From NCBI RefSeq assembly GCF_021608225.1, contig NZ_JAKIJS010000002.1, positions 1-64,000 of the forward strand: a DNA stretch of 64,000 nt, read 5' to 3'. The notes below the pieces were generated by a model. That model was given only the letters and a program-made list of their open reading frames with translations. It was not told where the DNA came from and searched no databases. Below are positions 1 to 64,000 of this stretch, piece by piece; the first letter of the stretch is position 1; each line of letters opens with the position of its first letter. This DNA comes from Pseudalkalibacillus berkeleyi. Its GTDB lineage: Bacteria; Bacillota; Bacilli; Bacillales; Fictibacillaceae. Made by a program: the position numbers and the translations under genes.

Positions 1-100
<100 letters not shown>

Positions 101-106
101 TAAAAA

Positions 107-141
107 GGTGAAACGTACACAACGTCGTTTCATCTTTTTTT
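107..141 (+). terminator. rRNA operon terminator
   Basis: GGTGAAACG pairs with CGTTTCATC (one G-U pair) and is followed by seven T. It sits 6 nt after the 5S end. An identical copy lies at 442-477 behind the truncated 5S remnant. Confidence 0.85.
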
Positions 142-166
142 GTGTTTAATGTAAAGAGGAAGGTAT

Positions 167-192
167 GAGTAGTCGAAAGACTTCTCTTTTTT
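167..192 (+). terminator. second hairpin terminator behind 5S
   Basis: GAGTAGTC, a GAAA loop and GACTTCTC form a short stem followed by TTTTTT. It is probably a back-up terminator of the rRNA operon. A near copy follows the 5S remnant at 532-558. Confidence 0.65.
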
Positions 193-358
193 GTATGTCT
201 AAAGAAGTCCGTAAGGACTTAAAACAACAAAGCATGTGAGGGTTGAGAGGAACGAGAAGGTCAAGGAAACAAACGAGTGACGACCGGAGCGTATGATATA
301 CGCGAGGACGTCACGAGTGTAGATGACAAAGAGATTCGATGTTCATCTCAAGCCGAAA
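193..358 (+). other. spacer with nested hairpin, rDNA-spacer-like
   Basis: No gene is visible. A nested inverted repeat is clear: GTGACG (277-282) with CGTCAC (309-314), and inside it GCGTAT (289-294) with ATACGC (298-303). Its style resembles the processing stems of Bacillus rRNA spacers, so it may be decayed rDNA. That is inference. Confidence 0.4.
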
Positions 359-435
359 GCCGAACACGGAAGTTAAGCTCGCGCGTCAATGGTAATTGGG
401 GGCTTCCCCCTGTGAGAGTAGAACGTCGCCGGGCG
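359..435 (+). pseudogene. truncated second copy of 5S rRNA (3' part only)
   Basis: From GCCGAACACGG to GCCGGGCG this matches the 3' 79 nt of the first 5S copy, except that CTCTTCAGCG has become CTCGCGCG. Upstream it passes into unrelated sequence, so the 5' third of 5S is absent and a functional 5S cannot form. It keeps the same downstream terminator, which shows that a block of about 200 bp was duplicated. Confidence 0.85.
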
Positions 436-441
436 TAAAAA

Positions 442-477
442 GGTGAAACGTACACAACGTCGTTTCATCTTTTTTTG
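442..477 (+). terminator. duplicated rRNA terminator
   Basis: Same sequence as the terminator at 107-141: GGTGAAACG / CGTTTCATC and a T run. It follows the 5S remnant. Confidence 0.75.
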
Positions 478-531
478 TTAATAAGCAAAATCTGATTGCG
501 TATTAAGACTTACATCAATAAGGAAAGAATT

Positions 532-558
532 GAGTAGTCAAAAGACTGCTCTTTTTTT
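532..558 (+). terminator. duplicated second hairpin terminator
   Basis: GAGTAGTC-AAAA-GACTGCTC followed by seven T. It is the counterpart of the hairpin at 167-192. Confidence 0.65.
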
Positions 559-643
559 GTGTGTTTAGAAGTCATGAAGGGCAAAAACAAAGAAGCAGCT
601 GATTTATAGATATAAGATCATATTAGATGTAGTAAGAAGCTAC

Positions 644-750
644 TAAATTCCCCAAGTAAAAGCGAAAGTTCCACAAGGTTGCGTGAAAGTTCCACAAGTT
701 CACTCCAAAGTTCCACAAGCGAGTGCAAAAGTTCCCTAAGTAAAGGCAAA
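644..750. repeat. 21-bp-period direct repeat array (GTTCCACAAG family)
   Basis: Five consecutive 21-bp units share AAAGTTCCACAAG (first and last degenerate: AAATTCCCCAAG, AAAGTTCCCTAAG), while the other 8-9 bases differ between units. The same family recurs at 15524-15660. There is no open reading frame with a ribosome binding site. It lies between the rRNA operon and yebE. Confidence 0.85.
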
Positions 751-825
751 GTAGAATGATACGTTTCTTAAAAGGTAGATTTTTGTGCCAAAAAACATCT
801 ATTTAGTAAATATTTTTTGCTATAA

Positions 826-917
826 GTGCACGGTAGCGAGAAAAACGTTCTACGGAGCACTCAAAAATGGGCAATAGGTGCACGGTAGCGAGAAAAACGT
901 TCTACGGAGCACTCAAA
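826..917. repeat. 40-bp direct repeat, two copies, each a hairpin
   Basis: A 40-bp unit starting GTGCACGGTAGCGAG and ending ACGGAGCACTCAAA occurs identically at 826-865 and 878-917. A third, badly decayed copy may lie around 924-970. In each unit GTGCACGGTAG can pair with CTACGGAGCAC (9 of 11 positions). Function unknown. Confidence 0.85.
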
Positions 918-1179
918 GAGAGTCAATGACTGCTTGGTAACGGCAAAATCGCACTACAAATCACTCATAATGAAGATTTTTGTCCCAAAAATCAACCTAT
1001 ATGAGACCTCCACTCCAACATGCAGTACAAACCCTATTTTCTCAACCTTCAAACCAACGTTTTTGCTCTCATTCCAAATTATTTTCATTCTTATAGCTTT
1101 TTTCACTTTCGGTTTCATGTTAGTTCGTGCTATTCTAGAAATTACAAAATTTGAAATCTCAGCTTTGGAGGTTTTTGCG

Positions 1180-1707
1180 GTGCTTGAAAATAGTTTTACA
1201 TTAATTGCGATTATATTAGTGATCAACATTGTATATGTGACGTTTTTCACGTTGCGAATGATTCTAACTTTGAAAAATCAACGGTATCTAGCTGCCATAA
1301 CAAGTATGTTTGAAGTGGTCATTTATGTTGTTGGACTTGGCATTGTACTCGACAACTTAAATGAGATTGAGAACTTGATTGCTTATGCTGTCGGTTATGG
1401 GATTGGTGTCATTGTTGGAATGAAAATTGAAGAAAAGCTCGCTTTAGGGTATATTACGGTTAATGTGATTACGAAGGAATTCGATTCTGATATTCCAAAC
1501 GCACTTCGTAACAGAGGATATGGTGTTACGAATTGGTTGGCAGATGGGCGTGAAGGACCACGTCTCATGATGCAAATCCTGACATCAAGGAAATCGGAGC
1601 AGGATCTCTATAGTAGTGTTAAGGCTTTAGATACGAAAGCGTTTATTATTTCGCATGAACCAAAAGCGTTTTATGGAGGGTTCTGGGTTAAAGCAATACG
1701 GAGGTAA
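1180..1707 (+). CDS. yebE: UPF0316 / DUF2179 membrane protein YebE
   Basis: 175 aa. The product has two to three N-terminal membrane segments ([20 protein letters not shown] and the [14 protein letters not shown] region) and a C-terminal soluble DUF2179 domain (about 95-175). The sequence [20 protein letters not shown] closely resembles B. subtilis YebE. I chose GTG 1180 because TTTGGAGG lies 9 nt upstream and the length then fits the family. The frame is open back to 934 but that part is AT-rich and has no family similarity. YebG follows after 3 nt, then the pur control region, as in B. subtilis. The molecular role is unknown. Confidence 0.88.
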
Positions 1708-1710
1708 ACA

Positions 1711-1914
1711 ATGGACAAAGGTAAGCCGAAAAAAAAGAAGTTTGAAGTGCTTGAAAACGAGAGCATATCAGACTGTCTAGATCGAATGCAAAAAGAAGGC
1801 TACATGCCTGTTAGGCGGATGGAAGAGCCTGTATTTCAAGAGAAAACAAAAAATAATAAGAAAGACGTTGAATATTTACGTCAAAAAGTAGTATTCGAAG
1901 GGAAATTGCAGTAA
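1711..1914 (+). CDS. yebG: NETI motif-containing protein YebG
   Basis: 67 aa, basic N-terminus (KPKKKK) followed by FEVLENESISDCLDRMQKEGY, a variant (NESI) of the NETI motif that names this Bacillaceae family. It starts 3 nt after yebE, with GGAGG overlapping the yebE end, so the two are translated from one message. No enzymatic motif is visible and the function is unknown. Its last codons adjoin the left PurR box of the pur promoter. Confidence 0.85.
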   Translation: MDKGKPKKKKFEVLENESISDCLDRMQKEGYMPVRRMEEPVFQEKTKNNKKDVEYLRQKVVFEGKLQ

Positions 1915-1957
1915 AAACCGAACATTTCCTTTGTATTATTTAACAATGTTCGATTAT
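1914..1957 (+). promoter_or_regulatory. PurR operator: inverted pair of PurBoxes
   Basis: AAAACCGAACATT (1914-1926) and, inverted, AATGTTCGATTAT (1945-1957) both match the PurBox consensus AWWWCCGAACWWT. The arrangement just upstream of the -35 is that of the B. subtilis pur operon, where PurR represses and PRPP relieves. Confidence 0.88.
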
Positions 1958-1960
1958 TCG

Positions 1961-1990
1961 TTGACATAAGTGTTTTGACGTTGTTACAAT
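1961..1990 (+). promoter_or_regulatory. sigma-A promoter of the pur operon
   Basis: -35 TTGACA (1961-1966) and -10 TACAAT (1985-1990), spacing 18. It lies directly behind the PurBoxes and about 20 nt before the riboswitch. Confidence 0.8.
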
Positions 1991-2007
1991 TAAATTGAAT
2001 CAAACAG

Positions 2008-2077
2008 CTCTCATATAATCTTGGGGATATGGCCCATAAGTTTCTACCCGGTACCGTAAATCACCGGACTATGAGGG
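2008..2077 (+). promoter_or_regulatory. guanine-type purine riboswitch aptamer
   Basis: P1 strands CTCTCAT and ATGAGGG enclose the conserved purine-riboswitch core: TATAATCTTGGGGATATGG, GTTTCTACC, CCGTAAA and GACTATGA. The specificity base is C (GACTATG rather than GATTATG), which predicts guanine/hypoxanthine binding. It is followed by a terminator, so ligand binding should shut off pur transcription. Confidence 0.95.
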
Positions 2078-2115
2078 AAAGCGAACGGTATGCTAACCAA
2101 AGAACTACAAGTATG

Positions 2116-2175
2116 CCCAGGATTTTTTATGCTTTCTCACAACCAAGGAGAAACGAATAGAATCCTGGGTTTTTT
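2116..2175 (+). terminator. riboswitch-controlled terminator
   Basis: CCCAGGATT (2116-2124) pairs with AATCCTGGG (2161-2169), followed by six T. It lies between the purine aptamer and purE and is the expression platform. Confidence 0.88.
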
Positions 2176-2222
2176 ACGTCTAAAAATGATTGTTGATGAA
2201 TATAGAAAGGTTTGGTGAGTCG

Positions 2223-2711
2223 ATGGAGCCGTTAATTGGTGTCATTATGGGAAGTACGTCTGATTGGGAGACGATGAAACATACGTGTGACAGATTGGAT
2301 GAGCTTGAGATTCCGTATGAAAAGAAGGTCGTATCCGCGCATCGTACGCCCGACCTCATGTTCGAATATGCAGAGAATGCTAGATCAAGAGGGATAAAGG
2401 TAATCGTTGCAGGTGCTGGAGGTGCAGCGCATCTTCCAGGAATGGTTGCTGCGAAAACGACACTTCCTGTCATCGGAGTTCCGGTTCAGTCGAAAGCGCT
2501 GAATGGACTGGATTCCTTACTTTCAATCGTCCAGATGCCAGGCGGTGTTCCTGTAGCGACAGTTGCGATTGGAAAGGCAGGAGCAACAAACGCTGGGCTT
2601 TTAGCGGCTCAAATTATTGGAACGACAAATGAAGAAGTCGCATTAAGGCTTCAAAAGCGTCAGGAGCAAACGCGAGAAAAAGTTTTAGAAAGCAGTGGTG
2701 AGTTAAATTGA
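2223..2711 (+). CDS. purE: N5-carboxyaminoimidazole ribonucleotide mutase PurE
   Basis: 162 aa class I PurE. It converts N5-CAIR, made by PurK, to CAIR in IMP synthesis. Motifs: [11 protein letters not shown] at the N-terminus (phosphate-binding loop), VVSAHRTPD with the catalytic His, and [15 protein letters not shown]. The start at ATG 2223 gives [11 protein letters not shown], the usual N-terminus; the frame is open further upstream but without family similarity. First gene of the twelve-gene pur operon. Its stop overlaps the purK start. Confidence 0.96.
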
Positions 2712-3862
2712 TGAAGCCAATCGTACCTCCACAAACAATAGGCATACTAGGGGGCGGACAGCTCGGTCGGATGATGGCAATTGCCGCAAAAGAGATGGGC
2801 TTTAAAGTAGCGACTGTCGATCCGACGAAAGGCTCCCCGTGTGGATTGATTGCTGACTATGAAATTGTTGGCGACTATGCTAGTGAAGAAGCTCGAAATC
2901 AATTAGCTGAAGTGAGTGATGTGATTACGTATGAGTTTGAGAATGTCGATCTCGATACAGCTAGATGGCTAGAAAACAATCACCATCTCCCACAAGGCAG
3001 TCACCTTTTAAAAGTGACGCAAGATCGAGCAGAGGAAAAAGCAACACTTGAAGCAATTGGTGTGCATGTCGCGCCATATGAGCTTATTTCAAAGTGTGAG
3101 GACCTTGAGGATACACTCGATAAAATTGGCTACCCCGCCGTCCTTAAAACGACGCGTGGTGGCTATGACGGAAAAGGCCAAGTTGTCATTGAATCACCTG
3201 ACGATTTGAAGGCTGCCAAGGAATTACTGAGCGGTAATACGCAGTGCGTCCTTGAAAAGAAGATTAATTTTTCAAAGGAGATCTCCGTTATTGTTTCTCG
3301 AAATGTGAACGGGGATACCGAAACGTTTCCTGTAGCTGAGAATATCCATAAAAATCATATTCTCTACCAATCGATTGTTCCTGCGCGTGTTTCTGAAGCG
3401 AGCTTGGAAAGAGCAGAAAGTCTTGCTCGTCAGATTGCCCACGGTTTGGAGCTAGTTGGAACACTTGCTGTCGAGATGTTCCTTACGAATGAAGAAGGAA
3501 TCTACATTAACGAACTCGCACCAAGACCACATAACTCAGGTCATTATTCGATTGAAGGATGTATGTTCTCGCAATTTGAGCAGCATATCCGTGCGATCTG
3601 TGGTTGGAAGCTAGGGAAGCCAACATTATTGAAACCGAGCGTAATGGTCAATCTACTTGGACAAGATGCTGAAACAATCCTAGATGTTGCGCCACTATTT
3701 GACGATGTCCATCTTCACCTTTATGAGAAGAAAGAAATCAAAACCAACCGGAAGATGGGACATTTTACGATCATAAACGATTCATTAGAAGATGCAGTTC
3801 ATAAAGCAGAAACGATTGTAGAAAACTTACAACAAAAAGACAACTTGGAGGAAGTAAAATGA
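2711..3862 (+). CDS. purK: N5-carboxyaminoimidazole ribonucleotide synthase PurK
   Basis: 383 aa ATP-grasp enzyme that makes N5-CAIR from AIR, bicarbonate and ATP. Motifs: [17 protein letters not shown] at the N-terminus, [13 protein letters not shown] (ATP-binding loop), and [16 protein letters not shown]. The ATG at 2711 shares one base with the purE stop (TGATG), and AGTGGTGAG lies about 8 nt upstream; a TTG at 2708 is the alternative. The C-terminus overlaps purB by 4 nt (ATGA), so coupling is likely. Confidence 0.95.
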
Positions 3863-5154
3863 TAGAAAGATATACAAGACCTGAAATGGGTGCGATTTGG
3901 ACAGAGGAGAACAAATATAAAGCTTGGCTAGAGGTGGAAATTCTCGCATGTGAAGCATGGGCTGAGCTAGGAGACATTCCCAAAGAAGACGTTGTAAAGC
4001 TTCGCGAAAATGCTGGATTTGATGTGAATCGGATTCACGAGATTGAAGCAGAGACACGACATGATGTCGTTGCTTTTACACGTGCGGTTTCAGAAACGCT
4101 TGGAGAAGAGCGCAAGTGGGTCCATTACGGGCTCACTTCGACGGACGTTGTTGACACAGCACTTTCATACTTAATTAAACAGGCGAATGAAATTTTACTT
4201 ACAGATGTGGAACGTTTTATCGAAGTTTTAAAAGAAAAAGCACTTGAACATAAGCATACGGTGATGATGGGGAGAACACACGGTGTCCATGCAGAGCCGA
4301 CAACTTTCGGGTTGAAGCTTGCACTTTGGTATGAAGAGATGAACCGCAACAAGGAACGTCTTGAGCATGCGATCGAAGGCATTCGCTACGGTAAGTTGTC
4401 TGGAGCAGTCGGGACTTACGCGAACATTCCTCCATTTGTTGAGGAATACGTTTGTGAAAAGCTTGGTTTAAACAGATCAAATGTTTCAACTCAAACGTTA
4501 CAGCGTGACCGTCATGCGCACTTCATTTCGACGCTTGCTTTAGTAGCAACTTCAATTGAAAAGTTCGCAACAGAAATTCGTGGCTTACAAAAGAGCGAAA
4601 CACGTGAAGTGGAAGAGTTCTTCGCAAAAGGTCAAAAAGGATCATCGGCAATGCCACATAAGCGTAACCCGATAGGATCGGAAAACATGACTGGACTCGC
4701 GCGCGTAATTCGAGGACATATGGTAACGGCGATGGAGAACGTTTCTCTTTGGCATGAACGTGACATTTCTCATTCTTCTGCTGAGCGAGTGATCATCCCG
4801 GACAGCACGATCCTACTGAATTACATGCTGAACCGATTCTCGAATATCGTGAAGAACTTGACGGTTTTCCCAGAGAACATGAAGCGCAACATGTCTAGAA
4901 CGTACGGATTGATTTATTCACAGCGCGTCTTACTTTCATTAATCGATAAAGGCATGAGCCGTGAGGAAGCATACGACCTCGTACAACCGAAAACGATGGA
5001 AGCATGGGAAAAAGGGATTCAGTTCCGTGAATTGGTTGAAGGGGAGTCACGTATAACAGATATGCTTTCAACTGAAGAAATCGATGATTGTTTCGACTAT
5101 AACTACCACTTGAAAGAAGTAGATGACATTTTCAAACGAGTCGGTCTAGAGTAA
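3859..5154 (+). CDS. purB: adenylosuccinate lyase PurB
   Basis: 431 aa, normal length. Fumarase/aspartase superfamily enzyme used twice in purine synthesis: SAICAR to AICAR, and adenylosuccinate to AMP, releasing fumarate. The signature [16 protein letters not shown] with the catalytic flexible-loop Ser is present, as are [11 protein letters not shown] and [15 protein letters not shown]. It starts inside the purK stop (ATGA) behind TTGGAGGAAG. Confidence 0.97.
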
Positions 5155-5184
5155 ATCACCTTATTGGTGCGAGGAGGAACGTTC

Positions 5185-5898
5185 ATGGAAAAACAAGCGT
5201 TACTGTACGAAGGAAAAGCGAAGCGAGTCTATGAAACAAATGATGAGAAAATCGTTTGGATTGAATATAAGGATGAAGCAACAGCCTTTAATGGTGAGAA
5301 GAAAACGACCATCGCTGGCAAAGGAAAGCTGAACAATGAGATTTCCGCTTTGTTGTTTGAGAAGCTTCGCGAAAAGGGGATTGAATCTCATTTTGTTAAG
5401 AAGCTTTCTGAAACGGAGCAGCTTGTAAAAAATGTTCAAATCATTCCGCTTGAAGTTGTCGTTCGAAACATAGCGGCTGGCTCACTTGCGAAACGCCTTG
5501 GAATGGAAGAAGGCGAAGTATTACCGGAGACAATCGTTGAGTTCTACTACAAAAATGATGACCTCGGTGATCCGTTGTTAACGAGGGACCATATTCGGAT
5601 TCTCGGGCTCGTAGAAGAAACGGAGCTTGCACTTTTACGAGAAAAAGGACTGGCTGTCAACGACGTGCTTGTCCCTTATTTCAAGAACCTGAACATCGAC
5701 CTCGTCGATTTCAAGCTTGAGTTTGGGATTGGCGCAGACGGTGAAGTCATGCTTGCCGATGAAATCTCACCAGACACGTGCCGATTATGGGATGCAGAAA
5801 CAGGAGAAAAGCTCGATAAAGACGTATTCCGACGCGACCTTGGCAGTTTAACCGAAACGTACAGTAAGCTTTTAGAACGTCTGACTGTTGCGCCATGA
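5185..5898 (+). CDS. purC: SAICAR synthase PurC
   Basis: 237 aa. It ligates aspartate to CAIR with ATP. Motifs: LLYEGKAKRVYETND (P-loop-like region), EVVVRNIAAGSLAKR and ADEISPDTCRLWD, the two family signatures. ATG 5185 has GAGGAGG 8 nt upstream; a GTG further up (5164) lacks this. It is followed by an unusual 155-nt gap before purS, where most relatives have almost none. Confidence 0.96.
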   Translation: MEKQALLYEGKAKRVYETNDEKIVWIEYKDEATAFNGEKKTTIAGKGKLNNEISALLFEKLREKGIESHFVKKLSETEQLVKNVQIIPLEVVVRNIAAGSLAKRLGMEEGEVLPETIVEFYYKNDDLGDPLLTRDHIRILGLVEETELALLREKGLAVNDVLVPYFKNLNIDLVDFKLEFGIGADGEVMLADEISPDTCRLWDAETGEKLDKDVFRRDLGSLTETYSKLLERLTVAP

Positions 5899-6053
5899 GT
5901 TTTACTTTTTCTAGATAATTTAAGATTTTTCTAGATAAATAGGTTCCGGACCATTCCGGAACCCCCTATATAGAAAATTTTAAGAATGTTGTGTTTTTTT
6001 ATAGAAAAAACACCTAATTTAACTAAAAACAACCACTCGGGGAGGCCGATTTC
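5899..6053 (+). other. intra-operon spacer with two CTAGATAA repeats and two hairpins
   Basis: Between purC and purS there are two CTAGATAA copies exactly 20 bp apart (5911, 5931), the same family as the array at 28390-28480. A perfect stem-loop GGTTCCGGA-ccat-TCCGGAACC (about 5942-5963) follows, then GTGTTTTTT/AAAAAACAC (about 5991-6013). The second hairpin is weak. Neither is followed by a long T run, so partial attenuation, RNA processing or mRNA stabilisation are all possible. Confidence 0.7.
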
Positions 6054-6308
6054 ATGTATAACGTTAAGGTTTTCATCACACTAAAGGAAAGTGTTCTAGA
6101 TCCACAAGGTGCAGCAGTGAAAGATTCGCTCCATCGTCTCACTTACAACGCTGTTGAGGATGTTCGAATCGGTAAATACATTGAATTGACACTGAAAAAG
6201 GAAGATGGCGACATCGATCAGCAAGTACGCGAAATATGCGAAAAGCTCCTTGCGAACACAGTCATTGAAGACTATACGTATGAAATCGAGGAGGATATCC
6301 CTCAATGA
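6054..6308 (+). CDS. purS: FGAM synthase subunit PurS
   Basis: 84 aa, the small structural subunit that joins PurQ (glutaminase) and PurL in the three-part FGAM synthetase of Gram-positive bacteria. The sequence [19 protein letters not shown] is typical, and the normal length is kept. GGGGAGG precedes the ATG. It overlaps purQ by 4 nt. Confidence 0.95.
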
Positions 6309-6988
6309 GATTCGCAGTCATCGTTTTTCCAGGATCCAACTGTGACATAGACATGTACCATGCAATCAAGGATGAGCTTGGAGAAGAAGTCGAGTACGTT
6401 TGGCATGATGACCAAGACTTGAAGCAATTTGATGGCATCCTCATCCCGGGCGGATTTTCTTACGGAGATTACTTAAGAAGCGGCTCAATCGCGCGCTTTT
6501 CAAACGTCATGGAATCTATTTATGAAGCGAACCAAGCTGGCAAACCGATTCTTGGTGTATGCAACGGTTTTCAAATTTTACTAGAAGCAGGATTGTTACC
6601 AGGTGCGATGCAACGAAACGCAAAGTTGAAATTCATTTGTAAGCAAGTTGAGCTAGAAGTGATGAACAATGAAACGATGTTCACTTCAGCGTACGAAAAA
6701 GGGGAAAAAATCACAATTCCTGTCGCACACGGTGAAGGGAACTATTACTGTGATGAAGCGACTTACACAAAACTGAGTCATAACAACCAGATTGCGTTCA
6801 CTTACGCAGATAACATTAACGGATCAAGACACGGGATCGCAGGGATTACGAATGAAAAAGGAAACGTTCTCGGTATGATGCCGCATCCGGAGCGAGCGGT
6901 CGACCAGTTGCTGGGTAGCGCAGATGGACTGAAATTATTTCAATCAATCGTGAAAACTTGGAGGGAAGCACATGTCGTATCTTCATGA
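6305..6988 (+). CDS. purQ: FGAM synthase glutaminase subunit PurQ
   Basis: 227 aa class I glutamine amidotransferase supplying ammonia to PurL. The nucleophile Cys is in [13 protein letters not shown], the His-x-Glu pair in MPHPERAVD, and the N-terminus [13 protein letters not shown] is typical. It starts within the purS stop and overlaps purL by 17 nt, so the three subunits are translationally linked. Confidence 0.96.
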
Positions 6989-9197
6989 ACCAACAGCAGA
7001 AATGATCAAGGATCAGAAGCTTTATCAAGAAATGGGCTTGAACGATGAAGAGTTTGCGATGGTTGAGTCGATTTTGGGACGTCTACCGAACTACACGGAA
7101 ACCGGGCTTTTCTCTGTCATGTGGTCCGAGCATTGCAGCTACAAGAACTCGAAGCCTGTATTACGCAAGTTTCCTACAGAAGGAAAGCGTGTCCTCCAAG
7201 GACCTGGTGAAGGAGCTGGAATCGTCGATATCGGTGACGATCAAGCGGTTGTTTTTAAAATTGAAAGCCACAATCATCCATCAGCAATCGAGCCATATCA
7301 AGGAGCAGCAACAGGTGTCGGTGGCATCATCCGTGACGTCTTTTCAATGGGCGCACGTCCCATCGCGCTTCTCAACTCACTCCGTTTCGGTGAACTAACA
7401 TCGGACCGCGTAAAATATTTATTCGAAGAGGTTGTCGCAGGAATTGCAGGCTACGGAAATTGTATCGGCATTCCGACAGTCGGCGGTGAAGTGCAGTTTG
7501 ATGCGGCTTACGAAGGTAACCCACTTGTAAATGCAATGTGTGTCGGTCTCATTGACCATAAAGATATTCAAAAAGGGCAAGCGAACGGAATCGGCAACTC
7601 CGTCATGTATGTCGGTGCAAAGACTGGCCGTGACGGCATTCACGGTGCGACTTTCGCATCTGAAGAATTGAACGATGCATCTGATGAAAAGCGTCCAGCT
7701 GTCCAAGTCGGCGACCCGTTCATGGAAAAACTTTTACTAGAAGCGTGTTTAGAGCTTGTCCAATGTGACGCGCTCGTTGGCATACAGGACATGGGGGCTG
7801 CTGGTTTAACGTCTTCCTCAAGCGAAATGGCGAGTAAATCAGGCGTTGGGATCGAGATGAACTTAGACCTCGTTCCTCAACGGGAAACGAATATGACGCC
7901 TTATGAGATGATGCTCTCTGAATCTCAAGAACGAATGCTGATCGTCGTAAAAAAAGGACGAGAAGATGAAATCGAGAAGATTTTTGATAAATGGGGCTTA
8001 GAGGCCGTAACGATCGGTCACGTTATCGAGGAAAAAGAACTTCGTCTCCTTCACAACGGAGAAGTCGTCGCTAGTGCACCTGTTGATGCGTTAGCTGAAG
8101 AAGCCCCAGTTTACAACAAGCCGAGTGCTGTGCCTGCCTACTATGAAGCATTCCAAGCACAAAACGCGTACATGCCACAAATGACAGATTATAAAGATAC
8201 ATTGTTAAAGTTACTCGCTCAACCGACAATCGCTAGCAAAGCATGGGTGTTTGATCAATATGACCACATGGTGCGTACAAGTACGGTCGTTTCACCAGGA
8301 TCAGATGCAGCGGTTGTCCGCATTCGCGGAACACGCAAAGCACTCGCGATGACGACAGATTGTAATTCTCGTTATTTGTATCTTGACCCTGAAGTTGGCG
8401 GTAAAATTGCGGTCGCAGAAGCGGCTCGGAACATCGTCTGTTCTGGAGCGGAGCCACTTGCGATCACAGATTGCTTGAACTTCGGTAACCCTGAGAAACC
8501 TGAAATCTTCTGGCAACTCGAAAAAGCAGTGGATGGTATGAGCGATGCGTGTCGCACATTCTCTACACCAGTTATCGGAGGAAATGTTTCGTTATACAAC
8601 GAAACGAACGGTGGCGCGGTTTATCCTACGCCAGTTGTCGGGATGGTTGGTCTTGTCCATGACCTCGAACACGTGACGACTCAAGATTTTAAAGAAGCTG
8701 GCGACGTCATTTACATGATTGGTGAGACGAAGCCTGAATTTGGCGGAAGTGAGCTTCAGAAACTATTAGAAGGTTCTATTTCCGGCAAGGCACCTGAGCT
8801 CGATTTAGAAAAAGAAGCGCGCTATCAATCTCAGCTTTTACAAGCGATTCAAGAAGGTCTTGTCGCATCGGCACATGACGTTGCAGAAGGCGGTATGGCA
8901 GTTGCGATTGCAGAAAGCATGATGGACGCGGAACTCGGAGCATCTGTAACACTTGCTGGTGATGAAGCGGCAACACTGTTCAGTGAATCGCAATCTCGTT
9001 TTCTCGTATCGGTAAAACCGGAAAACGTTGAGCAGTTTGAAAGTCTCGTAGACGCGACGAAAATTGGTGTCGTACTAGAGCGTCCAGTATTACGAATTGA
9101 TACACCAGAAGGTAACGAGCTCGTCTCTGCAACGAAAGAAGAGCTTGAAACAGCTTGGAAGGGAGCTATTCCATGTTTGCTGACATCAAAGGTTTAA
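6972..9197 (+). CDS. purL: FGAM synthase large subunit PurL
   Basis: 741 aa, the small-PurL type without fused glutaminase. Conserved blocks: [56 protein letters not shown], and the second-half repeat [12 protein letters not shown] and [13 protein letters not shown]. Uses ATP and ammonia from PurQ to form FGAM. GGAGG at the end of purQ provides its ribosome site. Its 3' end overlaps purF by 25 nt. Confidence 0.97.
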
Positions 9198-10597
9198 ACG
9201 AAGAGTGCGGCGTGTTCGCAATCTGGGGACATGAAGAAGCTTCCCAGCTAACCTATTACGGTCTCCATAGCCTCCAGCATCGCGGTCAAGAAGGCGCTGG
9301 GATTGCTGTGACAGACGGTGAACAAGTTAAATTCCATAAACAAAGTGGGCTTGTGACCGAAGTATTCGGTAAAGGTGAACTGTCTTCTTTAACAGGAAAA
9401 GCGGCAATTGGACACGTTCGATATTCGACCGCTGGTGGCAATGAGTACGCGAATGTGCAACCACTTGTCTTTCAATCTCAGCGTGGCGGATTAGCGCTCG
9501 CTCATAACGGAAACCTTGTGAATGCAAACATGCTGAAGCAGCAGCTAGAAGCGCAGGGAAGTATTTTTCAGACGACATCTGACACAGAAGTGCTTGCTCA
9601 CTTAATTAAGCGAAGTGGTTTGTATAATTTACGTGACCAAGTGAAAAACGCGCTCTCTATGATCAAAGGCGCTTACGCATTCGTCATTATGACGGAAGAC
9701 GGAATTATGGCAGCTCAGGATCCGAACGGATTACGCCCATTGTCACTTGGTAAAATCGGTGATGCTTACGTTGTCGCATCTGAAACGTGTGCATTCGATG
9801 TGATTGGAGCGGAGTATATCCGTGACGTTCAGCCAGGTGAATTGTTGATCATCAATGATGACGGGATCGAGATCGATTCATTCACGTCCTCAACGACACG
9901 AGCGATTTGCAGCATGGAGTACATTTATTTTTCCAGACCGGATAGTCATATCGATGACATTAACGTCCATACAGCTCGTAAAAATTTAGGTAAACGCCTT
10001 GCGGCAGAAGCGTTTGTGGAAGCAGACGTCGTCACAGGTGTTCCGGATTCAAGCATTTCAGCAGCGATCGGTTACGCTGAAGCTGCCGGTATTCCGTATG
10101 AGCTCGGGTTGATCAAGAATCGCTATGTCGGCCGGACGTTCATTCAGCCTTCCCAAGCTTTACGTGAGCAAGGCGTGAAGATGAAGCTCTCTCCTGTACG
10201 TGGGATTGTTGAAGGAAAGCGCGTCGTCATGGTCGATGACTCAATCGTTCGCGGAACGACGAGCCGTCGTATTGTGCAGATGCTACGAGATGCCGGTGCG
10301 AAGGAAGTTCATGTGCGGATAAGTGCACCGCCGATTGCACACCCGTGCTACTACGGTATCGATATTTCTTCTAAGGAAGAGCTGATCGCATCGAATTATT
10401 CTGTTGAGGAAATTCGAGAGATCATTGGAGCGGATTCCCTCGAGTACTTGAGTGTAGATAGCATGCTGGATTCAATCGGACGCAACAAAAGTGAACCGAA
10501 CTGTGGACAGTGTCTCGGATGCTTCACAGGAAAGTACCCAACGGAAATCTATCCAGATACTGTATTGCCACACGAAAAAGAACTCGTATTGAAGTAA
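9173..10597 (+). CDS. purF: amidophosphoribosyltransferase PurF
   Basis: 474 aa, first committed step (PRPP + Gln to phosphoribosylamine). The start at ATG 9173 gives an 11-residue propeptide ending NEE before Cys12 ([11 protein letters not shown]), the N-terminal nucleophile exposed by self-cleavage, as in B. subtilis PurF. The PRPP loop is [17 protein letters not shown]-terminal CGQCLGC supplies cysteines for the 4Fe-4S cluster of this oxygen-sensitive type. GGAAGGGAG lies upstream. The reading frame opens 18 nt earlier but lacks a ribosome site there. Confidence 0.96.
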
Positions 10598-10758
10598 TCG
10601 TATACGGGAATTGTGAAGTAGATGATTAATAGGGGACGACGGAATAGCTTTCTATCCGTGAAAACAGAGAAAAGCCAATATGACGGATCAAAAGAGGCAT
10701 TTGCGAGAGCTGACAATGAGGTCAGTAGCTTATAGAGATACCATAGGGAGGCGTTGGA
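10598..10758 (+). other. 160-nt spacer between purF and purM
   Basis: No reading frame with a ribosome site is visible. AGCTGAC and GTCAGTAGCT could form a weak stem near 10707-10732. No T run follows, so termination is not predicted. Unusually long for this operon. Confidence 0.4.
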
Positions 10759-11808
10759 ATGGCACAATCATCATCCGCATACAAGCAAGCTGGGGTCGAT
10801 GTAGAAGCAGGTTATGAAGCGGTCAACCGTATGAAGAAGCATGTGAAAAGCACGATACGACCTGAGGTCATGGGGGGCCTGGGTGGATTCGGGGGTATGT
10901 TCGATCTTTCCAAAGTCGACGTGAAAGAGCCTGTCCTTATTTCAGGAACGGATGGCGTCGGAACGAAGCTCATGCTCGCTTTCCAGATGGATCAGCATGA
11001 TACGATTGGCATCGATGCGGTCGCGATGTGCGTTAACGACATCGTTGCACAAGGTGCGGAGCCTCTCTATTTTCTAGATTATATCGCTTGTGGGAAGTTG
11101 GAGCCTGAGAAGATTGAACAGATCGTTAAAGGAATTGCAGACGGTTGTAAACAAGCCGGAGCTGCCCTCATCGGTGGTGAGACTGCTGAAATGCCTGGTA
11201 TGTATGATCCGACAGAGTACGATCTTGCTGGTTTTACAGTTGGTGTTGCTGAGAAATCGAAATTGATCACCCCTGAAAAAGTGAACGAAGGGGACGTCTT
11301 GATCGGGCTTGCTTCAAGCGGAATTCACAGCAATGGCTACTCGCTCGTTCGAAAAGTTTTATTAGAACAGGCAGGTTATCAGCTTAATCAAACGATTGAA
11401 CAACTCGGCCAGACGCTTGGTGAAGAACTGCTCACTCCGACAAAAATTTACGTGAAACCAGTGCTCGAAGTAATCCGAAACCATGACGTCTCGGGGATTG
11501 CCCACATCACGGGTGGCGGGTTCAATGAAAACATTCCACGGATGCTTCCTGAAGGTTTGAGTGCTGAAGTAGAACTTGGTTCGTGGCCAGTCCCACCGAT
11601 CTTCTCACTTATCCAAAGCGAAGGTGGACTCACTCAAGAAGACATGCTCGGCACATTCAACATGGGAATCGGCATGGTGCTAGCGGTGAAAAAAGAGGAA
11701 TCAGATGCAATCATCCGTACATTAATTGAGCAAGGGGAAAGAGCCTATCGAATCGGAAAAGTGAAGGCAGGGGAAGGTATCTCATTTTTAGGAGGAGATC
11801 TCGATTGA
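10759..11808 (+). CDS. purM: AIR synthase PurM
   Basis: 349 aa, PurM/PurL superfamily. It cyclises FGAM to AIR with ATP. Motifs: [43 protein letters not shown] and [22 protein letters not shown] lies 8 nt before ATG 10759. The stop TGA overlaps the purN TTG start. Confidence 0.97.
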
Positions 11809-12389
11809 AGAATATTGCGGTATTCGCATCAGGTTCAGGGTCTAATTTTCAAGCTATCATCGATTCAGTTGAAGCGGGCGACCTCCAAGCAAATATCACC
11901 TTACTCGTCTGTGATAAACCTGACGCGATGGCCATCCAACGTGCATTAAAGCATGGTGTTCCGACATTTGCTTTTTCGCCAAAAACCTACCAAGACAAAG
12001 CATCATTTGAAGCTGAAATTTTAACAAGATTAAAGGAAGTGGAAGTTGATTTCATCGCACTTGCAGGCTATATGCGATTGATCGGTCCGACACTTCTCGA
12101 AGCATATGAAGGAAAAATCGTGAACATTCATCCGTCGTTGTTACCGGCGTTCCCTGGTAAGGATGCGATTGGACAAGCATTGAAAGCGGGTGCCACAGAA
12201 ACAGGCGTTACTGTACACTATGTCGATCAAGGTATGGACACTGGTCCAATCATCGAACAAGTAGCAGTGCCGATCTATGAAAGTGACACACAAAATCACG
12301 TTAGAAAACGAATCCATGACGTAGAGCACGAGCTTTATCCGAAAGTTTTACAACAAATATTGAACCCAGCTGAAGTCAGAACAAACTAA
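11805..12389 (+). CDS. purN: phosphoribosylglycinamide formyltransferase PurN
   Basis: 194 aa, 10-formyl-THF-dependent GAR transformylase. Motifs: [14 protein letters not shown] (phosphate loop), [12 protein letters not shown] with the catalytic Asn and His, and [18 protein letters not shown] with the catalytic Asp. The start is TTG 11805, preceded by AGGAGG and overlapping the purM stop. Confidence 0.95.
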
Positions 12390-12404
12390 GAGAGGGGCAT
12401 AAGC

Positions 12405-13931
12405 ATGAAGCGCGCATTAGTGAGTGTTTCCAACAAAGAAGGGTTGATCCCGTTCGTTGAAGGATTAATCAAACAAGGAATTGAAATCGTCTCGACAGGG
12501 GGTACGAAAAAAGCAATTGAAGAAGCAGGACTTGAGGTTACCGGCATTTCAGAAGTGACAGGATTCCCAGAAATACTGGACGGACGTGTCAAAACACTTC
12601 ACCCGAACATTCACGGAGGTCTCCTTGCTGTCCGGGATAATGCAGATCATCAAGCGCAAATTGAAGCACACAACATCACACCAATCGATTTTGTCGTCGT
12701 TAATCTCTATCCGTTCAAGGAAACGATTTCTCGACCAGATGTAACGTTTGAAGATGCAATTGAGAACATTGATATCGGTGGTCCGAGTATGCTTCGATCA
12801 GCAGCGAAAAATCATGCCTCTGTCACGGTAGCCGTTGATCCAGCTGATTACGGAGCGATTCTGGAGGAGCTTCAAACGAGTGGTGAGGTAACGAAAGAAA
12901 CGAAGCGACGTTTGGCAGCAAAAGTATTCCGCCATACAGCCGCGTATGATGCACTCATCGCTCAGTATTTAACCGAAGAGGATTTTCCGGAATCGTACAC
13001 CGTTACGTATACGAAAAAGCAATCCTTACGTTACGGAGAAAACCCGCATCAACAAGCTGCTTTTTACGAAGTTCCGATTGGAGATCCTTCTACGATTGCA
13101 AAAGCGAAGCAATTACACGGGAAGGAACTTTCTTTTAACAATATTAATGACGCGGACGCAGCCCTTCAAATCATCAGAGAGTTTGACGAACCAGCCGTTG
13201 TCGCGGTTAAGCATACGAACCCTTGTGGCGTAGGTGTTGGGAAGTCAATAGCTGAAGCGTACAAGCTTGCATATGAAGCGGATCCGGTTTCGATTTTCGG
13301 TGGAATCGTTGCGACGAATGAAGAAGTAGACGCAGAAACGGCCCAGATGTTACGCGAAATTTTTCTAGAAATCATTATCGCTCCTTCATTCTCAGAGGAA
13401 GCGCTCGCGATTTTAACGGAGAAAAAGAACTTGCGTTTGCTACAAATTGAGCCAAAGACAATAGCCGCGGATGTTGCGAATCGGATTCAATCCGTATCTG
13501 GTGGGGCATTAGTCCAGCAGGAGGACCACTTCGGTTTTGACAATGCTGAGCTGAAAGTCGCAACAAAGCGCGAGCCGACTGAGGCGGAATGGGCTGACAT
13601 GAAGCTAGGCTGGCAAATCGTCAAGCATGTGAAGTCGAACGCAATTGTCCTTGCAAAAGGAAACCGAACGATCGGTGTCGGAGCAGGACAAATGAACCGA
13701 GTTGGTGCGGCTGAAATCGCATTGAAGCAAGCGGGTGACAATGTGATAGGCTCTTCAATGGCGTCTGATGCGTTCTTCCCAATGAGTGATACGGTTGAGG
13801 CAGCTGCCAAGGCTGGTGTGACAGCAATTATCCAGCCGGGCGGATCAATTAGAGATCAAGAGTCAATCGATAAAGCAGATGAATACGGCATTACGATGGT
13901 CATGACTGGTGTACGTCACTTCAAACACTAA
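12405..13931 (+). CDS. purH: AICAR transformylase/IMP cyclohydrolase PurH
   Basis: 508 aa bifunctional enzyme for the last two steps to IMP. The N-terminal MGS-like cyclohydrolase domain (about 1-195) has STGGTKKAI and [14 protein letters not shown]; the transformylase part has [14 protein letters not shown] and KHTNPCGVG with the catalytic Lys-His. Both domains look intact. AGAGAGGGGC lies before ATG 12405. Confidence 0.97.
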
Positions 13932-15306
<1,375 letters not shown>

Positions 15307-15331
15307 TTCGTTCACCTCCAAATAAAAGATA

Positions 15332-15368
15332 AAAAGACCTGGTAAAACGACCATTTTCCAGGTCTTTT
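15332..15368 (+). terminator. pur operon terminator
   Basis: AAAAGACCTGG and CCAGGTCTTTT form a perfect 11-bp stem with a 15-nt loop. The second strand ends in TTTT and TTTCTTTG follows. It lies 114 nt after purD, upstream of the antisense small gene. Confidence 0.85.
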
Positions 15369-15436
15369 CTTTGTACGTTAAAAAAGATAACTTTTTAACA
15401 CGGAGTTATTCGACGTGGTGAAAAAGTTTACGTATT

Positions 15437-15501
15437 AAGTATAAGTGCAACTAAGGCTCAGCCATCGCCAAGGCTTTGGCTTTGCCAAGTTTTCTTTATT
15501 G
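15437..15501 (+). repeat. dispersed 65-bp hairpin repeat, copy A
   Basis: AGTATAAGTGCAACTAAGG through CCAAGTTTTCTTTAT recurs at 46921-46984 with about ten differences. Both copies keep CTTKGG-CTTTR-CCAAG, a small stem, followed by TTTTCTTTAT. It could be the end of a decayed insertion element or a small-RNA terminator. I cannot decide from two copies. Confidence 0.75.
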
Positions 15502-15523
15502 AGATTTTTTAGTAATAAAGTGC

Positions 15524-15660
15524 CGAGTTCCACAAGTGAAAGGCAAAGTTCCACAAGCCGGAGCAGAAGTTCCACAAGTGACAGCTGAAGTTCCCCGAGT
15601 CAGAGTCGAAGTTCCACAAGTCAGAGCGAAACTTCCACAAAAGAGCGCGAAGGTCCCTTA
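15524..15660. repeat. 21-bp-period direct repeat array (GTTCCACAAG family)
   Basis: Six full units of exactly 21 bp plus a half unit. The core is RAAGTTCCACAAG followed by 8 variable bases; two units carry changes (GTTCCCCGAG, CTTCCACAAA). Same family as 644-750. The array follows the pur terminator and repeat copy A and precedes the 3' end of the DUF2892 gene. Confidence 0.88.
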
Positions 15661-15694
15661 ATTCTGCTTATTTTTCAAAAATTGAGCTTCATTA

Positions 15695-15955
15695 TTACGA
15701 TGGATTGATCGGTGAGCCTTCTTTTGTCATGGAAGCGAGGTCCATGTGTTGTAATTCTTGGCTGCGTTTGTACAAATCTGTAGCTGGGCAGTATTTCGTA
15801 ATACCTTCTCCAACTTTCATCGATCCGATCAGCATCCATAAGAGATGGTTATGATCGTTTGGTTTCCTTCCAAGACGTGCAGCTGAACATGCGACCATCG
15901 TCAAACCAATTGTAATTCGAATTAATGCATTCATTGTTCCGATATTTGGCTTCAT
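15695..15955 (-). CDS. DUF2892 (YgaP-like) membrane protein
   Basis: 86 aa. MKPNIGTMNALIRITIGLTMVACSAARL resembles the YgaP-type transmembrane domain (DUF2892), with two hydrophobic stretches (about 9-26 and 38-48). No rhodanese domain is attached. AAGGAGGAGTAAGC stands before the start. It is read divergently from yerA, with about 135 nt between them. No known function. Confidence 0.72.
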   Translation of the reverse strand: MKPNIGTMNALIRITIGLTMVACSAARLGRKPNDHNHLLWMLIGSMKVGEGITKYCPATDLYKRSQELQHMDLASMTKEGSPINPS

Positions 15956-16010
15956 GCTTACTCCTCCTTCTTTTTTAAGTACTGTAGGAATGTGTCGAGA
16001 TATGGTAATA

Positions 16011-16039
16011 TTGAACTTGCGTATATTTCAAAAAATACT
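16011..16039 (+). promoter_or_regulatory. candidate sigma-A promoter of yerA
   Basis: TTGAAC (16011-16016), 17 nt, AATACT (16034-16039), about 50 nt before the yerA ATG. The -10 is imperfect. Confidence 0.45.
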
Positions 16040-16090
16040 GACATCTTTCACGTGGAAAAAAATTATACAATCTTTCGGGGTGATCAAATC

Positions 16091-17800
16091 ATGAATTGGA
16101 CGAAGCAGCAGCTCCGTACACATATACAAGTGATACAAGGTGAGAAGCCACCAACAATTGTTTTACAAAATGCAAGTTATCTTAATCACGTTCTCCGTAA
16201 ATGGATGAACGCAAACATTTGGATCTATAAGGATCGCATCGTCTATGTCGGCAGTAAGATGCCTCAAAACGATGAGGGATGTGAGATCGTCGATTGTGAA
16301 GGCAAATCGATTGTACCTGGTTACATTGAACCACATGTACATCCTTTTCAACTTTATAATCCCCAGACGTTCGCTTCTTATGCGGCAAAACGAGGCACAA
16401 CAACGTTTGTCAGTGACAATTTAATGTTACTTCCATTGCCTAACGAGAAAGCGCTTACTTTTATGAAGGAAATCAATGAACTGCCTTTCTCATTCTACTG
16501 GTGGTGCCGTTACGACTCGCAAACTAAGCTGCAAAATGAGGACGAAGTATTCTCGGACAAGATGTTCAATCAATTCCTCGATCATCCCTATGTCCTACAG
16601 GGTGGTGAACTGACGAACTGGCCGCAAGTGTTAAAGGGAGACGATAAAACCCTTCACTGGATGCAAGAGACGAAGCGTCGAGGTAAGAAGGTTGAAGGTC
16701 ATTTGCCGGGTGCTTCTGAACGGACACTTACTAAGATGGCAGTCCTAGGTGTCGATTGTGATCATGAAGCGATGACAGGAGAAGAAGCGGTCATGCGTAT
16801 GTCACTTGGCTACACGACTTCACTGCGTTACTCTTCGATCCGACCTGATTTACCGAAAATTTTAGAAGAGATGTTAGCGCTTGGCGTCACGAATTTTGAT
16901 CGTGTCATGATGACGACAGACGGTTCAACGCCTACTTTTTATGAAGATGGTGTGACAGACGAAGTGATTCGAATTGCGCTTGAAAAGGGAGTGCCAACAG
17001 AGGACGCATATGCAATGGTGTCTTACAATATCGCACGCCACTACGGATTCGATCACTTGTATGGCATGGTTGCACCAGGTCGTATCGCTAATCTCAACAT
17101 TCTAGACAATCCGATGACTCCGACACCCACGGCCGTGTTATCTAAAGGTCTCTGGGTAAACGATGAGTTAGAAGCGAACGTAGATTGGGATCGATATGAT
17201 ATTAAGCCGTATCAATTCGACTGGTCAATAACTGAGGAGGATCTAAGTCAAACCGCGCGCGCTGGGATTGATATGGTGAATTCAGTCATTACAAAACCGT
17301 ATCGTTCAGAGGTTGATTTTGGTGTCCCGGAGCTATCGACAGAGCACGATGAATGCTTTTTCAGTCTTATTGATCATAAAGGAAACTGGCGAATCAGTAC
17401 GATGTTGAAAGGCTTTGCGAACAATGTATCTGGATTTGTCAGTTCTTACTCGAATAGCGGAGATCTTATTCTCATCGGAAAAAGTAAAAAAGATATGGTC
17501 GCAGCCTTCAATCGGATGAAGGAACTTGGTGGAGGCATTGTCCTCGTAGAAGATGGCGAGGTCGTATGTGAAATTCCTCTGACGCTCAATGGTGGATGCT
17601 CAACCCAACCGATGGAAGTCGTGATGGAACAGCAAGCAAGTCTTGTGAAAGCGTTGAAAGAACGTGGTTATCCTTTTGTCGATCCGATTTACAGCTTACT
17701 GTTCTTCTCTTCAACCCACTTACCGTATATCAGGATTACGCCGACTGGAATTGTAGATGTATTGAAAAATGAGGTACTCTTTCCTGTTGTAATGCGTTAA
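16091..17800 (+). CDS. yerA: adenine deaminase-like amidohydrolase YerA
   Basis: 569 aa. Amidohydrolase fold with metal-binding EPHVHPFQLY (His-x-His), a central HLPGASE segment and MMTTDGSTPTFYEDG with the metal-site Asp. It resembles the Ade family and B. subtilis YerA at the same map position, downstream of purD. I chose ATG 16091 (MNWTKQQLRTH) behind CGGGGTGAT. The upstream frame to 15992 has no ribosome site and overlaps the promoter. YerA-type proteins are not proven adenine deaminases, so the substrate is uncertain. Confidence 0.85.
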   Translation: MNWTKQQLRTHIQVIQGEKPPTIVLQNASYLNHVLRKWMNANIWIYKDRIVYVGSKMPQNDEGCEIVDCEGKSIVPGYIEPHVHPFQLYNPQTFASYAAKRGTTTFVSDNLMLLPLPNEKALTFMKEINELPFSFYWWCRYDSQTKLQNEDEVFSDKMFNQFLDHPYVLQGGELTNWPQVLKGDDKTLHWMQETKRRGKKVEGHLPGASERTLTKMAVLGVDCDHEAMTGEEAVMRMSLGYTTSLRYSSIRPDLPKILEEMLALGVTNFDRVMMTTDGSTPTFYEDGVTDEVIRIALEKGVPTEDAYAMVSYNIARHYGFDHLYGMVAPGRIANLNILDNPMTPTPTAVLSKGLWVNDELEANVDWDRYDIKPYQFDWSITEEDLSQTARAGIDMVNSVITKPYRSEVDFGVPELSTEHDECFFSLIDHKGNWRISTMLKGFANNVSGFVSSYSNSGDLILIGKSKKDMVAAFNRMKELGGGIVLVEDGEVVCEIPLTLNGGCSTQPMEVVMEQQASLVKALKERGYPFVDPIYSLLFFSSTHLPYIRITPTGIVDVLKNEVLFPVVMR

Positions 17801-17840
17801 ACTATAGTGGAGAGGGATAAACTAGGGGTGTTGTATCATT

Positions 17841-18893
17841 ATGAATAAAAAGTGGTTGATAGCAACGTGTTTCGTAGCACTTGTCCTATTGTTTGCCGCG
17901 TGTTCGTCTAAGGAAACGTCCACTGAAAAGAAAGAGCCAAAGGATAAAACAGAACAAGAAACGAAAGATAAGGAAAAACCGGAACCTGAAGAGCCAGAGT
18001 ATGCTTATTCATTCCCACTGACGGGAATAGGTACAGATGAGGCATTACAATCTCGGGTTGTTGCAGTAATGGTGAACAATGCACCAGAAGCACGCCCACA
18101 ATCCGGCTTACATAAAGCCGATCTCGTTTACGAAGTTTTAGCGGAAGGACGCATTACCCGACTGGTCGCACTCTTTCAAAGTGAAAAGCCTGAAGTGATT
18201 GGACCGGTCAGAAGTGCACGTGATTACTACGTTCGTCTCAGCAACGGATTTGATGCGATTTATGTTCATCATGGTTGGAGTCCATCAGCGAAAACAATGC
18301 TCACATCCGGAAATATTGACTCACTCAACGGGTTGTATTACGATGGGACATTGTTTGAACGTGTGAGCTTCAGGAAAGCACCGCATAATTCATACATCAC
18401 GTATGAAAACATTTTGAAAGAATCGAAAAAGCGAAACTTCGAACTTGAGCAAGAAATACAGGCATTTACCTTTATGGATGAAAAAGAAGCCTCCAGTATT
18501 GAGGGAGATCCTGCTGGAAATCTCACCGTCACGTATGGTAAATATCAAGTAGAATATCAATATCAAGAAGACAAAGGCATTTATCACAGATATACGAGTA
18601 AGAAACAGACGGTTGATCGTGAAACAAATACGCCTATTGAGCTAGAAAATATTTTCGTCGTATCAACTGATCATAAAATTCTTGACAGCCAAGGCCGCCG
18701 AAGTGTGAACTTAACAAGCGGTGGAGAAGCGATTCTTTTCCAAGAAGGGAAAGCGAAACAAGTCCAATGGAAAAACGATGATGGACGGATCGTACCGGTA
18801 AAAGATGGATCAGAAGTTCCACTAGTTCCCGGAAAAACGTGGGTCAACATCGTACCAAGCTCGGACTTCAGTTCAAAAGTAACTTGGGAGTAG
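17841..18893 (+). CDS. yerB: DUF3048 lipoprotein YerB
   Basis: 350 aa. A lipoprotein signal peptide ends with lipobox LFAAC (Cys21), followed by a charged Lys/Glu/Pro linker to about residue 50. The DUF3048 region contains LTGIGTDEALQSRVVAVMVNNAPEARPQ, YEVLAEGRITRLVALF and GPVRSARDYYVRLSNGF. It should be anchored to the outer face of the membrane. Lies between yerA and yerC as in B. subtilis. Function unknown. Confidence 0.88.
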   Translation: MNKKWLIATCFVALVLLFAACSSKETSTEKKEPKDKTEQETKDKEKPEPEEPEYAYSFPLTGIGTDEALQSRVVAVMVNNAPEARPQSGLHKADLVYEVLAEGRITRLVALFQSEKPEVIGPVRSARDYYVRLSNGFDAIYVHHGWSPSAKTMLTSGNIDSLNGLYYDGTLFERVSFRKAPHNSYITYENILKESKKRNFELEQEIQAFTFMDEKEASSIEGDPAGNLTVTYGKYQVEYQYQEDKGIYHRYTSKKQTVDRETNTPIELENIFVVSTDHKILDSQGRRSVNLTSGGEAILFQEGKAKQVQWKNDDGRIVPVKDGSEVPLVPGKTWVNIVPSSDFSSKVTWE

Positions 18894-18913
18894 ATTTGAA
18901 GGAGTGACAAGGG

Positions 18914-19213
18914 ATGCAAATTGATAAACTAAGAGGAAAAACACTAGATCAACTGTTTGACTCGATCTTGACGTTAAAAGACCGCGAGGAGTGCTATCGA
19001 TTCTTTGATGATCTTGCAACGATCAACGAGATTCAGTCGTTGGCGCAGCGCCTAGAAGTAGCGCGCATGCTTCGTGAAGGATTTACCTACCATAAGATTG
19101 AAAAAGAGACAGGCGCAAGCACAGCGACGATTTCACGTGTAAAACGCTGCCTAAACTACGGTAATGATACGTACCAACTAGCGCTTGACCGCGTAAAAGA
19201 AAATCAAGAATAA
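18914..19213 (+). CDS. yerC: TrpR-like DNA-binding protein YerC/YecD family
   Basis: 99 aa, all helical. The helix-turn-helix is in the second half: MLREGFTYHKIEKETGASTATISRVKRCLNYG, typical of the YerC/TrpR-related family. It is preceded by GGAGTGACAAGGG and follows yerB by 20 nt, so they are co-transcribed. The operator is unknown. A strong terminator follows. Confidence 0.9.
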   Translation: MQIDKLRGKTLDQLFDSILTLKDREECYRFFDDLATINEIQSLAQRLEVARMLREGFTYHKIEKETGASTATISRVKRCLNYGNDTYQLALDRVKENQE

Positions 19214-19220
19214 TCTCGGA

Positions 19221-19247
19221 AACGTCTGCCAACCGCAGACGTTTTTT
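19221..19247 (+). terminator. yerC terminator
   Basis: AACGTCTGC / GCAGACGTT with a 5-nt loop, then TTTT. Confidence 0.9.
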
Positions 19248-19320
19248 CATTTGGGAGGCGACTTAGTTTTTATCGTGGACAACTCCAGATTTATCGATCA
19301 TCCTACTTTTTTAATACGGA

Positions 19321-19344
19321 AACCGGGGAAATCCCCGGTTTTTT
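19321..19344 (+). terminator. second hairpin terminator before pcrB
   Basis: AACCGGGGA / TCCCCGGTT followed by TTTT, 75 nt after the yerC terminator. Confidence 0.75.
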
Positions 19345-19376
19345 CATTTTAGAAGGGATTTTTAAGCGGTAAATTT

Positions 19377-19523
19377 GGATTTATCGTGCAAAACTCAAGA
19401 TTTATCGATCAAAACTCGAGATTTATCGTGCAAAACTCAAGATTTATCGTGCAAAACCCGAGATTTATCGTGCAAAACTCGAGATTTATCTTGCAAAACT
19501 CAACTTTTATCGATCAAACCCAC
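19377..19523. repeat. 21-bp-period direct repeat array (TTATCGTGCA family)
   Basis: Seven units of exactly 21 bp: GATTTATCGTGCAAAACTC with R or A at the join. The variant TTATCGATCA appears in units 2 and 7. Two looser copies sit upstream at 19265-19304, between the two terminators. Related to the array at 39357-39503 (shared TTATCGTGCA). Open frames across it lack ribosome sites. Confidence 0.9.
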
Positions 19524-19638
19524 ATGGTCCTCAAATTGTTATTCACTTTTGTCATTATTCTCCTCTGTGTCCTTTGTTTTTCCGCATCATCATTTCTGTT
19601 ATAATCCTTAAAGGAAGTGTAAATGAGGAGGCCGCACT

Positions 19639-20325
19639 ATGTTTGAATATCAAGAGTGGAAGCACGTGTTTAAGTTGGACCCTAACAAAGAGATTACCCC
19701 TGAAGCACTTGATCAAATTTGCGAATCGGGTACAGATGCTGTCATCGTTGGCGGTAGTGATGGCGTCACAATCGAAAACACCGTTGACCTTCTATCTCGC
19801 ATTCGAAAGCACACCGTTCCTTGTGTGCTAGAGATTTCTAACATCGAATCGATCACACCAGGATTTGATTATTATTTTGTACCGAGTGTCTTAAATAGCC
19901 AAAATCCAGACTGGATCGTTGGTTTGCATAAAAAAGCCATCAAGGAATACGGACATCTCATTAATTGGGACGAGCTTGTAACAGAAGGCTACTGTATCGT
20001 AAACCCTGATTCTAAGGCTGCCAAGCTATCTGAAGCGGAGGCTGACCTCGATAATGAAGACGTACTTGCCTATGCGAAAATGGCTGAGCACATGTTCCGT
20101 CTACCGATCTTTTACCTAGAGTATAGTGGTACATATGGCGAACTTGACCTCGTAAAAGACGTGAGCACGGTGCTTAACAAAACAAGCTTCTTTTACGGAG
20201 GCGGAATTAAGGACAAAGAACAAGCACGCACGATGGCACAATTTGCTGATACGATTGTCGTCGGGAATATCATATATGAAGATTTAGAAGCAGCAATCAG
20301 TACTGTAAAAGTTGTCAAAGGATAA
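19639..20325 (+). CDS. pcrB: heptaprenylglyceryl phosphate synthase PcrB
   Basis: 228 aa TIM-barrel prenyltransferase of the GGGP synthase family. In Firmicutes it joins heptaprenyl diphosphate to glycerol-1-phosphate. Motifs: [18 protein letters not shown] (phosphate site), YLEYSGTYG and [11 protein letters not shown] with [16 protein letters not shown] precedes the ATG, and a TATAAT lies 38 nt upstream. pcrA follows from its own promoter. Confidence 0.95.
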
Positions 20326-20326
20326 A

Positions 20327-20355
20327 TTGAATTTATACGTCGGTTAGGCTACAAT
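20327..20355 (+). promoter_or_regulatory. sigma-A promoter of pcrA
   Basis: TTGAAT (20327-20332), 17 nt, TACAAT (20350-20355), immediately behind the pcrB stop and 38 nt before the pcrA start. Confidence 0.7.
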
Positions 20356-20393
20356 AAATGTAAGAACATACGTTTGTATAGGTGGTGTTGAAA

Positions 20394-22628
20394 TTGCAAC
20401 AAATCGTTGAAAGATTGCTCTCTGGCTTGAATCCTGAGCAGAAACGAGCAGTCAAACATACAGAAGGACCGTTATTGATTATGGCGGGTGCGGGTAGTGG
20501 AAAGACACGCGTGTTGACGCACCGTATTGCATACTTACTAATCGAAAAAGGTGTTGCACCTTGGAATATCCTCGCGCTTACGTTTACGAACAAGGCGGCA
20601 CGTGAAATGCAATCAAGGGTAGCAACAATCACAGGACCTGCTGCAGACAACATTTGGATGTCTACGTTCCACTCGATGTGCGTACGAATTTTACGAAGAG
20701 ATTCCGACCGAATCGGCATCAACAGGAACTTCACGATCTTAGATTCGACAGATCAGCTATCGGTCATTAAAAAAGCATTGAAGGACATGAACCTTGATTC
20801 GAAAAAATTCGATGCGAGAAGCATCCTTGGAACGATTAGTTCAGCAAAGAACGAACTCAAAACCGCTTCAGATTTTCAAAAAGTCGCATCCGGCATGTTT
20901 GAAGAGGTTGCAGCGGATGTGTACGAAGAGTATGAAAAGCAGCTTAGGAAGAACCACGCGCTTGATTTTGATGACTTGATCATGTCTACGATCAAGCTTT
21001 TTCAACGTGTTCCTGAGGTGCTCGAATTTTATCAACGAAAATTTCAGTATATCCATGTCGATGAGTATCAAGATACGAACCGTGCACAATATATACTCGT
21101 AAACTTGCTAGCGGACAAGTCTCGCAACTTGTGTGTCGTCGGTGACTCGGATCAGTCGATTTATAAATGGCGTGGAGCTGACATCAGCAACATTCTTTCG
21201 TTTGAAGAAGACTATAACGATGCACAAGTGATTTTACTAGAGCAAAATTACCGTTCGACCAAGCGGATTCTCCAAGCGGCGAATGAAGTCATTCAAAATA
21301 ACACAGGCCGTAAAGCGAAGAATCTTTGGACAGACAATACAGAAGGTAAGAATATCCATTACTATCAAGGGGATAGTGAACATACGGAGAGTTATTTCGT
21401 CGTCGGTAAGATAAAGGAAATGCTGCAAGAGGGTCGAAAGCCTTCAGAAATGGCGATTCTCTACCGCACGAATGCGATGTCCCGTGTCATGGAGGAAGCG
21501 CTTGTCAAATCGAACATCACCTATAACATTGTCGGGGGCACGAAGTTCTACGACAGGAAAGAAATTAAGGACATTCTTGCTTATTTACGCCTTATTTCGA
21601 ATCCAGATGATGACATCAGTCTAGCTCGGATCATTAACGTACCGAGGCGTGGGATCGGTTCAACGACACTTGATAAAATCGGTCAATATGCAGCGATGCA
21701 TGACTTGTCGATCATCCAAGCATTAGGTGAAGTCGAGCAAATGGGCTTGAGCGCTCGTTTCGTTTCGCGATTAGCTGAATTCCGCGATCAAGTCGTCAAT
21801 TGGTCCAGAATGCAGGAATACTTGTCTGTTACAGAATTAACGGAAGAAGTATTGGAGAAAACAGGCTATAAGGATGAGTTGAAAAAGGAAAAATCAATCG
21901 AGTCTCAGAGCCGTCTCGAGAACTTAGATGAATTCCTTTCCGTAACTCAAGAATTTGAAAAACAAAATGAGGATAAAAGCTTAGTCTCATTCTTAACCGA
22001 CCTCGCTTTAGTTGCGGACATCGATAAAATGGATGACGATCAAGAAGAACAGAAGAAAGATGGCGTTGTATTAATGACGCTACACTCTGCTAAGGGACTT
22101 GAGTTCCCGATCGTTTTCTTAATGGGCCTTGAAGAAGGCATCTTCCCGCATAGTCGATCTCTGTTTGAAGAGGATGAAATGGAAGAGGAGCGCAGACTCG
22201 CTTACGTCGGCATTACCCGAGCGGAACAAGAGCTTTACTTAACGAATGCGAAAATGCGTACGCTATATGGTAAAACGACGATGAATGCACCGTCCCGTTT
22301 TATTAACGAAATTCCGGGAGATTTAATCGAATCCTTGAACGAAGAGGAGAAACAAGACACACTGCCGTGGATGCAGACGTCTAGTCGCTCGTCAGGTTCA
22401 CCTCAGATGGGGGCACCACGTCGTTCACACAGAAAGACGCCAGCGAGATCAAGTAGCAGCTCACTGGATTGGAATGTGGGAGATAAAGCGAAGCATGGTA
22501 AATGGGGTGTCGGTACTGTTGTCAGCACCAAGGGTGAAGGTGACTCACTCGAACTCGATATCGCATTCCCACAACCAACAGGCATCAAAAGATTGCTAGC
22601 GAAATTCGCACCGATTGAAAAAGGTTAA
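20394..22628 (+). CDS. pcrA: ATP-dependent DNA helicase PcrA
   Basis: 744 aa UvrD/PcrA superfamily 1A helicase, 3'-5', for repair and removal of RecA or stalled RNA polymerase. Walker A is AGAGSGKT (Lys37); also [13 protein letters not shown] (motif II), [14 protein letters not shown] (III), EQNYRST (IV), [10 protein letters not shown] (V) and VGITRAEQ (VI). The C-terminal Tudor-like RNA-polymerase-binding segment [19 protein letters not shown] is present. TTG 20394 gives the family N-terminus with GGTGGTG upstream; GTG 20382 is less likely. Confidence 0.96.
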
Positions 22629-22630
22629 TG

Positions 22631-22785
22631 GATGTAATGTTGATTTCTGTGAAATTCACTCCCTTCCCGCGGGCGAACCGCGAGCCACCTCGCTCATTGT
22701 GTCGTTCGAATAGTTTTGTTCGCTGAGGGGTCTCGCCTGGTCCGCTGTTCCCGCAGGACAAGGAAGGCTTTGGCAACATTACATC
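22631..22785. repeat. MITE-like palindromic element, 12-bp terminal inverted repeats
   Basis: GATGTAATGTTG (22631-22642) and CAACATTACATC (22774-22785) are perfect inverted repeats. They enclose a GC-richer imperfect hairpin: CCCTTCCCGCGGG, CGAGCCACCTCG, GAGGGGTCTCG, and CCCGCAGGACAAGGAAG. This CGCGGG...CCCGCAGG style is, from memory, a widespread intergenic repeat in Bacillaceae genomes. It begins 2 nt after the pcrA stop and could also end that transcript. Confidence 0.7.
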
Positions 22786-22873
22786 GCACGAAGAAAATAC
22801 GAATTTCATTTTCAAGGAGTGTCGTGAATTTCGCCTGGAAATCAACGTGAATATTGCTTATTTGAATTAAGAC

Positions 22874-22895
22874 ACTACCACTTCACCAACAAGTG
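22874..22895. other. perfect stem-loop upstream of ligA
   Basis: TACCACTT-caccaac-AAGTGGTA, without a T run, about 28 nt before the ligA start. Role unknown. Confidence 0.5.
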
Positions 22896-22908
22896 GTATC
22901 AGGTATAG

Positions 22909-24930
<2,022 letters not shown>

Positions 24931-24949
24931 GGAGTGTGCAGTTGAGGGG

Positions 24950-26146
24950 ATGTATAAAAAGCTGTTTGTTATTTTTGGTGCCTCTTTAATCCTATTGTCT
25001 GGCTGTCTTCCGTTCGACAACCTTAAGAAAGACCCTGTCGTGGAAGAGAAGGATAACGATAATGAAAAAGCGATACCACTTCAAAATATTAATACGACTG
25101 ATGACAACTACTATAAATCTTTGAAAAACTATGAGCCAGGTGCCGCACGTGGTGAAATTAGTTATGGTGTAGATAACCGAATTGACGTCGACGAGATGGA
25201 AACCGGTTTAATGCGCCTTTCAAAGGATACGTTCGCAATTGACGACTACTACTTTCAAGAAGGCCAGTATTTGACGAAGGATACGATCCGCAATTGGTTG
25301 AAGCGTTCTAGTCAAAAAGCTGACAAAGCGAAAGGTGGATTTATTCAAAAAGGTTTGAATCCAGGCATAGACGAAGAAGCGTATGAAAAGGGAAGCGTTG
25401 ACGACAAGAAGGAAATGTTGAACAATGACCCGAAAATTCTTTCGTACGTGCTAGAGCAAAATTACCTGAAAGACAGTGGGAAAGATAGCGTAGAACTAGG
25501 TGGAATCTCTGTTGCACTTGCGTTCAATTCAAAATACTATTACAAAGTGATTGATGAAAAAGGTAGGATTCACCCTGGCGAAAAGAAGTTAGACGCTAAA
25601 GACGTGAAGAAGTACGCTTCTAAAGCAGGGCAAGAGGTCGTCAATCGGTTACGGCAACACCCGGAGCTTCAAGATGTACCGATCGTGATCGGATTATTTT
25701 ACGAAGAGGAGCACGGGGCTGTTGTACCTGGAAACTATTTCGGTAAAGCTGTCGTCAAACCAGGATCAACAAATGTGAACTGGGAAGACGTCAATGAGAA
25801 ATATTATTTCTTCCCGTCTGCTAAAGCAGAGGAAGACCACCGTGAAGACTTTAATAAGTTCGTTCAGTTCGAAGGAAAGATCAAGGAATACTTCCCGAAC
25901 TATATCGGCGTGATCGGTAAGGCGCTATACAGAAATGATCAAATTTCGAAGCTAACGATCGAAATCCCGATGCAGTTTAAAGGAAAGTCCGAGGTCATTT
26001 CCTTTACCCAATATGTCAACTATCTCGTGAAGCAATACTTCCCAGATGAAGTTGTAGAAGTGAACATTAAATCTTCTCTTGATGAGCTTGAAAGCTTGAT
26101 CGTGACTGATCCAACGAAGGATGACTCGATTGTTCATATCTATTAA
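24950..26146 (+). CDS. camS: CamS family sex-pheromone-like lipoprotein (YerH)
   Basis: 398 aa. Lipoprotein signal MYKKLFVIFGASLILLSGC (Cys19 lipidated). The mature part matches the CamS family (NYYKSLKNYEPGAARG, VDEMETGLMRLSKDTF, VPIVIGLFYEEEHGAVVPGNY). In enterococci and staphylococci the cleaved signal peptide of such lipoproteins can act as a conjugation pheromone; here that is not implied. 19 nt after ligA, so probably co-transcribed. Confidence 0.9.
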   Translation: MYKKLFVIFGASLILLSGCLPFDNLKKDPVVEEKDNDNEKAIPLQNINTTDDNYYKSLKNYEPGAARGEISYGVDNRIDVDEMETGLMRLSKDTFAIDDYYFQEGQYLTKDTIRNWLKRSSQKADKAKGGFIQKGLNPGIDEEAYEKGSVDDKKEMLNNDPKILSYVLEQNYLKDSGKDSVELGGISVALAFNSKYYYKVIDEKGRIHPGEKKLDAKDVKKYASKAGQEVVNRLRQHPELQDVPIVIGLFYEEEHGAVVPGNYFGKAVVKPGSTNVNWEDVNEKYYFFPSAKAEEDHREDFNKFVQFEGKIKEYFPNYIGVIGKALYRNDQISKLTIEIPMQFKGKSEVISFTQYVNYLVKQYFPDEVVEVNIKSSLDELESLIVTDPTKDDSIVHIY

Positions 26147-26154
26147 TGTGGAAA

Positions 26155-26197
26155 ACGCTTTGAACAGCATGATTCAGCTGCTTCAAAGGGTTTTTCT
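26155..26197 (+). terminator. camS terminator
   Basis: CTTTGAACAGC and GCTGCTTCAAAG form a stem, followed by GGGTTTTTC and more T. Confidence 0.75.
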
Positions 26198-26221
26198 TTT
26201 TTGAAAGAAAGGAGTGTGTTT

Positions 26222-26506
26222 CTACTGCTCTTTCTTTTTATAGAGGATGATGGAAAGCAGGATGATGATGCCGATCACTGTGGCGATGACGCCTATGTAA
26301 GTCCATGCGATTGCAAACATACCACTTCCTATGGGAAAGGCGAATTTGAAAAAGACAGCAGTGACGATGGCTTCTTCTATTAAGAAGGTACTGCAGACCA
26401 ACCAAACGGATACGTCCTCTTTTTTGATTACATATACGAGAGAAATGCCGAAAACAATCAAAAATGTGAGGATATACAACGAGATGAGGAGATCGATGTT
26501 GGCCAA
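26222..26506 (-). CDS. three-helix small membrane protein
   Basis: 94 aa, mostly hydrophobic with three to four predicted segments (LLISLYILTFLIVFGISLVYVI, VSVWLVCSTFLIEEAIVTAVFF, and AWTYIGVIATVIGIIILLSIIL) and a basic tail KKKEQ. AGGAGG lies 8 nt before a TTG start. I do not recognise the family. Convergent with camS, divergent from the P5C dehydrogenase gene. Confidence 0.7.
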   Translation of the reverse strand: MANIDLLISLYILTFLIVFGISLVYVIKKEDVSVWLVCSTFLIEEAIVTAVFFKFAFPIGSGMFAIAWTYIGVIATVIGIIILLSIILYKKKEQ

Positions 26507-26644
26507 TTTGTTTTCCTCCTAACAACTGATTTTTGTATAGGGTGTTTTCCCTATTTTTTCAGGATGTAAAAGTGCATTTAGGGTGGAAAAATGAAGCGGT
26601 GACAGTTGGTTACCCAATGAAATATTCTGACTATTGCTCAATGT

Positions 26645-26673
26645 TTGAAAGCGGAGATTTTATAGGTTAGAAT
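26645..26673 (+). promoter_or_regulatory. sigma-A promoter of P5C dehydrogenase gene
   Basis: TTGAAA (26645-26650), 17 nt, TAGAAT (26668-26673), about 70 nt before the ATG. Confidence 0.7.
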
Positions 26674-26693
26674 GAGGGTGTAATTGAAATGCA

Positions 26694-26707
26694 TGAATGC
26701 GTTTTCA
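26694..26707 (+). promoter_or_regulatory. candidate cre (CcpA) site
   Basis: TGAATGCGTTTTCA matches TGWAANCGNTNWCA in 13 of 14 positions. It lies about 15 nt downstream of the expected transcription start, a position where CcpA would block elongation or initiation. This fits catabolite repression of amino-acid breakdown. Confidence 0.6.
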
Positions 26708-26744
26708 ATACTACTCTATTGGGAAATTGGAGGGGTTCATACTT

Positions 26745-28295
26745 ATGGTAGTACCTTACAAACACGAGCCATTTACCGATTTTTCCGTTAAGGAAAATCG
26801 TGAAGCTTTTGAAGAAGCTTTGAAAAAAGTCGAGAAAGAACTATTAGGTAAAGACTATGACCTAATCATCAATGGAGAATATGTCTCTACGGATGATAAG
26901 ATTGTTTCATACAATCCAGCGAATAAAGAAGAGGTCATCGGTCGTGTTTCTAAAGCGAACCAAGAGCTCGCTGAAAAAGCGATGCAATCTGCGGACAAAG
27001 CTTTTGAAACTTGGCGCAAGGTAGACCCTGAGGAGCGCGCGAACGTATTATTCCGTGCTGCTGCAGAAATTCGTCGCCGTAAGCATGAATTCTCTGCTTT
27101 GTTAGTAAAAGAAGCAGGTAAGCCGTGGAAGGAAGCAGATGCTGATACAGCTGAAGCGATAGACTTCCTCGAGTATTATGGACGTCAAATGCTCGAAATT
27201 AAAGACGGTAAACAGATCCAAAGTCGTCCGATCGAACACAACCAATACAAGTACATTCCATTAGGAGTCGGTATTACGATTTCTCCTTGGAACTTCCCAT
27301 TTGCGATCATGGCTGGGACAACTGTTGCACCAATCGTAACGGGTAACACGGTCATCCTTAAGCCAGCAAGTGCAACTCCAGTAGTTGCTGCTTGGTTTGC
27401 AGATGTTATGTTGAAAGCTGGAACGCCAGCAGGTGTATTAAATTACTTGCCAGGTAGCGGTTCAGAAGTGGGAGACTATCTTGTTGATCACCCTAGAACT
27501 CGTTTCATCAGCTTCACAGGATCTCGCGATGTCGGTACACGTATCTGGGAACGCGCTGCAAAAATTCAAGATGGCCAGAAGTGGTTGAAGCGTGTCATCG
27601 TTGAAATGGGCGGAAAAGACACTGTATGTGTTGACGCTGATGCTGACCTTGATTTAGCTGCACAATCCATCGTATACTCAGCATTCGGATTTGCTGGACA
27701 GAAGTGTTCTGCTGGTTCACGTGCTGTCGTTCACCAAGACATTTATGACGAAGTTCTTGATCGTGCTGTTAAGCTTACGAACGAACTTGTTACAGGTGAA
27801 ACGAAAGACGCTGACGTTTACATGGGACCAGTTATTGATAAAGGTGCTTATGACAAGATCATGGACTATATTGAAATTGGAAAAGAAGAAGGCCGTCTGA
27901 TGGCTGGTGGTGAAGGTGATGACTCTAAAGGTTACTTCATCAAGCCAACAATCTTTGCTGATCTAGATCCGAAAGCTCGTTTAATGCAAGAAGAAATCTT
28001 CGGACCAGTTGTTGCATTCAGTAAAGCACGTGACTTCGATCACATGCTTGAAATTGCAAACAACACTGAATACGGTTTGACTGGTGCACTTCTTACAAAC
28101 GACCGAGATAAGATCAAGCGTGCGAAGGAAGATTTCCATGTCGGAAACCTTTACTTCAACCGTGGATGTACAGGTGCAATCGTTGGATACCAACCATTTG
28201 GTGGATTCAACATGTCCGGAACAGACTCTAAAGCTGGTGGACCTGACTACCTCGTACAACACATGCAACCAAAGACAACATCAGAAGGATTGTAA
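26745..28295 (+). CDS. pruA: L-glutamate gamma-semialdehyde (P5C) dehydrogenase
   Basis: 516 aa aldehyde dehydrogenase of the RocA/PutC type, oxidising glutamate semialdehyde to glutamate in proline and arginine breakdown. [30 protein letters not shown], the catalytic Glu in IVEMGGKD and catalytic Cys in [10 protein letters not shown] are present; GPVVAFSKA and [15 protein letters not shown] follow. I chose ATG 26745 behind GGAGGGG. No proline dehydrogenase gene is adjacent; a proline symporter gene is 1.4 kb downstream. Confidence 0.95.
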
Positions 28296-28320
28296 GAACG
28301 AATATAGAATCAATAAGGAG

Positions 28321-28347
28321 CTCCCTCACATTGTGAGGGAGTTTTTT
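28321..28347 (+). terminator. P5C dehydrogenase terminator
   Basis: CTCCCTCAC-att-GTGAGGGAG, then TTTTTT. Confidence 0.92.
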
Positions 28348-28389
28348 CATTATAGAAAGGTTTGGATGAGGGCTTGTTTGGGGTGATTT

Positions 28390-28479
28390 TCGAGATAAAT
28401 TCGATTTTTTCTAGATAATTTCGTATTTTTCTAGATAATCCTTAATTTCTCTAGATAATTTCAAAAAAGTCTAGATAAG
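28390..28479. repeat. 20-21-bp-period repeat array (CTAGATAA family)
   Basis: CGAGATAA at 28390 and CTAGATAA at 28410, 28430, 28451 and 28471 (spacing 20, 20, 21, 20) stand in T-rich context. Two more copies lie in the purC-purS gap. The array follows the terminator of the dehydrogenase gene. Confidence 0.85.
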
Positions 28480-28610
28480 TGAGCGGTTTGTGGTGAAGTG
28501 GCTTGGACAAAACGAGGAAAATGTAATTTTTCAACAGAATACAGAAGGTTTTTCCACCTCTTAACCGAATTTCAGTTGTTAAGCTGTAAAATTTAAGGGG
28601 GATGGGTTGG

Positions 28611-29081
28611 TTGTTTCAAAATTTTTTATTTATACATATTGTTGCGGGAATCATTTGTTTAATTACTGGATTCATTGCCGCAACAGCGCGTAAAAAGAGA
28701 GGGAAGCACACGATTGTCGGTGAGGTTTATCACGGATCATTCTTAATTGTTTTCATAACGGCATTAATTATGTCCATATGGAATTGGAGTGAAAGTGCAT
28801 ATTTGTTTTATATTGCATTGTTCTCATATGGACTAGCTTTACTAGGTTATCTTGCTCGTAAAATGAGATGGAAAAACTGGCTGAGAACACATATTGGCGG
28901 TATGCTCGGATCTTATATCGGAATCGTAACCGCGACATTAGTCGTGAACGTAGAAAAGATTCCAGTGCTTAACGAGCTTCCAGTCCTACTCTTTTGGTTC
29001 CTGCCAACCATCATTGGAACACCGATCATCTCGATGATCTCGAAAAAATATATTGGCAAGAAAAAAATGAAAGCAGCTTAA
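28611..29081 (+). CDS. DUF2306-like membrane protein
   Basis: 156 aa with four to five membrane segments (IHIVAGIICLITGFIAATA, IVFITALIMSIWNW, ALFSYGLALLGYLA, GSYIGIVTATLVV, LLFWFLPTIIGTPII). His near the N-terminus and the GKHTIVGEVYHGS segment recall DUF2306 proteins. The AAGGGGG site touches ATG 28602 with no spacing, so TTG 28611, 9 nt away, is the better start; ATG would add three residues. Function unknown. Confidence 0.7.
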   Translation: MFQNFLFIHIVAGIICLITGFIAATARKKRGKHTIVGEVYHGSFLIVFITALIMSIWNWSESAYLFYIALFSYGLALLGYLARKMRWKNWLRTHIGGMLGSYIGIVTATLVVNVEKIPVLNELPVLLFWFLPTIIGTPIISMISKKYIGKKKMKAA

Positions 29082-29092
29082 TACTTAACATG

Positions 29093-29119
29093 AAAAAACA
29101 CCGTAAGCCGGTGTTTTTT
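29093..29119 (+). terminator. terminator after DUF2306 gene
   Basis: AAAACACCG-taag-CCGGTGTTTTTT, a bidirectional-looking stem with T run. Confidence 0.88.
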
Positions 29120-29552
29120 CGATTCTATAGGAACGTTTCACAGTGCTTTTCCTACTACATTTATAGTGTTGTTTGAAGGTTTTATGGGTATATAAAACTA
29201 CAGCGGCTAATTTAGGCCTTTAGCACGTAATTTGCATAATATTTTTATACTGTTGGGTAAAATATAGGAGGTAAGACATGCTGTAAATATAACCCAATGG
29301 TAAAAAAATCCTTAAATTAATCTTCATAAATTTTTATGAATAGATATTATTATATTCCCGCGAAAAGGCTTTCATTTCCAATATTAATGAATAAATATAC
29401 AACTTACCTGTAATTTAATAATTATCACAATGTTCTAAACATTATATTGTGTTATCGTCATTAATGGTGGCAACAAGTGCGGAATATCGCGGAAGGCGAG
29501 TTTAATTTATTTTTGCATATTACGTGTATACAAAAAAACAGGAGGTGCTCTC
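29120..29552 (+). other. 430-nt AT-rich leader of the symporter genes
   Basis: No gene of normal size is visible. At 29268-29286 a strong AGGAGGT site stands 5 nt before ATG CTG TAA, a two-codon frame. The rest is AT-rich with several TATAAT-like strings but no convincing -35/-10 pair. In B. subtilis the symporter gene at this map position (opuE) has osmotically controlled promoters, so the region may hold such control. Confidence 0.4.
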
Positions 29553-29666
29553 ATGGAGGAATTTACTCTATCAACAGCAACATGGTTTTGGTTACTCGTA
29601 CCTATGCCATTAGTCGTCATACTATCAATCATTTCATATTTCGTAGAAACGAAGGGAGAGAATTAA
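29553..29666 (+). CDS. symporter small accessory protein
   Basis: 37 aa: a short acidic head MEEFTLST, one membrane segment (WFWLLVPMPLVVILSIISYFV) and a charged tail ETKGEN. It sits 3 nt before putP with its own AGGAGGTG site. This is the layout of the small accessory proteins that precede sodium:solute symporter genes. It probably assists folding or activity of the symporter; that is inference. Confidence 0.78.
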   Translation: MEEFTLSTATWFWLLVPMPLVVILSIISYFVETKGEN

Positions 29667-29669
29667 TAC

Positions 29670-31184
29670 ATGGGTATTGATACGCCTACTTTAATAACCT
29701 TTATTATTTATTTAGTCGTCATGCTTGGGATCGGTATTGTATCCTACCGTATGACTAGTAACTTATCTGATTATGTACTTGGTGGAAGAAGCTTAACGCC
29801 AGGAGTTGCAGCACTTAGTGCCGGAGCATCGGACATGAGTGGTTGGCTCTTACTCGGCTTGCCAGGGGCTGTTTATGCAGGTGGAATGAGCGCGGCTTGG
29901 ATCGGTATCGGTCTTTCTGTCGGTGCTTATCTGAACTGGCAATTCGTTGCGAAACGTCTTCGTACGTATACTGAAGTATCTAAGGATTCCATTACGATTC
30001 CGGATTACTTCGAAAATCGTTTCCGTGACAACTCAAAAGTATTACGTGTAATTTCAGCAATTGTTATTCTATTTTTCTTTACCGTATACACGGCTTCCGG
30101 ACTTGTAGGGGGAGCAAAGCTTTTCCAATCGTCATTTGATATGACGTATACATCTGCACTTTGGATTGGTGCAATTGTTATTATCTCTTACACATTCCTT
30201 GGTGGTTTCTTAGCAGTAAGCTGGACAGACTTTATTCAAGGAATCTTAATGTTCTTAGCATTAATCATCGTACCAATTGTTGCGATCAATAAGCTTGGTG
30301 GTTGGAATGAAACAATCAACCAAGTGGGAAGTATTGATCCAGCGTATGTTGATATTATGTCAGGAATGGGTGGTACAGCTGGGTTCTTCGCGATTGTATC
30401 CTCACTCGCATGGGGACTTGGTTACTTTGGACAACCACACATTCTAACTCGCTTTATGGCAGTAAGATCACCAGATGATATTCCGAAAGCTCGCCTAATC
30501 GGTATGGGTTGGATGGTTGTTTCTCTATTCGGAGCAATCTTCACTGGTCTTGCAGGTATCGCGTATTTCGCTGATAACCCACTAGAAGGTGCAGCATCAG
30601 AAACAGTATTCATCTTGTTCACGCAAGTACTCTTTGACCCATGGGTAGCAGGTATCCTACTTGCAGCAATCCTAGCGGCAATCATGAGTACAGTCGACTC
30701 TCAGCTACTTGTATCTTCAAGTGCTCTTGCAGAAGACTTTTACAAAGCGATCTTAAGAAAGAACGCTAGCGAAAAGGAACTTGTATGGATTGGTCGTTTC
30801 GCAGTACTAGGAATTGCACTAATCGCACTACTCATCGCATCTGATGCAGATAGTAAAGTTCTAACGCTTGTAAGTTACGCTTGGGCTGGATTCGGTGCCG
30901 CATTCGGACCTGTTGTCATCTTGTCACTGTTCTGGAAGCGTATGACACGTAACGGTGCACTAGCTGGTATCATCGTTGGTGCTGTAACGGTTGTTCTTTG
31001 GAAGGTACTATCCACTCCACCAGAAGGAGCTGAACAATCGGCTGCAGTCATTCCATTCAGCCTTTACGAAATCGTACCAGGATTTATCCTAGCGACGATT
31101 GCAATTATCGTTGTAAGTATGATGGGTAATGGACCTAAAGACGCAGTTGAAACAGAATTTGATGAAGTAAATGACGAAATCTAA
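29670..31184 (+). CDS. putP: sodium/proline symporter (PutP/OpuE type)
   Basis: 504 aa SSS-family transporter with about 13 membrane segments. It starts directly with TM1 (LITFIIYLVVMLGIGIVSYRM) and has the family motif GGRSLTPGVAALSAGASDMSGWLLLGLPG, the DSITIPDYFENRF loop and the Na+-site region AILAAIMSTVDSQLLVSSSALAEDFY. It lies between camS and gatC, the place of opuE in B. subtilis, so uptake of proline for osmoprotection is as likely as for catabolism. GGGAGAG precedes the ATG. Confidence 0.93.
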   Translation: MGIDTPTLITFIIYLVVMLGIGIVSYRMTSNLSDYVLGGRSLTPGVAALSAGASDMSGWLLLGLPGAVYAGGMSAAWIGIGLSVGAYLNWQFVAKRLRTYTEVSKDSITIPDYFENRFRDNSKVLRVISAIVILFFFTVYTASGLVGGAKLFQSSFDMTYTSALWIGAIVIISYTFLGGFLAVSWTDFIQGILMFLALIIVPIVAINKLGGWNETINQVGSIDPAYVDIMSGMGGTAGFFAIVSSLAWGLGYFGQPHILTRFMAVRSPDDIPKARLIGMGWMVVSLFGAIFTGLAGIAYFADNPLEGAASETVFILFTQVLFDPWVAGILLAAILAAIMSTVDSQLLVSSSALAEDFYKAILRKNASEKELVWIGRFAVLGIALIALLIASDADSKVLTLVSYAWAGFGAAFGPVVILSLFWKRMTRNGALAGIIVGAVTVVLWKVLSTPPEGAEQSAAVIPFSLYEIVPGFILATIAIIVVSMMGNGPKDAVETEFDEVNDEI

Positions 31185-31199
31185 ATATTAGTACATGAA

Positions 31200-31229
31200 G
31201 GACTGGCTGGTTATAGCCGGTCCTTTTTT
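31200..31229 (+). terminator. putP terminator
   Basis: GGACTGGCT-ggttat-AGCCGGTCC followed by six T. Confidence 0.9.
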
Positions 31230-31294
31230 ACGTTGAAAAATTTGAATCATTTTAATGGGCAGTTCGTAGAAAGAAATATGGGGGGTGAAGCATT

Positions 31295-31915
31295 TTGGAT
31301 AATACAATCTTTAACAAAGCACTTTTGACAATCTGGACCAGCCCGCGTAAAACAATTCGCACAATCTTAGATAGTGGAGACGATAAATATACGTTGATAC
31401 TCGTTTCAATAGCGGGAATTATGAACGCACTTAACCGGGCTTCCGGAAGTAATATGGGTGAAGATATGTCTATATGGGCTATCATCTTGTTGGCACTCTT
31501 TTTTGGACCACTATCCGGCATCATCTCGTTGTACATAGGTACCTTGTTAATTAGCTGGACAGGTAAATGGATTGGCGGAGTCGGTGATCATTCCGAAATC
31601 AAAGTTGCGTACGCTTGGTCAAACGTTCCGGCTATTATTAGTGTAATTCTCTGGATTCCACAACTGATCTTTTTTGGTGATGATATGTTCACAGCGAATA
31701 TGGAGAAAGTCGAAAGCAATCTTGGATTCACGATCCTCTTTTTCGCTATAAGTGCGATAGAGGCTGTCTTGTTAGTATGGGGAATTATTATACTTATCAA
31801 GAGCATTGCAGAAGCACAGCAATTTTCGTCATGGAGAGCGATTGGGAATCTACTGTTAAGTGTGCTAATTGTCGTCGTGCCGATTCTACTTATTGTCTTA
31901 ATAGCTAATGGCTAA
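31295..31915 (+). CDS. YIP1-family membrane protein
   Basis: 206 aa with five hydrophobic segments (TLILVSIAGIMNAL, WAIILLALFFGPLSGIISLYIGTLLI, AYAWSNVPAIISVILWI, FTILFFAISAIEAVLLVWGIIIL, GNLLLSVLIVVVPILLIVLI). The N-terminal TSPRKTIRTIL motif and the YAWSNVP segment are those of the bacterial YIP1 domain. TTG start behind GGGGGTGAAG. Monocistronic. Role unknown. Confidence 0.82.
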   Translation: MDNTIFNKALLTIWTSPRKTIRTILDSGDDKYTLILVSIAGIMNALNRASGSNMGEDMSIWAIILLALFFGPLSGIISLYIGTLLISWTGKWIGGVGDHSEIKVAYAWSNVPAIISVILWIPQLIFFGDDMFTANMEKVESNLGFTILFFAISAIEAVLLVWGIIILIKSIAEAQQFSSWRAIGNLLLSVLIVVVPILLIVLIANG

Positions 31916-31924
31916 AATGATGAA

Positions 31925-31957
31925 AGGACCTGACGTTCAAGTCAGGTCCTTTTTTTC
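31925..31957. terminator. bidirectional terminator between YIP1 gene and DMT exporter gene
   Basis: AGGACCTGAC-gttcaa-GTCAGGTCCT with T run on + and A run on the other side; the two genes converge here. Confidence 0.88.
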
Positions 31958-31963
31958 ACGTTG

Positions 31964-32884
31964 TTAAAAATTCGAGCGTGTTACTTCGCCGTTTCGTACG
32001 AGCTTCATGATCGAGTGGCGGTTTGAAAGGAGAACTCCGAAAATGATGAGGAACGCACCTAAGATCATGAGGGGTGATACGACTTCTTGTAAAAAGAGAT
32101 AGCCTACGAAAATTGCAATCAGTGGGGATACATATAGCCAAGTAGATGGGAAAACCGGATTCGTCTTGGAAATAAGCCAGTAGTATAAGCCATGTCCACC
32201 GATTGACCCGATGATAATCAAGTAAATCATCGAAACTTGGGCGTTTGAGTTCGCGAAGAGCGAAGCAAAGCTTGGTTTTTCAACGAGATAAGAGAATGCA
32301 ATCAACATCACTCCCCCGTAAAACATTTGCACCCCATTCATAAGAAACGGCGAAAACCGTTGTTCGGAAGCGAAATGGCGTTTTGAAAAAACGGAGCCAT
32401 ATCCGTAGCCGAACTCACCAATCAAGACCGCAATACAGCCGAGCATCCACATATATGACCACACGCCGTTTAAACCTGGCAAAGAAATGAAAAGGACACC
32501 AGCTAGAGCAACAATGAGTCCAACGATTTGTAAGGAATCTAAGCTCACCTCATTCCGATGCCGTTGAATGAGTAAGATCATCATCGGACCCGTTGCAGAA
32601 AGGACTGCGGCAAGACCTGACGTGATAAATTGCTCTGCCCAGTAAAGCGTTGAAAACGTCATGAATGTAATGCAGAAGCCAACTACAATCAGTGGTTTGG
32701 AGAGCAGGGCTTGTTTTACCTGTTCTTTTTTCATCGCATAATAAGCAAGGACAAGTAACCCTGCGATCGTAAAGCGGACCCCACCAGACAAAATCGGTGT
32801 AGCACCTGCTTCAATCCCTATTTTGATAAACAGAAAAGTCGTGCCGAATATAACACATACGAGTATATAGTTTAGGAAAATCAT
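31964..32884 (-). CDS. EamA/DMT-family transporter
   Basis: 306 aa with ten membrane segments in two EamA halves (about 5-135 and 150-290). ATG at 32884 (MIFLNYILVCVIFGTTFLFIKIG) has GAGGAGGGAT upstream; the longer frame adds a non-conserved soluble piece. It is divergent from a MocR-type PLP regulator, a pairing common for exporters of amino acids or other metabolites. Substrate unknown. Confidence 0.87.
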   Translation of the reverse strand: MIFLNYILVCVIFGTTFLFIKIGIEAGATPILSGGVRFTIAGLLVLAYYAMKKEQVKQALLSKPLIVVGFCITFMTFSTLYWAEQFITSGLAAVLSATGPMMILLIQRHRNEVSLDSLQIVGLIVALAGVLFISLPGLNGVWSYMWMLGCIAVLIGEFGYGYGSVFSKRHFASEQRFSPFLMNGVQMFYGGVMLIAFSYLVEKPSFASLFANSNAQVSMIYLIIIGSIGGHGLYYWLISKTNPVFPSTWLYVSPLIAIFVGYLFLQEVVSPLMILGAFLIIFGVLLSNRHSIMKLVRNGEVTRSNF

Positions 32885-32925
32885 ATGGATCCCTCCTCTT
32901 TTGTCTAAGGAGAGTATAGTGTGTT

Positions 32926-32982
32926 GGGTATACAACAGTTTCTATCCGCGTATAACAGTTTGCTTGAAAAAGGGACTGTTGT
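32926..32982. promoter_or_regulatory. candidate MocR-type operator region
   Basis: Direct repeats GTATACAACAGTTT (32928-32941) and GTATAACAGTTT (32950-32961), 22 bp apart, plus an inverted ACAACAGTC (32974-32982 on the minus strand). They lie between the divergent DMT and MocR genes. MocR regulators typically bind directly repeated sites in such regions. Confidence 0.55.
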
Positions 32983-33030
32983 GAGGTTTACTTAAAGGAG
33001 AAGCGTAACCGAGCAGAGGAGGTGGTCTTG

Positions 33031-34473
33031 ATGAAGTTAGTTGTACAAAAGGATTCAGCAACACCAATCCATCAGCAAATTTATCACCAAGTCTTGAACC
33101 GGATTCAAACAGGCTCGCTACCTGATGGTGAGAAAATGCCGTCGTTACGAAAGCTATCCAATGAACTAGATGTCAATTATCTGACGGTGAATAAAGTGTA
33201 TCAGCGATTGGAAGAGGAACGTCATATCGAGATTCTTCAAGGGAAGGGTGCGTTTGTGAGAAGTCGTCACAAAACGAAGCCATTCATTGACGGTGAGAAA
33301 GAGCAGGAAGTCTTCTCTACTCTGCTCCAGAGGTCGCAGTATCTTGTGAATCGATCGAAGAGCCATTACGATTTTTCGAAGGCAGTCGTTTCTCCAGGAT
33401 TACTACCAAGTCATTTTCTTGCTCAGCAAACGAAGGCGATTATTGATCAGAACCCAATGATTTTAACGACGTATGGACCGGTAGAAGGGGATGAAGAGCT
33501 TCGGGAAGAGGTCGCGATTTATGTTGAACAACAGCTTGGTTACCGGACAGAAGCTAACGATATCCTGATTACAAGCGGTGTTCAGCAAGGGATTAACATC
33601 GTTGCCAATACGTTCTTGTCCCCAACGGATACAGTTGCGGTTGAAAGCCCGTGTTACGGAGCGGCAATCGATACGTTTATGAATAAAGGGAATGCGATCC
33701 TTCCGATTGAGATGGATGATGAAGGCATGCGGATGGATGTACTTGAGACGCATTGCCGTACAGCACCGCCTAAGCTTGTGTATGTCAATCCAACCTTCCA
33801 GAACCCTACGGCTCGAACGATGAGTGAAAGGCGACGAAAAGAGCTTCTGGAGCTCGCAGAAACGTACAACTTTTTAATCATAGAAGACGATTCCTTCAGC
33901 GAAGTGTATTTTGACGGCGTTCTGCCACCGAAGCCGATTAAATATTTCGATTCAACGGGTCATTGTATCTTTTTGAAAGGGTTCAGCAAAACGATGGCAC
34001 CTGGGATCCGACTCGGAGCGATCATAGCAGATGAATCGTTATATGAGTCCCTTTATATATCGAAGGCGTCAATGGATGTAGGAAGTCCGCTACTCAATCA
34101 GAAAGCGCTACTACCATTCATGAAAACAAAGCGAATGAAGGATCACCTAGAGAAGCTGCGGATCGCCTTGCAAATCAGGCGTGATATGACGATAGAGATC
34201 CTTGATGTGTATTTAAACGGGCAGATCCGATATGAGCAGCCAAAAGGTGGATTGAACCTATGGGTGGAGCTACCTGATACGATTGATGTAGAAGCTTTGC
34301 AAAGACTCGCAAAAGAACATTCTATTTCTTTTTTACCAGGTAGCGCTTGTTACGTGACCGATTCGCCGACATCGTCAATTCGGCTCAGCTACTCTACACT
34401 TAGTGACCGAGAAAATACGGAAGGCATTACGCAACTCGCCTCGCTGATTGCTTCCCAGCTTTCAAGATCGTAG
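33031..34473 (+). CDS. MocR/GntR-type regulator with aminotransferase domain
   Basis: 480 aa. The N-terminal GntR winged helix (about 1-75: TPIHQQIYHQVLNRIQTGSLPDGEKMPSLRKLSNELDVNYLTVNKVYQRL) is joined to a class I aminotransferase fold with TSGVQQGINIVANTFL, YVNPTFQNPTARTMS, IIEDDSFSEVYFDG and the PLP-lysine in LKGFSKTMAPGIRLG. ATG 33031 with GAGGAGGTGG. Probably controls the divergent DMT exporter in response to a PLP-bound amine or to PLP. A 21-bp repeat array begins at its stop codon. Confidence 0.9.
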   Translation: MKLVVQKDSATPIHQQIYHQVLNRIQTGSLPDGEKMPSLRKLSNELDVNYLTVNKVYQRLEEERHIEILQGKGAFVRSRHKTKPFIDGEKEQEVFSTLLQRSQYLVNRSKSHYDFSKAVVSPGLLPSHFLAQQTKAIIDQNPMILTTYGPVEGDEELREEVAIYVEQQLGYRTEANDILITSGVQQGINIVANTFLSPTDTVAVESPCYGAAIDTFMNKGNAILPIEMDDEGMRMDVLETHCRTAPPKLVYVNPTFQNPTARTMSERRRKELLELAETYNFLIIEDDSFSEVYFDGVLPPKPIKYFDSTGHCIFLKGFSKTMAPGIRLGAIIADESLYESLYISKASMDVGSPLLNQKALLPFMKTKRMKDHLEKLRIALQIRRDMTIEILDVYLNGQIRYEQPKGGLNLWVELPDTIDVEALQRLAKEHSISFLPGSACYVTDSPTSSIRLSYSTLSDRENTEGITQLASLIASQLSRS

Positions 34474-34479
34474 TGGAAC

Positions 34480-34830
34480 TTACCTTGAAGCACAAAGCGA
34501 GAAGTGGAACGCAAGGAGCGAGAAGTGAAACGCAAAGTGCGAGAAGTGGAACGCAAGGAGCGAGAAGTGGAACGCAAGAAGTGAGAAGTGAAACGCAAGA
34601 AGTGAGAAGTGAAACGCAAGGAGCGAGAAGTGGAACGCAAAGAGCGAGAAGTGGAACGCAAGGAGCGAGAAGTGAAACGCAAAGTGCGAGAAGTGGAACG
34701 CAAGGAGCGAGAAGTGGAACGCAAGAAGTGAGAAGTGGAACGCAAAGAGCGAGAAGTGGTTCAAATCAGCAGAGAAGTGATCCGAAAGAGCGAAGAATCA
34801 TCCCGCAAGAGCGGAAATGTCGACTGAGCG
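34480..34830. repeat. 21-bp-period direct repeat array (GAAGTGGAACGC family)
   Basis: From 34504 twelve clean units of exactly 21 bp: GYGAGAAGTGRAACGCAARGA, with ending variants AAGGA, AAAGT, AAGAA and AAAGA. Three or four decaying units follow to about 34830 and one partial unit precedes. Units 1-5 and 8-12 carry the same order of variants, so a seven-unit block (147 bp) was duplicated. The same unit recurs at 62951-63130. Frames through it on both strands are heptapeptide artefacts without ribosome sites. Confidence 0.93.
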
Positions 34831-34897
34831 ATTCGAAAACTAGCCAGTCATCCGAGTCCACTGGAATTAACCCCCATGTTCCTGTTTGGGTCTTTTG

Positions 34898-34927
34898 TTG
34901 ATTCTCTGCAGTTCTTTTTGGTATCAT
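34898..34927 (+). promoter_or_regulatory. candidate promoter of gatCAB
   Basis: TTGATT (34898-34903), 18 nt, TATCAT (34922-34927), 42 nt before the gatC start. Confidence 0.45.
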
Positions 34928-34968
34928 CAGTATATTGCAATACGTACGATTTTTTGGAGGTGGATGAT

Positions 34969-35259
34969 TTGTCTCGAATTACGAAAGAAGAAGTGAAGCA
35001 CGTCGCGAAGCTTGCTCGACTATCTGTGACTGAAGAGGACGCGGATATGTTTACGAAGCAACTAGACGATATTATCGGTTATGCCGAACAGTTGAATGAA
35101 CTTGATACAGAGAATGTGGAACCGACCACACACGTTTTAGATATGAAGAATATCCTTCGCGAAGATGTGAAGAAGGAATGGCTCACGAACGAGGAAGCCT
35201 TGAAGAATACACCGGACAAGCAGAACGGACTTATTAAAGTACCAGCAGTTCTAGAGTAG
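34969..35259 (+). CDS. gatC: Asp-tRNA(Asn)/Glu-tRNA(Gln) amidotransferase subunit C
   Basis: 96 aa, usual length. GatC stabilises GatA and links it to Gat[24 protein letters not shown] and the C-terminal [34 protein letters not shown] are typical. The start is TTG 34969 with GGAGG 8 nt upstream; the frame is open further up but runs into non-coding sequence. First gene of gatCAB. Confidence 0.93.
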
Positions 35260-35277
35260 GGAGGGAGAAAACAGAAG

Positions 35278-36735
35278 ATGTCTTTATTTGATAAGAAGAT
35301 TTCAGAACTACACGAACTCTTACATACAAAAGAGATGAAAGTAAGTGAGCTCGTTGATGCTTCCTTCTCTCGCATCCAACAAGTGGACGAGAAAGTGAAA
35401 GCATTTTTGACGTTAAATGAAGAAGGCGCACGCGAACAAGCGAAGCTTCTAGATAGTAAAATGGGGACCGACGAGATGCGCGGCCTCTTATTTGGTTTAC
35501 CAATCGGAGTTAAAGATAACATTTCTACGAAAGGACTCCGCACAACGAATGGAAGTCAGCTGCTCGCGAACTTTGAACCGGTTTATGACGCAACGGTCGT
35601 TCAAAAGCTGAATGAAGCGGAAACGGTCACGATCGGAAAGCTGAACATGGACGAATTCGCCATGGGCTCATCCAATGAAAACTCAGGCTTTTTCCAAACA
35701 CGTAACCCTTGGAACACGGACTATGTGCCAGGTGGATCTAGTGGTGGATCTGCTGCATCAGTCGCAGCTGGAGAAGTCTTTTTCTCATTAGGATCTGATA
35801 CAGGTGGATCGATCCGCCAGCCCGCTGCTTTTTGTGGTGTGGTAGGACTTAAGCCAACATACGGACGCGTTTCCCGTTTCGGACTCACTGCATTTGCGTC
35901 TTCCCTTGACCAAATTGGACCAATCACGAATACGGTAGAAGACAACGCGTTCTTGCTCCAAGCGATTGCGGGTCATGACAAAATGGATTCGACTTCTGCA
36001 AACGTGGACAAGCAAGACTATACAGCAGCCTTAACAGGTGATGTAAAAGGCCTGAAAATTGCAGTACCAAAAGAATACATCGGCGAAGGTGTAGATGAAG
36101 AAGTTAAGAATCGCATCATGGAAGCACTCAAGGTCCTTGAAGGTATGGGTGCTGAATGGGAAGAAGTATCCCTTCCACATTCTAAATACGGTGTAGCAAC
36201 GTACTACTTACTTGCGTCATCTGAAGCGTCATCTAACCTCGCTCGTTTTGACGGCGTCCGTTATGGTGTCCGCACGGAAAACGCAGACAACTTACTTGAG
36301 CTTTACAACCATACGCGTAGCGAAGGGTTCGGGGACGAAGTGAAGCGCCGAATCATGCTTGGAACGTTCGCGTTAAGTTCTGGATTTTACGATGCGTATT
36401 ATAAGAAAGCTCAGAAAGTACGTACATTGATCAAGAACGACTTCGACCAAGTCTTTGAAAAATATGATGTCATCCTTGGGCCGACAACACCGACGACTGC
36501 CTTTAAAGTCGGTGAAAAAACAGACGATCCACTGACGATGTATGCGAACGATATCCTGACGATCCCTGTGAACCTTGCAGGTGTACCAGCGATCTCAGTA
36601 CCATGCGGACTTTCAAACGGATTGCCAGTCGGACTACAAATCATCGGAAAAGCGTTTGATGAAAGCACGATCTACCGCGTTGCACATGCTTATGAGCAAG
36701 CGACAGACCATCATCAAAACAAACCGGAACTGTAA
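35278..36735 (+). CDS. gatA: amidotransferase subunit A (glutaminase)
   Basis: 485 aa amidase-signature protein. The Ser-cisSer-Lys triad is visible: Lys in [12 protein letters not shown], cis-Ser in [15 protein letters not shown], and nucleophile Ser in [15 protein letters not shown]. Releases ammonia from Gln for transamidation of mischarged Glu-tRNA(Gln), since many Firmicutes lack GlnRS. 18 nt after gatC, GGGAGGG site. Confidence 0.97.
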
Positions 36736-36750
36736 AGGGGGGACGATAAG

Positions 36751-38184
36751 ATGCATTTTGAAACGATTATTGGACTTGAGGTCCACGCAGAACTGAAAAC
36801 GAATTCGAAAATCTTCTGTAGCTGTTCAACAGAATTCGGTGCACCGCCGAACACGAACGTGTGCCCAATCTGTCTCGGACACCCAGGGGTTTTACCTGTC
36901 GTAAACGAACAAGCCGTTGATTTTGCAATGCGCGCCGCAATGGCATTGAACTGTGAAATCACGCGCGAAACGAAATTTGACCGTAAGAACTACTTCTATC
37001 CAGACAATCCGAAGGCGTATCAGATCTCACAATTTGATAAGCCGATCGGCGAAAACGGCTGGATTGAAATCGAAGTAGAAGGTGAGAAGAAACGAATCGG
37101 GATCACGCGTCTCCATATGGAGGAGGACGCGGGTAAGTCGATGCACGCTGACGACGGAACGCATTCTCTTGTGGACTTGAACCGTCAAGGGACGCCGCTT
37201 GTTGAGATCGTCTCTGAGCCGGACATCCGCACACCAGAAGAAGCTTACGCATACTTAGAAAAATTGAAAGCGATCCTGCAATATACAGAAGTATCGGATT
37301 GTAAAATGGAAGAAGGTTCGTTGCGATGCGACGCGAACATCTCACTCCGCCCGGTCGGACAAGAGAAGTTCGGTACGAAAGCAGAGCTTAAGAACTTAAA
37401 CTCATTTGCAAACGTACAAAAAGGTCTTGCACACGAAGAGATCCGCCAGGAGAAAGAATTGCTTAGCGGAGGAGAAATCCTTCAAGAGACACGCCGATTT
37501 GATGAAACGACGAAAAAGACGATTCTCATGCGTGTTAAGGAAGGTTCGGACGACTATCGTTACTTCCCAGAACCGGATCTCGTTGGGCTATCTATTGATG
37601 AAGCTTGGATTGAGCGTGTCCGTTCAGAAATTCCTGAGCTTCCGGATGTACGTAAGCAACGTTACATCCAAGACTTGAAACTACCATCTTATGATGCAAT
37701 GGTTTTAACCCAATCGAAGAAAATGTCCGACTTCTTTGAAGAAGTACTCGCAAATGGCGCAGATGCAAAAGCTGCATCGAACTGGATGATGGGTGAAGTC
37801 TCCGCGTACTTGAATGCTGAATACAAAGAGATTGACGAAGTGGCACTTACACCTGAAGGTCTTGCGAAAATGATCACCTTGATTGAAAAAGGAACGATTT
37901 CTTCTAAGATTGCGAAGAAAGTATTCAAAGACTTGATCGAAAAAGGTGGCGATCCAGAAGTGATCGTCAAGGAGAAAGGACTCGTCCAAATCTCTGATGA
38001 AGGTGAACTTCGTACAATTATTACAGGTATTTTAGATGAAAATGAACAGTCGATTGAAGACTTTAAGAACGGTAAAGACCGAGCAATCGGATTCCTCGTC
38101 GGTCAAGTGATGAAGGCGACGAAAGGGAAAGCAAACCCACCGATGGTCAACAAAATACTCGTCGAAGAAATGAACAAACGATAA
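36751..38184 (+). CDS. gatB: amidotransferase subunit B
   Basis: 477 aa. Kinase-like catalytic cradle with zinc cysteines (IFCSCSTEF and [13 protein letters not shown]), [10 protein letters not shown] and [18 protein letters not shown]-terminal YqeY-like tail (from about 330) for tRNA binding. Activates the Glu/Asp on mischarged tRNA with ATP. Follows gatA by 15 nt with AAAGGGGGG; terminator after it. Confidence 0.97.
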
Positions 38185-38196
38185 AGTGAATGGAAG

Positions 38197-38223
38197 GAAG
38201 CCCTTAATAGGGGCTTCTTTTCT
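38197..38223 (+). terminator. gatCAB terminator
   Basis: GAAGCCC-ttaatag-GGGCTTC followed by TTTTC. Confidence 0.85.
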
Positions 38224-38252
38224 GATTGAATTCAATTTAGGGTATATGGTCT

Positions 38253-38281
38253 TTGCATTTTGTATTTGGGGTCACTATAAT
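38253..38281 (+). promoter_or_regulatory. sigma-A promoter of dgkB
   Basis: TTGCAT (38253-38258), 17 nt, TATAAT (38276-38281), about 82 nt before the dgkB ATG. Confidence 0.75.
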
Positions 38282-38363
38282 AAGGTGGACTAGAAAAAAT
38301 TACAATCTTAGAAGCGATTGTTTTGTGAAGGAAATAGAACCCTAAGTAAAAAAGGTGATCGAT

Positions 38364-39275
38364 ATGAAACGAGCACGATTAATTTATAATCCAACTTCAG
38401 GGCGTGAGCTAGTAAAGCGTCAGTTACCCTACATATTAGAAAAGCTTGAAAAGGCGGGCTATGAGACGTCTGCACATGCTACTGTTGCTGACGAAGGTGA
38501 TGCAACAAGAGCGGCTCGTCTAGCGGTTGAGCGGGAATTCGATCTCGTCATAGCTGCTGGTGGGGACGGAACGATCTATGAGGTCATCAACGGGATCGCT
38601 GAGCGACCGAACAGACCGAAGATGGGGATTATCCCTGCTGGAACGACGAACGATTTTGCGCGCGCTCTAGGCGTCCCTAGAACGATTGAGAAGGCTGTAG
38701 ATGTCCTTTGTAAAGGGACGGATATTCCGGTCGATATCGGACGTGTGAATGGCAGATACTTCGTCAACATCGCTGGTGGCGGAAAGCTGACAGAATTGAC
38801 ATATGCCGTTCCGAGTCAGATGAAGACGATGATCGGACAGCTTGCGTATTATTTGAAAGGTATGGAGATGCTGCCATCCATCCGTCCGACGAACGTCAAG
38901 ATTGAGTATGATGACAAAGTATTTGAAGGCGAAATCATGCTATTTTTGGTCGCTAACACGAATTCAGTAGGTGGATTTGAAAAACTTGCGCCACTCTCGG
39001 AGTTCAACGACGGTCAATTCGACCTCGTCATTTTGAAAAAGACGAACCTTGCAGAGTTTATCAGGATTGCAACCCTTGCACTTAAAGGGGACCATATCCG
39101 CGATGAACATATCATTTATGAAAAGGCGAGTCGCATTAAGATTCATACAGATGAGAAAATGCAGCTGAACCTAGACGGTGAATACGGAGGACGCCTCCCA
39201 GGCGAGTTCGTAAACCTAAGACATCACCTGCAAATGATTGTCCCGAAAGAACGGTTCAAAACAGACAACGACTAA
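38364..39275 (+). CDS. dgkB: diacylglycerol kinase DgkB (YerQ)
   Basis: 303 aa soluble lipid kinase of the DAGK catalytic-domain family. Recycles diacylglycerol from lipoteichoic acid synthesis into phosphatidic acid. Motifs: RLIYNPTSGRE, VIAAGGDGTIYEVINGIA (ATP/GGDGT loop), IIPAGTTNDFARALG and LNLDGEYGGRLPGEF. ATG 38364 behind AAAGGTGATC. In B. subtilis yerQ is next to rlmCD; here about 8 kb of other genes lie between. Confidence 0.95.
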   Translation: MKRARLIYNPTSGRELVKRQLPYILEKLEKAGYETSAHATVADEGDATRAARLAVEREFDLVIAAGGDGTIYEVINGIAERPNRPKMGIIPAGTTNDFARALGVPRTIEKAVDVLCKGTDIPVDIGRVNGRYFVNIAGGGKLTELTYAVPSQMKTMIGQLAYYLKGMEMLPSIRPTNVKIEYDDKVFEGEIMLFLVANTNSVGGFEKLAPLSEFNDGQFDLVILKKTNLAEFIRIATLALKGDHIRDEHIIYEKASRIKIHTDEKMQLNLDGEYGGRLPGEFVNLRHHLQMIVPKERFKTDND

Positions 39276-39280
39276 CAAAT

Positions 39281-39332
39281 AAGGCTGTCCCAATACATTG
39301 ATTATGAAATCAATGCCAGGGTCAGCCTTTTG
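39281..39332 (+). terminator. dgkB terminator
   Basis: AAGGCTG pairs with CAGCCTT around an inner CATTGATT/AATCAATG stem, then TTTTG. Confidence 0.75.
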
Positions 39333-39356
39333 TTATGCTTTCGTGTATATATCTGA

Positions 39357-39503
39357 TTTATTGTGCATTTAATTGAATTATCGTGCATATATCCGGATTA
39401 TCGTGCATATATCAAAATTATCGTGCATAAATCAAAATTATTGTGCATATATCAAAATTATCGTGCATATATCAAAATTATCGTGCATAAATCCAGGAAC
39501 TTC
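39357..39503. repeat. 20-bp-period direct repeat array (TTATCGTGCA family)
   Basis: Seven units. TYGTGCAT starts at 39361, 39381, 39401, 39421, 39441, 39461 and 39481, spaced exactly 20 bp. The common unit is ATTATCGTGCATATATCAAA. Because 20 is not a multiple of three the array cannot encode a repeated peptide. It shares TTATCGTGCA with the 21-bp array at 19377. Confidence 0.92.
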
Positions 39504-39518
39504 ATGTTAAGTCCCTCT

Positions 39519-39803
39519 TTAGGTAAAGTCCTCGTATGCTTCTCGTGGTTTCATCTTATATCCAACGAAAACGATTAACAATATGAATAAAGCCACTCCG
39601 ATTATAAACAAACCTAGGCTCGTAAATCCTATGCCTGCCCAGCCTTTTACAAAGGCCACGCTGTAGACAATGAGTGTTGCACCGAGCTGGAAGACAGTGT
39701 ACGGGAGGATATACCAGCCCAGTTTTCTATGAAAGTATATGACTAACCAGCTGAATATAATCCAGCTTAAGCTAATAGCCGTGAGTAAGACAATGTCTGT
39801 CAC
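39519..39803 (-). CDS. small membrane protein (possibly YesK-like)
   Basis: 94 aa, three hydrophobic segments: IVLLTAISLSWIIFSWLVIYF, LPYTVFQLGATLIVYSVAF, and FTSLGLFIIGVALFILLIVFVGY. The GWAGIGFTSLGLFIIG part recalls YesK-type proteins, but I am not sure. GGAGGCACATTCGTG precedes the start. Next to another small membrane gene on the same strand. Confidence 0.65.
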   Translation of the reverse strand: MTDIVLLTAISLSWIIFSWLVIYFHRKLGWYILPYTVFQLGATLIVYSVAFVKGWAGIGFTSLGLFIIGVALFILLIVFVGYKMKPREAYEDFT

Positions 39804-39848
39804 GAATGTGCCTCCTTCAGTTCAGGAATCGTTTGACTGTTTAAACAA

Positions 39849-40115
39849 TCAATCCTTCTTATTTTTAATCTCTATTTTACTATCGTGATGGACATTATTT
39901 CTCCTATATATAGTAGCCAACCCGAAATGAATAATTGGTAGTAAGGCAATCCACCAAAGTGTAGGTGACCCAATAAAGTATAATGCTGGTGGAATGAGAA
40001 TGATGCCACTAATTAACATAAACAATGAATCTCGAGTTAAGGCTGAAAAGACAAACAAAATAAAGGACGAAAGTGTACAGCACCAAAAGATAATACCCGC
40101 CCAATTAATGCCCAT
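39849..40115 (-). CDS. small membrane protein, unknown
   Basis: 88 aa with three hydrophobic segments (WAGIIFWCCTLSSFILFVFSAL, LFMLISGIILIPPALYFIG, LWWIALLPIIHFGLATIY) and a charged tail EIKNKKD. GAGGAGGCG lies 7 nt before the ATG. Probably one transcript with the gene at 39519-39803 (45 nt apart). Family not recognised. Confidence 0.7.
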   Translation of the reverse strand: MGINWAGIIFWCCTLSSFILFVFSALTRDSLFMLISGIILIPPALYFIGSPTLWWIALLPIIHFGLATIYRRNNVHHDSKIEIKNKKD

Positions 40116-40233
40116 ATTTAACGCCTCCTCTTACTGACATTATATACCGTTTATTATAGAGTATCGATGAAATTATTGAATGATTCCAACTAAAAGCAGT
40201 CCAAGTTATTAGATTGATAAGAAAATAATCCAT

Positions 40234-40273
40234 TCGACAAAATCAAACGCATGTCAAACAAACATTTGATTGA
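40234..40273. promoter_or_regulatory. composite site 1: TCGACAAA + near-palindrome
   Basis: ATTCGACAAA (0A-box-like on the minus strand) starts 20 bp upstream of TCAA-A-CAAA-CA-TTTG-A-TTGA (40254-40273), a dyad of 16 paired positions. It lies about 100 nt upstream of the DUF421 gene. First of seven copies in 2.1 kb. Confidence 0.65.
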
Positions 40274-40372
40274 AGTAGACGGAATCCTTCATACGTCTAT
40301 ACATTCTAGTTGATTTATTTATGGATGAATATGGGAAACATAGTAGGTAAACGATTGAAAGGTTGGAATGGG

Positions 40373-41068
40373 ATGGACTTTTATGAGCTAACACTTCGAT
40401 TAGTGCTTTCATTCATGATGTTATTAATCATAACGAGGATAATGGGGAGAAAAGAGTTAAGCCAAATAACGTTTCATAACTTTGTATCTGCTGTTGCAAT
40501 CGGGAATATCGGCGCTTCACTTGCGATTGATGATCGACTGGATGTACTAAGCGGGATTTACGCATTAATAGGTTGGACTGTTTTTACAGTTGCGTTAGGG
40601 TACATAGATATCAAGTCAAAGCGAGCCATGAAATGGTTCAATGGTGACGCTCTTATTGTGATTAAGGAAGGTAAGATCATGGAGGGTGCGTTACGAAAAG
40701 CTCGATTAGATCTAGACTCCTTAAATTTAATGCTCAGGAGAAAGAGTGTCTTTTCAATAAAGGATGTTGATTACGCGATCTTTGAAACAGATGGAACTTT
40801 ATCTGTTATGAAAAAAGACAATAAGCAATCCGTTACGAAGGAGGACCTTGGGTTCTCTAAAAGTAGTAGCGTCATTCCAATTGGGACGGAAGTGATATCA
40901 GATGGGAAAATCAATGAACACAATCTGTTGAAATTGAACCTCAGTCCACTCTGGCTCGAGCAGCAATTACGAAAAGCAGGTGTCAAAGATCCTTCAGACA
41001 TCTTTTACGCTGAAGTGCAAAAAGACGGCTCTCTATACATAGACCTGAAAAACGATGAAATCAACTAA
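40373..41068 (+). CDS. DUF421 membrane protein (YetF/YdfR-like)
   Basis: 231 aa. Three N-terminal membrane segments (LTLRLVLSFMMLLIITRIMG, FHNFVSAVAIGNIGASL, LSGIYALIGWTVFTVALGYI) and the GRKELSQITFHNFVSAVAIGNI signature are followed by a cytosolic DUF421 domain (NGDALIVIKEGKIMEGALRKARLDLDSLNLMLRRKSVFSIKDVDYAIFETDG) and a C-terminal extra domain. Some family members in Bacillus are linked to spores. ATG 40373 is the likely start; the frame opens at 40310. Flanked by the palindrome copies 1 and 2. Confidence 0.85.
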   Translation: MDFYELTLRLVLSFMMLLIITRIMGRKELSQITFHNFVSAVAIGNIGASLAIDDRLDVLSGIYALIGWTVFTVALGYIDIKSKRAMKWFNGDALIVIKEGKIMEGALRKARLDLDSLNLMLRRKSVFSIKDVDYAIFETDGTLSVMKKDNKQSVTKEDLGFSKSSSVIPIGTEVISDGKINEHNLLKLNLSPLWLEQQLRKAGVKDPSDIFYAEVQKDGSLYIDLKNDEIN

Positions 41069-41077
41069 TTCACTCAT

Positions 41078-41117
41078 TCGACAAACTCCAATATGATTCA
41101 AACAAACATTTGATTGA
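41078..41117. promoter_or_regulatory. composite site 2: TCGACAAA + near-palindrome
   Basis: TCGACAAA at 41078 and the 20-bp near-palindrome at 41098-41117, identical to copy 1. It starts 10 nt after the DUF421 stop and 112 nt before the MdaB-like gene. Confidence 0.65.
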
Positions 41118-41228
41118 AGTGTCATACCCCTTGTGGGACAAGAACTTTATAAGGGAACATAGCATGGTTTTTTTTGAAAACGATGAAAAATTAGTGGTAA
41201 AATCCATAGTTAAGAAAGGGGTGTTCAT

Positions 41229-41786
41229 ATGGAGAAGATTCTTGTTATTAATGGTCATGAGTATTTTAAACACTCAAGAGGTGAACTCAACCGCACGCTC
41301 TTCAATGTAATCATTGATTGTCTCTCACACCATTATGAAGTGAAAACATCGATTTTAGAGGACGGTTATGATAAAAGTGAGGAACAAGAGAAAGTGAAAT
41401 GGGCTGATGCGGTCATCTACCAGACGCCCATATACAATTACAGTGTACCGGGACTCTTTAAAAGGTACTTCGATCAAACACATGAACATGGCGTATACTT
41501 TCGCGGGAATACACCTGAATACGGAACAGGTGGTGGGCTGCTGACCGGAAAAAAGTATATATTCTCAACCACATGGAACGCTCCTTATGAGGCATTCAAC
41601 GATAGAAGTAAATTCTTTGAGGGGAGAAATGTTGAGGATGTTCTCTTCCCACTTCATCTGATCCATAAATACGTAGGGATGAAAGGGTTAAAAACATTTT
41701 CTTGTTTCGATGTGAAGAAGAATCCCGATATCGAATATTATAAAAAAACATTAATTGAACACCTAAGTAAATATTTCAAAATATAA
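41229..41786 (+). CDS. NAD(P)H quinone oxidoreductase-like (MdaB/flavodoxin fold)
   Basis: 185 aa. The N-terminal phosphate loop NGHEYFKHSRGELNRTL binds FMN/FAD phosphate; ADAVIYQTPIYNYSVPGLFKRYFDQTHEHGVYF and the GGGLLTGKKYIFSTTWNAPYEAF block are typical of the MdaB/YwrO-type NAD(P)H dehydrogenases. AAGGGG lies before ATG. Likely reduces quinones or electrophiles. Between composite sites 2 and 3. Confidence 0.88.
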   Translation: MEKILVINGHEYFKHSRGELNRTLFNVIIDCLSHHYEVKTSILEDGYDKSEEQEKVKWADAVIYQTPIYNYSVPGLFKRYFDQTHEHGVYFRGNTPEYGTGGGLLTGKKYIFSTTWNAPYEAFNDRSKFFEGRNVEDVLFPLHLIHKYVGMKGLKTFSCFDVKKNPDIEYYKKTLIEHLSKYFKI

Positions 41787-41821
41787 AAAGTGCTCGGGAG
41801 GATCTACTCTCGAGCACTTTT
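41786..41821 (+). terminator. terminator after MdaB-like gene
   Basis: AAAAGTGCTCG / CGAGCACTTTT with a 14-nt loop. Confidence 0.85.
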
Positions 41822-41838
41822 CAGTATAAATGGGGCAT

Positions 41839-41878
41839 TCGACAAACACCAACGGACTTCAAACAAACATTTGATTGA
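41839..41878. promoter_or_regulatory. composite site 3: TCGACAAA + near-palindrome
   Basis: TCGACAAA at 41839 and the near-palindrome at 41859-41878, followed by CA so that TTGACA (a possible -35) overlaps its right end. It lies 97 nt before the 12-codon frame at 41975. Confidence 0.6.
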
Positions 41879-41974
41879 CATAGACCACTAGAGTGGTAAG
41901 GATTTTAAAAGGTGTCTGCCAACTTCAAGGTAAGTTTGGTACACTTATGGAAAAGGATGGAAAGGTGAATGTAT

Positions 41975-42013
41975 ATGGGAAAATTAAAGGTGGATGATTT
42001 CAGCAAGACATAG
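41975..42013 (+). pseudogene. 12-codon remnant of a gene start
   Basis: GAAAGGTG lies about 9 nt before ATG 41975, which opens a frame MGKLKVDDFSKT and stop. The site looks like a genuine start whose gene has been lost; the DNA behind it holds more copies of the composite site. No family can be named. Confidence 0.35.
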
Positions 42014-42035
42014 CATAAAAGAATCTAAAACCTTC

Positions 42036-42075
42036 TCGACAAAATTTTCAAACTATCAAACAAACATTTGATTAA
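42036..42075. promoter_or_regulatory. composite site 4
   Basis: TCGACAAA at 42036 and near-palindrome TCAAACAAACATTTGATTAA at 42056-42075 (one base changed). Confidence 0.55.
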
Positions 42076-42111
42076 GGGACCTAATCAATTGCTGTAGAAG
42101 GGATTTGCAGT

Positions 42112-42131
42112 TCAAATAAACGTTTAATTGA
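42112..42131. promoter_or_regulatory. near-palindrome copy 5 (no TCGACAAA)
   Basis: TCAAATAAACGTTTAATTGA. The dyad is kept through paired changes (C to T on the left, G to A on the right), which points to selection for symmetry. No TCGACAAA stands at the usual place. Confidence 0.5.
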
Positions 42132-42214
42132 TAGAGTGCTCTTGTCAGGTACCGAAAATAGAACCTGAATGGATTAAGGGGTTCAACAAGGAAAGATTTC
42201 ACCTCGAAAAACAG

Positions 42215-42254
42215 TCGACAAATTATTATAGAGTTCAAACAAACATTTGATTGA
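42215..42254. promoter_or_regulatory. composite site 6
   Basis: TCGACAAA at 42215 and the standard near-palindrome at 42235-42254. Confidence 0.6.
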
Positions 42255-42291
42255 CGCTAATAAACCTTTGATCTCACTACGTTTTTCCATT

Positions 42292-42311
42292 TAAACAAAT
42301 GTTTTAATTGA
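42292..42311. promoter_or_regulatory. near-palindrome copy 7 (diverged)
   Basis: TAAACAAATGTTTTAATTGA, a weaker member of the series, 58 nt before the ribosome site and ATG at 42369. Confidence 0.4.
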
Positions 42312-42368
42312 AAGTTTTCTAGGTGCAATATGGTAGATCCACAAATGACTTTAAGAGGAGGAAGGTTA

Positions 42369-42797
42369 ATGAGTCCCGTTGTATGAATAGAAATGATGAT
42401 GGCAGCTGGTGTGATTGCATTTGTATTTTTGGTAGCAATCTTTGTACCGAAGAACGTTAGAAAAGTGACTATCATAATCGCTACATCCATTACAATGGCA
42501 ATCCTATTATTCTTTGCCATCCGTCCAATCTGGTATGAATATCAAATCACCAAAAGTGAAGAGCGGCTTAATCATTATTTGTCAAATAAGTATGCAAGTG
42601 AAGATTGGAAGATTGAAAGAAGGACAACACCTCGTTATAACGCCTATCAACTAAATGTCACCTTTCAAAGTGAGAAAGAGTGGACCTATACGTATTACAT
42701 AAAGGATGAAATATGCCAGATTTCTTGGTCAAGTACTGGCTTAGAACCTCCTAGCCAAGCTGAGCATTACGAACCTAAGGAGTGCGATGAACCGTAA
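42369..42797 (+). pseudogene. small membrane protein gene with in-frame TGA at codon 6
   Basis: AGGAGGAAGG leads into ATG 42369, codons M S P V V, then TGA (42384-42386), then the same frame continues I E and M M M A A G V I A F V F. The long part (134 aa from 42393) has two membrane segments (AAGVIAFVFLVAIFV and VTIIIATSITMAILLFFAI) and a soluble domain with WKIERRTTPRYNAYQLNVTFQSEKEWTYTYYIKDE. One base (TGG to TGA) would restore it. Restart at one of three ATGs at 42393 is possible, but those lack a ribosome site. Confidence 0.6.
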
Positions 42798-42857
42798 TCT
42801 GGTTTTTGTAAGGGACTTCCCGTGTGGAGGTCTTTTCTTTAAAATTTTAAAAAACAT

Positions 42858-42885
42858 TTGAACTTTTCGTAGGATTAATGACTCT
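42858..42885 (+). promoter_or_regulatory. candidate autoregulated ECF promoter
   Basis: GAAC (42860-42863), 16 nt, GACTCT (42880-42885), 27 nt before the sigma gene. The GAAC-type -35 is characteristic of ECF promoters, and such sigma genes usually drive themselves. The exact -10 preference is not known to me. Confidence 0.45.
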
Positions 42886-42911
42886 AACAAGTAAGAAAGA
42901 GGGGGGAGACA

Positions 42912-43430
42912 TTGCAAATTAAAAAACTGGTGCGGAAAGCACAACGTGGGGATAAAGAAGCACTATTACAGCTCGTATTGGAACGAAAGGATGAGTATTA
43001 CCGGCTCGCGTATAGCTATTTACGACATGAGGAAGATGCGATGGATGCCCTTGAGGACATGATCGTCATTCTCTACGAAAAGATTAGCCGACTGAACAAA
43101 TCACAATCCTTTTATAGCTGGAGCAAGACCATCCTCGTTAATGAGTGCCATGACATCTTAAGAAAACGAAAGAAGACGACAGTATTGAAAAGTAATCATG
43201 AGCACTTTCAAGAAAAAGAAGGAGAGACCAGCATATATAAATTGGACGTGAAAACACACTTGGAACAGCTGAATAAGGACCAGCAAGAAGCCATTCAGCT
43301 CAGATACTGGCTCGATTATGACTATGAAACGATTGCCCGCTTAACAAACGTTCCCCTAGGAACAGTCAAATCAAGAATTTCTACTGGACTCAAAAAGCTC
43401 AAGGAACACCTTGGAGGTGAATACTTATGA
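42912..43430 (+). CDS. ECF-type RNA polymerase sigma factor
   Basis: 172 aa with only regions 2 and 4. Region 2: KDEYYRLAYSYLRHEEDAMDALEDMIVILYEKI and SFYSWSKTILVNECHDILRKRKK; region 4: LNKDQQEAIQLRYWLDYDYETIARLTNVPLGTVKSRISTGLKKLKE. TTG start behind GGGGGGAG. Its stop overlaps the next gene by 4 nt, the usual sigma/anti-sigma pairing. Probably a membrane or envelope stress sigma. Confidence 0.9.
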   Translation: MQIKKLVRKAQRGDKEALLQLVLERKDEYYRLAYSYLRHEEDAMDALEDMIVILYEKISRLNKSQSFYSWSKTILVNECHDILRKRKKTTVLKSNHEHFQEKEGETSIYKLDVKTHLEQLNKDQQEAIQLRYWLDYDYETIARLTNVPLGTVKSRISTGLKKLKEHLGGEYL

Positions 43431-44704
43431 GTGATATCAAAAAAAGCTTGAGAAAAGATGGAGAGAAAATACGATTATTGAAGGCACCTGAAGCCTTAGA
43501 AGAGCGGTTGCGATCAAAGCTTAATGAAGCTCCGACAAAACAGAGCAATCATTTCAAAAAACCCTTCCTCATAGCTGCATCGTTTATATTTGTATTCTTT
43601 TTCACCTACCAATTTGATACGATCGCTTTTTACGGAAAGAAGATACTTGGTTATGACGATATATTGACGGACTCTTTAAGTGAGTTGAACGAACAAGGGA
43701 AAGGTCAGGTCATTGGAAAGAGTGCAGACCTTCCAGATGGAGGAAAGTTGACGCTTGATGGATTGATGCTGGATGATAATCAACTGATTCTTTTCTATAC
43801 CCTTTACGATCCAAAGCAGAAGGTTGAGGATATCTATCTTAATACAAGAGGGATTTTAGACGGTTTCCTTGGAGAAATTACACCAGATTCAGGTAGGGCA
43901 ACGACAAGTGATGACAATACCTCAATGACAATTGCACAGTCCTTTGAACCACCCAATCCCTTCGCTAGAGAGCTGACATTTAGACTGAGTTATGATAATG
44001 ATCCTAGTAAGAATGTGGAGATACCATTTGAACTAGACCGTTCAAAGGCCATGATGACGAAATATAAGCAGAAAATTAATCAAACGATTAAAACGAGTAG
44101 CGCAGATTATGTGTTTGAAGAAATGGTCGCAACACCAACGCAAACTGTTTTTACAGGTAAAATATTCGTTGAGGATAAAAAAGCTTGGCATAGTGAAATG
44201 ACTTCTCAAGGCTTTGAAATTCAATTAAGAGCAGATGGAAAACTGATTCAAAAGCAAGGGCAAGGAAATAGCTCTGGACTATTTGGTAACACATTTGATG
44301 TGAAATTCGAACCGTTAGATGATGTGGAAGAACTCACCATCATACTTGAAAGCGGTCTAACGACGAATGAATCAGAGCAAAAAATACCGCTAAAACAAGG
44401 CACGTTCAAACTAGATGATCAAACAATCTCTATTGATGAAATCAAAAAGGAGAATGGTAAGATTGAAATCTTATTGACGGCAGATGACAACTTCAGCGTA
44501 CTGGAAGCTGAACTTACGGGCACCAACGGGAAAGTGGGGTTAGAGTCCGTAAACGATACAGACTACCGCAGTACTGAGGATGGTTTAGTAAAAGAATTTG
44601 TTCTCTCTTTTGACGGTACAGTGAAAGGGGAATCTTTCCTCCGCATATCTAAATATGCTGCTGTAAGACCAAATGGGAAATCAATCGTTGTACCGATTAA
44701 GTAA
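43427..44704 (+). CDS. DUF4179-like membrane protein, putative anti-sigma factor
   Basis: 425 aa. A short cytosolic N-terminus (about 1-45, basic/helical), one membrane segment (FLIAASFIFVFFFTYQF), then a large extracytoplasmic part with GKGQVIGKSADLPDGGKLTLDGLMLDDNQLILFYTL, which is DUF4179-like. This single-pass topology and the ATGA overlap with the sigma gene suggest it holds the sigma factor at the membrane. No zinc anti-sigma motif (HxxxCxxC) is seen. Ribosome site GGAGGTG inside the sigma gene. Confidence 0.82.
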   Translation: MSDIKKSLRKDGEKIRLLKAPEALEERLRSKLNEAPTKQSNHFKKPFLIAASFIFVFFFTYQFDTIAFYGKKILGYDDILTDSLSELNEQGKGQVIGKSADLPDGGKLTLDGLMLDDNQLILFYTLYDPKQKVEDIYLNTRGILDGFLGEITPDSGRATTSDDNTSMTIAQSFEPPNPFARELTFRLSYDNDPSKNVEIPFELDRSKAMMTKYKQKINQTIKTSSADYVFEEMVATPTQTVFTGKIFVEDKKAWHSEMTSQGFEIQLRADGKLIQKQGQGNSSGLFGNTFDVKFEPLDDVEELTIILESGLTTNESEQKIPLKQGTFKLDDQTISIDEIKKENGKIEILLTADDNFSVLEAELTGTNGKVGLESVNDTDYRSTEDGLVKEFVLSFDGTVKGESFLRISKYAAVRPNGKSIVVPIK

Positions 44705-44739
44705 AAATAGAGAAACCTTAAACAGTCTGGAGGGATTTT

Positions 44740-45264
44740 GTGCTAGGAGTAAATAAAGGCAAGGTCATTTTGGCCTCACATGATTCAAGTTGGAGATCTT
44801 TATTTGACGAGGAGAAAACGCTTCTTAATTCATTGATTGGGGATCAAGCCGAAGATATCCAGCATATGGGGAGTACCGCTATTAATGGGATCCAAGCGAA
44901 GCCAATCATTGATATTCTCGTTGGTGTAACAGCTATGGAGGACATTAAAGCTTTTGACGAGGAAAAGCTGAGAGAACAAGGCTATTTCCGATTAAAGAAA
45001 GTTGTGTTAGAAGGGAAGGTTGTTTTTGCGAAGTTTTCGAGCTTAGAAAATCTTACGAAAACACATATCCTCCATGTCGTTGAGCATAACGGCGGCTGGT
45101 GGAAAGCGCACACGTTCTTCAGAGATTATTTGAACGAACATCCCGAAACTGCAAACGCATACGAACGACACAAACAAGAGCTTGCAGAACGCTACCCTGA
45201 CAACGAAAAAGCTTACACGGACGGTAAGAAGATGTTCGTGGATCAGGTACTCGCAAAGCAATAA
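44740..45264 (+). CDS. GrpB family nucleotidyltransferase-like protein
   Basis: 174 aa. HDSSWRSLFDEEKTLLNSLIGDQAEDIQHMGSTAINGIQAKPIIDILVGV is the GrpB domain with the GSTA...KPIIDI nucleotidyltransferase-type motif; FFRDYLNEHPETANAYERHKQELAERYPDNEKAYTDGK is the conserved C-terminus. GTG start with GGAGGG. Function of the family is not firmly known; it stands alone between a sigma operon and a terminator. Confidence 0.88.
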   Translation: MLGVNKGKVILASHDSSWRSLFDEEKTLLNSLIGDQAEDIQHMGSTAINGIQAKPIIDILVGVTAMEDIKAFDEEKLREQGYFRLKKVVLEGKVVFAKFSSLENLTKTHILHVVEHNGGWWKAHTFFRDYLNEHPETANAYERHKQELAERYPDNEKAYTDGKKMFVDQVLAKQ

Positions 45265-45267
45265 CAA

Positions 45268-45293
45268 AAAGGCACCGGAAACCGGTGCCTTTT
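45268..45293 (+). terminator. terminator after grpB-family gene
   Basis: AAAGGCACCGG-aa-ACCGGTGCCTTT, near-perfect and bidirectional. Confidence 0.88.
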
Positions 45294-45305
45294 ACATTAA
45301 GGTTC

Positions 45306-45551
45306 TTACTTCGATTCTTTTAACAAACTACGGACTTTCTTTAGTTCGTATTTAATGGCTTCGAGTTCGGTTGTTTTCGTTGCTGTACGATCCAAATGCT
45401 CTAAGATTTCACTAATTGCAAACAAGAAGAGCGATTGAAAGACTACAACGGAGATAGAAACGAACACAGCCCCACCGTCAAACATGATAAAGGAACTGAT
45501 GATGCCTAGCCCAATAAAAACCCAACCTAGCACCTTAAAAGTATGACTCAC
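45306..45551 (-). CDS. small membrane protein with C-terminal helix
   Basis: 81 aa. Two membrane segments (VLGWVFIGLGIISSFIMF and AVFVSISVVVFQSLFLFAI) followed by a charged helical tail LEHLDRTATKTTELEAIKYELKKVRSLLKESK that may form a coiled coil. GGGAGG precedes a GTG start. Family not recognised. Confidence 0.65.
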   Translation of the reverse strand: MSHTFKVLGWVFIGLGIISSFIMFDGGAVFVSISVVVFQSLFLFAISEILEHLDRTATKTTELEAIKYELKKVRSLLKESK

Positions 45552-45572
45552 TATGTATCCTCCCTTATTTTC

Positions 45573-46076
45573 TTAAGATACCTCCATCACAACAATGTCG
45601 TATAATTCACCATCTGCATAGACGAGAAATGCCCACTCACCTGATTCAGGAAATTTTACATTTGATGGCATGTGCGCATCAGCGCCGTTATTCGGTCCGG
45701 CCATTTCCTTTGACCAGTAATGAGTTTTACGTTCGCTCTCATATAACACTTGATGAACCGAATCAGTCTCTTTATGGTAGCCGACAACGGTCAGCTCTAC
45801 TTGTGATGGTACATCCCACAAGTGCCACATCCACTTTTGGCCATTTAGACTGGGCATATCGGCACCGATGATTCCTGTTTTGTTTTCGTTCCCAATCATG
45901 TACCGGCGACCAAATTCTACAGCCTTGTTGTCCCAGCTTATTGCATCGATATCGGATTCCTTTACGAAGTCAGGCGTATTCTCTGGTAAAATCATTTTTT
46001 CTTCCACAACTTCTTCAGATGTACACCCTATTAACATGACTATTAAACTACAGAAGACAAATAATCTGATTTTCAA
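45573..46076 (-). CDS. lipoprotein, DUF4871-like
   Basis: 167 aa. Lipoprotein signal with lipobox LIGC (Cys18). The mature part has WMWHLWDVPSQVELTVVGYHKETDS and NNGADAHMPSNVKFPESGEWAFLVYADGELYDIVVMEV, resembling DUF4871-type immunoglobulin-like lipoproteins. TTG start with GAGGAG upstream. 21 nt before the next minus-strand gene, so likely one transcript. Function unknown. Confidence 0.7.
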   Translation of the reverse strand: MKIRLFVFCSLIVMLIGCTSEEVVEEKMILPENTPDFVKESDIDAISWDNKAVEFGRRYMIGNENKTGIIGADMPSLNGQKWMWHLWDVPSQVELTVVGYHKETDSVHQVLYESERKTHYWSKEMAGPNNGADAHMPSNVKFPESGEWAFLVYADGELYDIVVMEVS

Positions 46077-46218
46077 TACATCTCCTCCTCATTACTTTTG
46101 CATTTGCCGTTATTTTACCATGAAATACCACCACGATATGTTTGAACTTGAACAACTACGCTTATGTATAACTCATTTAGGGAATAAGCCCTATATGAAG
46201 CAAAAGGAGGAAATCGAA

Positions 46219-46839
46219 TTGAAATTACATACACTTGTACTGAATTGTTCATTGAAATCAAGCGATGAGACGTCCCACACACAAGCCCTGATTGATGAAT
46301 CCCTGAAGATCTTTAAGGAGCATGATGTTACATACGATATTGTACGCCTTGCAGACTATAACATAGGCTATGGTATTACGGATGATACAGGTGAAGGTGA
46401 CGACTGGCCTGAAATTCATGAAAAAGTGAAGGCGGCTGACATCCTGATCATTGGAACACCACTCTGGTTAGGGGAGAAGAGTAGTATTGCTGCGCATGCG
46501 ATTGAACGCCTATACGGGGCAAGCGGGCATACGAATGAAAAAGGACAAGCGATCTACTACAATAAAGTCGGTGGAGTTGTCATAACAGGAAATGAAGACG
46601 GCGCGAAAAATGCTGCTCGGTCCGTTCTTTATGCCCTGTCACACATCGGTTTCACGATTCCGCCGAACGTTGACGCCTATTGGGTAGGAGAAGCAGGTCC
46701 AGGACCCTCTTACATGGACGCAGACGGAAAAAATGAATTCACCGAGAAAAATATCAAAATGATGAGCCACAATCTTATCCACATGGCACGTATTCTTAAA
46801 GAAAACCCAATCCCGGCAGAAGGGAATACGATGGATTAA
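46219..46839 (+). CDS. NAD(P)H-dependent FMN reductase-like flavoprotein
   Basis: 206 aa flavodoxin-like fold. LVLNCSLKSSDETSHTQALIDESLKIF is the FMN phosphate loop region, ADILIIGTPLWLGEKSSIAAHAIERLYG and GGVVITGNEDGAKNAARSVLYALSHIGFTIPP are typical of the IsuF/NADPH-FMN reductase family. The start is TTG 46219 with AAAGGAGG 8 nt upstream; the long open frame before it is antisense to the lipoprotein gene. Partner substrate unknown. Confidence 0.86.
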   Translation: MKLHTLVLNCSLKSSDETSHTQALIDESLKIFKEHDVTYDIVRLADYNIGYGITDDTGEGDDWPEIHEKVKAADILIIGTPLWLGEKSSIAAHAIERLYGASGHTNEKGQAIYYNKVGGVVITGNEDGAKNAARSVLYALSHIGFTIPPNVDAYWVGEAGPGPSYMDADGKNEFTEKNIKMMSHNLIHMARILKENPIPAEGNTMD

Positions 46840-46853
46840 AATATAAAAAAACA

Positions 46854-46890
46854 AGCCCTAAGCGATTAACGCTTGGGGCTGATGTTTTTC
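46854..46890 (+). terminator. terminator after FMN reductase gene
   Basis: AGCCCTAAGCG / CGCTTGGGGCT (one mismatch pair) followed by GATGTTTTT. Confidence 0.75.
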
Positions 46891-46920
46891 ACACTTAAAG
46901 AAAGAATGAATTCTTTCTTC

Positions 46921-46984
46921 AGTATAAGTGCAACTATGGTTCAGCCTTCACCTAAAGGCTTGGCTTTACCAAGTTTTCTTTATA
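46921..46984 (+). repeat. dispersed 65-bp hairpin repeat, copy B
   Basis: AGTATAAGTGCAACTATGG to CCAAGTTTTCTTTAT, counterpart of 15437-15501. CTTGG-CTTTA-CCAAG is a perfect stem followed by TTTTCTTTAT. It is preceded by an inverted repeat AAGAAAGAAT / ATTCTTTCTT. Its right end supplies the last codons and stop of the minus-strand gene at 46966-47136. Confidence 0.75.
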
Positions 46985-47136
46985 TTGATAATGAGTAAGT
47001 GACGTAATACTCGGTACGTAAAACCTCCTACGAAAAAGCCAATGGCATAACTAAAGGCATTGGGAAGGCCACCGATAGAAAATCCATAAATGAATCCCAC
47101 TACCGCAAACACTAAGGGCATCTTAACGAATTTCAT
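46966..47136 (-). CDS. 56-aa membrane protein
   Basis: 56 aa with two hydrophobic stretches ([18 protein letters not shown] and [18 protein letters not shown]) rich in Gly and Phe. AGAGGTG lies 6 nt before the ATG at 47136. The last five codons and the stop lie inside dispersed repeat copy B, so its original 3' end may have been replaced. Family not recognised. Confidence 0.55.
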
Positions 47137-47275
47137 GTATACACCTCTAATCAAGTTGTTACGTATCATTATGCCCAAATATCTCCAAATGAAAAATCCG
47201 CAACCATTTTTGTTTACTGACAACGTATTGTGCTACAATCAGATAAGAATTTTACGAGCGGAAGAAGGAAAAGAA

Positions 47276-48649
47276 ATGTCCAAAAAAGCATTACCAGTCC
47301 AAAAAAATGATATCGTGAACGTCACGTTCCAAGACCTTTCCCATGATGGTGCAGGTGTGGCGAAGGTAGATGGTTATACCCTTTTCGTACCTAGAGGGTT
47401 ACCTGGGGAAGAAGCACAAGTGAAGGTTACCAAAACGAAGAAAGGCTTCGGTTTCGGAAAGCTGCTGGAACTAACGAAAGAAAGCGAGCACCGAACAACA
47501 CCACCATGTCCGATCTACAAGCAATGCGGCGGCTGCCAGCTTCAACACCTGACATATGAAGGACAGCTTGAATACAAACAAAAACAAGTGCAAGACGTGA
47601 TGGAGCGAATCGGCAAGCTTAAGGACGTCAACGTATTACCTGTCTTAGGTATGGACGATCCTTGGCGCTACCGAAATAAAGCGCAAGTACCAGTTGGAGA
47701 ACAAGAAGGCGGACTGATCACTGGATTTTATCAAAAAGGAAGCCATCGGATTATCGACATGAAGGAATGCCTGATCCAACAGGAAGCTAACGACCTTGTC
47801 GTCCAGACGGTAAAAGAGATTGCCAACCATTATGGCATCCGAGCCTACAATGAACGCACCCACAAAGGAACGCTCCGCCATGTCGTTGCGAAGTATGGCC
47901 AAAACACAAATCAAATCATGGTCGTTCTCGTTACGAAAGGAAAAGAACTACCGAATAAGAAAAATATTGTGGCAAACATCATCGATCGTATTCCGAATGT
48001 GAAATCAATTGTCCAAAACATCAACCCGAAGAAAACGAACGTCATTTTTGGAGATAAAACCGAAGTTCTTTGGGGTGACGAGTACATTTACGACACGATC
48101 GGAGACATTCAATTTGCCATTTCAGCTCGTTCCTTCTACCAAGTGAACCCGACTCAAACGAAAGTGCTCTATGATAAAGCACTCGAGTACGCACAGCTTG
48201 AAGGAAACGAAACGGTCATAGATGCGTATTGTGGCATCGGTACGATCTCGCTATTCCTAGCTCAAAAAGCGAACCAGGTGTACGGCGTGGAAATTGTTCC
48301 TGAAGCGATTGAAGATGCGAAACGGAATGCAGAACTGAACGGAATGGAAAACGTGGAGTTTGAAGCAGGAGAAGCAGAAACGGTCATCCCAGCCTGGTAT
48401 GAAAAAGGAATCAAAGCCGACACCATCGTCGTCGATCCACCAAGAAAAGGCTGCGACGAAACCCTACTCAACACAATCCTAGACATGAAACCAAACCGAG
48501 TCGTCTACGTATCCTGCAACCCAGCAACCCTAGCCCGAGACCTCGCCATCCTAGAAGAAGGCGGATATGAAACACAGCAAGTCCAACCAGTAGATATGTT
48601 TCCACATACGACGCACGTGGAGTGTGTGGCACAGGTTATTATGAAATGA
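47276..48649 (+). CDS. rlmD: 23S rRNA (uracil-C5)-methyltransferase RlmCD/RumA type
   Basis: 457 aa. N-terminal TRAM domain (about 10-65), iron-sulfur cysteines [11 protein letters not shown] (plus a later Cys), SAM site [16 protein letters not shown], and the catalytic Cys region [12 protein letters not shown] and [16 protein letters not shown]. The B. subtilis neighbour of yerQ, YefA (RlmCD), modifies both U747 and U1939, so this is its likely orthologue. ATG 47276 behind AGAAGGAAAAG. Confidence 0.92.
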
Positions 48650-48663
48650 AAATATTTAGTAGT

Positions 48664-48696
48664 AAAAGATATCCTCAATTTTCGGGATATCTTTTA
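48664..48696 (+). terminator. rlmCD terminator
   Basis: AAAAGATATCC / GGATATCTTTT with a 10-nt loop. Confidence 0.8.
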
Positions 48697-48806
48697 GTAT
48701 GTTTTGGAGTGCCTAGGGGACGTTTCTTTTGGATTCTTATGCACGCACTGAAAGAATAGTCCCAATTGCATCCGTCAGGTGTTAGTCGAGAGAGGGAGTC
48801 TTGAAA

Positions 48807-49013
48807 ATGGAAGCTAATAAAAAGTGGTTAACCATACCTAAAGATATTAGAAGTAATCTCATCCAGAATGTTTTTTGTGCTAATTGTAGAGATGCTGTCA
48901 CCATAGTTGATTTCATTATAGTCAATAATCCGTATGGAGTGCTATTAAAAGGAAAGTGTAAAACCTGTGGCAATGAGGTTGCCAGAGTAGTGGAGAATGA
49001 GTGGTTCATTTGA
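48807..49013 (+). CDS. small zinc-ribbon-like protein
   Basis: 68 aa. Two Cys pairs, FCANCRD and CKTCGNE, 30 residues apart with beta-rich sequence between (TIVDFIIVNNPYGVLLKGK), form a likely zinc ribbon. AGGGAG lies about 9 nt before ATG 48807; TTG 48801 is closer and less likely. No partner gene. Family not recognised. Confidence 0.7.
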   Translation: MEANKKWLTIPKDIRSNLIQNVFCANCRDAVTIVDFIIVNNPYGVLLKGKCKTCGNEVARVVENEWFI

Positions 49014-49407
49014 AATAAGCAGATGAACCTTCCTTCCGTTTTTCATCGACTTCACGTGTGGATTATAGCTGAACAATTTTTTTCCTACTGTCTTGTCAAG
49101 AATCTATTTTTTATCTTGACAACCTTTACATAAAATGGAATAATTTACAAAACAACCACAAAATACCTCTTTGTTTCAATTTTTACTCATCAAAAGTACT
49201 TCTGTAATAAACCCTTCCAAAAGTAAGATTCCTAAAGAAACAGTACCTATTCTTCACTCTAATTCTATAAAACCTTCATTTTAATCTTCTAACCACCTTA
49301 ATTCTTTCAAGCGATTACAAAGGAAAGGAGGTGAATACCGAGTTCATACCTTTAAGAAGAAGTATGCATACAATTACGAATAAATTAATATTAAGGAGGA
49401 TGTGCTT
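49014..49407 (+). other. long G-poor leader with promoter and inverted repeat
   Basis: A strong promoter TTGACA (49116-49121), 17 nt, AATAAT (49139-49144) is framed by TTGTCAAGA (49093-49101) / TCTTGACAA (49114-49122). About 250 nt of C/T/A-rich, strikingly G-poor sequence follow before the next gene. Near 49320 an AAAGGAGGTG site stands without a convincing gene. Confidence 0.55.
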
Positions 49408-49725
49408 ATGGGACACGATATTTTTGGTGTAAATAAAACAGGAGAGGATATTGCTTATGCTCGTTTTAGTATGGGAAATTACAACTCTATCATATTGTAC
49501 AATTTGCTGAATGCGGAGGAATTTCATGCAGGAGTGAGTGGGAATGGAGGCAGTACAATCATATCCAAACAACAACTTGAAAAAGCTATGAATGACTATA
49601 AGAAAACCTTCGGAAAAAAGGAGGTCTCTAAGACAGATATTGATCTAAAGCAAATATTCAATTTTATAGAGCAATGTTTATCAACTGCGCATGAGGAAGG
49701 TAGTGTAAAAGTGTATTTTGGATAA
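49408..49725 (+). CDS. hypothetical soluble protein
   Basis: 105 aa, no membrane segment. MGHDIFGVNKTGEDIAYARFSMGNYNSIILYNLLNAEEFHAGVSGNGG is reminiscent of a small conserved family in Bacillus and its phages, of unknown function. AAGGAGG lies 8 nt before ATG 49408. It stands alone under the promoter at 49116-49144 with a long leader. Confidence 0.75.
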   Translation: MGHDIFGVNKTGEDIAYARFSMGNYNSIILYNLLNAEEFHAGVSGNGGSTIISKQQLEKAMNDYKKTFGKKEVSKTDIDLKQIFNFIEQCLSTAHEEGSVKVYFG

Positions 49726-49775
49726 AAAACGGTTCAATTGCTCTACCATAAAGCAACAGAACCGCCTTCTATTAT

Positions 49776-50945
49776 CTACTCCCCAAACGCTTCAGGTAAC
49801 AACCTAAACCCTTCAATGTCCACGTCTTCTTCTACTTCAATCATGATACAGCGTTTGCCTTTGTAATTGACTTGCCTGACGTATTCGAGGTCTTGTGGGC
49901 TGATGGAGATGTTGGCGACTTTCGTTTGAATTTTAATCGACTTCGATTTGTATTTCGGTACGACGCTACTTGCTTTTAGTTCATAAGATTCGTTATCTGT
50001 GATTCTTTCAAAAGCGGCTTTCACTTTTTCAGATTCGACTTGTTCCCCGCCACTTTGGTTTAAGACACGTTCAACGTTCTTGTAATCAAGCCTTGGTTCT
50101 TCGTCATCTTCGTTTTCCTCGACCATCGTGTTGATCTCCCGGTATACGTTCGCGAGAGTAGAGGGGGTGAGCTGATCGCCCATAACATCCTTCATTACTT
50201 CTTCAAACACTTCTTTATCTTCTTTGGCAGTGATTGTATGGTCACCGTTCAGCACTTCATCTATGAATCTATAATCCGGTTCATTTGCTTTGTTCGCTGC
50301 GTATAAAACATGGTTCACATCCGATGCGCCGTTTGAGAAGGCAGGGAAAAGAAATCCAGTCATCGGTGTGTCGAGATCAATGACGGAGTCTACATCAATA
50401 TTGTATTTGAATGCTTTTTCCACATAGTCAAAAACGAGCTCTCTTTTTGCCTCTTGTGTTTTATTGATGCTGCAAAGGATGAAGGGGTGGGAGTAAACCG
50501 CATCTCGTTCACTTTCTTCTGCTTCATCATTTCGCTTTTTCATCGGTTTCAAATATTCGGCGCGGATGAAGGTGATCACGACATCCTTTTCATACGGATT
50601 GTCTTTGATCATTTTCTCCGTCATTTGAAGCATTTGATCCTTCCAGTCTTCAACCTCTTTGCTTAGTAAGCCTTTATGTAGGATAAGCTGGCTGTGATTG
50701 TCTGCGTCCCGCTTGAACTTTAATTCAAAAAGCTTTTCATCTACCTGTCCGGTGATCAGTTTCTTGAAGTTTTTAATAAATAGCTCCTGTTGATCCCGGT
50801 CGAGCATTTCGAACGGCTGGCTCTGATAATGATAAATGTCTGTCGTTTCTTTCATAATATATACGTTGAAAATGTCCGAGATCTTCATTAAGTCATTGTC
50901 CACTTTCAATTGTCTGCGCAATCCAGCTATATCTTTCTTGTTCAT
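49776..50945 (-). CDS. DUF4317 domain-containing protein
   Basis: 389 aa soluble, acidic protein. The N-terminus MNKKDIAGLRRQLKVDNDLMKISDIFNVYIMKETTDIYHYQ is the DUF4317 hallmark, and SHPFILCSINKTQEAKRELVFDY and MTGFLFPAFSNGASDVNHVLYAANKANEPDYRFIDEVL follow. Full length for the family. No catalytic motif is evident and the function is unknown. Monocistronic. Confidence 0.9.
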   Translation of the reverse strand: MNKKDIAGLRRQLKVDNDLMKISDIFNVYIMKETTDIYHYQSQPFEMLDRDQQELFIKNFKKLITGQVDEKLFELKFKRDADNHSQLILHKGLLSKEVEDWKDQMLQMTEKMIKDNPYEKDVVITFIRAEYLKPMKKRNDEAEESERDAVYSHPFILCSINKTQEAKRELVFDYVEKAFKYNIDVDSVIDLDTPMTGFLFPAFSNGASDVNHVLYAANKANEPDYRFIDEVLNGDHTITAKEDKEVFEEVMKDVMGDQLTPSTLANVYREINTMVEENEDDEEPRLDYKNVERVLNQSGGEQVESEKVKAAFERITDNESYELKASSVVPKYKSKSIKIQTKVANISISPQDLEYVRQVNYKGKRCIMIEVEEDVDIEGFRLLPEAFGE

Positions 50946-51072
50946 TGAGCGTACACTCCTATGCCTGCTAAATTCATGAAAACGATTCTTTTATTCTAAC
51001 ATAGGAGTAATCGGATGATGTGAATCATTGATATACTAGTATTAATGAGTCGTTAGTGAGAGGGGAAGGGAA

Positions 51073-51669
51073 ATGAAGGGAATCCTTATCGATTATATGA
51101 ATCGGTTTACTGATTTAAGTGAGCCTGAATTAGAAAAAATTGCAGCAGATATCTGTGTTGAAACGTTTGAGAAAGGGACCGTTTTAGTACAGCAAGGTGA
51201 CGTTCCAACGCAATGTTTTTTCGTTCTAAAAGGTATGGTACGGCAGTACGCTGTTGATGAAAATGGAAAAGAGCATACCTTCAACTTCTTTACCGAGCAA
51301 GAAAGTGTAACGATATTCAACCAGCATAGTCAGGATAAAACATCAAAATATGCGTTAAGCTGCCTGGAAGAGTGTGTGTTGGTGGTTGGTGATTTATTAA
51401 CAGAACAGGACATGTTAGAAGCACATCCTGTCCTGGAAAAGATGTTGCGTAAAATGATGGAAGAGAGTATGGGAGAGATGCACGATAATTTCACTACATT
51501 CGTCGCCTCTAAGCCTGAAGAACGGTATAAAGCATTGAAGGAAAAGAAGCCGGAACTCTTGAACAGGGTTCCTCAGCATCAGCTCGCAAGTTATTTAGGG
51601 ATTACACCTGAATCGTTAAGCCGTATAAAAAAAAGATCAGAGCAAGCTGAATTAAAAATCGTCGACTAG
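51073..51669 (+). CDS. Crp/Fnr-family transcriptional regulator
   Basis: 198 aa. N-terminal cyclic-nucleotide-binding fold (about 15-115: FEKGTVLVQQGDVPTQCFFVLKGMVRQYAVDENGKEHTFNFF) without the cysteines of Fnr, and C-terminal HTH (HQLASYLGITPESLSRIKKR). Its stop overlaps the convergent DUF4386 gene by 4 nt. The pair recurs in Bacillaceae from memory, so it may control that gene. The effector is unknown. Confidence 0.9.
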   Translation: MKGILIDYMNRFTDLSEPELEKIAADICVETFEKGTVLVQQGDVPTQCFFVLKGMVRQYAVDENGKEHTFNFFTEQESVTIFNQHSQDKTSKYALSCLEECVLVVGDLLTEQDMLEAHPVLEKMLRKMMEESMGEMHDNFTTFVASKPEERYKALKEKKPELLNRVPQHQLASYLGITPESLSRIKKRSEQAELKIVD

Positions 51670-52346
51670 TCCGTCATTGTAACTTTTCTGCCTTTCACCA
51701 TTAGCCATATTCCAAAGCCTAGTTCACCCGCGATCATCGGTAGGCTTAACACCATTTCCAGCATGTTCGTTGTGTGTTCCAATTGCGGAAAGAAGGTGTG
51801 TAACAGATGAATCAACATATAACTACTACCAGCAATAACAAGTAAATAGCTGATTATTTTCGGGATACGGGAAGATTTTAAAGCAACAAATCCGACGAAG
51901 AAAAGGTGTAAACCAAATATAATCAAGCCGATTGACCAAATAGATTCAAAAGATAGAATGGAAGTCATGACTTGAGATGGGGGAATTTGTGCCCCTTCAA
52001 GAATGGTTTGTCGAGCAATCACTAAATGCGATACAGCCAATGCGAGAATAGCCGTGTATAGGAGTCTAAGCCAAATAGCTACTAGCGAGTACGCTTTGTG
52101 GACCGGCTTCAATACGACATAAAAAGCCCACGATACAAGAACATCCAGAATAATGATGATCATCCATCCAAGTATACCAAGCTCAAATAATGAGAGGGAT
52201 GCTTGGATGTTTTTGAATGTTGCGCCTGCATCCCCTGTAATGACTAACGAATTGTGCACATATCCATATGAGAAACCTGCCGCAATGGCCATAAGTAGTA
52301 ATGATACCCCTGCAATAATAGCTGCCCTTTGCTGAACGTTCTTCAA
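51666..52346 (-). CDS. DUF4386 membrane protein
   Basis: 226 aa with six membrane segments (IIAGVSLLLMAIAAGFSYGYV, LFELGILGWMIIIILDVLVSWAFYVVL, LLYTAILALAVSHLVI, IWSIGLIIFGLHLFFVGFVAL, IISYLLVIAGSSYMLIHLL, LSLPMIAGELGFGIWLMV). This arrangement and the QRAAIIAGVSLLLMAIAA start fit DUF4386. TTG start. Tail-to-tail with the Crp/Fnr gene, 4 nt shared. Function unknown. Confidence 0.85.
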   Translation of the reverse strand: MKNVQQRAAIIAGVSLLLMAIAAGFSYGYVHNSLVITGDAGATFKNIQASLSLFELGILGWMIIIILDVLVSWAFYVVLKPVHKAYSLVAIWLRLLYTAILALAVSHLVIARQTILEGAQIPPSQVMTSILSFESIWSIGLIIFGLHLFFVGFVALKSSRIPKIISYLLVIAGSSYMLIHLLHTFFPQLEHTTNMLEMVLSLPMIAGELGFGIWLMVKGRKVTMTD

Positions 52347-52551
52347 CTCATACCAACCCCTCTTTTATGTTTAATTGTATAGTAATCCAATGAGTGGAAA
52401 CAGTCATTGATTTAAGTCAAGAATGACATTGTCCTTTTGTTTTTCAGAGATTAGGTACTTGTACAGTCAGGATATCGGTTCGTTCATAAACTATGGTACA
52501 AGCACTATGAAAAGCGTGTTTCATAGTGACATAGAAAGGTGCCATAAAAAA

Positions 52552-54612
52552 ATGACTACAGAAAACAAGTATCGAACGTTAAGTCAGCTGTTTGAACAAT
52601 GGAATCATGTCATCAAAGAGTATCACGACGATATTTCAAACATCGTACAAAGTGCGCGTGATACAGAACGTAGTGATCGGAGTGTTATCCACGTCCCGAA
52701 GGATTTTTCGTCGATTTTACAGGCTGTAAATGCAGCAGCATCAGGAGACACAATATTAGTAGCGGACGGCGTTTATCAGGAATGCATAACCGTTCCCTCT
52801 AGCAAAGCCTCATTACGGATCATTGCGAATGGAAGCAAGGTAATCCTCAACGGAAAAGGTGAACTGGATACTGCTTTTACATTAGAAGCGAACAACATTG
52901 AAGTGAGTGATTTTTCAATCACAAATTACGTGAAAGCTGGCATCGAAGTGACTGGTGTATACGGTGTGAAGCTGATTGGGAATACGATTGAAAAGGTTAC
53001 AGAAGGTCATGGTATTCAGCTTGATCAAAAAACATTCTCCAATTTAATCTGGAAAAATAAAATCTCTCATGCTCGCCTTGATGGTATTAATCTTCAGTCA
53101 AAAAATGTTTGGGTCGTCGATAACGAATTTAGCTACAATCGACAGAGTGGTGTACGAATCCAAAAGGTTGGAAACCATATCGTCGGAAATCGGGTTACGA
53201 ATAACGAGCATGGTATCGTTGAGGACCAGGGGTTTAACCTCATATACGATAACGATGTTTCTATGAATAGACAAGAAGGGATCCATCTTCCATCTGGAAT
53301 TGGAAGTTCGATAACTTTAGGGAACCAGGTTAATCGCAACAAACAAAACGGCATGTCGGTCAAGACGGTCGGGAATTCCATATTAGATAATCTAGTCAAC
53401 AATAATGAAAAAACTGGTATCAAGATTGAGTCGGCTCTGAATGTCCTTGAGCTGAACAAGATTGACGATCATATGGACAATGGTGTTGTATTATCTGCTA
53501 AAGCGCTGAAAAATCTCGTCTATCAAAATCTTCTTAAAGGAAACAAACCAGAAAACCTCGTTGTTAAAAATCAGAAAAATACCATCCTGCAGAACCGAAT
53601 CATCACCTCGCCTTTTCTTCGCCCGGAAGAAGTAGATACCGTTAAACAAGGCGTCCTTCACGTTCCTAAAGAATTTCCAACGATTTCTGAAGCTGTGAAT
53701 GCAGCGTCTATAGGCGATACCATATTAGTCAGTAACGGCGTGTATAAAGAGGAAGTATCTGTTCCAATCTCAAAGTCAGGACTGAACCTCATCGCGAATG
53801 GAAATCGAGTAATTTTAGATGGTGAAGGAAAATTAAATATTGGGTTTGCGTTAGCTTCCAACCTTGTGCAGGTTAAAGGTTTCAAGATCCAAAACTATGC
53901 GCAAGCAGGTATTACGGTAAAAGGAACTGGCATCTCACTCATAGCAAATACGATCAACAATATAACGGATGGTAGCGGAATTGAACTGTCCCTCGCGTTC
54001 TCTACATTAATGTGGAAAAATAAAATCACCAAAGCGAAAGTACATGGCATAACGATCAAAGCAATGAACACGTGGATTGTAAACAACGACATATCCTCAA
54101 ATGGTGAAAATGGAATCAACTATGAAGGAAGCACGACTGTCGGAAGCACAATTACAAAGAACCGGATCAAAGATAACGGACAAAACGGGATTTCAGACAC
54201 AGCTGGATTCAATTTTATCTATAACAATGAAATGATGGGGAATAAGCAAAATGGGGTTTATGAAGTATCGGGTCTCGGATCTGGAGCAATCATCAAAAAT
54301 AAGCTTTATTTAAACCAAAACGGTGTCCGACTTGATAACGAAGGTGCCCAAGTCGCAGGCAACACGATTAGATCTAACTCGAAGTCTGGCGTAATGATCA
54401 ATAGCGACTTTAATAATCTAACCGAAAACACGATTGCAAGAAATCATCACAACGGTGTCGAACTAACTCCAGAAGCGAATAATAATCTCATTTACAAAAA
54501 TCAGATCGTTGAAAATAGACCGGTAGATATTAAATCTACGAACCCAAACAATACATTCATTGATAACAAATGTATGAATAGTGAACCACCAGAGATTTGT
54601 AAAAGGAAATAA
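52552..54612 (+). CDS. right-handed beta-helix (NosD-like) protein with internal duplication
   Basis: 686 aa. After a helical head (about 1-45) two homologous halves follow. Each opens with a pectin-lyase-type start (HVPKDFSSILQAVNAAASGDTILVADGVYQE at about 50, HVPKEFPTISEAVNAASIGDTILVSNGVYKE at about 365) and continues in Asn-rich beta-helix rungs (IVGNRVTNNEHGI, ITKNRIKDNGQNGI). No signal peptide, TM or anchor is visible, so it may be cytosolic or released by other means. ATG 52552 with AAAGGTG is the best start; the frame is open to 52423. Confidence 0.82.
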   Translation: MTTENKYRTLSQLFEQWNHVIKEYHDDISNIVQSARDTERSDRSVIHVPKDFSSILQAVNAAASGDTILVADGVYQECITVPSSKASLRIIANGSKVILNGKGELDTAFTLEANNIEVSDFSITNYVKAGIEVTGVYGVKLIGNTIEKVTEGHGIQLDQKTFSNLIWKNKISHARLDGINLQSKNVWVVDNEFSYNRQSGVRIQKVGNHIVGNRVTNNEHGIVEDQGFNLIYDNDVSMNRQEGIHLPSGIGSSITLGNQVNRNKQNGMSVKTVGNSILDNLVNNNEKTGIKIESALNVLELNKIDDHMDNGVVLSAKALKNLVYQNLLKGNKPENLVVKNQKNTILQNRIITSPFLRPEEVDTVKQGVLHVPKEFPTISEAVNAASIGDTILVSNGVYKEEVSVPISKSGLNLIANGNRVILDGEGKLNIGFALASNLVQVKGFKIQNYAQAGITVKGTGISLIANTINNITDGSGIELSLAFSTLMWKNKITKAKVHGITIKAMNTWIVNNDISSNGENGINYEGSTTVGSTITKNRIKDNGQNGISDTAGFNFIYNNEMMGNKQNGVYEVSGLGSGAIIKNKLYLNQNGVRLDNEGAQVAGNTIRSNSKSGVMINSDFNNLTENTIARNHHNGVELTPEANNNLIYKNQIVENRPVDIKSTNPNNTFIDNKCMNSEPPEICKRK

Positions 54613-54615
54613 AAA

Positions 54616-54659
54616 GGACGGCTCTCCTGCTCTTAAGCATGAGAACCGTCTTTGTTTTG
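54616..54659 (+). terminator. terminator after beta-helix gene
   Basis: GGACGGCTCTC / GAGAACCGTC stem followed by TTTGTTTTG. Confidence 0.78.
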
Positions 54660-54756
54660 TTATGGATTCTGTTATCTATCGCAAACACTGAAAATGCAAA
54701 CAAATATTTGGAATAATATGCTAAAATTGTAGTTAATTAAAAAGGGGTGTGGGATT

Positions 54757-54894
54757 GTGAAGGACCTGAAGAAGGAGTATCCAATTCTAAAACAGGATGA
54801 ATATCATCGGAAAATGAAAAAGAAAAACAAAGGGCTTGTCATTGATACATTTAATGGCATTATAAATTTTTTCTTGAAGATCATCTTCCGGTAA
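54757..54894 (+). CDS. 45-aa basic amphipathic protein
   Basis: 45 aa: MKDLKKEYPILKQDEYHRKMKKKNKG, then a hydrophobic end LVIDTFNGIINFFLKIIFR. Highly basic and ends in a hydrophobic or amphipathic helix. AAAGGGGTG lies 8 nt before a GTG start. Family not recognised; too short for most gene callers. Confidence 0.45.
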   Translation: MKDLKKEYPILKQDEYHRKMKKKNKGLVIDTFNGIINFFLKIIFR

Positions 54895-54960
54895 TCCTTA
54901 TTCAATATAAGAGGGAAAATAGATATTACATTGTTAGTTAACAACTTAGAGGGGGAAATA

Positions 54961-55140
54961 ATGTTAGAATGGCTTTGGTTACCGTTAATTGTTGCATTTT
55001 CTCTACTTTATTATGCTCATAAGAATGGATTGAAGCATAAGGAAACATTAAGAGAAATTGATTTGAAAGAGAAACAAATTGAGTTAGAAATGATGAGAGA
55101 AAGAAACCGCTCAACTAACGATAAAAAGGGTGAGGGTTAG
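54961..55140 (+). CDS. 59-aa single-pass membrane protein
   Basis: 59 aa. One N-terminal membrane segment (WLWLPLIVAFSLLYYAHKNG) and a charged helical tail (LKEKQIELEMMRERNRS). Resembles phage-shock or holin-like small proteins in layout only. GAGGGGGAAATA before ATG 54961. 66 nt after the 45-aa gene. Confidence 0.6.
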   Translation: MLEWLWLPLIVAFSLLYYAHKNGLKHKETLREIDLKEKQIELEMMRERNRSTNDKKGEG

Positions 55141-55213
55141 GATTACTTGTTAATTTTCAGCTACTAGGGGGCTTTCGTGAAAAAAGGAGATAATAAGAAA
55201 TTAGGAGGTATAA

Positions 55214-56371
55214 ATGAAAATCAAAGAGGTACAAAGTCCATATATCAATGAAACTATCAATGATAGAAAATATAGTTACATTGAGTCACTGGGGACACCT
55301 ATCATTGAAACAATAGATGATGGGATTTGTATTCATTTTATTTATTTTGGCGATAGTGAAACCAAATCCGTTCATGTCTTGGGCAGTTTTCCAGGATGGG
55401 AGTTAGACAAAGGGGAAATGGTAAAAATCGAAGATAGCAAGGTATGGGTGAAATCCTTTAAAACCGACAGTCCAGTGGCTAGTACATATTACTTTTCGGT
55501 AAATGATGAGTTTGGAGACAACTGGGAGAAACGCTTTGAACATTTTTTAACAGATCCTTTAAATCCCAACAAAATGTTGTTTTCTGAATCACCAGGTGAC
55601 ATAAAAATTAAAAACACAGAGGTTTCATACTTCTCAGTCAGTAAGTCGCTTTCATCTTTGGATATAAAAAATAAGAACCATAATATATACAAAGAGGTTT
55701 TTACCAGTAACCTTTTGGATAACCAAAGGAATCTATGGATCTATGACCCCGTTAATGCCATTGATACTCCCAAAAATCTATTAATTATTTTTGATGGATT
55801 TCAATATACAGAAGCTATTCCAGTTGCTAATATGATTGACCATTTATATGAAGAAGGAAATATAGCTCCAACATTAATGATTGGAGTGGATAGTCCTGAT
55901 CGTTTTAATGAATTTAATGGAAATGAACAGTTTACTAAATTTATCACAGATGAGTTACTACCATGGATACGTAATACCTTCGCTGTTAGTCACAATCCTA
56001 AAGATGTCGCTTTATGCGGTGCAAGTTTAGGTGGTTTATCCGCTTTTTATACTGCGTTAAATCATTCGAACCTTTTTGGTAATGTAATATCTCAATCAGG
56101 ATCCTTTAATCACAAAAAAACGAAGGTTGAGAATGATCAGTATTGGTCCGTTCATTATCTAGAATCCCAACCAAAGCATCCTGTTCGTATATATATGAAT
56201 TCTGGACGGTTAGAAATGGACGAATTACAACACGCAAATTCACTCACATACCAAACGCTTCTCAGTAATGGTTATGAAGTTAAGTATGAAATATTTAATG
56301 GAGGGCATGATTTGCTTTGGTGGCGTGAAACCTTTCTCGATGGGCTGGAATATTTATTTTGCGAAGAATAA
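55214..56371 (+). CDS. Fes/esterase-D-like alpha/beta hydrolase
   Basis: 385 aa. The N-terminal E-set domain (about 35-115: FIYFGDSETKSVHVLGSFPGWELDKGEMVKIED) is followed by an esterase D fold: RNLWIYDPVNA, LLIIFDGFQY, the nucleophile elbow LCGASLGGLSAFY, and the catalytic His in FNGGHDLLWW. This is the layout of enterochelin/ferric siderophore esterases (Fes family). No siderophore genes are near. The gene is AT-rich compared with the backbone, suggesting recent acquisition. AGGAGG lies 5 nt before the ATG. Confidence 0.85.
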   Translation: MKIKEVQSPYINETINDRKYSYIESLGTPIIETIDDGICIHFIYFGDSETKSVHVLGSFPGWELDKGEMVKIEDSKVWVKSFKTDSPVASTYYFSVNDEFGDNWEKRFEHFLTDPLNPNKMLFSESPGDIKIKNTEVSYFSVSKSLSSLDIKNKNHNIYKEVFTSNLLDNQRNLWIYDPVNAIDTPKNLLIIFDGFQYTEAIPVANMIDHLYEEGNIAPTLMIGVDSPDRFNEFNGNEQFTKFITDELLPWIRNTFAVSHNPKDVALCGASLGGLSAFYTALNHSNLFGNVISQSGSFNHKKTKVENDQYWSVHYLESQPKHPVRIYMNSGRLEMDELQHANSLTYQTLLSNGYEVKYEIFNGGHDLLWWRETFLDGLEYLFCEE

Positions 56372-56516
56372 TAGCCTTATAAACTGTTAAATTACAAAGA
56401 GTAAACGAAAGATCGATATTATCTAGAAATCAAGTTTTCATGAAAAGGGGGCGCTTGCTTAAAAAGTAAGTGCTCAATCTTTGACCGGAGAGATAAACGA
56501 CATTGGAAGTAGGGAT

Positions 56517-56993
56517 GTGCTAAAAGTGATGATGTTTGAAAAGAATGAAATTAATAAGTGGAAAATTGAATTAGAGATTATGAATTCAAATCCGTCCTAT
56601 AATCTTGTGTCCAAGAATAAACAAACTATTAGTTTTGAAGATATAGAGTCTGAGTTTCAAGAATCTAAGAAGCTAAACACCACTCGATTATTAATCAAGA
56701 AGTCTGAAAAGCACATTGGTCTAGTGGATTACTGCATAGAAAATCCCTCTGATGGTACACCTTGGGTAAGTTTGTTTGTCATTCATAAACAGTTTCAAGG
56801 TTCTGGAAACTCTCTTGAAGCATTTCGACATTTAGAAGAGCTCATTAGACAAAAAGAAAAGAATAAGTTACGTTTGGCAGTACATAAGGAAAATGAGAAA
56901 GGGTTAATTATTTGGACTAAATTAGGTTTTAACAAATTTAAAGAAGTAGTTTTGGATGGAAAACCACACTACTGTTTAGAAAAGGATTTATAG
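56517..56993 (+). CDS. GNAT-family N-acetyltransferase
   Basis: About 158 aa. The acetyl-CoA site is in VSLFVIHKQFQGSGNSLEAFRHLEELI (QFQGSG in place of QxxGxG/A), and a typical end LRLAVHKENEKGLIIWTKLGFNKFKEVVLDGKPHYCLEKDL. The start is not settled: GTG 56517, GTG 56526 or ATG 56529 follow GGAAGTAGGG; the frame is open to 56481. AT-rich like the preceding gene. Substrate unknown. Confidence 0.8.
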   Translation: MLKVMMFEKNEINKWKIELEIMNSNPSYNLVSKNKQTISFEDIESEFQESKKLNTTRLLIKKSEKHIGLVDYCIENPSDGTPWVSLFVIHKQFQGSGNSLEAFRHLEELIRQKEKNKLRLAVHKENEKGLIIWTKLGFNKFKEVVLDGKPHYCLEKDL

Positions 56994-57053
56994 TCTTTAT
57001 TCAAGATAAGGGACCTTTAATGGAGTAAAAGGTTTCAAATAAATACGAGAAAT

Positions 57054-57086
57054 AGCTCAATTCATAATGAATTTGGGCTTTTTTTT
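57054..57086 (+). terminator. terminator after GNAT gene
   Basis: AGCTCAATTCAT / ATGAATTTGGGCT (partly imperfect) and then eight T. Confidence 0.7.
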
Positions 57087-57091
57087 CACAG

Positions 57092-57121
57092 AAAAAAAGC
57101 ACCGCAATCTGCGGTGCTTTT
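57092..57121. terminator. terminator of NSS transporter gene, bidirectional
   Basis: AAAAAGCACCGCA-atc-TGCGGTGCTTTT. The A run serves as T run for the minus-strand transporter gene. Confidence 0.85.
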
Positions 57122-57157
57122 AGTCGTGTTTTTTAATAACGGGACCAGTTACTAATT

Positions 57158-58513
57158 TTAGATAAATCCAAGTACGGATGCCATAACGATGAGGATCAGT
57201 ATTGGAGCGACAAGTCTTAGTGACCAAATCCATAACATGCCCCATAGACCGCCTTCGCGAAGTCCTCCGATTTCAAGGGATTTCTTCTTACCAAGTGCCC
57301 AACCGACAAATAGAGCAGTCAATAATCCACCGAGTGGTAGGAGGATGTTGGAAGCTAAATAGTCGACTGCATCGAAGAATCCTTTGCCGAAGATCGTGAA
57401 TTCACTCCATGCCCCTAGTGAAAGAGAAGATGGAACACCGAATAAGAAAATGATCGTTCCTAGGATCCAAGTTGCTTTTTTACGTGTCCACTCAAACTTA
57501 CGCATAAAGTACGCAACCGGTACTTCTAGAATCGAAATCGCTGATGTTAAAGCTGCCATTGAAATCAGTAGGAAGAACAAGATCGAGAAGAACTGTCCTA
57601 ATGGCATTTGTTCAAATACAGCAGGAAGTGTGATGAAGATTAACCCTGGTCCTGCGCCTGGGTCCATTCCGAAAGCGAATACGGCAGGGAAGATTGCAAG
57701 TCCTGCGAGTAATGCAAACCCTGTATCTGCCATACTGACGCCTACTGCAGCGGTAGGGAGTTTCACGTTCTGTGGTACATAACTACCATACGTAATCATC
57801 GTTCCCATCCCCAAGCTGAGTGAGAAGAATGCATGCCCTAAAGCAACCAGAACAGCTTCAGCATTTAGCGCTGAGAAATCTGGTGAGAAGAGGAATGAAA
57901 AACCTTCTCCTGATCCTGGTAGTGTTAAGCCGCGAATTGCTAACACAACTAGGAGTATTCCTAATGTAGGCATCAAGATTTTATTCCACTTTTCAATACC
58001 TTGTTTAATCCCTTTAACAACAATAATGATAACGAGTCCCATAAATAATAACTGCCATATAATTGGACCTAGTGATGCTCCGATAAAGCCACCGAAATGG
58101 TCGGCCATTTTTTCAGCAGGTACAGCGAGAAGATCTCCGCTAATAGCTTTCGTCGTATACGACAGGGCCCAACCTGCAACGACACCATAGAATGATAGAA
58201 TTAAGAATGCAGACATAACACCGAATATTCCTGTAATAAACCATGGCTTTCCAGGTGTTAGTTCTTTAAATGATCCAACAGCATCTTTTTGGGTATTTCG
58301 ACCGACTGAAAATTCGGCAAGCATGATCGGAATACCGATTAGTGCGATACAAATTAAATAAACGATAATAAATGCGCCGCCACCATTTTCCCCAGTAATA
58401 TACGGGAATTTCCAAATGTTACCTAGTCCAATTGCCGACCCCATTGCGGCAAGCATAAACCCTGTGCGTGATTTCCATTGCTCACGCCCCTGTTGCTCCA
58501 ACCCTTGACTCAT
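57158..58513 (-). CDS. sodium-dependent transporter, NSS/SNF family
   Basis: 451 aa with eleven to twelve membrane segments. The NSS signature GFMLAAMGSAIGLGNIWKFPYITGENGGGAFIIVYL covers the TM1 sodium and substrate site; TM6-8 region ALGHAFFSLSLGMGTMITYGSYVP is also typical. Resembles B. subtilis YocR/YhdH; substrate (amino acid) unknown. ATG 58513 with AGGGGGATT; the longer frame to 58564 is unlikely. Confidence 0.92.
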   Translation of the reverse strand: MSQGLEQQGREQWKSRTGFMLAAMGSAIGLGNIWKFPYITGENGGGAFIIVYLICIALIGIPIMLAEFSVGRNTQKDAVGSFKELTPGKPWFITGIFGVMSAFLILSFYGVVAGWALSYTTKAISGDLLAVPAEKMADHFGGFIGASLGPIIWQLLFMGLVIIIVVKGIKQGIEKWNKILMPTLGILLVVLAIRGLTLPGSGEGFSFLFSPDFSALNAEAVLVALGHAFFSLSLGMGTMITYGSYVPQNVKLPTAAVGVSMADTGFALLAGLAIFPAVFAFGMDPGAGPGLIFITLPAVFEQMPLGQFFSILFFLLISMAALTSAISILEVPVAYFMRKFEWTRKKATWILGTIIFLFGVPSSLSLGAWSEFTIFGKGFFDAVDYLASNILLPLGGLLTALFVGWALGKKKSLEIGGLREGGLWGMLWIWSLRLVAPILILIVMASVLGFI

Positions 58514-58734
58514 GTCCAATCCCCCTAAAAGATAGTATTTTTCTCCTACATTTCTATCATACATTATTATTTAACAGAAAATTAATAAAATTTAATATTT
58601 TTATAAATATTTTTTGTATAAGCCTCAAAATGATGATCGCAAAACACCTAATCGTACTATTTGAGGGAGATTAACGATATACTGATGAAGGTGTCTTACA
58701 AGCTATACATAATTAGAAAAACAGGAGGTTACTT

Positions 58735-59163
58735 ATGAAAGAACAAAATTACGAAAATCATGCAAAGATTGATCCGAAGTACCATAGAGTTCTTACGCTT
58801 CTCGCACTTGTAACGCTTATTTTATCGATTACGTACATCGTCAGAAATATCGGGAGTGAGTTGCTGCTTAGTCTCGTGATCTTATTTATGCTCATCACGC
58901 TGATTTTAGTGGCAGCGATTCTAAGGTTATACGCGCTTAAAGTACAGGACCGGGTGATCAGGGACGAAGAAAATTTCCGTTATTACCGGTTAACGGGGAA
59001 TCTTTTAGACCCAACTCTTTCAACGAAACAGGTCATTGCGCTTCGTTTTGCTTCAGATGAAGAATTCCCGGCATTAGTCGAACGCTCGATGTCAGAGAAT
59101 CTTTCACCGGACGAAATCAAGAAGGCGGTACAAAATTGGCGTGCCGACCATCATCGCGTATAA
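58735..59163 (+). CDS. DUF6526 family membrane protein
   Basis: 142 aa. Two membrane segments (VLTLLALVTLILSITYIV and LLLSLVILFMLITLILVAAIL) and a conserved cytosolic tail KVQDRVIRDEENFRYYRLTGNLLDPTLSTKQVIALRFASDEEFPAL, hallmark of DUF6526. ACAGGAGG lies 7 nt before the ATG. Monocistronic. Unknown function. Confidence 0.85.
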   Translation: MKEQNYENHAKIDPKYHRVLTLLALVTLILSITYIVRNIGSELLLSLVILFMLITLILVAAILRLYALKVQDRVIRDEENFRYYRLTGNLLDPTLSTKQVIALRFASDEEFPALVERSMSENLSPDEIKKAVQNWRADHHRV

Positions 59164-59178
59164 TTGAGGTAGAATCTA

Positions 59179-59206
59179 ACAGCTCTTAAAGGGCTGTTTC
59201 TTTTTT
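59179..59206 (+). terminator. terminator after DUF6526 gene
   Basis: ACAGCTCT-taaa-GGGCTGT with TTTC and six T. Confidence 0.8.
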
Positions 59207-59251
59207 AGTGGGACATGGGAACAGGTACCTCGTCCCAATAGGAGGCTAGTT

Positions 59252-60178
59252 ATGCAGAATGAAACAATGGTAGATGTGAAAGGTCTTGTGAAGCGTTATG
59301 GCTCTTTTGTAGCGGTTAATGGGGTCGAGTTTCAGGTGAAAAAAGGAGAGATCTTCGGACTGCTTGGCCCGAATGGTGCAGGCAAAACGACAACGATTGA
59401 AATGTTGGTTGGTCTCCGAAAGCCTGATCAAGGAACGGCGACGCTCGCAGACTTTGACGTCCGAAAACAAGTGAATAAAGTCAAAGAGGTCATCGGTGTG
59501 CAATTGCAGTCCACCTCTTTATTTGAATTATTGAAGGTAGAAGAGATCCTTCATTTATACGCAAGCTTTTATCCAAGTCATGTCGATATCAATCAGTTAG
59601 TTGAGGACATGCTGTTGACAGAAAAACGGAACGACAGAATTAAAGGACTATCTGGCGGACAAAAGCAGCGTCTCGCGATTGCGCTTGCGCTCATCCATGA
59701 TCCGAACATCGTGTTTTTAGATGAACCGACAACTGGACTTGATCCACAAGCAAGACGTACATTGTGGGACATCGTGCTTCGTTTAAAGGAGCGAGGAAAG
59801 ACCGTTCTGCTCTCCACACATTATATGGATGAGGCTCATGTGCTCTGTGATCGCATCGGCATCATGGATCAAGGGGAACTGATTGCGCTCGATACACCGA
59901 CTAATTTGGTGAAGAAATTGCAGTCAACGAGCACCGTAGAATTCCGATTGACCAATCCACCGGAAAACGAATGGTTCATGGAAATGGATGGGGTTGAAGA
60001 AGTATCCATTAAAGATACGTTCGTGCAGCTTTATACGGACGATCTTCAGCTCGCATTAACCTCTCTCATCCAAGTTTCTTCAGAACACAATCTGAATATT
60101 GAGGATTTACAAACACGAACAGCGACACTTGAAGACGTCTTCATACATATGACAGGGAGGAGTTTAAGAGAATCATGA
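59252..60178 (+). CDS. ABC transporter ATP-binding protein (ABC-2 exporter type)
   Basis: 308 aa. Walker A GLLGPNGAGKTTT (Lys45), signature LSGGQKQRLAIALAL, Walker B NIVFLDEPTTGLDPQARR and the switch His in LLSTHYMDEAH. The C-terminal 80 residues are the DrrA/CcmA-type extension. AGGAGG lies 8 nt before the ATG. It overlaps the permease gene by 4 nt. Likely exports a drug or lipid-like compound. Confidence 0.93.
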   Translation: MQNETMVDVKGLVKRYGSFVAVNGVEFQVKKGEIFGLLGPNGAGKTTTIEMLVGLRKPDQGTATLADFDVRKQVNKVKEVIGVQLQSTSLFELLKVEEILHLYASFYPSHVDINQLVEDMLLTEKRNDRIKGLSGGQKQRLAIALALIHDPNIVFLDEPTTGLDPQARRTLWDIVLRLKERGKTVLLSTHYMDEAHVLCDRIGIMDQGELIALDTPTNLVKKLQSTSTVEFRLTNPPENEWFMEMDGVEEVSIKDTFVQLYTDDLQLALTSLIQVSSEHNLNIEDLQTRTATLEDVFIHMTGRSLRES

Positions 60179-61266
60179 GAGCTTATTGGCAGTTAACATT
60201 AGCGCAACTACGCATCTTTGCTCGGAACAGACAAGTCATCTTCTTCACCTTACTCTTCCCGGTTATTTTAATGCTCGCCTTAGGCTCATTTGTTGGCGGA
60301 GGGAATTCACTATCCTTAACAGTGGGAATGGTCGATCTCGACGAAACAGATGCATCAAAGGATTTGAAAAAACTCTTCAAGGAAAATGAAGGAATTGAAA
60401 CAAATCCATATGAAAAAGTGGAAGAAGGTAAGAAAGCTGTTGAAAACGGGGATATTCAGCTGCTCATTGAAATCCCTAAAGGCTATGAAGCGAAAACAAA
60501 AGCAGGAGAAGACCCTTCCTCGATACCCGTTTATTATAATGAGAAAAATTTAACGACCGCTGAACTTGGTCTTACGGTCGTGAACGGTATTATCGATCAA
60601 TATAGTAAAGAGCTTGTCGACTATCAACCTGTTGTGACCGTTGAAAAAGTCGGGATAGAAGCACTTGAAATCCGTTACATCGATTTCCTTGTACCAGGTA
60701 TTGTTGCGATGATGATTATGAGTAACAACATGAACGGTGTCGCAGGACAAATTTCTGCTTGGCGCGAGCGAGGTATTTTACGAAGAATGCAAGGAACAAG
60801 GTTAAAAGCATCGACCTTTATTGCAGCTCAAATTACAGCACGCCTGTTTTTGAATGGAACCCAAGCGTTGTTAGTCGTCCTGATTGCAGACCTCATCTTT
60901 AACATCAATGTGGTCGGATCCTGGGTCGCACTCATCTTCTTCATCATGCTCGGTACACTTGCGTTTATGTCGATCGGGTTCATTATTGCGGGGATTGCGA
61001 AAAACCCGGAAAGTGCTGGACCGATTGCTGGTTTCATATCGTTCCCGCTGCTGTTTTTGGGAGGCGTATTCTTCCCAATCAGCAATATGCCAGGTTGGAT
61101 ACAGCCGATCGTCAACGTCCTACCAATCGCCCATCTAAGCTCCGCACTCAGAGAAACGATGAACCTCGGGACATCAATTCTCGAGTTAGGAACCGAAACC
61201 ATGGTTCTAGGCGTATGGCTTGTAGGTGGTTTTGCGCTCGCAAGCTACGTGTTTAAGTGGGAATAG
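60175..61266 (+). CDS. ABC-2 type permease
   Basis: 363 aa. N-terminal membrane segment (VIFFTLLFPVILMLALGSFVGGG), a large extracytoplasmic loop (about 50-165), then five segments including FLVPGIVAMMIMSNNMNGVAG, LVVLIADLIFNINVVGSWVALIFFIMLGTLAFMSIGFIIAGIA and FISFPLLFLGGVFFPISNMP, which form the ABC-2 signature. ATGA overlap with the ATPase gene, so they form one exporter. Confidence 0.93.
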   Translation: MRAYWQLTLAQLRIFARNRQVIFFTLLFPVILMLALGSFVGGGNSLSLTVGMVDLDETDASKDLKKLFKENEGIETNPYEKVEEGKKAVENGDIQLLIEIPKGYEAKTKAGEDPSSIPVYYNEKNLTTAELGLTVVNGIIDQYSKELVDYQPVVTVEKVGIEALEIRYIDFLVPGIVAMMIMSNNMNGVAGQISAWRERGILRRMQGTRLKASTFIAAQITARLFLNGTQALLVVLIADLIFNINVVGSWVALIFFIMLGTLAFMSIGFIIAGIAKNPESAGPIAGFISFPLLFLGGVFFPISNMPGWIQPIVNVLPIAHLSSALRETMNLGTSILELGTETMVLGVWLVGGFALASYVFKWE

Positions 61267-61273
61267 TACAAAG

Positions 61274-61303
61274 ACTGAGTTGAGCCATTCAACTCAGTTT
61301 TTT
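61274..61303 (+). terminator. ABC exporter terminator
   Basis: ACTGAGTTGA-gccat-TCAACTCAGT, then six T. Confidence 0.9.
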
Positions 61304-61385
61304 ATATGTGTTAGAGTAGATGAAAACGGAAAAAGTAATACTAAAGAGCGCTTTAGAAATCAATTTTAAAGCAAAGGAGCGGTAA

Positions 61386-62855
61386 ATGATGACCCAACAA
61401 GGATGGCAGTTTGATAACAGTTACGCACAATTACCGAAAGCATTTTTTTCAAAAATAGAACCGAACCCAGTACGTGAACCGAAACTGATCATTTTTAACG
61501 AAAAATTAGCAGATAAGCTTGGTTTAGATCAAGAAGCTCTTCAAGGTGAAGAAGGCGTAGCGGTGTTTGCAGGAAACGATACGCCAGAAGGTGGATTACC
61601 TCTTGCCCAAGCGTATGCAGGGCACCAATTCGGAAATCTCACGATGCTAGGGGACGGACGGGCAATGATGATCGGTGAGCACATCACGCCTGATGGAAAG
61701 CGTTTCGATATCCAGTTAAAAGGATCTGGTCGAACCCCATACTCTAGAGGTGGCGATGGACGAGCATCCCTTGGACCGATGCTACGCGAATACATCATCA
61801 GTGAAGCGATGCACGGACTTGGAATTCCGACAACTAGAAGCCTTGCGGTTGTCACAACAGGAGAACCGGTCTACCGTGAGACTGAACTTCAAGGAGCGAT
61901 TTTAACACGTGTTGCTTCTAGCCATATTCGTGTTGGGACTTTCCAATACGCTGCAGGTAAAGGCGATATGGACGATCTTAAGAAGCTCGCTGAATATACG
62001 ATTGACCGTCATTACTCGTATATAAAAGAAGAAGGGTCGGACAGATATCTTGCCCTTTTAAAAGAAGTGATGAAACGTCAAGCTGAACTGATCGCGAAAT
62101 GGCAGCTCGTCGGATTCATTCATGGCGTAATGAACACCGATAACATGACACTAAGTGGTGAAACGATTGACTACGGACCATGCGCATTTATGGATACATT
62201 CGATCCAGCAACCGTCTTCAGCTCAATCGATACACAAGGACGATATGCGTATCGCAACCAACCAGCGATTGGGGCATGGAATCTCGCAAGGTTTGCGGAA
62301 ACACTACTCCCACTCCTACATGAAGAACAAGAAGAAGCAATCAAGATCGCAGAAAATGAAATCGGAAAATTTGCCGACTACTACTATACCCACTGGCTAG
62401 CAGGCATGCGGAAGAAACTCGGGTTATTTAACGAGGAAAAAGAAGACGAAACCCTATTCGAAGACCTGCTTAATCTCATGAAAGAACATGAAGCAGACTA
62501 TACGAATACATTCCTAGCTTTAACATTTGATGAGGAATATGAAGGAACAGAAAATCTATTGAAAAGCTCAGCATTTGAAGAGTGGAAAAAACGCTGGCTG
62601 GAAAGACTCGGAAGACAGGAGCAATCAAAAGAAGACGCTCACCAACTAATGAAAGACAACAACCCAGCACTGATTCCGAGGAATCATCGAGTAGAAGAAG
62701 CTTTGGAAGCAGCAGTTGAGCAAGGTGATTACAGTGTAATGGAGAGGTTGCTTGAGGTTTTATCAGAACCATATGCTCACACCAAGCAGCAAGAAGAATA
62801 TTGCAACTTCCCACCAGATTCAACACGTGCGTATCAAACATATTGTGGGACTTGA
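61386..62855 (+). CDS. selO: protein adenylyltransferase SelO (YdiU)
   Basis: 489 aa pseudokinase-fold enzyme that transfers AMP to proteins. Blocks: [71 protein letters not shown], and [25 protein letters not shown] with the metal-binding Asn and Asp. The C-terminus ends YCGT: a Cys at the third-last position, where eukaryotic SelO has selenocysteine. AAAGGAGCGG precedes ATG 61386 (a second ATG follows at once). Linked to redox stress. Confidence 0.94.
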
Positions 62856-62868
62856 TTTAATAATATGA

Positions 62869-62925
62869 TGGGGCTGACATCAAAAGGACGATTTAACGTC
62901 CATTTGTATCAGCCCCACCTTTATT
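62869..62925 (+). terminator. selO terminator
   Basis: TGGGGCTGA...AAGGACG and CGTCC...TCAGCCCCA form a long stem, with CCTTTATTT after it. Confidence 0.8.
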
Positions 62926-62950
62926 TGATTTTTGGTGTAGAAGAACCAAA

Positions 62951-63130
62951 GAAGTGGAACGCAAGGAGCGAGAAGTGGAACGCAAGGAGCGAGAAGTGAA
63001 ACGCAAGAAGCGAGAAGTGGAACGCAAGGAGCGAGAAGTGGAACGCAAGGAGCGAGAAGTGAAACGCAAGAAGCGAGAAGTGAAACGCGAGGAGTGAGAA
63101 GTTAAATGCAAGGGGCGAGAAGTGAACGCA
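62951..63130. repeat. 21-bp-period direct repeat array (GAAGTGGAACGC family)
   Basis: About eight units of GCGAGAAGTGRAACGCAARRA, the same unit as at 34504. The last two or three are decayed (AAGTTAAATGC, GAAGTGAACGC). The unit order gga, gga, gaa occurs twice in succession, so a three-unit block was duplicated. It follows the selO terminator. Confidence 0.92.
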
Positions 63131-63346
63131 CCTTAACAATGTTAGAATGGTACTAACAAACAACCTAAAAGGAGCTCAATTTTCTATGAAGCTTAACTGA
63201 TTGGCTTTTAAAGTGTAGAGATTGAAATGGACTTTTGTTCTGGGAAATGTTCATAAAGAAAACCCTTCCTTAGCAATGGAAATTTAATGGTATAATCTTA
63301 CTGATCAAGTCTTTTTTAATTCAATTTGCATTTGAGGGATTTTATT
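63131..63346 (+). other. intergenic stretch before the helicase pseudogene
   Basis: AT-rich. AAAGGAGCTC is followed by ATG AAG CTT AAC TGA, a four-codon frame (about 63186), probably a remnant. No convincing full promoter is visible. Confidence 0.35.
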
Positions 63347-64000
63347 ATGATTAAACAGGAGAAACTCATCGTTAATTCTGAGTCTACCAATCTTTTAAAA
63401 GAGTTAGTGTCATCATTAGAAACGTGTGCTTGATGCTATACAGGAAGCAAAAATAAGAGGTGTAGAGGGTCAGATTATTACATCTACCTATTTAAACTTT
63501 ACAGATCCTAAAGCATTAACTAAATTACGTGAGTTTGAGAATGTTGATTTAAGAGTATTTGTGACAGATCGTCATGTTGGTTTTCATACAAAGGCATACA
63601 TATTCGAATACAAAGACTATTATAAGGTAATGATAGGGTCATCAAACATTACTCAGTCTGCTTTAAAAAGTAATGTAGAGTGGAATGTAGAAATTATTTC
63701 TAAGCAAGATGAGTTATTCATGAGACAAGTTATTACGGAGTTTAAGCATTATGGGCAAGAAGTGCAGTAGCTGATGAGCATTTCATACAAGACTATGAAA
63801 AATTTTTGAAAAATGTTAAACAGGTCGCAGCTACTACTCCTCAAATCTATGAAAAAGCTGAATATATTGTGCCAAACAGCATGCAAAAGAGAGCGATGGA
63901 AAATCTAGAAAGATTAAGAGATCATGGGGAAAATAAGGCACTTGTAATCGCTGCAACAGGTACGGGTAAGACCTATATGTCAGCCTTTGATGTGAAGAAT
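63347..64000 (+). pseudogene. PLD-nuclease/DEAD-box helicase gene, frameshifted, cut by window end
   Basis: Three frames join into one protein. (1) ATG 63347 (GAGGG 8 nt upstream) gives MIKQEKLIVNSESTNLLKEL... and stops at TGA 63431. (2) From about 63426 LDAIQEAKIRGVEGQIITSTYLNFTDP and HTKAYIFEYKDYYKVMIGSSNIT (an HxK...GSSN phospholipase-D-type active site) to a stop at 63768-63770. (3) From about 63760 AVADEHFIQDYEKF ... ALVIAATGTGKTYMS, Walker A of a superfamily 2 helicase, open to the window end. At junction 1 the N-terminal PLD strand region expected after SSLETC seems deleted; at junction 2 one base is missing. Intact relatives belong to the PLD-DEAD-DUF3427 helicases often found in defence islands. 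Confidence 0.8.

Follow-up and report, generated by a model that had tools for sequence, protein, structure and literature searches.

Near-palindromes on both sides of oriC in Pseudalkalibacillus berkeleyi are probable RefZ-binding motifs adjoining a candidate Spo0A-type box

Genes and dyads in the window

The window, meaning the whole 64-kb stretch of DNA that was analysed, contains a cluster of seven near-palindromes (dyads), listed with the accompanying boxes and two neighbouring genes in Table 1. The names DUF421 and MdaB-like, given to these genes in the original prediction, agree with the profile matches. The DUF421/YetF gene is listed with a TTG start, and a later start is possible; it is regarded as a neighbour and is not thought to be regulated by the sites. 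A 134-aa frame at 42393 gave a DUF3139 match that is below the threshold (22.6 vs 27.3 bits). Composite 2 lies directly 3′ of the DUF421 stop codon, and composite 3 is downstream of the flavodoxin-fold gene. A sigma-type gene is present at composite 4+5, and a paired element is also found upstream of the same gene in G003 and G004.

The sequence TCAAACAAACATTTGATTGA is exact in copies 1, 2, 3 and 6, with one change in copy 4 and three in copy 5. Copy 7 is weaker, with 4 mismatches when aligned with one extra base. In copy 5, symmetry is retained by paired changes, as had been proposed, and the C-to-T and G-to-A pair can be read directly in the sequence. In copies 1, 2, 3, 4 and 6, the distance from the start of TCGACAAA to the start of the dyad is exactly 20 bp. 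TCGACAAA occurs 7 times in the window, and the two occurrences away from dyads are both on the minus strand. Thirty first-order Markov shuffles of the window yielded a single dyad overall at ≤2 mismatches, and for CGACA to stand at this offset in 5/7 copies, the binomial probability is ~2e-14. The positions, the shuffles and the binomial estimate thus bear out the arrangement first noticed, namely seven dyads of which five have the box 20 bp upstream, and it is real and far beyond chance.

Table 1. Positions of the composites and neighbouring genes in the window, and of the dyad zones in the genome
Feature	Coordinates	Strand	Details
Composite 1	40234..40273	+	Box 40234-40241; 12-bp linker; RBM-like dyad (copy 1) 40254-40273
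DUF421/YetF gene	40310..41068	+	Between composites 1 and 2; PF04239, 127.7 bits
Composite 2	41078..41117	+	Box 41078-41085; dyad (copy 2) 41098-41117
Flavodoxin_2-family gene (MdaB-like)	41229..41786	+	Between composites 2 and 3; PF02525, 119.5 bits
Composite 3	41839..41878	+	Box 41839-41846; dyad (copy 3) 41859-41878
Composite 4+5	42036..42131	+	Box 42036-42043; dyads 42056-42075 (copy 4) and 42112-42131 (copy 5)
Composite 6+7	42215..42313	+	Box 42215-42222; dyad (copy 6) 42235-42254; degenerate dyad (copy 7) 42291-42313
Dyad zones	C1:2,569,035-2,694,273 and C2:40,254-162,773		26/26 dyads

Architecture of the composites

Composite 1 has no partner dyad at ≤2 mismatches. The two dyads of composite 4+5 are separated by a 36-bp spacer, an offset of 56, and in composite 6+7 the second dyad follows ~57 bp after the first, with one extra base. 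Spacings were counted for 76 elements with 119 dyads at the examined loci, a subset of the relatives' dyads, and the dyad-dyad spacing was 56 in 31/43. Offsets of 62, 64 and 60 (8 counts, involving weak partners) fall outside a helical series.

CGACA is present at −19/−20 in 17 of the 26 dyads of this genome and at the mirrored position in 1. The (T)TCGACA box is almost always on one chromosomal strand, 14–15 bp from the dyad. Base counts used 54 of the 76 elements, the others either lacking a box at ≤1 mismatch or being too close to the end of a locus. The linker is conserved at bases that were not used for selection (T at −11 in 49/54 and at −10 in 41/54); the CGACA columns are biased because elements were selected by a box with ≤1 mismatch. 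From the base counts, we considered that the linker could hold a second, degenerate dyad (TCGACAA-NN-TTYKCAW) or that a further 0A box could follow in tandem at 10 bp. A conserved right flank seen by eye in G043 reached at best 3/10 in a k-mer count and is not claimed.

A few elements have a box at each end and a total length of 115–116 bp (G000:C2:133694-133809, G003:C6:153956-154070 and G006:C20:40305-40420), and the spacers of some paired elements are alike by eye, so local duplication is possible. These features would suit a MITE- or REP-like repeat family with a 96–116-bp unit and inverted ends, but we regard this as highly improbable. The right flanks of copies 1–3 are unlike by eye, the copy number is low and limited to two zones, several sites are syntenic in up to six species, and paired dyads that lack the box exist in other families. 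Moreover, of the 30 genera sampled, one had the composite of box and dyad, and there was one weak match besides, in a scan that includes no record for G004, which has matching sites, and that possibly leaves out the present genome. The one match outside the genus, in Neobacillus terrae, in which CGACA is inside the spacer of two dyads ~67 bp apart and there is no linker, was treated as chance. Given the unlike flanks, the single genus and the syntenic sites, the suggestion that the composite is a mobile unit, in the usual sense, is not supported.

Distribution in the genome

Hundreds of copies, which the original prediction would have counted against itself, were not found. The genome-wide search gave 26 dyads at ≤2 mismatches in the 3.5-Mb genome, all of them within two zones (Table 1), vs 3 matches for a reversed control pattern. 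A DnaA domain is encoded at C1:2,976,820, placing the left zone 283–408 kb away; the placement of C2 is by synteny with G004 alone. G004 is a closed relative with a single contig and DnaA at base 4. It contains 17 dyads, and 15 of these are at −420 to −281 kb or +338 to +521 kb, on both sides of oriC. Taking the zones of the present genome together with G004, the near-palindromic motif flanks oriC on both arms.

Sites occur before, after and between genes on both strands, the surrounding genes have no evident common theme, and the gene content between sites varies from species to species. These observations, and a genome-wide distribution that follows oriC, speak against the earlier idea of an operator of the adjacent genes. 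The dyads do have the look of a TetR operator, and 12 further TetR_N matches above the cut-off are present in the genome. Hence, operators for another TetR-family repressor, controlling DUF421, the flavodoxin-fold gene and other flanking genes, were considered. However, with sites both 5′ and 3′ of genes on either strand, neighbours that lack an evident shared theme, all 26 dyads restricted to two zones, and dyads rare or absent in genomes that lack refZ, this explanation is very unlikely, and an ordinary TetR operator was dropped because promoter logic is lacking and because the sites keep to two zones. An integron-like array of gene cassettes, with the dyads as its recombination sites, would fit small genes lying between same-strand sites (spacings 87–844 bp, two clusters) and the different position in G004 of the flavodoxin-fold gene, whose match there sits upstream of DUF421, but the sites follow oriC and refZ, ties that such an array leaves unexplained, and we give it hardly any credence.

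RefZ and its co-occurrence with the dyads

As the original prediction had noted, there is no TetR-like gene in the window; the genome has 14 TetR_N matches, the weakest below the cut-off, and all are on C1, with none on the contig of the window. The proposal that a TetR-family protein acts on the dyad is supported by RefZ, a member of this family that is activated by Spo0A (PMC6657595). The genome encodes a RefZ orthologue at C1:2084134-2084715 on the minus strand (NF037937, 260.9 bits; cut-off 180). Its best match in the PDB is 6mj1, B. subtilis YttP/RefZ (E 3.9e-54), and it retains the recognition-helix tyrosines. PHP and GAF genes flank refZ in this genome.

Dyads were counted at ≤1 mismatch. 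G001, the one genus member that lacks RefZ, is the only one of eight with 0 dyads, and the remaining seven have 10–27 each. The RefZ-negative sample was drawn from G001 and 20 of the 69 genomes with no initial RefZ match, 4 of these 21 proving to be RefZ-positive. Over the 78 genomes pooled, dyads were found in 48/61 RefZ-positive vs 5/17 RefZ-negative genomes, and three or more dyads in 25/61 vs 0/17, though p-values for this co-occurrence overstate independence because the presence of RefZ follows kinship. Twelve of the 17 RefZ-negative genomes are without dyads and the other 5 have 1–2 each. The motif is thus lost, or nearly so, where refZ is lost. The converse is imperfect, as 13/61 RefZ-positive genomes have no dyad; 12 of these belong to the sister genera g2 and g4.

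Comparison with the B. subtilis group

B. subtilis is described as having five RefZ-binding motifs (RBMs), two on each arm and a fifth close to oriC (PMC6657595). Six B. subtilis-group genomes were searched; the comparison covers the matches listed for G384, G244, G170 and G287 and leaves out G266 and G076, and among the matches listed the five-site layout was seen in G384 only. The RefZ of G384 shares 97 % identity with the B. subtilis protein. This genome has five dyads at ≤2 mismatches, contigs 1 and 8 carrying two each and contig 2 one. By synteny with G170, a single contig starting at dnaA, contig 1 belongs to the right arm (+311 kb) and contig 8 to the left arm (−450 and −415 kb). The 2+2+1 grouping was therefore recovered, with two right-arm and two left-arm sites placed and the contig 2 site unplaced. 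At ≤3 mismatches, G384 gave 18 matches vs 12 for the control. G244 has four dyads at ≤2 mismatches, each with a syntenic counterpart among the five of G384. G170 also has four, one of which, at 68,222, is off the layout; the second site on its left arm carries three mismatches. At least six dyads, widely spread, were found in G287, the sequence of which does not begin at dnaA.

The candidate Spo0A box

The 0A box core is given as TGTCGAA, with G2, C4 and G5 named as Spo0A contacts, in PMC3485338. Read on the opposite strand, the box found in this genus is TGTCGA(A), and the equivalents of G2, C4 and G5 are its most constant positions, although the boxes had been selected for CGACA. All 7 bp of the core, TTCGACA, are present in 9/18 boxes of this genome and 15/38 from the loci of relatives, a total of 24/56, again with CGACA as the criterion for selection. 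The genus box differs from the known one in adjoining RBM-like dyads. The (T)TCGACA box resembles an inverted Spo0A box and may have Spo0A as its ligand, and TTCGACAA is possibly a Spo0A-type box, so that the likeness of the flanking box to the Spo0A box, raised in the original prediction, can be kept as possible on sequence grounds. An 0A-like core was found ≤200 bp upstream of refZ in 2/7 genus members, and the present genome has none in that interval.

Discussion

Judging from the layout and the co-occurrence with refZ, the TTAAACAAACGTTTGATCAA-like dyads are most likely RBMs. We consider it very probable that they are RefZ-binding motifs at landmarks flanking oriC, operating in the chromosome-capture model and accompanied by a candidate Spo0A box. 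The RBMs would be fixed landmarks on both chromosome arms around oriC. RefZ would be made as sporulation begins and would bind to them as single or paired dimers. By tuning the position of the FtsZ ring, as in B. subtilis, it would help the forespore to capture the origin-proximal part of the chromosome. An offset of 56 bp is approximately five helical turns and could bring several RefZ dimers next to one another, and the (T)TCGACA box could allow Spo0A~P and RefZ to share one element.

Comparison with the RefZ, RBM and Spo0A literature draws on PMC6657595, PMC11154705, PMC6084994 and PMC3485338. The present system is like that of B. subtilis in having near-palindromic sites on both arms about oriC and a RefZ orthologue that is 48 % identical. 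It differs in having 26 dyads rather than five, and relative to the published description it is set apart by clusters of seven dyads in ~2 kb, by the 56-bp pairs and by the nearly one-stranded (T)TCGACA box at a fixed distance. SlmA, which is responsible for nucleoid occlusion in E. coli, is also a TetR-family protein on chromosomal sites that acts on FtsZ, but has no significant sequence similarity to RefZ, as reported in PMC6657595. A literature search combining RefZ with three genus names returned no RefZ report among the matches listed, and within the literature searched the high copy number, the 56-bp pairs and the fixed-distance (T)TCGACA box are new.

Neither the copy number, 26 vs five, nor the strand uniformity of the box is expected from a symmetric boundary model. 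A more specific reading, which we put forward tentatively and think rather less likely to be right than wrong, is a capture boundary of composite elements, with Spo0A~P and phased RefZ dimers bound next to each other and the elements in polar arrays by the dozen. If so, the phosphorelay that leads to RefZ being made would also arm the sites at which RefZ lands, and the elements would be polar to the chromosome, not symmetric about oriC, which would imply a directional reading of the chromosome at polar septation.

With approximately five times as many sites, phased pairs and an extra conserved box, this genome offers natural variants on the requirements for the boundary. It opens the questions of how many RefZ molecules are needed per boundary, whether the spacing has a role and whether Spo0A acts at the DNA, and G001, the relative that lacks refZ, is a natural control.

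Dyads and boxes in the window

The dyads (near-palindromes of the form TCAA-N-CAAA-NN-TTTG-N-TTGA) and the upstream boxes (containing CGACA) of the original prediction were found as claimed. Among the seven dyad copies, four are identical letter for letter, copy 4 differs at one position and copy 5 at three, and copy 7 is a degenerate version containing one extra base. Copy 5 does keep its symmetry by paired changes, a symmetry-keeping pair being among its three, and TCGACAAA lies at an exact 20 bp offset upstream of copies 1, 2, 3, 4 and 6. Only 1 dyad at ≤2 mismatches was recovered altogether from 30 Markov shuffles of the window, and the chance of a box at a fixed offset in five of seven copies is approximately 2e-14.

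The genes between the sites (YetF/DUF421, a flavodoxin fold and a sub-threshold DUF3139) have no evident shared theme. They are followed by a sigma-70-type gene that has a DUF4179 gene next to it. In the same-genus relatives G003 and G004, the sigma gene has a paired element ahead of it, with a different sequence before that element; in G003, approximately 2.2 kb without a match separates two sites. This turnover of neighbours fits landmarks that keep their position while genes change. The flavodoxin-fold match in G004 is upstream of DUF421, a placement different from that in the window, as if the gene had moved.

Location of the dyads relative to oriC

In the P. berkeleyi genome (3.5 Mb, eight contigs), the window occupies C2:1-64000. 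The genome was searched with the symmetric pattern TYAAWCAAAYRTTTGWTTRA at ≤2 mismatches, alongside a control pattern, and 26 dyads were found versus 3 for the control. All 26 are in one of two zones, and the position of the DnaA domain places the left zone 283-408 kb away from it. In G004, a single contig with the DnaA domain starting at base 4, 15 of 17 dyads fall into two intervals, -420 to -281 kb (-42 to -28 degrees) and +338 to +521 kb (+34 to +52 degrees), and the sites in the window correspond by synteny to approximately +368 kb. Each of the remaining two (122 and -174 degrees) carries two mismatches; the same is true of two of the 15 (337,995 and 477,663), which also lack a box and may be chance matches too. 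A second cluster, on the left arm, contains seven dyads in 2.2 kb. Its dyads surround three small genes, and a 139-aa frame ends inside the dyad of one element.

As described in PMC6657595, the RefZ-binding motifs (RBMs) of B. subtilis are five near-palindromic sites, two per arm and one near oriC, that set the limits of the chromosome region taken into the forespore, and the two-zone layout seen here is like this one.

Features of the P. berkeleyi genome (C1 and C2, contigs; L029, left-arm locus)
Feature	Location	Details
RefZ	C1:2084134-2084715	one of 14 TetR_N matches; NF037937 260.9 bits, cut-off 180
PHP gene, refZ neighbour		PF02811, 69.3 bits
GAF gene, refZ neighbour		PF01590, 50.3 bits
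Flavodoxin-fold gene	window 41229-41786	between similar composites 2 and 3
Left dyad zone	C1:2,569,035-2,694,273	
Dyad zone including the window sites	C2:40,254-162,773	
DnaA domain	C1:2,976,820	
Left-arm dyad cluster	L029:4816-6972	
139-aa frame	L029:6479-6898 (-)	

RefZ and its co-occurrence with the dyads

The window had been said to hold no TetR-like gene, and indeed none of the 14 TetR_N matches in the genome is on its contig. The product of one of them matches 6mj1, the RefZ/YttP of B. subtilis (E 3.9e-54), and retains the tyrosines of the recognition helix. The PHP/refZ/GAF neighbourhood resembles ytvP-yttP-ytsP of B. subtilis.

RefZ scored over the cut-off in 58 of the 60 genomes searched (P. 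berkeleyi included), but not in G001, from the same genus, or G045. G001 (single contig, 4.2 Mb) is a natural case of refZ loss inside the genus. At ≤1 mismatch, each of seven RefZ-positive genus members has 10-27 dyads and G001 has 0. RefZ and dyads were also searched for in G001 and 20 of the 69 genomes without a match to B. subtilis RefZ, and 4 of these 21 were RefZ-positive and 17 RefZ-negative. In pooled raw counts of related genomes, at least one dyad (≤1 mismatch) was present in 48/61 RefZ-positive versus 5/17 RefZ-negative genomes, and at least three in 25/61 versus 0/17. The 13 RefZ-positive genomes of the 61 without a dyad at ≤1 mismatch are G044 and 12 in two sister genera, g2 and g4, where RefZ is present with only 0-4 dyads and the motif may have diverged. 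G146, from another family of the order, has 15 dyads at ≤1 mismatch, eight of them exactly TYAATCAAACGTTTGATTRA, and is a further lineage rich in RBM-like sites.

Sites in B. subtilis-type genomes

B. subtilis RefZ was matched at E ≤1e-30 in 328 of 397 genomes of the order, and the closest was that of G384 (97 % identical). Of the six B. subtilis-group genomes searched (G266 and G076 being the other two), dyad positions were compared for G384, G170, G244 and, in part, G287. At ≤2 mismatches, the dyads of G384 number five (two each on contigs 1 and 8, one on contig 2). Allowing up to 3 mismatches raises the count to 18, versus 12 for the control, and the additional matches are thus mostly noise. 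The G170 genome (RefZ 82 % identity) consists of a single contig (3,980,199 bases), the start of which was read by eye as dnaA and dnaN. G384 C1:164,512 corresponds by synteny to G170 310,978 (+311 kb), and C8:535,836 and 572,323 to 3,530,326 and 3,564,845 (-450 and -415 kb), the last with three mismatches in G170. Hence, G384 has two sites per arm and an unplaced fifth. G170 has a further right-arm site at 380,507, and its match at 68,222 does not fit the layout. Each of the four sites in G244 (94 %) is syntenic to one of the five in G384, and G287, in which the contig start is not dnaA, has at least six, widely spread.

Box, pairing and polarity

Within the literature searched, the number of dyads is new, 26 with seven in 2 kb of the window (copy 7 being counted there but outside the 26), as are the box at a fixed distance, the pairing at a preferred 56 bp and the uniform strand of the box.

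For 17 of the 26 dyads, CGACA begins 19 or 20 bp upstream, and for one it is at the mirrored place. Among 54 box-bearing elements, the linker has T in 49 at -11 and in 41 at -10, and C at -7 and A at -6 in 33 each, in columns outside the criterion by which the elements were selected. TT precedes CGACA in 9/18 boxes of P. berkeleyi and 15/38 others, and the resulting TTCGACA is, on the other strand, the 0A core TGTCGAA of the Spo0A box, as given in PMC3485338. From this match, we infer Spo0A~P as a candidate ligand of the box. Among 60 genomes, the composite of box, linker and dyad (≤3 mismatches) occurs in seven genus members; a single match, with 3 mismatches, comes from another genus. A scan for exact matches, with each species represented by one genome, yielded 20 stretches, located in Pseudalkalibacillus salsuginis, Bacillus sp. 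Marseille-Q3570, Alkalihalobacillus sp. YIM B00296 and Rossellomorea aquimaris EaN35-1 (genus members G007, G006, G005 and G003), and Neobacillus terrae, once and in a different setting. G002 has RefZ and paired dyads, yet only 1 box in 20 dyads examined.

Among the genus loci examined, the dyad-dyad spacing is 56 bp in 31 of 43 cases and 55 bp in four, the others being 33 (2), 67 (2), 45, 54, 62 and 64 bp. When weaker partners are included, there are 55 counts at 56 bp (a pair being countable from both sides), 8 at 55 bp, 8 at 60 bp and 4 at 87 bp; over the range 72-120 bp, the mean is 0.35 per distance. Pairs at 44, 55-58, 66 and 102 bp in other families (28 dyads, six genomes) show that pairing is wider than this genus. 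Many spacings agree with 3 to 6 turns of approximately 11 bp; 60, 62 and 64 do not.

The strand of the box is 17 versus 1 in P. berkeleyi. In six relatives, after normalization by synteny and with two boxes without synteny left out, it matches that of P. berkeleyi in 33 cases and is opposite in 4, of which at least two are second ends of two-ended elements. As the strand is the same in the left and right zones, the polarity runs round the chromosome and lacks a mirror symmetry at oriC. Local duplication from two founders would account for it by a coin toss, or it may have a functional meaning.

Proposed role in sporulation

In B. subtilis, the loaded RefZ boundary tunes FtsZ placement and leads to origin-proximal capture, as reported in PMC6657595, and by analogy the most likely role of the dyads in this genus is the same. 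RefZ would be made at the onset of sporulation and load on the dyads, the loaded boundary would tune FtsZ placement, and the origin-proximal part of the chromosome would be captured. Paired and clustered sites would raise the RefZ load per boundary, and the box, to judge by its letters, would allow Spo0A~P beside RefZ.
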